The translations under genes were made by a program, and so were the position numbers. From a virus, in IMG/VR virus record IMGVR_UViG_3300037468_000259, positions 1-33,105 of that record: DNA of 33,105 nt; one strand, 5' to 3'. This document shows positions 1 through 33,105 of this stretch, in pieces. Numbering within the stretch: position 1 is the first letter of the stretch; each line of letters starts with the position of its first letter. The notes beneath the pieces are model-generated. The model did no database searches and was not told the origin of the DNA. It saw nothing but the letters and a program-made list of their open reading frames with translations.

Positions 1-143
1 GTGAGGCGTCGGCGATGAAGTCGAAGATGGACCGCTACGCCAAGATGCTCGGCGCGGCGGTGCCGAAGATCGCGGAGACCATCGAGACGTTGAGCGCAGG
101 GCTGTTCGCGGCCTCGTCGAAGGCGGAGCAGGCCAATGGCTAA
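1..143 (+). CDS. 3' end of an unrecognised phage gene (partial)
   Basis: An open frame enters from the left edge (codon phase begins at base 3) and stops with TAA at 141-143. The 46 visible residues are rich in Ala, Lys and Glu and read as helical, possibly coiled coil; no motif identifies a family. An in-frame ATG at 15 could be an internal Met or a start. The stop overlaps the ATG of the next gene by 8 bases, so the two are probably translationally coupled. Confidence 0.6.
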   Translation, partial: EASAMKSKMDRYAKMLGAAVPKIAETIETLSAGLFAASSKAEQANG

Positions 144-657
144 GCCCGTCGAACAGCCCCCGAAGTGGTCGTTCCTTCCGACGGTCCTCAGCGAGTCGGT
201 CGACCGCATCCGCACGCTGGCGCTGGACGCGCTGAACGCCGACACGCCGACCGAGCGGTACCGAATCCAGAAGCAGATGGACGAGCTCTACAGGCTCGTC
301 GAGCGCGAGATGCGGCACTACCGGCCGCTCCAGCGCCGCTCCGTCGTTTACAAGTCGCAGGAGGACGCGCTGAACGACCTGCTGGGCAACGGTTGGGCGG
401 TCTTCGACCCACAGGCCCACGAGAACATGCAGGTGCTCGCCCGACTCGCAGGGCTGGGCAAGCGGACGGCCCTGCGGGTCTTTCGCGCCACGTCAGCGAC
501 CAACTGGCGCAAGGTGTACGCTGCGCCCGCGTACCTGATCGACCTCGCCCGCACGACCGGCGACGAAGACATGCTCAACAAGGCGCTCCGCGCCAAGACC
601 ACTCGAAACGACCTCGTCCAAGCAGCCAAGTTCATCGAAGCGTCCACACGGTCCTAG
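136..657 (+). CDS. Hypothetical phage protein, 173 aa
   Basis: I do not recognise this protein. It is mostly helical and charged, with an Arg-rich stretch near residues 59-69 (RHYRPLQRRS) and no cysteines. The ATG at 136 overlaps the end of the preceding frame by 8 bases, and the gene is followed after 28 bases by the sigma-like gene. GC-rich third positions match its neighbours. A DNA-binding role is possible from the basic composition but is not supported by any motif. Confidence 0.75.
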   Translation: MAKPVEQPPKWSFLPTVLSESVDRIRTLALDALNADTPTERYRIQKQMDELYRLVEREMRHYRPLQRRSVVYKSQEDALNDLLGNGWAVFDPQAHENMQVLARLAGLGKRTALRVFRATSATNWRKVYAAPAYLIDLARTTGDEDMLNKALRAKTTRNDLVQAAKFIEASTRS

Positions 658-685
658 ACCACCCCCCCACCAGTCCAAGGCATCC

Positions 686-1264
686 ATGCTCACCAACCAA
701 GAACGGTTCGACATCGCGGCGCGTGCTGCGCGGCGGTACTCCTACATCAAGTGGGTCGACCAAGACGACGCCCGGCAGGAGGCGCTCGCGGCGATCCTTG
801 CGGCCGAGAACTCCTTCAGCCGCAACCCGGACGGGCAGAACGTCCACGGCTACGTCACCCGCGCCGCGCAGTACGCGGTGCGGTGGTTCGTCTGGTCGAT
901 GACGTCGCCGGTCAAGCACACCAACCGCGGGCGCATCAGCGAGCAGGTCACGGTGCTTCGGCGTGCGTCCGAGGACGAGGTGGCAGGCCGGGCCTCCGGT
1001 GCTCCCACGCCCGAGCAGGAGGTGTCGCACGGTCGCTGGGCGGCGGCCGTGCGCGAGCGGCTGGCTGCGCTCATGTCGAAAGACGCCGAGTGCGACAAGC
1101 AGATCGCCGAGCGCGTCCTGCTCGACGACGAGACGCCCGAGGACGTGGCGCGCTCCGAGCAGGTGCCGGTGCGTGCGGTGTACGTCGTGACGCAGCGCGT
1201 GCGGCAGCGCATTTTCAAGGACGTCGAGCTGCTGACGCTCCTGCTCGAGAAGCTCGAGCGGTGA
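686..1264 (+). CDS. Sigma-70-like RNA polymerase sigma factor
   Basis: At 192 aa it has the layout of a small sigma factor. An N-terminal segment (about residues 20-75) resembles sigma region 2: an acidic DDARQEA stretch, then aromatic-rich helices (YVTRAAQYAVRWFVW) of the kind that bind and melt the -10 element. The C-terminal part (about 145-180) reads as a helix-turn-helix like region 4 (DETPEDVARSEQVPVRAVY). Middle residues 95-115 are a linker. It would redirect host RNA polymerase to phage promoters. It sits immediately upstream of the replication module, so a middle or late switch is a reasonable inference. Assignment rests on pattern resemblance; a general HTH regulator is the alternative. 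Confidence 0.6.
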   Translation: MLTNQERFDIAARAARRYSYIKWVDQDDARQEALAAILAAENSFSRNPDGQNVHGYVTRAAQYAVRWFVWSMTSPVKHTNRGRISEQVTVLRRASEDEVAGRASGAPTPEQEVSHGRWAAAVRERLAALMSKDAECDKQIAERVLLDDETPEDVARSEQVPVRAVYVVTQRVRQRIFKDVELLTLLLEKLER

Positions 1265-1296
1265 GTACACCGAATCGGTAAATCGAACGACAGACA

Positions 1297-1311
1297 GGAA
1301 CAGGAGGTTCC
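1297..1311 (+). promoter_or_regulatory. Shine-Dalgarno sequestered in a small hairpin before the helicase start
   Basis: GGAAC (1297-1301) pairs with GTTCC (1307-1311), leaving AGGAG in the loop directly before the ATG at 1312. The ribosome binding site is therefore in a short stem-loop abutting the start codon, which could tune helicase translation. Confidence 0.45.
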
Positions 1312-2820
1312 ATGCGCGTCGAGATGTTCAACGTGAGAAGCAAGGTGACGATGGCGACCGACGTCGAGCGGTCGTGGTTGAGCGAGTACCTCACCTACTC
1401 GGACGACCGTGCCCGGTATGCGATGAAGTCGGGCGACGGCAAGGTGAGGCTGCTCAACCAGTTCGACCTGACGTTCCCGTCAGGGTTCGTGCGCGGCGTG
1501 CGTGCTGCGGCGCACGACGACGGGTTCACGGTGGAGGTGGACGACCTGCGGTCGCCTCCGTGTGCTCCCGACCCCGAGGCGGACCTCGGCTGGTTGCGCG
1601 ACTACCAGCGGACGGCGGTCGACAAGGCCATCGCGGCAAAGCGCGGCATCCTGTGGATGCCGACGGGTGCGGGCAAAACCGAGGTAGCGGCAGCGCTGGC
1701 CCGGTCCTTGAGGTGTTCGTGGCTGTTCGTCGTCCCGCAGGCAGACCTGCTGTACCAGACAGCGGAGCGGTTCACGAAGCGGACAGGTGAGGAGGCAGGG
1801 CTGGTCGGCGACGGTGTGTGGACGGAGGAGCGGTTCACCGTCGCCACGTTTCAGACCCTCGCCGCGGCTATCAGCGGTCGGTCGTCGGTCGAGAAGCAGC
1901 AAGCGGCGGCAGACCTGCTCGGGCGCGTGCAGGGCATCATCGTCGACGAGTGCCACACGCTCCCGGCGGACTCGGTGCTCGCGGTCGTGTCGAAGACGCG
2001 GAGCGCCTACTGGCGGTTCGGTCTGTCCGGTACGCCTCTCGCCCGAGGCGACCGCAAGAGCCTCCTCGCCATCGGGGCGCTGGGCGGCATCATCCACCGC
2101 ATCAAGCCCGAGGTGCTCATCGAAGCGGGGGCGCTCTCGCGTCCGACCATTCGCACGGTGCCGGTGGTGCAGGCGACGACCAAGCCAACGTGGCAGGGTG
2201 CCTACGGCGACCTCGTGGTGAAGTCCAAGCAGCGCAACCAGACCGTGGTGAACATGACGGTCGAGGCGCAGAAGCCTGCGTTCGTGTTCGTGCAGCATGT
2301 GAAGCACGGCAAGATTCTCAAGCCGATGCTCGAGGCTGCCGGGATGCGGACGGACTTCGTGTGGGGCGCGCACGAGACGTGGCTGCGCGGCAAGGTGCTC
2401 GAGCGGTTGCAGGCTGGGAAGCTCGACGTCGTGGTCTGCTCGAGCGTCTTCCAGCAGGCCATCGACGTGCCGAAGCTGCGGGCGGTCATCAACGCCGCGG
2501 GCGGTGCGTCGGTCATCGCGACGCTTCAGCGGATCGGTCGTGGCACTCGCGTCACCGAGGACAAGACGACGTTCGAGGTGTGGGACGTCGCCGACCGTGG
2601 GAACAGGTGGCTCGAGCGGCACACCCGCGAGCGCATTGGTGCCTACGAGGGCGAGGGCTACGCCGTGACGTCTGCGCCCGAGTACAGCGCGCAGAACGAG
2701 AAGGGTCTCGTTCCCGACCCTGAGTCGGTGAACGCCGAGGCCGAGTGGCGCAAGGCGGAGAAGGTCCGCAAGGACGCGCTCAAGGCGCTCACGGGACAGA
2801 CCGGCATCCGGCGGCGTTGA
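1312..2820 (+). CDS. SF2 DNA helicase, DEAD/DEAH type (UvsW-like)
   Basis: A 502-aa superfamily 2 helicase. Visible motifs are a Q-type LRDYQRTAV at about 95-103, Walker A PTGAGKT (117-123), motif II DECH (212-215), motif III SGTP (239-242) and a C-terminal motif VI around QRIGRGTR. About 90 residues precede the helicase core, as in T4 UvsW, which remodels recombination and replication intermediates. Neighbouring phage recombination genes (gp32-like, gp46/47-like, UvsY-like) favour a UvsW-like role over a generic ERCC3/RecG-type helicase, but that is inference. The ATG at 1312 follows AGGAGG at a good distance. The C-terminus after residue 480 is a charged tail. Confidence 0.9.
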   Translation: MRVEMFNVRSKVTMATDVERSWLSEYLTYSDDRARYAMKSGDGKVRLLNQFDLTFPSGFVRGVRAAAHDDGFTVEVDDLRSPPCAPDPEADLGWLRDYQRTAVDKAIAAKRGILWMPTGAGKTEVAAALARSLRCSWLFVVPQADLLYQTAERFTKRTGEEAGLVGDGVWTEERFTVATFQTLAAAISGRSSVEKQQAAADLLGRVQGIIVDECHTLPADSVLAVVSKTRSAYWRFGLSGTPLARGDRKSLLAIGALGGIIHRIKPEVLIEAGALSRPTIRTVPVVQATTKPTWQGAYGDLVVKSKQRNQTVVNMTVEAQKPAFVFVQHVKHGKILKPMLEAAGMRTDFVWGAHETWLRGKVLERLQAGKLDVVVCSSVFQQAIDVPKLRAVINAAGGASVIATLQRIGRGTRVTEDKTTFEVWDVADRGNRWLERHTRERIGAYEGEGYAVTSAPEYSAQNEKGLVPDPESVNAEAEWRKAEKVRKDALKALTGQTGIRRR

Positions 2821-2851
2821 ACGAACCGCGAAAGCGACATACAAAGTCAGC

Positions 2852-2980
2852 AGCGCCCTTGGTCGTAGGGCGGACTGGTGCCGACGCTGCGATGGTGGGA
2901 GGGCTTGTCTCCACTTCCCATCTGCCCCCCGCAGCGAAGGGCTCCTCACCAGTCCGCTCTACGCCCAAGGGCGTTGCGCT
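2852..2980 (+). repeat. Long imperfect inverted repeat forming a structured leader of the initiator gene
   Basis: This fills the 171-base gap between helicase and initiator. The left arm (ending GCGGACTGGTG, 2870-2880) is complementary to the right arm (CACCAGTCCGC, 2947-2957), and pairing continues to about 2854/2973 with one mismatch and one G.T pair, giving roughly 27 bp. Inside, CGCTGCG (2885-2891) pairs with CGCAGCG (2930-2936), and further short stems are possible. The right arm runs into GCGTTGCGCTTGGAGG, which holds the Shine-Dalgarno of the next gene. It may act as an RNA control element or a protein-binding site near the origin. Confidence 0.7.
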
Positions 2981-2991
2981 TGGAGGTGACA

Positions 2992-4545
2992 GTGACGACC
3001 AGAGACGAACTGGCGTCGCTGCGAGCGCAGGAGTTGGCAGAGCTGGCGGTGCGAAGACAGCGAGTGGTGCAACCGCTCGACGGTCTGACCGTGCCGTTCG
3101 ACGCCGCGTTCGTGGCGCACGTTGGGCAACAGGCAACGAAAGTCTGGGTGATGCTTCTCGGAATGCGGGGCCCCGATGGGTTCACGCACGCCACGGTGGA
3201 GAGCATCCAGCGAAACATCGCCGGAGTGAAGTGGCGAGACCCGAAGGAGAAGAGGGCGAGTGCGCCGCAGGTACGCCGAGCACTCGCACGGCTGAACGAC
3301 CTGCGACTGGTGCACGACGTTGGGCGGAGGCTCGTCGAGCTGCCCGCGGCGAAGGTGCGGGAACTCGACCCGGTGCTCGGGAGCACTCGGGCGGTCTTCT
3401 GCCGAGTGGTGCGCGGGAACGTCCTCCAGCCCCGCGTAGGTACTGACAACGTGTCAGGTGGCGGGTTGGAAGTAGCTCTGCCGAACGCCACGGTCGAGAA
3501 AGTGGAGCGTTCGACCACCCGTGGCGGCCGTCGGAAGGGTGCCGGGCGACCCCGGGCGGAAATCAAACCATCTCCACGGTTTGAATTTCCAGAAGATTCA
3601 AACTGTGGAGGGGGTCTCCACGGTTTGAATAGGGCGCAAACCCAGTCTGGGAGCGGGCGAGAATCAAACCGTGGAGGAGTAATAAAACAGAGTAGAGAGA
3701 CAGTGGTTGCTTTTCTTCCTTCGGAAGAAAAGCGCGCGGCTGCGCCGCGCCCTTCCCCCTTCGGGGGGGCTGAGGTGGAGATGCTGGCTGACGGACTGCT
3801 CGGTGAGGAGTCGGAAGAGGGGCGTGGGTTGTTCGGGCAAGGGTCGCCTGTGGCACTCTCTCCGGATGCGTGGTCGACGTTGCCGCCGTTCCCCGGCGTG
3901 GCTGTGGTGAGCCCTGCGGCCATCCCAGCACCACCGATGGTCGGGGCGGGTGCGTCGGAGGAGGAGCGGGTGGAGCTACTGCTCGCGGCCTACAACCAGA
4001 CCGCGGCGCGGCTGCTGCCCCGCGAGTTCAACCCGCACACTCGGCAGGCGCTCAAGGCGCCCGACCGGAAGGTGCTGGTCAAGGCGGCGGCGCTCCTGCT
4101 CGAGCACGAGGTCTCACCGCTGCGGTGGGCTGAGTTCTCGTTCGAGGGTTGGGCCAAGGGCGGCGAGCCGGCGGACGAGGGGCAAGAGCCGGCGGACGAG
4201 GGCAAGGCGAAGGGGTCGGGAAGGGGTCGTCCTCGTGCTGTACGCCCTCCGCTGCGCTGGGTGTATGCCGAGAAGCGTGTAGCCGGGAAGTCGGGCTGGG
4301 CGCGCTCCGCTTTGGAGCGGCGCGGGTCGTCGGTCGTGGTGACGAGAGCCCTACGGAGCCTCATCGCGAAGTGGCAGCAGATGATGGTGGCGGTCCTTCG
4401 GGGGGAGGTCGCTCCGGAAGACGCGGGTGCGAAGTTCTTCCCGGACGGCCTCTACGAGCGCCTCGTCGAAAAGGCGCGGTCCGAGGGACGTAGAGAACAG
4501 GACAGGATCAACACAGACATCGCAGCAGGCAAGTACCTGTGGTGA
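2992..4545 (+). CDS. Replication initiator-like protein with winged-helix N-terminus
   Basis: Starting from GTG 2992, which has GGAGG at 2982-2986 about 5 bases upstream, the protein has 517 aa. The N-terminal 120 residues look like a winged helix (helices around TKVWVMLLGMRG, then QVRRALARLNDLRLV), as in phage and plasmid initiators. Residues about 170-330 are low complexity, and their DNA holds iterons and hairpins typical of an origin. The C-terminal part (about 325-517) is helical and would suit helicase loading. It is followed by a DnaB-like helicase gene, as initiators often are. By analogy with lambda O, the product would bind the iterons inside its own gene. The family is not named with certainty; the initiator role is inferred from layout, fold pattern and the embedded repeats. 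Confidence 0.65.
   Translation: MTTRDELASLRAQELAELAVRRQRVVQPLDGLTVPFDAAFVAHVGQQATKVWVMLLGMRGPDGFTHATVESIQRNIAGVKWRDPKEKRASAPQVRRALARLNDLRLVHDVGRRLVELPAAKVRELDPVLGSTRAVFCRVVRGNVLQPRVGTDNVSGGGLEVALPNATVEKVERSTTRGGRRKGAGRPRAEIKPSPRFEFPEDSNCGGGLHGLNRAQTQSGSGRESNRGGVIKQSRETVVAFLPSEEKRAAAPRPSPFGGAEVEMLADGLLGEESEEGRGLFGQGSPVALSPDAWSTLPPFPGVAVVSPAAIPAPPMVGAGASEEERVELLLAAYNQTAARLLPREFNPHTRQALKAPDRKVLVKAAALLLEHEVSPLRWAEFSFEGWAKGGEPADEGQEPADEGKAKGSGRGRPRAVRPPLRWVYAEKRVAGKSGWARSALERRGSSVVVTRALRSLIAKWQQMMVAVLRGEVAPEDAGAKFFPDGLYERLVEKARSEGRREQDRINTDIAAGKYLW
3561..3676 (+). repeat. Alternating 15-bp iterons inside the initiator gene
   Basis: Four copies of ATTCAAACCGTGGAG are present in alternating orientation: reverse at 3572-3586 (exact), forward at 3596-3610 (one mismatch), reverse at 3616-3630 (exact) and forward at 3662-3676 (one mismatch). 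A partial forward copy lies at 3561-3569. They are A/T-richer than the surrounding gene and encode low-complexity sequence, so a DNA-level function is likely constraining them. Confidence 0.85.
3561..3769 (+). other. Probable phage replication origin embedded in the initiator gene
   Basis: After the iterons comes an A/T- and purine-rich stretch (3677-3710, including GGAGTAATAAAACAGAG), a candidate unwinding region. Three consecutive hairpins follow: GCTTTTCTTCC/GGAAGAAAAGC with loop TTC (3709-3733), GCGCGGC/GCCGCGC with loop TGC (3734-3750) and CCCCC/GGGGG with loop TTCG (3755-3768). Iterons, easily melted DNA and hairpins inside the initiator gene reproduce the logic of lambda ori inside gene O. 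No experiment backs it; the alternative is an operator array. Confidence 0.65.
4165..4206 (+). repeat. Two-copy 21-bp tandem repeat in the initiator gene
   Basis: GAGCCGGCGGACGAGGGGCAA is repeated at 4165-4185 and 4186-4206 with two changes at the end, encoding EPADEGQ then EPADEGK. It lies in an acidic linker of the initiator and may vary in copy number. Confidence 0.8.
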
Positions 4546-4555
4546 AGGAGACGAC

Positions 4556-5914
4556 ATGAGCGAACAGAAGCCGCAGCTGCGGAGCATCGAAGGTGGAGCG
4601 AGCACAGGCACGGCTCGCGCCGAGAGCTACGGACTGGACCCCGGGTTCGAGATGGGTGCGGTCGTGGCGTTGTGCCGCTCGACAGGGCTGTACGCTCGCA
4701 TCGGCGCGTCGGTCGACCCTGCGTGCCTTGGGTCGCCGGTCGCGACGTTGGCGATGAAGGCGGCGAAGGAGTTCGCCACCGAGGTCGGTAAGGGTCCGGG
4801 GTCGCTGCTGGTCGTCCTCCAGCGGCTCAACCGCTGGCGCGACGACGGCAAGCTGGCGCAGGCGAAGATTGAGGAGGTGGCGGACGCGTTCGACGCCGCC
4901 GAAGACGCAGGGGTGCCGAGCGACGATGCGGTCGTCACCGAGCTTGCGCCCATCCTCCAGCGACGCGCCCGACAGGCCGCACTCCGCGGTGCGATGGAGG
5001 ACTTCGCCAAAGGCGGCGACATGGCGAAGACGGAAGCGGCGCTCGCCAAGGCCCGGTCCATTGGGCGGGTGGCGGACGTCGACGGCAGCATCCTCGGGAG
5101 TGCGTCGTTCGAGTCCATCGACGCGCTGCGCCTCATGGACCGGATGCCGACCGGCATCACCGAACTCGACCTGCTGCTCGACGGAGGCTACCCGCGAGGC
5201 CTGTCGATTTTCGTCGGCGACTCGGGCGCGGGAAAGTCGATGTGCCTCGCGCACTCCGCGGCGGAGGGCATCTACAACCAGATGCACGTCGGCATGGTGA
5301 CGCTGGAGCTTCCCGAGGAGGTGCAGCTCGCACGCATCATCGCGAACCTCACCGGGACTCCCATCAACGACCTGCTGAACGGGCGGCAGCAGCGAGCCAA
5401 GGACAGGCTTGCGCAGATGATCCCGGCACTCGGCATGCTCACGGTGCGGTACTTCGCCCCGCGTGCGACGAAGGTGGACGACCTGTTCCGCTGGATCGAA
5501 CAGCGCGAGCACAAGGTGGGCCGGCGGATGGACCTGCTCGTGGTGGACTACATGGACAAGCTGTCCACCGGCACGGACGAGAGTGACTACAAGGCGCAGG
5601 GCAACATCGCCGACGCGCTCCGCGACTACGCCATTTCGCGGCAGATGTTCTGCCTCTCGGCCTCGCAAGCCAAGCGTGCCAGCGGCAAGGGAGGCAAGAC
5701 CGCCGGGCTCGACCTGCACGACGTCGCGGACTCGATGGGCAAGGTGCGCGTCGCTGACATCGTGATTCCGATTCGCAAGGACGAGGAGAACCAGACAGTC
5801 GACTTCTTCCTCGGCAAGAACCGTCTCGGAGAGTCCCGACGCGGAACCGGACCGCTGCCGCAGGACCAAGCCTGTGGGCGCGTTGTCACAGTCGCCCGTT
5901 CGTGCGGGTGGTAG
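4556..5914 (+). CDS. DnaB-like replicative DNA helicase
   Basis: A 452-aa RecA-fold helicase that would unwind DNA ahead of the polymerase. The C-terminal core starts near residue 195: Walker A GDSGAGKS (221-228), a catalytic-Glu strand VTLELPEE, Walker B LLVVDYMD, an SASQAKRA segment like DnaB motif H3, and a terminal KNRLGESRRGTGP stretch typical of DnaB-family helicases. The N-terminal 190 residues are helical and unlike bacterial DnaB. ATG 4556 is preceded by GAAGGAG. It directly follows the initiator gene, consistent with loading at the embedded origin. A RadA- or UvsX-type recombinase is less likely given the DnaB-like tail. Confidence 0.88.
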   Translation: MSEQKPQLRSIEGGASTGTARAESYGLDPGFEMGAVVALCRSTGLYARIGASVDPACLGSPVATLAMKAAKEFATEVGKGPGSLLVVLQRLNRWRDDGKLAQAKIEEVADAFDAAEDAGVPSDDAVVTELAPILQRRARQAALRGAMEDFAKGGDMAKTEAALAKARSIGRVADVDGSILGSASFESIDALRLMDRMPTGITELDLLLDGGYPRGLSIFVGDSGAGKSMCLAHSAAEGIYNQMHVGMVTLELPEEVQLARIIANLTGTPINDLLNGRQQRAKDRLAQMIPALGMLTVRYFAPRATKVDDLFRWIEQREHKVGRRMDLLVVDYMDKLSTGTDESDYKAQGNIADALRDYAISRQMFCLSASQAKRASGKGGKTAGLDLHDVADSMGKVRVADIVIPIRKDEENQTVDFFLGKNRLGESRRGTGPLPQDQACGRVVTVARSCGW

Positions 5915-5921
5915 GTGGAAC

Positions 5922-6134
5922 ATGAAGCGCGTCATCGAAATGTTCGACGTCGAAAGCGAAATGGCTGTCCGCATCGCGTGGCCGGACCATGGAGAGCCGA
6001 CCGTGAGCTTCATGCACGACACAGGGAGAGCGTGCAGCGTCGTCCCTGCGAGCGTCGTCCAGCTCGCGGCGTCGGTGAGCATCGACCCTGAGCTGCTGAC
6101 CAAGCAAGACGCAACCGCCCTCGAGGTGGTTTGA
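5922..6134 (+). CDS. Small hypothetical protein, 70 aa
   Basis: It starts at ATG 5922, 7 bases after the helicase stop, with AGGTGGA as ribosome binding site. The product is an acidic, probably beta-rich small protein (start MKRVIEMFDVES) with no recognised motif. Position between the helicase and a strong hairpin suggests it ends a transcription subunit. Confidence 0.65.
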   Translation: MKRVIEMFDVESEMAVRIAWPDHGEPTVSFMHDTGRACSVVPASVVQLAASVSIDPELLTKQDATALEVV

Positions 6135-6150
6135 CACTACCGTGAATGAG

Positions 6151-6186
6151 ACGCGCCCCTGACACATCACGGTGTCAGGGGCGCGT
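6151..6186 (+). terminator. Perfect 15-bp stem-loop, terminator-like or leader hairpin
   Basis: ACGCGCCCCTGACAC (6151-6165) pairs exactly with GTGTCAGGGGCGCGT (6172-6186) around a 6-base loop ATCACG. It is followed by TGCGTTT, a poor U-tract, and then by GGAGG 8 bases later. It could terminate, attenuate, or stabilise the 5' end of the next mRNA. The sequence joining it to the Shine-Dalgarno matches that after the 2852-2980 repeat. Confidence 0.65.
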
Positions 6187-6202
6187 TGCGTTTGGAGGCA
6201 CC

Positions 6203-6448
6203 ATGTGGATCACGGACTTGGAGACGTTTCACAAGGAGAACGCCCACAAGGGCAGGTGGGTGAACATCGAAACGCTCGGCGGCCTCCGCCAGCACATCGA
6301 CCTCGACTCGCTGCCCGATATGCCGAAAGTGCGCGACGGGCGGAAGGTCTACGTCTTCCTCGAAGCACCTAGCGGCGAGGTCGCGGAGGTGACGCGAGCC
6401 CTTGCGTTCATGCTCGCCACCCTCGGCAAGCGCGAGGACGGTGAATGA
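6203..6448 (+). CDS. Small hypothetical protein, 81 aa
   Basis: ATG 6203 lies 4 bases after GGAGG (6194-6198). The product has no recognised motif; it reads as a mixed alpha/beta small domain beginning MWITDLETFHKEN. Its start is controlled by the upstream 15-bp hairpin, and its end overlaps the next ATG by 4 bases, so it heads a run of coupled genes leading to the primase. Confidence 0.65.
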   Translation: MWITDLETFHKENAHKGRWVNIETLGGLRQHIDLDSLPDMPKVRDGRKVYVFLEAPSGEVAEVTRALAFMLATLGKREDGE

Positions 6449-6657
6449 GCACAGGGGAGTGGCTGTCGTCCGGCAAGCTGTTCGCACGCGGCTGGACGCT
6501 GGACATGGTGCTGCTGGCGAGGCGCTTCCTCGAAACGCGCCACATCCCGTTGGGCAACGGGCAGACGCGCATCGAGTTCTTCGTGGAGCCGGGGCTGGAC
6601 ATCAAGGAGCTCGCCGCAGCGCAGGAGTTCGTGAACGCGGCGAAAGGAGGCAAGTGA
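6445..6657 (+). CDS. Small hypothetical protein, 70 aa
   Basis: Translation is coupled to the previous gene through ATGA. No known domain is visible. The middle (RHIPLGNGQTRIEFF) looks like a beta hairpin between helices. It is followed by a TGATG overlap to the next gene. Confidence 0.6.
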   Translation: MSTGEWLSSGKLFARGWTLDMVLLARRFLETRHIPLGNGQTRIEFFVEPGLDIKELAAAQEFVNAAKGGK

Positions 6658-6875
6658 TGGCGTGGTGGACACGGAAGGACTTGGAGGAGGCAGGACTGAC
6701 AGACGCGCAGGTCACCAGCGTCCTCATCGGCTCGCTGAAACGCAGGACGCGCACACGGCGTTTCTGGAAGGACGGACAGGAGTTCTCGGTGCCGGTCGTC
6801 GAGGCGTGGATACCGAAAGAGGTCCCGCTGTCGGCCGCGGTGTTCGCGGGTGAGGCGAGGAGGACGCTGCGATGA
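6657..6875 (+). CDS. Small hypothetical protein, 72 aa
   Basis: The ATG shares its A with the preceding TGA (TGATG at 6655-6659) and has GGAGG about 9 bases upstream. The first helix (WWTRKDLEEAGLTDAQVTSVL) resembles a helix-turn-helix start and is followed by a basic RRTRTRRFW patch, so nucleic-acid binding is possible. The stop overlaps the primase ATG by 4 bases, hinting at co-production with the primase. Confidence 0.6.
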   Translation: MAWWTRKDLEEAGLTDAQVTSVLIGSLKRRTRTRRFWKDGQEFSVPVVEAWIPKEVPLSAAVFAGEARRTLR

Positions 6876-7741
6876 AGACGTCACGGCGCGACGAACGTGT
6901 CCTCGAAGTCCTCCAGCAAGACGCGAAGCTGCGCGGGTCGTGGTGGCGCTCCGAGTGTCCGTTCTGCGAGGAGCGCGTCGGCAAGCCGCCGACTGGCCGC
7001 ACGCTCTCGGTGCACAGCAGCGGCGGCGGCTTTCACTGCTTCCGCTGCTCGGTGCGCGGTCGCGTGGTGTTGCCCGAAGGGCTGATCGTTGAACGCGTCG
7101 CGGTCGTCACACAGACAGGCAAGGTGGGCATCGACCCGCCGGAAGGTTTCATGCCTCTCTCGACCGAACCCGCACGCTCCGCGCTCTCGTTCGCCCCGGC
7201 TCGCGCCTACATCGCGTCGCGTGGACTGTCGGACGACGTTGTGGCGGACGCTGGCATCGGTGCGTGCGCGAACGGTCTGTACGCTGGGCGCGTGGTCATC
7301 CCGGTGTTCGCAGAGGACGGTGCGACGTGGCTCGGCTTCTCGTCGCGGCTCTGGACGAAGAAATGCGACAAGCGGCTGAAGTACCGCAACGCCACCGGAG
7401 AGTGGAAGTCGCAGACGATCTACAACCCGAACGCCCTCAAGGTGGAGACCGACGAGCCCTGCTACGTCGTGGAGGGCTGCTTCGACGCGCTCTCGCTCTG
7501 GCCGGATGCGGTCGCGGTGCTTGGTGATGCGACGGACACGCAGGTCGCGCTGCTGGCTCGAGCACGCCGCCCGCTAGTGGTTGTGCTCGACGGCGATGCA
7601 TGGACGAAGGGTTGGGCGCTGGCGATGAAGCTGCGCCTCGAAGGTCTGCGCGCAGGTAGCGTGCAGTTGCCAGTCGGGAAGGACCCCGACGAAGTGGACC
7701 CCGCGTGGCTGTGGGAAGAGGCGCGTGCCTCGCTTTCGTGA
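6872..7741 (+). CDS. DNA primase, zinc-finger plus TOPRIM (DnaG-like)
   Basis: At 289 aa it is a compact phage primase. An N-terminal zinc ribbon carries CPFC (Cys29, Cys32) and CFRC (Cys56, Cys59), used by DnaG-type primases to recognise template. A TOPRIM-like fold follows: the acidic strand CYVVEGCFDAL (Glu201) and VVVLDGDAW (Asp240, Asp242) fit its metal-binding Glu and DxD motifs. It would make RNA primers for the phage polymerase, working with the DnaB-like helicase encoded upstream. The C-terminal helicase-binding region of bacterial DnaG is absent or very short. Confidence 0.85.
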   Translation: MKTSRRDERVLEVLQQDAKLRGSWWRSECPFCEERVGKPPTGRTLSVHSSGGGFHCFRCSVRGRVVLPEGLIVERVAVVTQTGKVGIDPPEGFMPLSTEPARSALSFAPARAYIASRGLSDDVVADAGIGACANGLYAGRVVIPVFAEDGATWLGFSSRLWTKKCDKRLKYRNATGEWKSQTIYNPNALKVETDEPCYVVEGCFDALSLWPDAVAVLGDATDTQVALLARARRPLVVVLDGDAWTKGWALAMKLRLEGLRAGSVQLPVGKDPDEVDPAWLWEEARASLS

Positions 7742-7757
7742 GCGGCAGGAGCCGCTC
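7740..7757 (+). promoter_or_regulatory. 7-bp hairpin between primase and the next gene
   Basis: GAGCGGC (7740-7746) pairs with GCCGCTC (7751-7757) around AGGA. It overlaps the primase stop codon and precedes the GAGGAG ribosome binding site of the next gene. No U-tract follows, so it is not a standard terminator; it may shape translation or mRNA processing. Confidence 0.5.
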
Positions 7758-7769
7758 GAGGAGACAGAG

Positions 7770-8630
7770 ATGGGAAAGATCAAGGTCGTGGTGGTGGACG
7801 GGTTGGACGCAGACGACGTCCTCAAGCTGAAGCACGGTGGCTTCTTCGACGGCGTGAGCGTGCCGCTCCCTCCGGGGGCGACGGGAGTCGAGGCGCGCAT
7901 CGTCAAGAAGCAGGAACCTGCAACGGTCGTGGCTGACGCCATGCCGAGCGTCGGCGGCTACGACGCGAACGTCCGCGACGCGGTCGAGAAGTCCGAGGCG
8001 GCGCAGCTCGCGGTCGTCGAGGCGGTCAAGCAGAAGGTCGAGGGCGAGCTGTTCCCGCACGACCCGCCGCAGCCGGAGCAGACCGCCCGCCGCAAGAAGG
8101 CGGCAGCCGAAGACCGCGCCGTTGAGCGCGCCGCGAACAAGGCGGACGAGCAGCCGGTCGTTGAGCAGCCCGCGCCGGTCGGCAACGGCAAGAAGATCGC
8201 GGTGATGCACGCTCGGCAGAACGGGCAGTACATCGTGTCCGTGTTCGGCAAGAAGTTCGCGGCGACCTACATCGCTCGGACGAAGGCCGGGTACTCCTTC
8301 AAGCTCGAGAACTACAACGGTAACGCCGACGTCGTGACGCTGAGCGAAGGCGACATCGTGGAGGAGCTGTCGGTCGACGGTGCCGCTCCGCCCAGCGACG
8401 AGCAGGCGCAGGACACGGCGGACGTCGACCTGAGCATCGACGCGCTGCTCGGCTTCACGAAGCTCCGCGACCTCATCCAGTACGTCGTGAGCACAGGCAT
8501 CCACCCGACGGGCGTGGCGGCGTTCTGCGAGTCGATGAAGAACGAGGTGCCGCTGCTCCAGCGCATCTCGAACATCGAGGAGCGCGTCACGCGCACGCTC
8601 GAGGTGATGGGTCTCACGGAGGGCAAGTAG
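7770..8630 (+). CDS. Hypothetical protein between primase and polymerase, 286 aa
   Basis: ATG 7770 follows GAGGAG. The N-terminal 60 residues are beta-rich (KIKVVVVDG), the middle (about 85-145) is a charged Ala/Glu/Lys/Pro linker, residues about 145-210 form a second beta-rich unit, and the C-terminal 70 residues are helical. I do not recognise the family. Its place directly before the DNA polymerase (3-base gap) suggests a replication accessory role, which is only inference. Confidence 0.75.
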   Translation: MGKIKVVVVDGLDADDVLKLKHGGFFDGVSVPLPPGATGVEARIVKKQEPATVVADAMPSVGGYDANVRDAVEKSEAAQLAVVEAVKQKVEGELFPHDPPQPEQTARRKKAAAEDRAVERAANKADEQPVVEQPAPVGNGKKIAVMHARQNGQYIVSVFGKKFAATYIARTKAGYSFKLENYNGNADVVTLSEGDIVEELSVDGAAPPSDEQAQDTADVDLSIDALLGFTKLRDLIQYVVSTGIHPTGVAAFCESMKNEVPLLQRISNIEERVTRTLEVMGLTEGK

Positions 8631-8633
8631 GTC

Positions 8634-11267
8634 ATGCGACGCCTCCCCCTGTACCCGCACGTTCCAGCTCTCGCGGTTGAGACGACCGCCCCGCTGGCCG
8701 TGGACCCAAACTGCCGTAGGTGCAGACTCGGAGGCAAGAGCAAGGCCACCTGCCTTCCCGCTGATGGGGAGGCAGGTGGTCTGCTTGTCGTGACCGACGC
8801 ACCCGGCATGGAAGAGGAAGCCGCAGGGCGCCCGCTCGCAAGCAAGAGCGGCGTGTGGCTTCGACAGCAGATAGGCAAGCTCTGGGCCGGCCCTGTGGCC
8901 TACGACTTCGGCGTCCGGTGCCGACCGACGACCACCGCGACCGCAGACATCGCGGTCGACGACTGCCGCCCGTACCTCGCGCAGACGCTCGCGGAGGTGA
9001 AGCCGCGGCGCGTGGTCGCCTTCGGCAAGGTGGCGGTCGAGGCGGTGCTTGGGCGCTCGCTCTCACCGCTGGACGTCATGCGCGGCTACTCGTGGCTGAC
9101 CGCGCACACGAGCGTAGGTTCCCCGGTCCCGGTCTTCTACATGCCGTCGCCGGTCATGGCTCTCCGCAACCGGCTCATCCGGCAGTTCTGGTACGAGCCG
9201 CAGCTGAAAGCTGCGCTCTGCGACGCGCCTCCGATTCCTGTGGAGCAGTCGCTCCTCTCCGAGTGGGTGCGCGTGACGACGGTAGACGAGACCGACGAGG
9301 TACTCGCCCTGTGCACCGCCTCGGAGTTCACCAGCATCGACCTCGAGTGGGCAGGGCATCCGTTCAACGCCGACCATCGCATCGTGTCGATGTCGCTGAC
9401 ACCGCGGCCCGGCACGACCTCGTTCGTCTTCGGGGCGAGCGAGCTGCTCGAGAACAACGCCATCGTCTCGCGCCTCAAGGCATGGTGGACGAACCCCTCC
9501 GCGCGCAAGGTTGGCTCTAACCTCAAGGCGGACGTCATCGCCTTCCGCAGCCGGTACAAGGTGATGCTCGCGGGACAGGTGGGCGACACGCGCTTCCTGC
9601 GGCGACTGCTCGAGTCGGATGCGAGCGCGAAGCTCGAGACGATGGCCGAGCTCGTCGGCATGGGCGGTCACAAGGACGAGATGGACACCGCAGGGAACTC
9701 GGCGGTGGCGTTCGTCCGCAAGCAGTCGAAGACGCGCCCGCCTCTCGGTGTCCAAGCGGACGTCGTGGCGATGCACGGCTACACCGGCCTCCTGCACACG
9801 CACATCGAGAAGGTACTCAAGGGGGACAACCCGAAGACGTACCGCATGGCGTTCGTGCAGCCAGAACTCATGCAGCGGTACAACGCCCGCGACACGATGA
9901 CGACCGCGCTGCTCCACGAGGAGCTGCTGCGGCGGCTTGGCAGTGACGACCCCAACCTGACGCGGGTGTGGGAGTCGCTGGTACTGCCTGTAGCGTGGGC
10001 GCTCGGTTACGTCGAGTCGTGGGGGATGCCGGTCGACCGCGAGGCGCTGGCGAACTTCGGGGCGTACCTGCAAGCCGAGTTGGACGTCGTGGCGAAGCGC
10101 TTCGTGCCGTACGGGTACGACCCGACGAACCCGGACGCGTTCAACCCGGACAGCGCGGCGCACGTTGGCACGCTGCTGTTCAAGACGCTGGCGATTACCG
10201 CGACGCACTTCACGGACACAGGCAAGCCAGCGACGCACGCCGCTGCTCTCGAGGACTACGCCAAGCAGCACCCGGTCGCGCACGACCTCATGCGGTGGCG
10301 CAAGCTCCGCAAGCTCAAGGGCACCTACGCCGACGGGGAGGACGGCGAGGGCGGTCTGCTCACGCACGTTCGCGACGACGGGCGCATCCATCCGTCCATC
10401 AACCCGGACGGGACGCGCACAGGACGCGCCAGTTCTAGCGGGCCCAACCTCCAGAACATCCCTCGGGCCGACACGCCGGAAGGGAAGATGCTCCGAGACT
10501 GCTTCGTCGCGCCGAAGGGCTGGGTGTTCGTGGAGCTCGACCACTCCCAGCTCGAGCTTCGCATCGCGGCCGACCAGTCGGGCGACGAGAACATGCTCGC
10601 CATCTTCCACTCGGGCGAGGACTACCACCTGCGAACCGCGAAGCTGATCGCTCCGCAGGTGTGGCCCGGTGTGGACCCGGAGAGCATCACGAAGGACGGA
10701 ACCGAGCGCACCGCCGCCAAGAGCGTGAACTTCGGCGTGCTCTACGACGACTCGCCCTACGGACTGGCCTTCCGCATGGGGATGCCCGTGCAGCAAGCGG
10801 TGAAGGTGCGCGACGCCCTCTTCGGCAAGTTCAAGAAGCTCGGGCGATACATCGAGGAGCGCGTGCAAGAGACCTCCCGTTCCGGCACCGCGCGCACATG
10901 GTGGGCCGGCGGACCGGCTCGCCGACGCTGGCTGATGGCGGTGGCGGACGTAGACGAGCAGGCGCGCAAGACCTCTCGACGCTCATCGTGGAACACCCCG
11001 ATTCAAGGCACAGGGTCCGACTACCTCGCCGCTGGCATGGTCGAGGTCGTCCGCTGGATTCTCGAGGAGGACGTCCCGGCGCAGGTGTGCGTCCCGATTC
11101 ACGACGCCATTCTCGCCCTCGTTCGTGAGGACGTGCTCGAGGAGTACCTCTACGTCGTCCCGCGCCTCATGACGGCCCTCCCGACTCGCAGCGGAGTACC
11201 GCTGGTGGTGGACGCGAAGGTCGGCCGGTCGTGGGGGTCGATGGAAAAGCGAAAGCTGGTGCGTTGA
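8634..11267 (+). CDS. Family A DNA polymerase fused to a UDG-like N-terminal domain
   Basis: An 877-aa replicative polymerase in three parts. Residues about 25-185 match family 4 uracil-DNA glycosylase: iron-sulfur-type cysteines at 27, 30, 96 and 111, DAPG near 55-58 and the CRP...CRPYL segment. The usual HPS motif reads MPS (Met170), so glycosylase activity may be lost. Residues about 230-430 are a DEDDy 3'-5' exonuclease: Asp236/Glu238, NLKAD (Asp300) and YNARD (Tyr416, Asp420). Residues 450-877 are the polymerase: motif A LDHSQLELR (Asp636), motif B R692...K696...F700, motif C IHDA (Asp821) where HDE is usual. No 5' nuclease domain is present. UDG-like domains fused to phage family A polymerases are known in SPO1-type phages. 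Confidence 0.93.
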   Translation: MRRLPLYPHVPALAVETTAPLAVDPNCRRCRLGGKSKATCLPADGEAGGLLVVTDAPGMEEEAAGRPLASKSGVWLRQQIGKLWAGPVAYDFGVRCRPTTTATADIAVDDCRPYLAQTLAEVKPRRVVAFGKVAVEAVLGRSLSPLDVMRGYSWLTAHTSVGSPVPVFYMPSPVMALRNRLIRQFWYEPQLKAALCDAPPIPVEQSLLSEWVRVTTVDETDEVLALCTASEFTSIDLEWAGHPFNADHRIVSMSLTPRPGTTSFVFGASELLENNAIVSRLKAWWTNPSARKVGSNLKADVIAFRSRYKVMLAGQVGDTRFLRRLLESDASAKLETMAELVGMGGHKDEMDTAGNSAVAFVRKQSKTRPPLGVQADVVAMHGYTGLLHTHIEKVLKGDNPKTYRMAFVQPELMQRYNARDTMTTALLHEELLRRLGSDDPNLTRVWESLVLPVAWALGYVESWGMPVDREALANFGAYLQAELDVVAKRFVPYGYDPTNPDAFNPDSAAHVGTLLFKTLAITATHFTDTGKPATHAAALEDYAKQHPVAHDLMRWRKLRKLKGTYADGEDGEGGLLTHVRDDGRIHPSINPDGTRTGRASSSGPNLQNIPRADTPEGKMLRDCFVAPKGWVFVELDHSQLELRIAADQSGDENMLAIFHSGEDYHLRTAKLIAPQVWPGVDPESITKDGTERTAAKSVNFGVLYDDSPYGLAFRMGMPVQQAVKVRDALFGKFKKLGRYIEERVQETSRSGTARTWWAGGPARRRWLMAVADVDEQARKTSRRSSWNTPIQGTGSDYLAAGMVEVVRWILEEDVPAQVCVPIHDAILALVREDVLEEYLYVVPRLMTALPTRSGVPLVVDAKVGRSWGSMEKRKLVR

Positions 11268-11295
11268 ATCCGCAGCGCACCCGACACAGCACAGA

Positions 11296-11309
11296 GCGGG
11301 AAAGCCCGC
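11296..11309 (+). promoter_or_regulatory. 5-bp hairpin before the UvsY-like gene
   Basis: GCGGG (11296-11300) pairs with CCCGC (11305-11309) around AAAG, immediately before AGGAGG and the ATG at 11321. It is the same arrangement of stem-loop then ribosome binding site seen upstream of other replication genes here. Confidence 0.4.
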
Positions 11310-11320
11310 AGGAGGCAGAC

Positions 11321-11815
11321 ATGGCGACAGGCATCGACAAGTTCACGACCCCGGCCGACCTCGGCAACGTCGAGGTGACGCAGTACCTCAAGGAGTGCGT
11401 CACCATTGAGCCGCTCGCGCTCGAGGAGGAGTTCATCCGCGTCCCGGCCGACCTCGCCTACTGGGGCGCGGCGTTCGCTGACGCGCAGAAGTCGGCGGCC
11501 CTCGCGAAGCTCAACCGCGATCAGGTGGAGGCGGCGGTGGACGCCGAGATCCGCTCGGAAGCCGCAGCGCTGGGCGAGAAGGTGACGGAGAAGATCGTGG
11601 CGGGGCGCGTGCAGGCGGACAGCCGGATGCAGGCTGTCGAGCTGGCGCTCATCGACTCCGAGGCGAACTCCTCCCGCGCCAAGGCGTTCTGCGACGCGGT
11701 GCGTGCGAAGCGCGACATGGTCATCGCCCTCGGCTCGCAGGTGCGCGCCGAGATGGCGGCGGACCCCAGCATCCGCAACCAGATGACGGGTCGCCACTAC
11801 ATGAAAAACGCCTAG
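11321..11815 (+). CDS. UvsY-like recombination mediator (tentative)
   Basis: A 164-aa, largely helical protein. The stretch FIRVPADLAYWGAAFADA, followed by long Ala/Glu/Lys-rich helices with a GEKVTEKIV segment and a C-terminal helix, resembles phage UvsY-type mediators, which load recombinase onto SSB-coated DNA. The gene sits directly before a T4 gp32-like SSB and close to gp47/gp46-like genes, the T4 partners of UvsY. ATG 11321 has AGGAGG just upstream. No enzymatic motif is visible. The call rests on pattern and context; a general coiled-coil protein is the alternative. Confidence 0.45.
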   Translation: MATGIDKFTTPADLGNVEVTQYLKECVTIEPLALEEEFIRVPADLAYWGAAFADAQKSAALAKLNRDQVEAAVDAEIRSEAAALGEKVTEKIVAGRVQADSRMQAVELALIDSEANSSRAKAFCDAVRAKRDMVIALGSQVRAEMAADPSIRNQMTGRHYMKNA

Positions 11816-11830
11816 TGCTCACACATCAGC

Positions 11831-11879
11831 GAGGAGGTGACACATGACTCTCTGACAAGCCCCCGAAGGAGCTGGGGGC
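11831..11879 (+). promoter_or_regulatory. Three-codon leader ORF followed by a hairpin, upstream of ssb
   Basis: GAGGAGGTG (11831-11839) is an excellent Shine-Dalgarno set 4 bases before ATG ACT CTC TGA (11844-11855), which encodes only Met-Thr-Leu. A GCCCCC/GGGGGC hairpin (11859-11864 with 11874-11879) starts 3 bases after the stop. The ssb start itself, 87 bases on, has only a weak AGGACAGG-type site. A leader-peptide control of SSB synthesis fits. The remaining 60 bases to the gene are C/A-rich and unstructured (ACAGACAAGACAGG). Confidence 0.45.
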
Positions 11880-11941
11880 CGAACCAACCAAGCAAGCGAC
11901 AGACAAGACAGGTTTTCTCTCTCACAGGACAGGACAGACAG

Positions 11942-12742
11942 ATGAGCAATCTCGTGAAGCACGGAACGTGGGACATCGAGTCGGCGGTCGCGGACCTCGC
12001 GTCGGCCAGCCGCGGCAACGCGGACTTCTTCAAGTTCAAGGCGGGGCAGAACGTCCTCCGCTTCCTCCCGCCCGCGCCGGGGCAGTCCTCGCCGCTCGCG
12101 GTGACGTACCAGCACTGGGTCGTCCTCCCCGACGGCACGAAGTCGCCGATGAACTGCGCCCGCATGATGGCGAAGCAGCGGTGCGCGGCGTGCGAGAAGG
12201 TCGACGAGCTGCTGCGGTCGGGGAACGAGGCCGACTTCAAGCTGTCGAACGAGATCAAGGCGAAGCTGCAGGTGCTCGCCAACATCGTCGACCGCGACGA
12301 GGAGTCGAAGGGCGTGCAGATCGTCCGCTTCGGCAAGAGCATCCTCGACCAGCTGGTCGCCATTCGGAAGGACGCCCGCAGCGGCGGCGACTTCACCGAC
12401 GCCGAGGACGGCTTCGACATCATCGTCACCAAGAAGGGCGAGGGTGTGAAGACCGAGTACACCTGCCTCCCCTCCCGCGAGTCGACCGCGCTGCACGACG
12501 ACCCGGAGCAGTCGGCGGCGTGGCTGGACAACCAGTACGACCTCGACAAGTACCGCAAGGTGCCCACCTACGAGGAGGGCTACGCGAAGCTCAGCGGCGA
12601 TGTGATCGCTCCCGAGCGCGCCCCCGGTCGGCTGAGCGCCAGCGGTGCGAAGAAGCCCGAGGTGCTTCCCCCGGCACGCGGCGCGGCGGCGCCCGCGAAG
12701 CGGCGGAGCGTGGCCGACGACACCAGCGACGTCCCGTTCTAG
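11942..12742 (+). CDS. T4 gp32-like single-stranded DNA-binding protein
   Basis: A 266-aa SSB that would coat ssDNA during replication and recombination. A zinc-binding pattern His58-X13-Cys72-X8-Cys81-X2-Cys84 lies close to that of T4 gp32 (H-X12-C-X9-C-X2-C). Residues 30-60 (FKFKAGQNVLRFLPP) fit the start of the OB fold seen in such proteins. The C-terminal 50 residues are Pro/Ala-rich and end in an acidic tip DDTSDVPF, the SSB-type tail for partner recruitment. ATG 11942 is chosen for homology; an upstream GTG at 11837 has a Shine-Dalgarno set too close to it and would add an unrelated leader. An intrinsic terminator follows. Confidence 0.85.
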   Translation: MSNLVKHGTWDIESAVADLASASRGNADFFKFKAGQNVLRFLPPAPGQSSPLAVTYQHWVVLPDGTKSPMNCARMMAKQRCAACEKVDELLRSGNEADFKLSNEIKAKLQVLANIVDRDEESKGVQIVRFGKSILDQLVAIRKDARSGGDFTDAEDGFDIIVTKKGEGVKTEYTCLPSRESTALHDDPEQSAAWLDNQYDLDKYRKVPTYEEGYAKLSGDVIAPERAPGRLSASGAKKPEVLPPARGAAAPAKRRSVADDTSDVPF

Positions 12743-12763
12743 GAGGACGGACCGTCTGAACTT

Positions 12764-12795
12764 GGGGCGGCGTCCTTCGGGGCGCCGCCTCTTTT
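12764..12795 (+). terminator. Intrinsic terminator after ssb
   Basis: A 12-bp stem (12764-12775 with 12780-12791, two G.T pairs) is closed by the extra-stable C(TTCG)G tetraloop and followed by TTTT. The sbcD ribosome binding site (GAGGAG) begins 5 bases later, so it probably gives partial termination, lowering sbcCD expression relative to ssb. Confidence 0.85.
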
Positions 12796-12811
12796 CACTT
12801 GAGGAGACGAC

Positions 12812-13939
12812 ATGCAGATCACGTTCGTAGCCGATGTCCACATCGGGAATCACAAGCTGTACGGCGGCGAGGTGAAGTCGGGCGTCAACGCCCGGTGTCA
12901 GCGGGTGATCGACGTCCTGTCGAACGTCGCGTCAAAGTCCGACGCGCTGTTCGTGCTCGGCGACCTGTTCGACACGTCGCACCCCACGCCGCAGATCATC
13001 ACGGCGACGCAGCAGGCGGTGTCGGGGTCCACCGACCTCCACCTGCTCCTCGGCAACCACGACATGGTGTCCAGCGCCGACGGTGACCATGCGCTCGGGC
13101 CGTTCAGCTGGGAGGGTGCAGGCTGGCACGTCTACCAGAAGCCGAAAGTCGTCCGTCCGCTGCCGGACTTCGAAGTGCTGATGGTCCCCTTCCGCCCCGA
13201 GCCGATGACCGAATGGTTCGCGGAGGCAGTAGGCGACCTGCTCACCGAGCAGTCGGGCACCAGCAAGGTCCCCCGGTATCTGTGCTTCCACGGCGGGGTG
13301 CGCGACCACAACACTCCGAAGTTCCTATGGAGCGCTCCCGACTGCATCGACGTCGACCTGCTGTTCGACATCATGCGGCGGGGCAACATCACGACCGCGC
13401 TCTGCGGCAACTGGCACAACCCGCGCCGCTGGGAGCGTGAAGGCAAGCTCGTCCACCAGATTGGGGCGATGGTCCCGACAGGCTTCGACAACGCCGGGTG
13501 GGAGTACGGCACCGCGGTCACCGTTGAGGTTCACGCGAACGGTGCCCATGTCATCAGCCCTGCCAAGCTCGCGACGCCCGTGTTCATCAACGTCACCGCG
13601 ACGGACGACGGGCTGCGCTCGTTCGCGGACACGTTCGAGAAGCGGCGGCGTCCGCCGACCTACGCGAAGTTCAAGCTCCCGCCCGGTGCTGCGCCGGAGA
13701 TGGTCGAGGAGTGGCTCAAGGCGCACGCCCCCGGCGTGTTCGAGGCGCTGAGCGGCGTGGGGTACGTCGCGTCCACCGAGGACACGGAAGAGGAGGAGCG
13801 CGAGGCAGCGGCAGCGGCGAGAAGCGCGGACTCCTTGGACGAGGCGCTCCGCGAGTACGTGTCCGCGATGCCCCTGCCAGAAGGTGTGGAGCGCGACACG
13901 GTGATGTCGAAGGTCAACACCTACATGGGGAGGGCGTAG
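12812..13939 (+). CDS. sbcD: SbcD/Mre11-type nuclease subunit (T4 gp47-like)
   Basis: A 375-aa calcineurin-like metallophosphoesterase. Metal-binding motifs appear in order: DVH (Asp8, His10), GDLFD (50-54), GNHD (81-84), a later FHGG and GNWH in place of the usual GHxH. The C-terminal third has an acidic TEDTEEEERE stretch. With SbcC it forms an ATP-driven exo/endonuclease that opens hairpins and resects ends, feeding recombination-dependent replication. It begins with GAGGAG and ATG at 12812, and sbcC starts 2 bases after its stop, so the pair is made together. Confidence 0.9.
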   Translation: MQITFVADVHIGNHKLYGGEVKSGVNARCQRVIDVLSNVASKSDALFVLGDLFDTSHPTPQIITATQQAVSGSTDLHLLLGNHDMVSSADGDHALGPFSWEGAGWHVYQKPKVVRPLPDFEVLMVPFRPEPMTEWFAEAVGDLLTEQSGTSKVPRYLCFHGGVRDHNTPKFLWSAPDCIDVDLLFDIMRRGNITTALCGNWHNPRRWEREGKLVHQIGAMVPTGFDNAGWEYGTAVTVEVHANGAHVISPAKLATPVFINVTATDDGLRSFADTFEKRRRPPTYAKFKLPPGAAPEMVEEWLKAHAPGVFEALSGVGYVASTEDTEEEEREAAAAARSADSLDEALREYVSAMPLPEGVERDTVMSKVNTYMGRA

Positions 13940-13941
13940 CC

Positions 13942-15570
13942 ATGCGAGTCGAAACGATCCTGCTGACGAACGTCGGAGTGCATGACTCCCGCACGCTGCT
14001 GCTCCCCGAGACGGGAGCGGTCGTGGTCACCGGCCCGAACGGCTCGGGCAAGTCCTCGTTCGTGGAGGGTGTGGCGCTTGGCCTGTGGGGCGAGAGCCTT
14101 CGGGGCGAGGCGCTGTGGCGCGAGGGCGTGCAGGGGGAGGTCGAGGTCGCGCTGACCGTCGGCAGCACGGCACTTCGCGTGAAGCGCAAGCGGACGAAGG
14201 CGGGCGCGAAGTCGCTCTCGTTCAGCGTCGACGGTGCGGACCCGGTGAAGTACGAGACGCCTTCCAAGGCGCAGGAGGCGCTCGAGGCCATCGTCGGCAC
14301 GTTCGATTCGTGGCGTCGAACGTCGGTGCTCTCCTCGTCCGACTCGGCGCACTTCTCGCTCGCCACCGACGGCGAGAGGAAGCGGCTGCTCGAGCGACTG
14401 CTCGGGTTCGACAAGCTGGACGACGCCGCCGACGCCGCGAGGGCCGACCTGCGGAAGCTCGAGCAGCGCCTGTCCATCGCGGAGGTGGACACGCGGAACG
14501 TGGAGTCGCACCACTGGGCGGCGACCAGCAAGCTCAGGCAGGCGACGGACGCTCTCGCGGCTCTCGGGGAGGTCACCGTCGCTCCGTCGGACACGGAGTC
14601 GCGGCTGGCGACGCTCCGCAAGAAGCTCGCGCTCGCGGACGAGGAGATGAGGGACGCCAACGCAGAGCTGGCGACCTGTCGGGACGCCCTCGCGACGACA
14701 AAGGCGGAGGCCGACGCGGCTGTCCGAAGGGCGAGGCTCGCTGCCAACTCCGACTGCCCGACCTGTGAGCAGCCCATCCCGGCGACGCTCAAGCAGCGCC
14801 TCTTGCTCGAGGAGGCTGCCGCAAAGGAGGCGGTCCAGCGGGCAGCGGCGAACCTCACCCAGCGGCAGTCGGCGCTCGTAGAGACGCTGCGCGAGCTGGA
14901 GGCGGAGGTGCAGACCATCCGTGCGGACGGTGTGAAGCTCAAGGTGCAGAAGGAGAACGCCGAGAAGTACGCGACGCTGGCCACCACGCTCGAGGGACAG
15001 GTCGAGTCCGCGAAGACCGACCTCGCGGCGGTGGCGGTCAAGGTCGAGGAGACCAAGGCTCGGTACACGGCCCTGTCCGCAGAGGTCGCGGTACAGAAGT
15101 CGGTCACGGAGGTCTTTGGGCTCAAAGGCGTTCGGGCGCACCTGCTGGACAAGGCGCTCCGACAGGTCGAGCGGGTGGCGAACAGGAACCTCGTCACCCT
15201 GTCCAACGGGATGAAGGTCAAGCTGTCCAGCACGACCGAGAAGAAGACCGGTGGTACAAGCGACGCGATCTCTTTGCGGGTGTCGGTGCGCGGGGCGGAC
15301 TTCCGTCCTTATGCCGGGCTGTCTGGTGGCGAGCGGCGGCGAGTCGATGTCGCTCTACTTCTTGCGCTCGCCGATGTGTCCGGGGCAGCGGCAGGCAAGC
15401 TGAACTCGACGTTGTGGATGGACGAGGTATTCGATGCGCTGGACGGCGACGGCGCTACCGCTGTAGGGTCGCTGGTCGAACGGCTTGGGAGCAGCCGCAC
15501 CGTGGTTGTCATCACGCACTCGGACAACCTCGTCCGCTCAATCCGAGCGGCGGCGCGTCTCAGCCTTTAG
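13942..15570 (+). CDS. sbcC: SbcC/Rad50-type ATPase subunit (T4 gp46-like)
   Basis: A 542-aa SMC-like ATPase. It has Walker A GPNGSGKSS (31-39), a coiled coil of about 150 residues each side of a zinc hook CPTC (Cys272, Cys275), the ABC signature LSGGERRR near 460 and Walker B LWMDEVFDALD near 490, with a D-loop and a final His switch (ITHSD). Length matches T4 gp46 rather than the roughly 1000-residue bacterial SbcC, so the coils are short. It partners the SbcD-like nuclease encoded just upstream. ATG 13942 fits the family start. Confidence 0.92.
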   Translation: MRVETILLTNVGVHDSRTLLLPETGAVVVTGPNGSGKSSFVEGVALGLWGESLRGEALWREGVQGEVEVALTVGSTALRVKRKRTKAGAKSLSFSVDGADPVKYETPSKAQEALEAIVGTFDSWRRTSVLSSSDSAHFSLATDGERKRLLERLLGFDKLDDAADAARADLRKLEQRLSIAEVDTRNVESHHWAATSKLRQATDALAALGEVTVAPSDTESRLATLRKKLALADEEMRDANAELATCRDALATTKAEADAAVRRARLAANSDCPTCEQPIPATLKQRLLLEEAAAKEAVQRAAANLTQRQSALVETLRELEAEVQTIRADGVKLKVQKENAEKYATLATTLEGQVESAKTDLAAVAVKVEETKARYTALSAEVAVQKSVTEVFGLKGVRAHLLDKALRQVERVANRNLVTLSNGMKVKLSSTTEKKTGGTSDAISLRVSVRGADFRPYAGLSGGERRRVDVALLLALADVSGAAAGKLNSTLWMDEVFDALDGDGATAVGSLVERLGSSRTVVVITHSDNLVRSIRAAARLSL

Positions 15571-15579
15571 GAGCGGCTG

Positions 15580-16131
15580 ATGGAGCGAGCACAGGCTGGC
15601 GTAAAGGAACTGCTTGAAGGTCTGGGTTTCGACACTTCAAGCGAGGGGCTTCTGGACACGCCGAAGCGTGTAGCCAAGGCGTTCACCGAGCTGACCAGCG
15701 GTTACAAGATGGACCCCGCGGTTGTTCTCGGCGTCACGTTCGAGGCTCCCGCCAGCAAGGACATCGTGGTGCTGGCGGGTATTCCCTTCGTCAGCCTGTG
15801 CGAGCATCACCTGCTGCCCTTCACCGGGCACGCGAGCGTCGCGTACATACCGAAGGACCGCGTGGTCGGCCTGTCGAAGCTGGCGCGTGTCGTGGACGTC
15901 TACGCGAAGCGTCTCCAGCTTCAGGAGAAGCTGACCGCAGAGATCGCGGACGCCATCGCCACACACCTCGATGTCGCAGACGTAGCGGTTGCGGTCGAGG
16001 CGGTTCACTCCTGCATGGCGATCCGCGGAGTGCAGAAAGCGGGTGCGGTCATGCGAACGAACTCCCTGCGCGGCGCGTTCAAGACCAACTCGTCGGCACG
16101 CGCGGAAGTCCTGCGCCTGATGGAGCGCTGA
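15580..16131 (+). CDS. folE: GTP cyclohydrolase I
   Basis: A 183-aa type I enzyme converting GTP to 7,8-dihydroneopterin triphosphate, the first step of both folate and 7-deazaguanine synthesis. The zinc and active-site signature SLCEHHLLPF (Cys74, His76, His77) and the HSCMAIRG segment (His143, Cys145) are intact, as is the C-terminal FKTNSSAR-like stretch. AGGAG precedes ATG 15580, 9 bases after sbcC. With QueD, QueE and DpdA downstream, the purpose here is 7-deazaguanine supply for DNA modification. The stop shares a base with the next ATG. Confidence 0.95.
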   Translation: MERAQAGVKELLEGLGFDTSSEGLLDTPKRVAKAFTELTSGYKMDPAVVLGVTFEAPASKDIVVLAGIPFVSLCEHHLLPFTGHASVAYIPKDRVVGLSKLARVVDVYAKRLQLQEKLTAEIADAIATHLDVADVAVAVEAVHSCMAIRGVQKAGAVMRTNSLRGAFKTNSSARAEVLRLMER

Positions 16132-16493
16132 TGCGGAAGAAGAAGCAGGTCATCGCCACGCTCGAGGTGCCGGGCTTCCACCTCTGGGCCAACGCCCCAG
16201 CCATCGTGATGCACCTCAAGGTGCGTCACCGTCACCTGTTCCGCTTCATCGTCGCGATGGACGTCGAGGGCAGCGACCGCGAGGCGGAGTTCCACCTCCT
16301 CCGCGTTCGCATGGAGGGGTGCCTCCAAGACCTCTACGAGCGCGGCCTGCACGGCTTCGAGTTCGGTGGGCGGTCCTGCGAGATGCTGGCCGAGGAGCTG
16401 ATCGCAAAGCTGGCAACCGAGGACGGTATCGAGGCCTCGTGGTGCGAGGTCTGGGAAGACCGCGAGCACGGCGCTCGCGTGGAGGTCGCGTGA
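16131..16493 (+). CDS. Small QueD/PTPS-like (T-fold) protein
   Basis: A 120-aa protein coupled to folE by TGATG. The segment FHLWANAP...HRHLFRF (residues about 16-39) recalls the QueD zinc region (FxxxH...HGHxY), AEFHLLRVRME recalls the QueD IDFxxLK strand-helix, and CEMLAEELIAKL...CEVWEDREHGARV recalls the QueD TAENLA...ET end. The normal QueD Cys nucleophile region and the LDH motif are not evident, so it is unlikely to be a second CPH4 synthase. A role in converting or binding a 7-deazaguanine intermediate is plausible. It may be the decarboxylase proposed in related phages (DpdL), but I cannot verify that. Confidence 0.5.
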   Translation: MRKKKQVIATLEVPGFHLWANAPAIVMHLKVRHRHLFRFIVAMDVEGSDREAEFHLLRVRMEGCLQDLYERGLHGFEFGGRSCEMLAEELIAKLATEDGIEASWCEVWEDREHGARVEVA

Positions 16494-17602
16494 TCTACTA
16501 CCTGCCACTCGAACCGTACCCGGAGCGGTACACCGAGCTGCTCACGAACTGGACCATCACGCGCTTCAACGCTCGCGGCGTTCCGGTCACGGTCGTCCTT
16601 GGACAGCGCCTCCCCGACGAAGGTATCCGCGTGGGGCAGGTGCTCGACGCTGCCGGTCGCAGCCACTTCGCGCTCACGCAGGTCGCGGAACTGGTGAAGG
16701 CGCTGCCAGCGATGACCTGCGACGATGTCATCTACTTCGACGACATGTTCACGCCGGGATACGAGGCGCTGCCTTACATCCTCATGCAGCTCCCGGTGGT
16801 GAGGCGCCCGCGCATCTTCGCCCGCAACCACGCGCAGTCGGTGGACCCGGACGACTTCACGTTCCCGATGCGGGAGTGGATGCGCCACTTCGAGCAGGTC
16901 GTGTACCGCACGGCGACCGGCATCATCTGCGCCTCCACGGTCCACAAGGAACTGATGGAGGTGGCGATGCTCGACTCCTGCCCCATCCACGTTCTCGGGC
17001 TGCCGTACGACGAGAACGACGTGCGGCGACTCGCAGGTCCGTTGCCGGGATGGCATCAGCGCCCGCGACAGGTCGTCTACTCCTCCCGGCTCGACCGCGA
17101 GAAGCAGCCGCACTTCTTCATGGACATCGTGGACCGCCTCGCACCCAAGGGCTTCTCGTTCCACGTCTGCACTGGGTCGAAGGAGCCGCGTAGCAACGAC
17201 CCGTCGGCGGTCGAGCGGCTCCTCGCGATGGAGGCGAAGGGTCGCGTCACCATCCACCGGGCGACGACCAAGGCTCGGTACTACGAGGTCGTGAAGAACA
17301 GCCGCGTGCAGCTCAACACGGCGCGGCAGGACTTCGTGAGCTACACGGCCATCGAGGCCTCGTCGCTCGGCACCTACACGCTCGCTCCGGCGTTCCGTTC
17401 ATTCCCGGAGACGTTCGACAACAACGCCGACTTCCTCTACGTCCCGTGGTCGGTGCAGGAGGCGTGCGAGAAGCTGGAGCTTCTGGCGACCCTCGGCCCA
17501 CGTATGGCAGGCGACGACACGCACGAGTCGTTGGTGGGCAAGCTGAGCGCCTACCAGCACGCGGCCCTCGACCGCATCATCGACCTGCTGGTGGCTCCAT
17601 GA
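16490..17602 (+). CDS. GT-B (GT4-like) glycosyltransferase
   Basis: Starting at GTG 16490, which overlaps the preceding TGA, it has 370 aa. The C-terminal half shows a GT4-type nucleotide-sugar domain: VYSSRLDREKQPHFFMDIV (near 200-218), then YYEVVKNSRVQLNTA and YTAIEASSLGTYTLAP, where the Glu lies in the usual E-x7-E region. The N-terminal half looks like an acceptor Rossmann domain. No membrane segment is seen, so it should act in the cytoplasm. Lying inside the folE-dpdA-queD-queE operon with overlapping genes on both sides, it probably glycosylates the modified base or DNA; a protein or surface target cannot be excluded. Confidence 0.75.
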   Translation: MIYYLPLEPYPERYTELLTNWTITRFNARGVPVTVVLGQRLPDEGIRVGQVLDAAGRSHFALTQVAELVKALPAMTCDDVIYFDDMFTPGYEALPYILMQLPVVRRPRIFARNHAQSVDPDDFTFPMREWMRHFEQVVYRTATGIICASTVHKELMEVAMLDSCPIHVLGLPYDENDVRRLAGPLPGWHQRPRQVVYSSRLDREKQPHFFMDIVDRLAPKGFSFHVCTGSKEPRSNDPSAVERLLAMEAKGRVTIHRATTKARYYEVVKNSRVQLNTARQDFVSYTAIEASSLGTYTLAPAFRSFPETFDNNADFLYVPWSVQEACEKLELLATLGPRMAGDDTHESLVGKLSAYQHAALDRIIDLLVAP

Positions 17603-18102
17603 GGTTTCCCGTGTCCCCCGAAGCCTCCGTGCAGCCCCTCACCCATCCAGCCGGACTCGAAGACGAGCCGGTCTTCTACGGCGTCGAGTGCGAAGGCGCG
17701 CTGTCGGGAGAGCCGACCGCGTTCGTGCGCCGAGGTCTGTCGGACGAGGAGACGGTGGCGCTGGTCCGCCGCATCAAGTCCGACGGCATCACACAGGTCT
17801 TTCTCACCGAGACGTTCTTCGAGTGGGACTGGCTGGCGGTGATCCTGTTCCGCTGGCTCGCGGAGAACGCGCCGACGATGACCGTGACCATCGGGCGTCA
17901 CGCGAAGGACATGCCGGAGTTCGTGCTCCTGCCGTTCCGCGACAAGCTGAAGGTCATCGTTCGCTTCCTCGACTGCCCGTGGATGACCCAGCTTGGCTCG
18001 GACGACGAGATCTCCGTCGGCGTGCCGTACAACCTCACCACGTTCCGCGTGGGTGCTGGCGTGGAGACGCTCCCCCAAGAGTACGAGAGAGACACTCGAT
18101 GA
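17599..18102 (+). CDS. QueE-like protein lacking the radical-SAM cysteines (tentative)
   Basis: 167 aa, coupled by ATGA to the glycosyltransferase. The start YGVECEGALSGEPTAFVRRG resembles the QueE opening (xQGEGxxxGxPxxFVR), and then come helix and strand elements (DEETVALVRRIK, QVFLTET, MTVTIGRHAK) in QueE order. The [4Fe-4S] cysteine motif and the GGEP loop are missing; only Cys residues at about 30 and in FLDCPW remain. It may be a scaffold or binding protein derived from QueE, or an unrelated family with chance resemblance. Position two genes before dpdA ties it to DNA modification. Confidence 0.35.
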   Translation: MRFPVSPEASVQPLTHPAGLEDEPVFYGVECEGALSGEPTAFVRRGLSDEETVALVRRIKSDGITQVFLTETFFEWDWLAVILFRWLAENAPTMTVTIGRHAKDMPEFVLLPFRDKLKVIVRFLDCPWMTQLGSDDEISVGVPYNLTTFRVGAGVETLPQEYERDTR

Positions 18103-18974
18103 TCGTCAGCCCAGACAGGAACGTGCGCTCCATCGCCATCGTCGGCGCGGAGTCCACCGGCAAGTCCACGTTGGCGCTGATGCTCACCGGGCGGCTCCGC
18201 ACGCACGGCGTGCAGGCTGTGATGGTCGCGGAGCCGGGCAACACCTTGCCCTTCCCGCCGTCCATGCTCGACACCCATTGGCCTGCGTGGCTCTACATGG
18301 TCACGCACAAGATGGCGCTCGAGTCACAGACCGCCCTGCGACCGAACGTCGGCTTCATGGTGTCCGACCGCTCGGTCATCGACCACATCGCCTACGCCGA
18401 GGTGCGCGGAGCCTACGGTCTCTGCGCTCACACGCTCAACCAGCTCGCGTGGACTTGGATGGCGCACTACGACGCCGTCTACTTCTTGCCCACCGAAGGC
18501 ACGGAGTACGTCGAGGACGGCTTCAGGATGCCGGCCAAGGACAACGACTTCCGGGCTGATGTGAACGCGTGGTTCGAGGCACGCCTCGACTCCATCGCGA
18601 AGTACGTCCCGGAGACGCACCGAGTCACCGGCTCGTATCGTGAGCGCGGGGAGTGGATCTACCACCACGTCCTCCACACGTTCCTCGGCAAGAGCCGACC
18701 CTTGCGTGCCTACGAGCAGGTGCGCGACTGGCTGCGGCAGCGGGGGTGGCGCGTCCTCGAGGTTCGCCCTCAAGGGTCGAACAGCGTCACGCGCTTCCAT
18801 CCGTCCAGCGACCACGACGACATCGACGCCATCGTGGTCGTGGAGGGTGACGCGAACTACGCCATCCTCGTCCGACAGGACATCGAAGCTCACCGCACCC
18901 AGCTCGAGAACATCGTGCAGGCCGACCTCGACCTGCTCGTCACCCCTGCCGGGCTGGAGGCGCACGAAGCATGA
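18099..18974 (+). CDS. NadR-like P-loop ATPase/kinase (AAA_28 type)
   Basis: 291 aa. Walker A GAESTGKS (16-23) sits in SIAIVGAESTGKSTLALML, close to the kinase domain of NadR and related deoxynucleoside or nucleotide kinases. A conserved MVAEPG segment and MVSDRSVIDHIAY (an Asp-Arg lid element) follow. The C-terminal 90 residues are a separate mixed domain ending in long helices. It could phosphorylate a nucleoside, base derivative or sugar. ATGA overlaps join it to both neighbours, including dpdA, so a role in the modification pathway is likely; the substrate is unknown. Confidence 0.7.
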   Translation: MIVSPDRNVRSIAIVGAESTGKSTLALMLTGRLRTHGVQAVMVAEPGNTLPFPPSMLDTHWPAWLYMVTHKMALESQTALRPNVGFMVSDRSVIDHIAYAEVRGAYGLCAHTLNQLAWTWMAHYDAVYFLPTEGTEYVEDGFRMPAKDNDFRADVNAWFEARLDSIAKYVPETHRVTGSYRERGEWIYHHVLHTFLGKSRPLRAYEQVRDWLRQRGWRVLEVRPQGSNSVTRFHPSSDHDDIDAIVVVEGDANYAILVRQDIEAHRTQLENIVQADLDLLVTPAGLEAHEA

Positions 18975-19924
18975 TCATCTACCTGTCGGCCATCGAGACT
19001 GGGTTCGAGCACCTGTCCACAGTCATTCGGAACGAGGTGCCGCACGTCCTCACCTCGTTCCTGTACGCCGGGTGGAAGGGGACCGCGAGCCGCACGCCCT
19101 TGTGGACCAAGGCGATGCAGCAGGCGAAGATCCGCCTCATCGACTCGGGCGCTCACAGCTTCCGTACTGCCCACTTCGACTCCGGGGCAGTCAGCGGAGT
19201 CGCTGACTTGGACGAGTTCGCCCACGCCTACATCAAGTGGCTGCTGAACGTGAAGCGGCAGCGCCTCGCCGACTGGTGGGTCGAGCTTGATATTGGTGCG
19301 ATGTCCGGGCAGCCGTGGGTGAACAAGACCCGCAAGAAGTTCGTGGACTCCGGGCTGGGCGGTGGACTCATACAGGTCTGGCACAGCAGCGAGCACGACT
19401 GGGACTACTGGTTGTGGCTCCTGCGCGAGTCCACGCGCCCCGGACGCTCGCGCTACGTCGCCATCGAAGGCCACGGACAAGGACGCGACCGTCACGACTA
19501 CACGAAGTTCCTCCACGAAGCCTACAAGCGCGGGGTCCGCGTTCACGGCTTCAAGCTCACGGGCGCGCAGGACCTCCAGAAGTGGCCGTTCTACTCCGTG
19601 GACTCCACTTCATGGCTTGTGACGATGCACGCAGGTGGGCTACCTGCCATCCACGTTACAGGCGGCGCGACACAGGTGCGGAACGGCATCAACTCCGGTG
19701 GCATGAGCGGGCGACGGACGAAGTGGTACGGCGGCTTCCCGCGCTACCAGCCGAAGAAGTGGCGACAGGACATCCTGAACGTGTCCTGCAAGATGTGGCT
19801 CCGCGAAGAGGAGAAGATCGACGCCTTGTGGAAGCTCCGCGGCGTAGACTGGGAACAAGCAATCATCAACCCCGAGGTACGAGATGACGACGGCACAGAC
19901 CACCCACTCGCCCGGCTCGGATAA
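18971..19924 (+). CDS. dpdA: DNA 7-deazaguanine transglycosylase DpdA
   Basis: 317 aa, a phage relative of tRNA-guanine transglycosylase that swaps guanine in DNA for a 7-deazaguanine. Characteristic segments are LIDSGAHSF (Asp58), ELDIG (Asp107), VHGFKLTG (191-198) and YSVDSTSWL (Asp211), which fit the two catalytic aspartates and substrate pocket of the TIM-barrel family. The C-terminal zinc site of tRNA-TGT is not visible, as expected for phage DpdA. It lies in one operon with folE, queD and queE. Reported phage DpdA acts after replication and protects DNA from restriction. The subfamily (DpdA1, 2 or 3) cannot be set by eye. Confidence 0.85.
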   Translation: MIIYLSAIETGFEHLSTVIRNEVPHVLTSFLYAGWKGTASRTPLWTKAMQQAKIRLIDSGAHSFRTAHFDSGAVSGVADLDEFAHAYIKWLLNVKRQRLADWWVELDIGAMSGQPWVNKTRKKFVDSGLGGGLIQVWHSSEHDWDYWLWLLRESTRPGRSRYVAIEGHGQGRDRHDYTKFLHEAYKRGVRVHGFKLTGAQDLQKWPFYSVDSTSWLVTMHAGGLPAIHVTGGATQVRNGINSGGMSGRRTKWYGGFPRYQPKKWRQDILNVSCKMWLREEEKIDALWKLRGVDWEQAIINPEVRDDDGTDHPLARLG

Positions 19925-20735
19925 CGCCGGGCTGACCGCGTTCGCTGCACAGCTCTCGAAGTCCGGCGTCCCTGTCGCCGGGTTGAAGTTCGTGGAGGTG
20001 GACGTTTTCAAAATCCGCCCCAACCCGTTCAACCCGAACAAGCAGGCGCCGGAGATCTTCGAGCGTGAGAAGCGCTCCATCAAGCGCCACGGGTTCATCG
20101 ACCCCATCACCGTCCGCGAGGCAGCGGACGGGGTGATCGAGATCGTGGACGGAGAGCACCGCTGGCGCGCCGCTCGCGAGTTGACCGCCTCGGGTGATGC
20201 CGCGCTGGGCAAGCTGCCTGCCGTTCACCTCGGACGCCTGAGCGACGACGACGCGAAGCGGCTGGTGATCCTGTTCAACGAGCTTCGTGGCGACCCGGAC
20301 CCTGCCAAGCTCGCGCTGGTGCTCAAGGACCTCACGGACCTCGCCACCATCGAAGACCTGTCCCTCGACCTGCCCATGACCGTCAGCGACATCGAGTCGC
20401 TGGTGAAGGCCACGGACTTCGACTGGGGAACGCTGGAGGGGCAGGAGTCCCGCGTCCACGGGTCGAAGAACAAGGACACGGGCCTCGTGAAGTTCGCGCT
20501 CGGCCCCGTGAAGCAGGAGATGCCGCGGCAGCTTGCGGACGCCTTCCTCGCGGAGTGGGAGCAGTCTGTCGCGGTCGTCGGAACGAAGAACCCCGAGATC
20601 ATCCTGCGGCACTTCATCTCGCGCCTCCAGCGTGTCCCGGCGGGAGACGTCGCCCCAGAGACGCTGCCCGAGAAGAAGGAGCCGGAGAAGCTCGGCCGCA
20701 AGGGCAAGAAGGCCAAGAAGGAGGTCGCGTCGTGA
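19884..20735 (+). CDS. ParB-like nuclease-domain protein, copy 1
   Basis: 283 aa with a ParB/Srx-type domain at about 35-120: IRPNPFNPNKQ, IKRHGFIDPITV and the signature IVDGEHRWRAAREL. A helical region follows, and the tail is Lys/Glu-rich (EKKEPEKLGRKGKKAKKE). ATG 19884 lies inside the end of dpdA (41-base overlap) with GAGGTACGAG upstream, so expression is tied to DpdA. Such domains bind or cut DNA, or bind nucleotides such as CTP in ParB. It may guide DpdA to DNA or act on unmodified DNA; both are inference. Confidence 0.8.
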   Translation: MTTAQTTHSPGSDNAGLTAFAAQLSKSGVPVAGLKFVEVDVFKIRPNPFNPNKQAPEIFEREKRSIKRHGFIDPITVREAADGVIEIVDGEHRWRAARELTASGDAALGKLPAVHLGRLSDDDAKRLVILFNELRGDPDPAKLALVLKDLTDLATIEDLSLDLPMTVSDIESLVKATDFDWGTLEGQESRVHGSKNKDTGLVKFALGPVKQEMPRQLADAFLAEWEQSVAVVGTKNPEIILRHFISRLQRVPAGDVAPETLPEKKEPEKLGRKGKKAKKEVAS

Positions 20736-21154
20736 GCATCGCAACCTGCACCCGCCGTCTCGAGTTTGACGCTGGGCATCGCCTCAAGAAGCACGAGTCC
20801 AAGTGCCGAAACGTCCACGGCCACCGCTACGTCGTGGAGATCACCTGCGCGGCTGACGCGCTGGACGGCGTGGGGCGCGTCATCGACTTCGCCGCCGTGA
20901 AGCACATCGTCGGCAAGTGGATTGACGACAAGCTCGACCACGGCTTCATCGTGCAGGAGGAGGACTCACTCCTCTCCGCGCTGTACGCCGACGGGACCAA
21001 GATCCACATCGTGCCGTTCAGCCCGACCGCCGAGAACCTCGTCGTCTACATCGCCGACGCCGCTCAGCGGCTGCTCACGTCGCTGGGTATCAAGGTCGCG
21101 CACGTGCGGCTGTTCGAGACCCCGAACTGCTGGGCGGACTGGAGCGCGTCGTGA
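20732..21154 (+). CDS. queD: 6-carboxy-5,6,7,8-tetrahydropterin synthase
   Basis: 140 aa from GTG 20732, overlapping the ParB-like stop. It converts dihydroneopterin triphosphate to CPH4. The zinc ligands His16 (DAGHRL), His29 and His31 (VHGHRY) and the nucleophile Cys25 (SKCRN) are present, as are VIDFAAVK, the LDHGF motif and the closing SPTAENLVVYI...ETPNCWADW. It is the normal size for QueD. It takes FolE product and feeds QueE, whose GTG overlaps its stop codon. Confidence 0.93.
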   Translation: MSIATCTRRLEFDAGHRLKKHESKCRNVHGHRYVVEITCAADALDGVGRVIDFAAVKHIVGKWIDDKLDHGFIVQEEDSLLSALYADGTKIHIVPFSPTAENLVVYIADAAQRLLTSLGIKVAHVRLFETPNCWADWSAS

Positions 21155-21909
21155 AGACCTACCGCATCAAAGAGATCTTCGACACGTTGCAGGGCGAGGG
21201 CAGCCGCGCCGGGCAGCGGTCGGTGTTCGTCCGCTTCACCGGCTGCAACCTCTGGAACGGTCTCGCCTCGGGCCGCTCCAAGGGCAAGGCGGAGTGCGCC
21301 CTCTGGTGCGACTCCGACTTCGCAGACGGGGAGAAGCTGACCGCCGGAGAGCTGGCCGAACGCATGGACGCCCTGTGGCCTCTCTACGCTGGAGCACCGC
21401 CCCGGTGGGTGGTCATCACGGGCGGTGAGCCGCTGCTTCAGGTCGACCGCCACCTGCTCGAGACGCTGAAGTCGGCAGGCTGGCTCCTCGCCCTCGAGAC
21501 GAACGGCACGCTCAACCCGATGGACGAGCATGGGTTCGTGGCCGACCTGTTCGACCACATCACCCTGTCACCCAAGCTCGCCCACGGGGCCGACCGGCTC
21601 ACCGCGCCGCTGATGTTGCGTCGCTGCACGGACCTCAAGGTGGTCCTCCCCGGTGCGCTCGAAGGTGGCTGGTCGAACACCGGACTCGTGGACTTGTTCC
21701 ACCAGACGACGCACCTGTACGCCTACGTTCAGCCGCAAGACCCGGTCGAGGAACAAGCCGTGGGGCTGACGCACCTCACGGGAGGCATCCAAGGTCCGGT
21801 GGCCTCCCGACTCTACGAGAAGCGCCTCAAAGGCTGCATCGACTTCGTGATGCAGCACCCAGAGTGGCAGCTTTCTCTCCAGACTCACAAGCTGATCGGA
21901 GTGCGGTGA
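21151..21909 (+). CDS. queE: 7-carboxy-7-deazaguanine synthase (radical SAM)
   Basis: 252 aa from GTG 21151. It rearranges CPH4 to 7-carboxy-7-deazaguanine. DTLQGEGSRAGQRSVFVRFTG (the substrate loop), the cluster cysteines Cys32, Cys49 and Cys53, ALETNGT and VITGGEPLL are all recognisable. The cluster motif reads CX16CX3C; CX14CX2C or CX3CX2C is more common, so this may be a subfamily variant. No QueC follows in the window, so CDG may be the end product or pass to another enzyme. The stop shares a base with the next ATG. Confidence 0.92.
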   Translation: MKTYRIKEIFDTLQGEGSRAGQRSVFVRFTGCNLWNGLASGRSKGKAECALWCDSDFADGEKLTAGELAERMDALWPLYAGAPPRWVVITGGEPLLQVDRHLLETLKSAGWLLALETNGTLNPMDEHGFVADLFDHITLSPKLAHGADRLTAPLMLRRCTDLKVVLPGALEGGWSNTGLVDLFHQTTHLYAYVQPQDPVEEQAVGLTHLTGGIQGPVASRLYEKRLKGCIDFVMQHPEWQLSLQTHKLIGVR

Positions 21910-22658
21910 TGGCAAAGGCAAAGAGTCCCGAGGGGCAGCCGCACATCGAGTACGTCCCGCTCGACGAAGTGAAGAAGTGGGACCGCAACCCGCGCACGCA
22001 CGACGACGCCGCCATCGAGCGGAGCATCAAGCGGTACGGCTTCGTGAACCCGCTGATCCTCGACGAGCGGTCAGGCAAGCTCGTCGCCGGTCACGGGCGC
22101 ACCGCCGCCCTCGAGTCCATGCAGGCGGCAGGTGAGGCACCTCCGGCGCGCATCGAGGTGCGCTCTGGCGGCAAGTGGTTCGTCCCGGTCATCCGTGGCA
22201 TCAGCTTCAACAGCACAGCCGAGGCCGAAGCGTACCTCGTCGCGGACAACCGTCTGTCCGAGCTGGGTGGGTGGGACAGCGACACCCTGCGCGACATCAT
22301 CCGCGACCTCAACGACGACGGGCTTGAGCTGGACGCCCTCGGGTGGTCGCAGGCGCAGCTCGACCGGCTGCTCTCGCCGGAGCCGGAGAAGAAGACGCGC
22401 ACCAAGGCCGCAGGTGAAGGCAGCGGCTTGGGAGACAGCCTCGCTGGTGTTGCGAGCGCCCGGCTGCTGCCCATCTACCTGTCGGCCGAGGAGTACCAGC
22501 CGACGGTGGACAGGATGCGGGCGATCATGGACGCCCACCGGCTCACCGACTACGCGGCGCTGCTCACGTTCCTCCTCGACCAGAACACCGCGTTCACTCC
22601 GACGAACAAGCGGGCTGAACAGAGCGAGGGTGCTGACGTATTCTCCGCGCCCGACTGA
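21909..22658 (+). CDS. ParB-like nuclease-domain protein, copy 2
   Basis: 249 aa, coupled to queE by TGATG. The ParB-like domain fills residues about 10-120: VKKWDRNPRTH, IKRYGFVNPLIL and the signature KLVAGHGRTAALESM. This form is common beside phage DNA-modification genes. The C-terminal half holds a helical region and a Lys-rich linker. It shares the IKRxGFxxP element with the copy upstream of queD but differs in the signature (GHGR versus GEHR). It closes the 7-deazaguanine operon. Confidence 0.82.
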   Translation: MAKAKSPEGQPHIEYVPLDEVKKWDRNPRTHDDAAIERSIKRYGFVNPLILDERSGKLVAGHGRTAALESMQAAGEAPPARIEVRSGGKWFVPVIRGISFNSTAEAEAYLVADNRLSELGGWDSDTLRDIIRDLNDDGLELDALGWSQAQLDRLLSPEPEKKTRTKAAGEGSGLGDSLAGVASARLLPIYLSAEEYQPTVDRMRAIMDAHRLTDYAALLTFLLDQNTAFTPTNKRAEQSEGADVFSAPD

Positions 22659-22672
22659 CGTTGAACTGTCAG

Positions 22673-22730
22673 GTGTCTCCACACAGACAGGGTACGCGAG
22701 CATGGAGCCCGCGCAGAACGCTGGAGACAC
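22673..22730 (+). repeat. 9-bp inverted repeat in the gap after the modification operon
   Basis: GTGTCTCCA (22673-22681) and TGGAGACAC (22722-22730) are exact complements 40 bases apart. The right arm lies 2 bases before the next ATG (22733) and holds GGAG of its ribosome binding site, so pairing would mask the start. An operator for a dimeric repressor is the other reading. Confidence 0.5.
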
Positions 22731-22732
22731 AG

Positions 22733-23041
22733 ATGCCTGAGTTTCACCTGACGGTGATGGGCCACCGCTTCTACGAGTCGACGATGCCGTCGCTCGTGCG
22801 GGCGGTGGAGTCGTTGAACAAGAAGCTGGACACGTTGGTCGAGGGCGCGCAGTCCAACCAGATCGAGGACGAGCGGGCGGCGGCGATGTTCGCGATGCGC
22901 GAGAGCATCGCCCACGCCATCGAGGTCGGCTTCGGCGAGCTGATCGCCTGCGACCGCGCCGCGCTGGTCGAGGCGATCCGCAACGTCCAGTTCCCGCAGC
23001 ACGCCGCGGAGTCCGTCGGGGCCGAGCAGGAGGGGCGATGA
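22733..23041 (+). CDS. Hypothetical protein, 102 aa
   Basis: ATG 22733 follows TGGAG. The middle (residues 20-65, including VESLNKKLDTLVEG) is helical and may form a coiled coil. No family is recognised. It opens the run of small genes that follows and overlaps the next by 4 bases. Confidence 0.65.
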   Translation: MPEFHLTVMGHRFYESTMPSLVRAVESLNKKLDTLVEGAQSNQIEDERAAAMFAMRESIAHAIEVGFGELIACDRAALVEAIRNVQFPQHAAESVGAEQEGR

Positions 23042-23337
23042 CCACAGACCTGAGCATCGAGGCGCAGCAGGCTGAGGCGCGGTTGCACGCCTTCCTCTCG
23101 CACATCGCGCACATCGCCAAGGACTACGGCGTCGTCGGCGTCTTCTCCGCCGCCAACCGCTACACGGGGAGCAACGAAACGACGCCCCGCTACGTCGTTG
23201 GCAGCGCGGCGGTGGGCATCATGCACATGCCGATGGCCGAGTTCGCACCGCTGGTGGCCTCGCTGGGCGACCAGTCGGGCGAGGTCGTGAGCAAGGCGGC
23301 GAACACCGCGTTCAGTACGCCGGAGGCGCGGGCATGA
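23038..23337 (+). CDS. Hypothetical protein, 99 aa
   Basis: It is coupled by ATGA on both sides. The sequence reads as an alpha/beta domain with a helical start (IEAQQAEARLHAFLSHIAH). No motif identifies a function. Confidence 0.65.
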   Translation: MTTDLSIEAQQAEARLHAFLSHIAHIAKDYGVVGVFSAANRYTGSNETTPRYVVGSAAVGIMHMPMAEFAPLVASLGDQSGEVVSKAANTAFSTPEARA

Positions 23338-23663
23338 GCACCGACACTCAGATTGACAGCAGCGACCTCGGCATCCTCCTCGTCAGCGCCGTCCGGTACA
23401 GCGTAAACGGCGGCGCCTACGCGCCGGGGCTGGTTCCCGGCATCGTGCGCCGCAACATCGAGCACCTCGAGGACGCGGCGCTCACCACACTCATCCGCGA
23501 CCTCGACTACTCGCTGAACGCGGCGCTCCCGTCCGAGAAGATGGCGTTCCGTGGCGACGAGGACCGGCGCGGTCTGTACGAGAAGCTCCTCCAGATTCTC
23601 AGCAGCGAGTGGGGAAGGCGGCACACCGCGACCCCCATCACCTTCGACGGAGGTCACCTGTGA
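23334..23663 (+). CDS. Hypothetical protein, 109 aa
   Basis: The start overlaps the previous stop by 4 bases. It is helical in the middle (RRNIEHLEDAALTTLIRDL), with no recognised motif. The end contains GGAGGTCACCT, which serves the GTG start of the next gene. Confidence 0.65.
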   Translation: MSTDTQIDSSDLGILLVSAVRYSVNGGAYAPGLVPGIVRRNIEHLEDAALTTLIRDLDYSLNAALPSEKMAFRGDEDRRGLYEKLLQILSSEWGRRHTATPITFDGGHL

Positions 23664-23890
23664 TCAAGCACATCCTGCGCCCCGACCAGCAGCGCCTCGC
23701 CCGTGAGGACATGGCCCTCCACCCGGTCACCCCCGAGGACCGGGAGGCGCTGGTCGGCGCGGCCAAGAGCTACACCGAGTGGCAGGCCGCAGAAGACCGT
23801 CGACTGCTCGTCCAGATCATCCAAGCCCTCAAGTCCAACCCCAAGCTCGCCGCCGAGATCAAGATCATCCTCCGAGGAGACAAGCCGTGA
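23660..23890 (+). CDS. Hypothetical protein, 76 aa
   Basis: GTG 23660 overlaps the previous TGA and has GGAGGT at a good distance. The C-terminal half is a long amphipathic helix (LLVQIIQALKSNPKLAAEIK). The family is unknown. Confidence 0.6.
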   Translation: MIKHILRPDQQRLAREDMALHPVTPEDREALVGAAKSYTEWQAAEDRRLLVQIIQALKSNPKLAAEIKIILRGDKP

Positions 23891-24225
23891 ACAAGCCCGA
23901 CGCCAGCCTCAACATCGACAGCGCCGTTCGCCAGATGCTCGCCACGCTCGAGTTCGTGAAGATCGTCACGCACCTCAAGGAATGCCCGAAGACCGGCCCG
24001 GCGCTGTCGCGCATGGTGCTGGACCCGACGCACGGCGAGGAGAACATCCACCTCCTCTGCACCGCGCTCGTCTCCTTGCAGGGGCTGCTCGGTCAGATGA
24101 TCGCGAAGGGCAACGCCAAGGAGGCCGAGGAGGTGCAGCCCTTGCTGCTCGCGTTCATGGAGCGGCTGGGCAACGAGCACGAGGCGCTCAGCGTCGCCGA
24201 CGCGGCCACCTCGGTCGTCCACTAG
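23887..24225 (+). CDS. Hypothetical helical protein, 112 aa
   Basis: GTG 23887 overlaps the previous stop. The protein is almost entirely helical with one Cys pair spread far apart (KECPKTG, LLCTAL). No function is recognised. The stop is followed by AGGAGG for the next gene. Confidence 0.62.
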   Translation: MNKPDASLNIDSAVRQMLATLEFVKIVTHLKECPKTGPALSRMVLDPTHGEENIHLLCTALVSLQGLLGQMIAKGNAKEAEEVQPLLLAFMERLGNEHEALSVADAATSVVH

Positions 24226-24234
24226 GAGGCTACG

Positions 24235-24486
24235 ATGCATCGACGTCTTCCAAAGCTCGTTCTGCGGAGTGAGCGCGGCATGTTCTGGTTCCTCCAGACG
24301 AACGATGGCGCGAGCATCACGGCAGGTGTGGCCCGCAGGGACCACACGTTCGCGCTGGTCAAGAGCGGGTTCGCGACCGCCGACGCCGCGCTCGCGTGGG
24401 TGATGACGAACAAGACGAGGAGCGAGTTCGACCGTGGGCTTCACACTTTCACAGGCGTACAGGCTGCTCACGGTTTTGACGCGTGA
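24235..24486 (+). CDS. Hypothetical protein, 83 aa
   Basis: AGGAGG sits 5 bases before ATG 24235. The sequence begins with beta strands (PKLVLRSERGMFWFLQ) and ends helical; it reads as a small beta-rich domain. No family is recognised. Confidence 0.62.
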   Translation: MHRRLPKLVLRSERGMFWFLQTNDGASITAGVARRDHTFALVKSGFATADAALAWVMTNKTRSEFDRGLHTFTGVQAAHGFDA

Positions 24487-24511
24487 ACTCGATCCGTGGA
24501 GGAGGGCGACG

Positions 24512-24691
24512 ATGACACTCAACCCAGCCAGCGTCGACCTCCTCCAGCGCGCTCGGGAGTTCATCACCGGCTGCGGGCGCAACGGCGACGAGCCGTGCAC
24601 CTGCCTACCGTGCGTCGATGCGACCGAGATACTCGATCTCATCGACGCCCATCTGCGGCGGGCCGATGCCCGCAAGGAGGAGACGCCATGA
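24512..24691 (+). CDS. Small Cys-containing hypothetical protein, 59 aa
   Basis: GGAGGAGG lies 6 bases before ATG 24512. Residues 20-35 hold C...CTCLPC, a possible metal site, followed by a helix (ATEILDLIDAHLRRAD). The stop overlaps the next ATG by 4 bases. Confidence 0.6.
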   Translation: MTLNPASVDLLQRAREFITGCGRNGDEPCTCLPCVDATEILDLIDAHLRRADARKEETP

Positions 24692-24987
24692 AGGCGTTGG
24701 AGACGTTGACTGCGGAGTACCTCAAGAACGTGCGGCAAGTGATCGAGCAGGACGTGCGCCAGCAGGTCGCTGCTGCCACCCTCGGCAAGCTCGCCGTTCC
24801 GAAGAAGGCGGTCGCGGCGCAGCCTGCCGCCAAGAAGGCGGACAAGAAGGCGGACAAGAAGGTCGCCTACACCTACACCTTCGAGGCCAAGGCGTGCCCG
24901 GTCTGTGGCAAGATGAACAAGGGACGCCGCTGGCGGTACTACTGCGGCGAGCACCGCAAGGACGACCCGCAGAACAAGGCCGAGTAG
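24688..24987 (+). CDS. Small zinc-finger protein with basic linker, 99 aa
   Basis: An N-terminal helix is followed by an Ala/Lys-rich linker with a DNA-level repeat (GCGGACAAGAAG twice near 24837-24860), then CPVCGKMNKGRRWRYYCGEH, a CxxC...CxxH zinc-binding pattern. The basic linker and zinc site suggest nucleic-acid binding. It ends 5 bases before the tRNA. Confidence 0.65.
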   Translation: MKALETLTAEYLKNVRQVIEQDVRQQVAAATLGKLAVPKKAVAAQPAAKKADKKADKKVAYTYTFEAKACPVCGKMNKGRRWRYYCGEHRKDDPQNKAE

Positions 24988-24992
24988 AACAC

Positions 24993-25080
24993 GGAGCGGT
25001 AGACCCGTAGAGGGCGGGGCCAGACTGTAAATCTGGTGTGCCAAGGCACCCCGAAGACGCGACTCCTTCCCGCTCCACCA
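24993..25080 (+). tRNA. tRNA-Tyr (anticodon GUA) with unusual elbow
   Basis: The 88 bases fold as a class II tRNA. The acceptor GGAGCGG (24993-24999) pairs perfectly with CCGCTCC (25070-25076), followed by A73 and encoded CCA. The anticodon stem CCAGA/TCTGG (25020-25024, 25032-25036) has loop CTGTAAA with GTA at 25027-25029. The long variable arm (GTGCC AA GGCAC) suits bacterial tRNA-Tyr. The D arm is reduced to CCC-GTAGA-GGG with no GG pair. The T arm reads GAAGA-CGCGACT-CCTTC, with an A.C closing pair and no TTC. It may be a working but odd tRNA, a decaying one, or a tRNA mimic. Confidence 0.8.
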
Positions 25081-25097
25081 GAACAGGCACTACGCGG

Positions 25098-25124
25098 AGG
25101 CACTGGCGACTCGCTGGTGCCTTT
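25098..25124 (+). terminator. Intrinsic terminator after the tRNA
   Basis: AGGCACTGGCG (25098-25108) pairs with CGCTGGTGCCT (25112-25122) over 11 positions (two G.T) around ACT, then TT. It lies 18 bases past the CCA end, fitting transcription termination after the tRNA. The U-tract is short. The 37 bases beyond, up to the next gene, show nothing further. Confidence 0.6.
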
Positions 25125-25161
25125 CGCGTTGAACGCCCACCGCACTTCACACAACCCGGAC

Positions 25162-25659
25162 ATGAACATCTTCGTACTCGACCAAGACCCGATCCTTGCC
25201 GCTGAAGCCCAGTGCGACCAGCACGTCGTCAAGATGACCGTCGAAACAGCGCAGCTCCTGTGCGCCGCGTTCGACCCCGGCGTCGCGCCGTACCGGCGGA
25301 CGCACGCCAACCACCCCTGCTCGCTCTGGACGCGGCAGACCGCTGGCAACTTCCTGTGGCTCGTCGAGCACGGCATGGCGCTTGCCGACGAGTACACCTA
25401 CCGCTTCAACGGCAAGACGCACGCCTCCCGCGAGGTCATCCTGTGGTGCCTCAACCACTTCGACCTCGCGCTCTTTGACCACTCGGACGAGGTAACGCCG
25501 TTCGCCCAAGCGATGCCCGACGAGTTCCGACACATCGACCCGGTGGCGGCCTACCGTGCCTACTACGCCGGGTCCAAGGTGCGTTTCGCGACATGGACCA
25601 AAGGACGACCTGCCCCAACGTGGTGGCCTGCGCCGCCGAAGGAGAACGTGCATGAGTGA
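25162..25659 (+). CDS. Conserved phage protein of unknown function (MNIFxLD family), 165 aa
   Basis: The opening MNIFVLDQDPILAAEAQCD, then HVVKMTVETAQLLC, THANHPCSLW and ADEYTYRFNGKTH, matches a family I remember as widespread in phages, sometimes labelled pyrimidine-dimer glycosylase-like without proof. Conserved His, Asp and Lys residues near 20-25 (DQHVVKM) suggest an enzyme. ATG 25162 has no good Shine-Dalgarno, so the start could be weakly used after the tRNA terminator. The gene overlaps the next by 8 bases. Confidence 0.75.
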   Translation: MNIFVLDQDPILAAEAQCDQHVVKMTVETAQLLCAAFDPGVAPYRRTHANHPCSLWTRQTAGNFLWLVEHGMALADEYTYRFNGKTHASREVILWCLNHFDLALFDHSDEVTPFAQAMPDEFRHIDPVAAYRAYYAGSKVRFATWTKGRPAPTWWPAPPKENVHE

Positions 25660-25870
25660 GAAGGTAGCAACCAGCATCGGGGCCGTTGTCGCCCTCGCGG
25701 TGCTGGCAATCGGTGCGTGGATGATTCTCAGTCCGCCCATCAGCCAGTACGAGGTGACGCTGGGCGACGGCAGCAAGGCAACCTGCATCGTCGTCAGCGT
25801 GCGCGGTGGGGGCGGCGTCACCTGCATCCCCCACATGGTCGTGGGGCCTGACGAGGAGGTGGAGCCGTGA
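25652..25870 (+). CDS. Small single-pass membrane protein, 72 aa
   Basis: After MSEKVATS comes a hydrophobic segment of about 20 residues (IGAVVALAVLAIGAWMIL), then a soluble part with two cysteines (KATCIVV, GVTCIPH). It reads as an N-in membrane anchor with an outer domain that might hold a disulfide. GGAG precedes ATG 25652. Function is unknown. Confidence 0.65.
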   Translation: MSEKVATSIGAVVALAVLAIGAWMILSPPISQYEVTLGDGSKATCIVVSVRGGGGVTCIPHMVVGPDEEVEP

Positions 25871-26241
25871 CCAACGCTGAACTGCTCAACCTGCTGCGCG
25901 AGGCGCGGGAGGTTGCGCTTGCGGCTCGCGCCCACGGCTCCATTCCCTACTTCCAATGGGACCGTGACCAGCACACAGCCGACCGTGTCCTTCGCCGCAT
26001 CGACGCCGCGCTCGCGGAGCACGCGGACTCCGCGCAAAGTGCGGTGGAGTGGCGTCTTGGGGACGACTGCGACGAGGACTTTGTCTACTACGAGGCGTAT
26101 CCAGACTCCGACACAGGGGTCGATGCCGTCCGCTTCAAGGGCGGCAAGTGGCGCTGGACGATGAGCCGTGAGCAGCAGGGTTACTGCGACACGCTCGACG
26201 AAGCCAAGTCCGCCGCCATCGCGGCGGCGAGGGGGATGTGA
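25867..26241 (+). CDS. Hypothetical protein, 124 aa
   Basis: GTG 25867 overlaps the previous TGA. An N-terminal helical half (AELLNLLREAREVALAARA) is followed by an acidic stretch (GDDCDEDFVYYEAY) and a Trp-rich strand (GGKWRWTM). No family is recognised. It shares one base with the next ATG. Confidence 0.62.
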   Translation: MTNAELLNLLREAREVALAARAHGSIPYFQWDRDQHTADRVLRRIDAALAEHADSAQSAVEWRLGDDCDEDFVYYEAYPDSDTGVDAVRFKGGKWRWTMSREQQGYCDTLDEAKSAAIAAARGM

Positions 26242-26384
26242 TGAGCGACTCAGGGACTTGGCTACTGATGGCCCTTGTGCTCTTGGTTTGCGGCGTCATG
26301 GACTGCGCGATGATTGCGAGTCATCGAGACCACGGCACGGGGCCGTTCAAGGGCTGCGTCTGCGATCCGAAGGAGGCACCATGA
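26241..26384 (+). CDS. Tiny membrane protein, 47 aa
   Basis: ATG 26241 overlaps the preceding TGA by one base and the stop overlaps the next ATG (ATGA). Residues 7-26 (WLLMALVLLVCGVMDCAMIA) form one hydrophobic helix. The short tail ends with CVCDP. The size and hydrophobic helix would suit a lysis-related or membrane regulatory peptide, but nothing shows that. Overlaps on both sides support a real gene. Confidence 0.55.
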   Translation: MSDSGTWLLMALVLLVCGVMDCAMIASHRDHGTGPFKGCVCDPKEAP

Positions 26385-26854
26385 CCCGCGAACAACTCGA
26401 CGCCATCCGCGCTCGCGTGGACGAAGCCGCAAACCGAAACTGGAGCATGGAGGCGAAGGTGCTGGTCGATGCCCGCGCCCTGCTCGCGGAGGTCGAACGG
26501 CTGACCGCCGAGCTTCACCGCATGAAGTCGCGACCAGTGGAGGCCGAGTTCTCGCGTCTCGACACGATGTGGCAGCAGCTTGTCCGAGAGCGCGACGAGG
26601 CCGTACATGAGCTTAGTCGGCTGAAGGGCGTCCGGTCCGAGGTCAACACCGCAAAGCTGAACGACGCCTTCACCGAGGGAACACTGAAGGCGGGTGAAGC
26701 GATGCGCCCGCTGGTCGCAGCCGCCTTCGCTCGCGGCGTGGCGGCGATGAGGGAAGCGGCGGCGCAGTCGCTCTCGTTTCACTCTTACGCGGACGAGATC
26801 ATCCGCGCCCTGCCCGACCCCGAGGACACCTACAACCAGAAGGAGACGAAGTGA
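26381..26854 (+). CDS. Coiled-coil hypothetical protein, 157 aa
   Basis: ATG 26381 follows AGGAGG. Residues 30-90 (ALLAEVERLTAELHRMK, RERDEAVHELSRLKG) form a clear coiled coil, and the C-terminal part holds further helices. No enzyme motif is visible. It is coupled to its neighbours by 4-base and 1-base overlaps. Confidence 0.65.
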   Translation: MTREQLDAIRARVDEAANRNWSMEAKVLVDARALLAEVERLTAELHRMKSRPVEAEFSRLDTMWQQLVRERDEAVHELSRLKGVRSEVNTAKLNDAFTEGTLKAGEAMRPLVAAAFARGVAAMREAAAQSLSFHSYADEIIRALPDPEDTYNQKETK

Positions 26855-27126
26855 TGACCTCCAAGAGGAAGAAGGGCAGCTCGGCAGGCATCCTCGCCCA
26901 GAAGCCCCTGTGCAAGCTGATGCTGTCGTGCGACGGCAACACTCTCACCGCCAACCGGCGGGAGGCAGGCTTCTGCGGCAAGTGCGCGGAGACGCTGGCC
27001 AAGAGGTCCAAGCCGACGCCGCCCCTGCGGGGCGAGAACACCGCGCTCTACGAGGCGCTCCGCCGCCCGAACACGGACGACACCCGCGACTGGGACGCCA
27101 ACGGCTCCCCGGTGGAGGAGGCATGA
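26854..27126 (+). CDS. Small Cys-rich hypothetical protein, 90 aa
   Basis: ATG 26854 (TGATG overlap) is preferred to the GTG at 26851. Cysteines at CKLMLSC and CGKC could form a zinc site. The N-terminus is basic (SKRKKGSS). It is one of several small Cys-pair proteins in this region. Confidence 0.58.
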   Translation: MTSKRKKGSSAGILAQKPLCKLMLSCDGNTLTANRREAGFCGKCAETLAKRSKPTPPLRGENTALYEALRRPNTDDTRDWDANGSPVEEA

Positions 27127-27278
27127 CCGCCAAGGAGCACGCCCTCCTCGACCTGCTCGAGCGCACCCTGCCGTACCTCGAGACGCTGCACTACCAGACC
27201 CCAGAAGGTCCGGCGGCGCTGTCCACGCTCATCGACACCATTCGAGCGGCGACCGTCCTCGCCGTCATGGAGGAGTGA
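27123..27278 (+). CDS. Small helical protein, 51 aa
   Basis: ATG 27123 overlaps the previous stop and follows GGAGGAGG. The product is two helices (EHALLDLLERTLPYLETL, STLIDTIRAATVLAVMEE). Function is unknown. Confidence 0.55.
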   Translation: MTAKEHALLDLLERTLPYLETLHYQTPEGPAALSTLIDTIRAATVLAVMEE

Positions 27279-27730
27279 TGCCCGCCGCTGTCCTCGAGGA
27301 ATCTGACAACGTCAGGGCCCGCAGGTTTCAGCTTGCCTCGCAAGGCATCGACATCGACGCGACGTTCATGGAGCTTGCCGAGGAACTCGCCGAGTACATC
27401 CGACGGCATCGGCACAGGTACCGCGCAGCGCGGCTAGACGATGTTCGGGCGGCGGAAACGGTCCCCTACCTGCCGGGGGTGTCGGTTACCGACACCATGA
27501 TCGGCCACCTGCACCGCTCCTGTGACGCCGCGGTACGGGACTGGGACGACGGCAAAGGCATCCGCTTCGGCGTCATAGCCTCCAGCATCGACGAGACGCT
27601 CCAGTCCTGCTTTCGGGTGGTGGCGGTGTTCAACTCCCGAGAGCGGGTGGCCGAGGCGACCCTCGTCGTCAACGCCGAAGGGTCCAGCTGCGCGGTCGAG
27701 GATGTCCGCTGGGCAGAGAGGGCGACCTGA
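27278..27730 (+). CDS. Hypothetical protein, 150 aa
   Basis: ATG 27278 shares its A with the previous TGA. Helical residues 1-60 carry a basic patch (RRHRHRYRAARL). A beta-rich C-terminal half (RFGVIASSIDETL, FRVVAVFNS) follows. No family is recognised. Confidence 0.6.
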   Translation: MPAAVLEESDNVRARRFQLASQGIDIDATFMELAEELAEYIRRHRHRYRAARLDDVRAAETVPYLPGVSVTDTMIGHLHRSCDAAVRDWDDGKGIRFGVIASSIDETLQSCFRVVAVFNSRERVAEATLVVNAEGSSCAVEDVRWAERAT

Positions 27731-27855
27731 TGGGCCACCTGTGGACGCACCACCCGTCAACCGGATGGACCTACTGCTCAGCGTGCGGCGTCGTTCGCCG
27801 CTCCGACGCCGCCAGCAAGCCCTGCCCCGGCGCAGCCAAGGAGGGGAGCCGATGA
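27730..27855 (+). CDS. Tiny zinc-knuckle-like protein, 41 aa
   Basis: ATG 27730 overlaps the previous stop by one base, and its stop overlaps the next ATG by 4 bases. The sequence holds CSACGVVRR, a CxxC pair, with His residues before it (THHP) and a later Cys. The tight overlaps support translation despite the size. Confidence 0.5.
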   Translation: MGHLWTHHPSTGWTYCSACGVVRRSDAASKPCPGAAKEGSR

Positions 27856-28226
27856 CCGCCGCAGAGAAGAGGGCAGCTCGCGCCTTCCAAGAGGCGGCGC
27901 AAGGCAACGGCCATGTGGAGGAGTTCCTCAAGGTCATCGCCTCCAAGCTGGCTGCCGAGGCAGAACTGTGGGCGCGCGTCGGAGGCCCGGGCTACCAGCA
28001 GGCGTTCGTTGAACGCTGCCACCACCGGGTGGGGTTCATCCTCTCCGACGAGCTGGGGATGGCGCGCATCCAGTCCATGCGCGTGAACCCGGACTACGCG
28101 AGCTGGATCACCCTCGAGGTGCCCTACAAGAGCGGCACGGTCGCCGCAGACATCCAGCTCGGCGTGAACCCTGTCTGGTGGGCGATCTCCGGCTGGAAGT
28201 GGAACTTCCACGGAGACGGGCGATGA
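27852..28226 (+). CDS. Hypothetical protein, 124 aa
   Basis: AGGAGGGG precedes ATG 27852. An N-terminal helical part (KRAARAFQEAAQGNGHVEEF) is followed by strands with Trp-rich ends (VWWAISGWKWNFHG). No family is recognised. It is coupled to the next gene by ATGA. Confidence 0.62.
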   Translation: MTAAEKRAARAFQEAAQGNGHVEEFLKVIASKLAAEAELWARVGGPGYQQAFVERCHHRVGFILSDELGMARIQSMRVNPDYASWITLEVPYKSGTVAADIQLGVNPVWWAISGWKWNFHGDGR

Positions 28227-28417
28227 GCACCCTCGTTCCGTACCCGTACCTCTGTGCGCCCTGCAAGCAGGCCCGGGACTTCAAAGCTGGGCGAGCGAAC
28301 TACTCGGCGATGGTCGCCCTCAAGCTCCCCGTCCCGTGTGAGGAGTGCTGCGAGCGTGAGGAGGAGCGGCAGCAGGCGCTCGCCTTCCAGAAGGCCGCGC
28401 AGCAGCACGTTTCATAG
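28223..28417 (+). CDS. Small CxxC...CxxC protein A, 64 aa
   Basis: Two Cys pairs, LCAPC (near 11-14) and PCEECC (near 39-43), flank about 25 residues, then a helix AFQKAAQQ. It matches the layout of the 84-aa gene at 28443, so the two are probably paralogues. Zinc binding is likely; its target is unknown. Confidence 0.62.
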   Translation: MSTLVPYPYLCAPCKQARDFKAGRANYSAMVALKLPVPCEECCEREEERQQALAFQKAAQQHVS

Positions 28418-28442
28418 ACGCTGCCCGAAAGGAGGGTGCCCG

Positions 28443-28697
28443 ATGACCAGCCAGCTTGAGCCTCCGCACCGCCGCGCCGTGTTCTTCGACGGCCCAGTAG
28501 GAGACGGCACCTACTTCGTCCCGTGGGCGCACCTCTGCCAGCCCTGCCGAGACACCCGCGACGTCTGGGCGCACCGTTGGAACATGGGAGGCACGGCCCG
28601 CACCGCTGCCGGAGAGAACGCACCCAACCCCTGCGACTCCTGCGTGGAAGCCTGCAAGGCTCGGGCGTTCCAGCGAGCAGCACGAGAAGCCCGATGA
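28443..28697 (+). CDS. Small CxxC...CxxC protein B, 84 aa
   Basis: ATG 28443 follows AAAGGAGGG. It has LCQPCRDTRD and PCDSCVEACKARAFQRAA, matching protein A (LCAPCKQARD, PCEECCEREE, ALAFQKAA) in order and spacing, plus an N-terminal extension. The pair looks like a tandem duplication that has diverged. Confidence 0.62.
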   Translation: MTSQLEPPHRRAVFFDGPVGDGTYFVPWAHLCQPCRDTRDVWAHRWNMGGTARTAAGENAPNPCDSCVEACKARAFQRAAREAR

Positions 28698-28894
28698 TCC
28701 TCCAGCTCAAGCCCACCATCGAGATGGACACGCCCAAGGGTAGAGGACACGCCGAGCTGGTCATCGACTACGGCCCAGAAGCCGACCTGCTGTGGGTGGT
28801 CATCATCAACGCCACCGGGGAGGTCTGGACCTTCCGCAACAAGGACGTTCGAGCCTCCCCTAACGTCACCATCGGGAGGACACTCACTCCCTAA
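28694..28894 (+). CDS. Small beta-rich hypothetical protein, 66 aa
   Basis: ATG 28694 overlaps the previous stop. The product is short beta strands (MILQLKPTIEM, LLWVVIINATGEVWTF). No motif is seen. It is the last small gene before the gap that leads to the late genes. Confidence 0.6.
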   Translation: MILQLKPTIEMDTPKGRGHAELVIDYGPEADLLWVVIINATGEVWTFRNKDVRASPNVTIGRTLTP

Positions 28895-28928
28895 GCCAGC
28901 CCACTCGCCAACCGTACCTTGCCTATCA

Positions 28929-28967
28929 ACGCCGCAAGGGGGAGCAGACACCTCCCTCTCGCGGCGT
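28929..28967 (+). terminator. 16-position stem-loop before the packaging genes
   Basis: ACGCCGC plus AAGGGGGAG (28929-28944) pairs with CTCCCTCTC plus GCGGCGT (28952-28967), with one A.C mismatch, one G.T and loop CAGACAC. No U-run follows, so Rho-independent termination is uncertain. It separates the small-gene run from the late module. Confidence 0.5.
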
Positions 28968-28972
28968 CTCCT

Positions 28973-29001
28973 TGTGCGCCGTCTCCCTATTGGACTACCT
29001 T
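28973..29001 (+). promoter_or_regulatory. Candidate near-leaderless promoter for the terminase module
   Basis: TTGTGC (28973-28978) and TACCTT (28996-29001, fitting TANNNT) are 17 bases apart. The predicted start would fall about 3-5 bases before ATG 29013, which has no Shine-Dalgarno, as in leaderless actinobacterial mRNAs. This is a weak match judged by eye. Confidence 0.3.
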
Positions 29002-29012
29002 TCATCCCCACT

Positions 29013-29693
29013 ATGGCGAGACGACCTGTCACCCGAGAACTGTACGCCAAGCTGGTAGCGGGCTTCACCGACGCTCCGGGAAACGCGACACATGCTGGAA
29101 GAGTCGCTGGATGCGAACGCCGCATGGCGATGCGCGGCTGGCTGGAAGGGTGGCCTGTCTACCCTTGGGCGGAGCCGATTCGCCGCGTCGTCGAGCGAAA
29201 GGTGCAGGAGGTGAAGGAAAAGGCGCTCGCCGAGGAGGTGGAACGGGCGCGGCAGGCAGCGAAGACCAAGGAGATCGCCAAGGACGAGGCGACTCAGGTG
29301 CACGACGAGGAAGGCCGGCTGGTGAAGGCCGCCCGCGTCAACGTCATCGTCCTGCTCAACGCCACCGCCCGCATCGGCCCTGCCTACCAGACGCTCGCCG
29401 AGAAGCTCCGTGCCCAGATCGAGCAGGGCGACATGGACCCGACGGTGGCCTCGGGCCTCCTTCGGAACCTCGCCGCAGCCTCGGCGCAGATGGTGAAAGC
29501 CGGGCAGACCGCGATGCAGATCCAGCGTCTTTACCGGGGTGAGCCGACAGACATCCTCGGCATCGCGCCCGTGGAGATGTCGCTGGACGAGGCTCTGGCC
29601 GAGCTCAAGGCAGGGCAGGCGGACATGGAGCGGTTCAACAGGAAGGGGCTCACCGTCATCGAGGGCGGGCAGGGCGAGGAGGCGGCATCGTGA
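29013..29693 (+). CDS. Probable small terminase subunit (TerS)
   Basis: 226 aa from ATG 29013. The N-terminal 60 residues (VTRELYAKLVAGF, THAGRVAGCERRMAMRGW) fit a helix-turn-helix for pac/cos recognition. A long helical region (about 65-100) would form the oligomer, and the C-terminal part is helical and acidic. It lies one gene before the large terminase, where TerS is expected. GTG 28974 would add 13 residues but has no ribosome binding site either. The call is by size, fold pattern and position. Confidence 0.55.
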   Translation: MARRPVTRELYAKLVAGFTDAPGNATHAGRVAGCERRMAMRGWLEGWPVYPWAEPIRRVVERKVQEVKEKALAEEVERARQAAKTKEIAKDEATQVHDEEGRLVKAARVNVIVLLNATARIGPAYQTLAEKLRAQIEQGDMDPTVASGLLRNLAAASAQMVKAGQTAMQIQRLYRGEPTDILGIAPVEMSLDEALAELKAGQADMERFNRKGLTVIEGGQGEEAAS

Positions 29694-30019
29694 CCCCCAA
29701 GCGGCAGGAGCTTCTCGACTACTGGATGGACCACGGGGGCTTTCCGGACGAGGTGTCGCCCCCGCTGTTCGGGGACGCGGACGGCGACCCGCTGGACGAG
29801 GCCGTCATCGGGATGACCGAGCTGGCACCAGCAGGCAGCCGCGGCTGGCGTCCGGCGTGGGTCTACAACGGTCGCAAGCTGCGGGCGGTGCTCCTCGAGA
29901 CAGGCACGGCGGACGACGAGGTGGACGAGCACATCTCCTACAACATCGAAGGGTCCATGACCGCAGACGGTCCAGTCATCGTCTGGCCCCTCATGAGTGA
30001 CGAATCGGCCCCGGGATGA
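29690..30019 (+). CDS. Hypothetical protein between terminase genes, 109 aa
   Basis: GTG 29690 overlaps the TerS stop, and the stop overlaps TerL ATG by 4 bases. It is acidic with many Asp/Glu, with no recognised motif. Coupling to both terminase genes suggests a packaging accessory, which is inference. Confidence 0.6.
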   Translation: MTPKRQELLDYWMDHGGFPDEVSPPLFGDADGDPLDEAVIGMTELAPAGSRGWRPAWVYNGRKLRAVLLETGTADDEVDEHISYNIEGSMTADGPVIVWPLMSDESAPG

Positions 30020-31482
30020 ACAGCACCACTCAGGTTGCCTCCGACGTTATCCGGCGCGCCCAGATCGTCCGAACGGCCCGCATCCGGCTGGCACGGGAGG
30101 ACGGCGCGGTGTTCAACCGCTTCGTGCTCAAGGACGAGCAGACCGGCGGTGCCATCAGCCCGGCCCCGATGCAGGATGCGTGGCACGACCTCGCCGACGA
30201 GAACGCCCGCGTGGTGTTCATGGCCCACGTCGAGTCCGGCAAGACGCAGCAGCTCTCCGTGGGGCGGGTGCTCTGGACCCTCGGGCGGAACCCGAACGCC
30301 CGATGCGTGGTCGTCTCCAACACCGCTGGGCAGGCCTCGAAGATCGTCCGCTCCATCGCGGACTACATCGAGAAGTCCCGCGAGCTGAAGGAGGTCTTCC
30401 CCAAGCTCCGCAAGTCGCCTTCCGGCTCGTGGAACCAGTCGGCCCTCACCGTCACCCGCATGGGCGCTCCGAAGGACCCCTCGGTCGTGGCGACCGGCGT
30501 CCACGGCTCCATCGTCGGCGCCCGCATCGACCTACTGATCCTCGACGACTTGCTCGACTACGAGAACACCCGCACCCAAGCCCAGCGCGACGACCTGTGG
30601 GACTGGATCCACTCCACCCTCCTCGGCCGTCTCACGGAGCACTCGCGGGTCATCGTCGTGGGGAACGTCTACCACCGCGACGACTTCCTCCACCGCTTCG
30701 AGAAGAACCCGGTCTGGTCGACTCACCGCTTCCCGGTCATCAGCCCCGGCGGGGCCCCGAGCTGGCCCTCCCGCTGGTCCCTCGAGCGCATCAGCCAGAA
30801 GCGTGACGAACTTGGTCCCCTAGAGTTCGCCCGCCAGATGCTCTGCCAAGCCCGCGACGACGCCGAGGCACGCTTCAAGCGGGAGTGGATCGAGGTCTGC
30901 CTACGCCGCGGCAACGGGCGCCAACTCCAGCAGGCGCTGGTCGCCATCCCGCCCGGGTGCGGCGTCTACACCGGGGTCGACCTTGCCATCCAGCAGCACT
31001 CGGGCGCGGACCTCACGGTCTTCTTCACCATCCTCGTCCACCCCAACGGGGACCGGGAGGTGCTGAACCTCGAGTCCGGGCGCATGGCTGGCCCCGACAT
31101 CGTCCAGAAGATCCGGGAGATCCACCACCGCTACCAAGGCATCGTGTTCGTCGAGAACAATGCCGCGCAGGACTTCATCCTCCAGTTCACCCGCTATGGC
31201 TCCGCCGTCCCTGTCCGCCCCTTCACCACGGGCCGGAACAAGGCGCACCCCGAGTTCGGCGTGGAGTCGATGGCCGCGGAGATGGCTGGGGGCAAGTGGA
31301 TCATCCCGAACTTCAACGGCAAGATGCACCCCGAGATCGACGCGTGGGTGAACGAGATGCTCTACTATGACCCGCGTTCCCACACCGGCGACCGCCTGAT
31401 GGCAAGCTGGTTCGCCCGTGAAGCGGCACGCCAAGGCACCATCCGCGCCGAGAGCGGCCACATCCCTACCCTCCGACGCTGA
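30016..31482 (+). CDS. terL: Terminase large subunit (TerL)
   Basis: 488 aa, the packaging ATPase and nuclease. The ATPase domain has a phage-type Walker A HVESGKTQQL (about 71-80) and Walker B LLILDDLLD (about 174-182). The nuclease (RNase H fold) begins GVDLAIQQHSGAD (about 319-331), with VFVENNAAQD and a late acidic Asp in LYYDPRSHTGDRLMA. It cuts concatemers and drives DNA into proheads through the portal encoded downstream. ATG 30016 overlaps the previous stop. Confidence 0.92.
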   Translation: MNSTTQVASDVIRRAQIVRTARIRLAREDGAVFNRFVLKDEQTGGAISPAPMQDAWHDLADENARVVFMAHVESGKTQQLSVGRVLWTLGRNPNARCVVVSNTAGQASKIVRSIADYIEKSRELKEVFPKLRKSPSGSWNQSALTVTRMGAPKDPSVVATGVHGSIVGARIDLLILDDLLDYENTRTQAQRDDLWDWIHSTLLGRLTEHSRVIVVGNVYHRDDFLHRFEKNPVWSTHRFPVISPGGAPSWPSRWSLERISQKRDELGPLEFARQMLCQARDDAEARFKREWIEVCLRRGNGRQLQQALVAIPPGCGVYTGVDLAIQQHSGADLTVFFTILVHPNGDREVLNLESGRMAGPDIVQKIREIHHRYQGIVFVENNAAQDFILQFTRYGSAVPVRPFTTGRNKAHPEFGVESMAAEMAGGKWIIPNFNGKMHPEIDAWVNEMLYYDPRSHTGDRLMASWFAREAARQGTIRAESGHIPTLRR

Positions 31483-31488
31483 GTACCG

Positions 31489-31692
31489 ATGCTCGACACC
31501 CGCCCTAGATGTGACCGCTGCGAGGAGAAGCTGGCATCCCGCTGGGGGCGCGCACAGGCGCGCACCGAACGCGGCATCGTCTGGCTCGAGGTCGGCCTCT
31601 GCGAGCGGTGCGCCGCCCAGACCGCCGGTCCTTCGATTCAGCGCAGCGCCCTCGCCGTAGAATCCCACCGCCTGACTGGAGGTCGCCGATGA
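31489..31692 (+). CDS. Small CxxC...CxxC protein, 67 aa
   Basis: ATG 31489 follows the TerL stop by 6 bases, with GAG as a weak site. RCDRCEEKL and GLCERCAAQ are two CxxC pairs 30 residues apart, a zinc-ribbon pattern like the small proteins at 28223 and 28443. Function is unknown. Confidence 0.6.
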   Translation: MLDTRPRCDRCEEKLASRWGRAQARTERGIVWLEVGLCERCAAQTAGPSIQRSALAVESHRLTGGRR

Positions 31693-31958
31693 CCGAGGCC
31701 GAACTGCGCTCCGCGCTCGAGCAAGACAAAATCGTCCGGCTGTACCCGGAGCGCCCTGCCCCGAGCAGCGCCAAGGCGCGAGCCATCGCGGCCATCGACG
31801 AGGCGGTGCACCTCTCCCGCTCGGCTGGGTTCGAGCTGGTCGGCCCTCTCGAGGTCGGCCCTGACCGCATCGTGGCGGCGCTGAACTCGGCCATCACCTA
31901 CCTCAAGGACGCCGCCGAGGCCGTCCAGCACATGGGGCCGCCCGATGCGCGACCGTAG
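31689..31958 (+). CDS. Hypothetical protein, 89 aa
   Basis: GGAGG precedes ATG 31689, which overlaps the previous stop. The protein is helical (AKARAIAAIDEAVHL, LNSAITYLKDAAEAVQHM). It overlaps the next gene by 14 bases. No family is recognised. Confidence 0.6.
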   Translation: MTEAELRSALEQDKIVRLYPERPAPSSAKARAIAAIDEAVHLSRSAGFELVGPLEVGPDRIVAALNSAITYLKDAAEAVQHMGPPDARP

Positions 31959-32148
31959 CTCCGCACGGCTGGTCACGGCGCTCCTCGAGCTGGAAGCCTC
32001 CTCTGCGCGGGCGCGTGCTGCCGCATGGCAGGCGAACCTCGAGAGGGGCGAGGACTACCTCACCCGTGAGCTGCGGACCCAGCTCGCCACAGCCCAGTCC
32101 GCCCTCGGCGTCGCGCTCGAGGAAGCCTCCAAGGAGACCGACCGATGA
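31945..32148 (+). CDS. Small coiled-coil protein, 67 aa
   Basis: A mostly helical, Ala/Glu-rich protein (LVTALLELEASSARARAAAW). ATG 31945 overlaps the previous frame by 14 bases, and its stop overlaps the portal ATG by 4. It may be a portal-linked small protein; function is unknown. Confidence 0.58.
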   Translation: MRDRSSARLVTALLELEASSARARAAAWQANLERGEDYLTRELRTQLATAQSALGVALEEASKETDR

Positions 32149-33105
32149 GCATGGGAGCCAACACCGTCGACCCGTACGCCGCCCGACGGATGCAGAACGG
32201 CCTCGCCCCGGACGTCATGTCGAAGATCGCCCGGCTCGGGATGTCGCCTCGCCAGCAGATGCTCAACAAGATGTGGGCGGCCTACCGAGGCATGCAGTAC
32301 GCCGCACGCCGCGTGGACTGGGACGGACGCGAGCACACCGAGGGCATCGACGCGGAGGCCATCGCGACCGCTGGCTTCCTGCCACCGGGCTTCTACGACG
32401 CCGGGTCCACCTTCCCCATCAAGTACCGCCGCCCCTCCACGCCCTACCATCTGCGGAAGGTGGTCCCCGACCGCTTCACCGGCCTCCTGTTCTCGGAGCG
32501 TCGCCACCCCACCCTGCGTGTGGAAGGCGACCCGCTGACCGAGGACTACATCCGCGCCCTCGCGGAGACCTCCCGCCTGTGGCCTGCCCTCATTCAAGCC
32601 CGCACCTACGGCGGCGCGATGGGCACCGTGGTCACCGGCTTCCAGTTCACCAAGGGGCGCCCCGTCGTCGAAGTCCACGACCCGCGCTGGTGCATCCCGA
32701 CGTTCAAGGACCGCTACACCCTCAAGCTCGAGAAGCTCGAGAAGCGGTACATGTACCCGGTGGACGAGCAGGACCCGGAGACAGGCGCGTGGAAGCAGGT
32801 GTCCTACTGGTACCGGCGCATCATCGACGAGGAGCGCGACATCCTGTTCAAGCCGGTGCGGGTGGACGACGAGGCGCCCCAGTGGGAACCGGCCGAGGAG
32901 GTCGAGCACGGCTTCGGCTTCTGCCCTGTCGTGTGGACGCAGAACCTCCCGGTGCAGGACGACATCGACGGCGACCCTGACTGCATGGGCATCGAGGAGC
33001 TGTGCTGTGAGATCGACGCCCTGCTGTCACAGGCCACCAAGGGCGTGCTGGCGAACTGCGACCCGACCCTCCGCATCATCACGGACTACGACCTCAGCCA
33101 GATCG
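32145..33105 (+). CDS. Portal protein, 5' part (partial)
   Basis: The visible 320 residues run off the right edge. The sequence has portal-like features: an N-terminal helical arm, YRRPSTPYHLRKVVPDRFTG, then LLFSERRHPTLRV, AETSRLWPALIQAR and VVEVHDPRWCIPTF, which fit the clip/stem-side alpha-beta pattern of siphophage portals. Position right after terminase is the usual one. GGAGA precedes ATG 32145. Homology is judged from layout and partial pattern. Confidence 0.7.
   Translation, partial: MSMGANTVDPYAARRMQNGLAPDVMSKIARLGMSPRQQMLNKMWAAYRGMQYAARRVDWDGREHTEGIDAEAIATAGFLPPGFYDAGSTFPIKYRRPSTPYHLRKVVPDRFTGLLFSERRHPTLRVEGDPLTEDYIRALAETSRLWPALIQARTYGGAMGTVVTGFQFTKGRPVVEVHDPRWCIPTFKDRYTLKLEKLEKRYMYPVDEQDPETGAWKQVSYWYRRIIDEERDILFKPVRVDDEAPQWEPAEEVEHGFGFCPVVWTQNLPVQDDIDGDPDCMGIEELCCEIDALLSQATKGVLANCDPTLRIITDYDLSQI

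Follow-up and report, generated by a model that had tools for sequence, protein, structure and literature searches.

A ten-gene operon in a phage genome fragment

The stretch of DNA analysed here (the window) is a virus record of 33,105 bases, which lacks end repeats and is therefore a genome fragment. It encodes replication proteins of the kind found in tailed phages (a DnaB-like helicase, a Toprim primase, SSB, and SbcD- and SbcC-like proteins), a family A DNA polymerase fused to a UDG domain and, near position 30016, a terminase large subunit matched to annotated phage terminases. The closest matches of window proteins in named phages are without exception below 60% identity.

Ten genes occupy positions 15580 to 22658 on the plus strand. 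Adjacent genes share 1–4 nt, and dpdA and parB1 overlap by 41 nt; because neighbors overlap throughout, chance can be excluded and the ten genes are taken as a single operon. The genes are as follows:

15580..16131, +, FolE, GTP cyclohydrolase I (PF01227, E 7e-68; TIGR00063 above cut-off)
16131..16493, +, x120, 120 aa, predicted QueD fold, proposed QueC replacement (phrog_17812, E 7.5e-18)
16490..17602, +, GT4-type glycosyltransferase (GT) with an N-terminal LEPYPERYT signature (Glyco_trans_1_4, E 2.5e-5, slightly below cut-off)
17599..18102, +, x167, with an N-terminal GxExEGxLS motif (39% identical in contigs L075 and L076)
18099..18974, +, AAA_28 (NadR-like) P-loop kinase with a conserved C-terminal domain (PF13521, E 1.7e-12)
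18971..19924, +, predicted DpdA-like DNA-guanine transglycosylase (phrog_887, E 1.8e-23; TGT fold, Z 16.6)
19884..20735, +, ParB-like protein (parB1), regular partner of this DpdA type (PF02195, E 6e-12)
20732..21154, +, QueD, 6-carboxytetrahydropterin synthase (PF01242, E 2e-33; phrog_2389, E 2e-39; CxxxHGH intact)
21151..21909, +, QueE, CDG synthase (TIGR04508, E 6e-48, under the equivalog cut-off; three cysteines with spacing Cx16CxxxC)
21909..22658, +, second ParB-like protein (phrog_620, E 2e-35)

An earlier, sequence-only reading of the interval had recognized complete FolE, QueD and QueE together with DpdA, and both the profile matches and the transglycosylase fold of DpdA bear this out. 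Four genes between folE and dpdA (x120, GT, x167 and the AAA_28 kinase) went unmentioned in that reading. A ParB gene adjoins dpdA in most DpdA loci.

The DpdA protein

The window DpdA is recognized only by PHROGs (phrog_887): searches against Pfam and NCBIfam gave zero matches, its profile matched no tRNA-guanine transglycosylase (TGT) in the PDB, and single-sequence searches with DpdA and with x167 recovered no close relatives or almost none. A structure model was built from 29 relatives (pLDDT 80). In VIA-align its first 30 rows are TGTs and the Cap10-CdnD complex, with Z from 16.6 to 15.0, as against 13.4 or less for other TIM barrels; plain Foldseek returned weak generic TIM barrels only. 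Residues D58, H62, E105, D107, H138, H192 and D211 are invariant in the 29 relatives. The structure supports the prediction that the window DpdA is a DNA-guanine transglycosylase of the TGT fold. Comparisons with hhalign did not join the DpdA families to one another, and so the case for a TGT fold common to all of them is built on motifs, with structure in addition for the window protein.

x120 is a predicted relative of QueD

Relatives of x120 are encoded by the named phages Cellulophaga phi13:1/phiST, Acidovorax ACP17, Synechococcus BUCT-ZZ01, Rhizobium RHph_I1_18, Xanthomonas X1, Vibrio D479 and Bakedbeans, and Faecalibacterium Roos, where they adjoin folE, queD, queE or dpdA genes. A sequence search of the PDB gave a marginal PTPS match (E 0.038), which disappeared with a larger alignment, and for this reason a fold search was chosen. 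An AF2 model from 34 sequences (pLDDT 93) places QueD first in Foldseek (E 1e-5), and VIA-align returns E. coli QueD as the best PDB match (Z 13.3, rmsd 2.3, 111 residues aligned). Direct comparison of the x120 and QueD profiles agrees (probability 90.5%, E 1.4e-6).

Invariant in the 34 members are H17, L29, H33, H35, R50, E53, S82-C83-E84 and E109-D110. The three histidines correspond to the zinc ligands of QueD and form a predicted zinc site. C25 and D69-H70, invariant in QueD, are both missing: x120 has no conserved Asp-His, and where QueD has its Cys it carries the invariant L29, four residues upstream of H33, the profile alignment placing this region two residues apart in the two families. 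On this modelling x120 is a member of the PTPS/QueD T-fold family with a putative histidine zinc site and, given the loss of the catalytic Cys and Asp-His, it is probably a QueD relative that does not carry out QueD's own reaction. A regular QueD is encoded downstream in the same operon.

x120 and QueC are mutually exclusive

The absence of QueC from the 33 kb, likewise claimed from sequence, stands: the PF06508 (QueC) profile found zero matches in the window, and neither an SGGxDS-type PP-loop nor a C-x8-CxxCxxC motif was found in its six frames. The preQ0/G+ subtype is marked by an encoded QueC or Gat-QueC; the window encodes neither. As the window is a 33 kb fragment, a QueC elsewhere in the genome is conceivable from the window alone, but its relatives are also without QueC.

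Among named phages QueC is present in 0 of 8 that bear x120, compared to 13 of 14 QueE-bearing phages without x120 (Fisher p 2.8e-5; here and below p-values are indicative only, since shared ancestry means that the independence of the sequences is overstated). Bipper is the sole phage among the 14 that lacks QueC. Full-length QueC was also found in none of 39 further viral contigs collected by means of x120, two of which have short, C-terminal matches. Weak PF06508 matches in D479, G032 and G035 were rejected as QueC given that only the C-terminal third is covered (the D479 match spans 69 of 210 positions and is some 100 kb distant); matches in X1, phiFN37 and G087 stay below threshold and were not counted either. 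Chance loss of QueC through truncation of contigs is made less likely by the eight named x120 genomes without a full QueC.

In order to avoid ascertainment by x120, a second set of 80 viral loci was gathered by similarity to DpdA. FolE, QueD or QueE is present in 34 of these loci, 31 of which contain both x120 and GT; the other three (L125, L129 and L133) contain neither. That these three would encode QueC had been predicted before the result was known, and a search of whole contigs found QueC in exactly these three and in none of the 31 x120 contigs (26 versus 3 after removal of duplicates, p 2.7e-4). In the L129 contig QueC is split over a 493-residue frame. Contigs L075 and L076 have no QueC. 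The absence of QueC is thus systematic across relatives of the window phage, and x120 and QueC are mutually exclusive.

The DpdA set falls into three groups, read as modes of base supply: QueC loci, loci with x120 and GT, and 42 loci that have no synthesis genes, no x120 and no GT. In most of the 42 a gene for a YhhQ-like transporter adjoins dpdA, and these transporters are relatives of the Vut_1 protein of locus L104 (PF02592, E 1e-48). Three x120 loci, L004 (phage Roos), L104 and L120, have no FolE, QueD or QueE nearby, and all three have a Vut_1 (YhhQ-like) transporter. The presence of a transporter in place of the synthesis genes suggests that x120 is able to use a salvaged or host precursor, in which case a CDG decarboxylase fits less neatly.

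A glycosyltransferase travels with x120

The GT possesses the group-1 C-terminal domain of GT4 enzymes, with R..EK and E-x7-E, although it scores slightly below Pfam cut-offs; by profile it matches GT4 structures with E 1.5e-4. It is 40% identical to a BUCT-ZZ01 protein, and the family conserves the LEPYxERYT start and a D/E-x7-E motif. With duplicates removed, 64 of 81 x120 loci encode a GT close by, without exception on the strand of x120; in 41 the two genes are immediate neighbors. The 64 loci cover two DpdA families. The 17 x120 loci without GT include 12 that are phiST-like and have another TGT-like gene. Searches of whole records found the GT in ACP17, BUCT-ZZ01 and X1; the 14 x120-negative QueE phages, three QueC contigs and eight DpdA-only contigs all gave no match to it. 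A sugar-nucleotide epimerase-like gene occurs near x120 in ten loci.

Contigs L075 and L076 preserve the full order x120-GT-x167-kinase-DpdA and further contain folE, queE and SbcD/SbcC-like genes. The kinase is 50% identical in these contigs, and a related kinase is found in eight x120 loci. x167 matches the family of L020, L021 and L085 by profile (probability 93%, E 4e-7); a similarity to ACPa (probability 7%) is suggestive only. A scan of genome contigs gave a single informative locus, L073, on a delta-proteobacterial MAG contig with QueE, x120, GT, FolE and QueD.

A candidate QueC-independent pathway

FolE, QueD and QueE convert GTP to CDG by established chemistry, and their orthologues are encoded here; the operon would thus supply CDG. 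Subsequently, x120 would act at its QueD-like zinc site on CDG, or on a base made from CDG, and so replace QueC, the simplest chemistry being removal of the 7-carboxylate to give 7-deazaguanine. From its fold and conserved residues, DpdA is expected to exchange guanine in the phage DNA for the resulting base. The GT4 enzyme, which is connected to the rest by linkage, may then decorate the base or an intermediate with the aid of the kinase and x167. The likely purpose would be to shield phage DNA from host nucleases, a protection shown for other 7-deazaguanines (Hutinet 2019, PMC6884629).

We give a probability of about two in three to the existence of such a QueC-independent branch of 7-deazaguanine DNA modification, in which x120 stands in for QueC, DpdA inserts the base and the GT4 enzyme decorates it. 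Its parts differ in strength. That x120 bypasses QueC is likely; decarboxylation as its reaction comes close to an even bet but falls short of it. Glycosylation of the deazaguanine by GT is tentative, and against it is the fact that C7 of 7-deazaguanine offers no obvious O- or N-acceptor to a GT4 enzyme. The complete chain, by which x120 converts CDG to a new base without QueC, DpdA inserts the product and GT4 glycosylates it to leave a sugar-decorated 7-deazaguanine in viral DNA, is somewhat speculative.

It is also conceivable that CDG itself is inserted (as dCDG), with a DpdA that accepts CDG and x120 as a non-chemical accessory such as a carrier, QueD partner or regulator. This needs no more than FolE, QueD, QueE and DpdA, and CDG has been proposed for Bipper, which has neither QueC nor x120 (Hutinet 2019, PMC6884629); Bipper accordingly shows that x120 is not needed in all QueC-less phages. 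However, the zinc-type histidines, the SCE motif and the ED residues, all invariant in 34 members, give x120 the look of an enzyme, and in at least three DpdA types it occurs where there is no QueC; we regard this alternative as unlikely. The sequence-only reading had suggested CDG or a product made directly from it. Since the entire class of relatives lacks QueC, a product made directly from CDG is the best reading, whereas a pathway that stops at CDG sits poorly with the presence of x120 and GT4. That reading had offered reliance on host QueC as its other option. Many bacteria encode QueC, and DpdA-only phages exist, many with a YhhQ-like transporter, such that FolE, QueD and QueE might just boost a supply of host preQ0. 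Yet x120 is present exactly where QueC is missing, its absence tracking the presence of QueC almost perfectly, and host reliance explains neither x120 nor a GT4 that is absent from QueC-type phages. As sole explanation host preQ0 was rejected as the most likely reading, and we consider it improbable.

A third alternative concerns the GT and kinase, which may serve another task (at the host surface, or on a pyrimidine) and merely travel with the operon. GT4 enzymes are common in phages, and phiST-like x120 loci manage without a GT, which places it outside the core step. Against this, the GT keeps its place and strand beside x120 in most loci and across two DpdA families, is absent from the QueC-type and DpdA-only genomes tested, and no pyrimidine-hydroxymethylating gene was found among the window genes scanned. 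An unrelated task is a real possibility, if somewhat short of even odds; the QueC-independent branch, with x120 at its center, is the reading we prefer.

If x120 replaces QueC, it provides a rule for QueC-bypassing phages that can be checked in sequenced isolates, and x120 is then the protein to assay. If the GT acts on the inserted base, then deazaguanines and sugars, the two large classes of armour on phage DNA, become linked, and restriction and glycosyl-sensing defences would face an added modification, recognized by them or not. Absence of QueC alone was already known from Bipper (Hutinet 2019, PMC6884629). The exclusion of QueC by x120 and the linked glycosyltransferase module appear to be new: no prior description of the exclusion or of a tied GT was found in the literature searched, which was mostly that outside subscription.

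Comparison with known systems

Phages with dCDG or dDG in their DNA have reportedly been described, with DpdL as the CDG decarboxylase. They share with the present proposal a QueC-free CDG product in phage DNA, although that scheme is not known to include a GT. Were x120 to decarboxylate CDG it would be the DpdL activity reportedly described by Cui et al. 2023, and x120 is possibly that protein. We know of no report of a glycosylated 7-deazaguanine in DNA, and none was found by literature search. Mannosyl- and galactosyl-queuosine in tRNA carry a sugar on a 7-deazaguanine nucleoside (PMC8654956, PMC12518689) and so set a precedent in nucleic acid, but one that involves RNA, animal enzymes and a different acceptor.

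Rosebush and CAjan exemplify preQ0-type DNA modification (Hutinet 2019, PMC6884629). As in the window, FolE, QueD, QueE and DpdA form one gene group in these phages; unlike the window, they possess QueC, and x120 and GT are absent from the QueC-type genomes tested. The same study describes Bipper as missing only QueC and possibly CDG-modified, and includes a group of phages in which synthesis genes occur but no DpdA was recognized (Hutinet 2019, PMC6884629). Mycobacterium phage Bipper (KU728633) resembles the window in FolE, QueD, QueE, a ParB-like protein, a related DpdA and the lack of QueC, but has neither x120 nor GT. ACP17 and BUCT-ZZ01 share with the window FolE, QueD, QueE, x120, a GT of the same family, a TGT-like gene (phrog_10773) and the lack of QueC; they differ in having no window-type kinase and a DpdA of another family.

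Gene content of related loci

Most loci that encode the DNA-guanine transglycosylase DpdA together with a ParB-like protein, and that lack the synthesis genes (FolE, QueD and QueE), carry a gene for a YhhQ-like Vut_1 transporter immediately 3' of dpdA (L107-L158). Loci of this composition, with the transporter and without the synthesis genes, are a salvage form of the system.

The phiST-like loci of x120, the QueD-fold protein proposed to replace QueC, have no glycosyltransferase; they encode instead a small kinase of the AAA_18 family, along with a TGT-like protein of 259 aa (entry L002:7308-7805). A second radical SAM protein, with a SPASM domain, is encoded near x120 in eight loci (including L120:2200-3078), and a sugar-nucleotide epimerase-like gene in ten (including L077:2238-3287).

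Window genes

21151-21909, QueE (CDG synthase), with the unusual cysteine spacing Cx16CxxxC
8634-11267, family A DNA polymerase, with a UDG-superfamily domain fused at the N-terminus

Among the QueE sequences read, the CxxxC spacing recurs in L113 and L075/L076; most others have CxxC. Separately, a pyrimidine-dimer glycosylase-like protein is encoded at 25036-25659, its match to PF03013 being barely above the cut-off.

The Bipper locus

Mycobacterium phage Bipper lacks QueC, x120 and the glycosyltransferase.

L055:2047-2472, Bipper gene of 141 aa, flanked by dpdA on one side and queD on the other

The gene has no Pfam match, and is a candidate for a QueC substitute of another kind.
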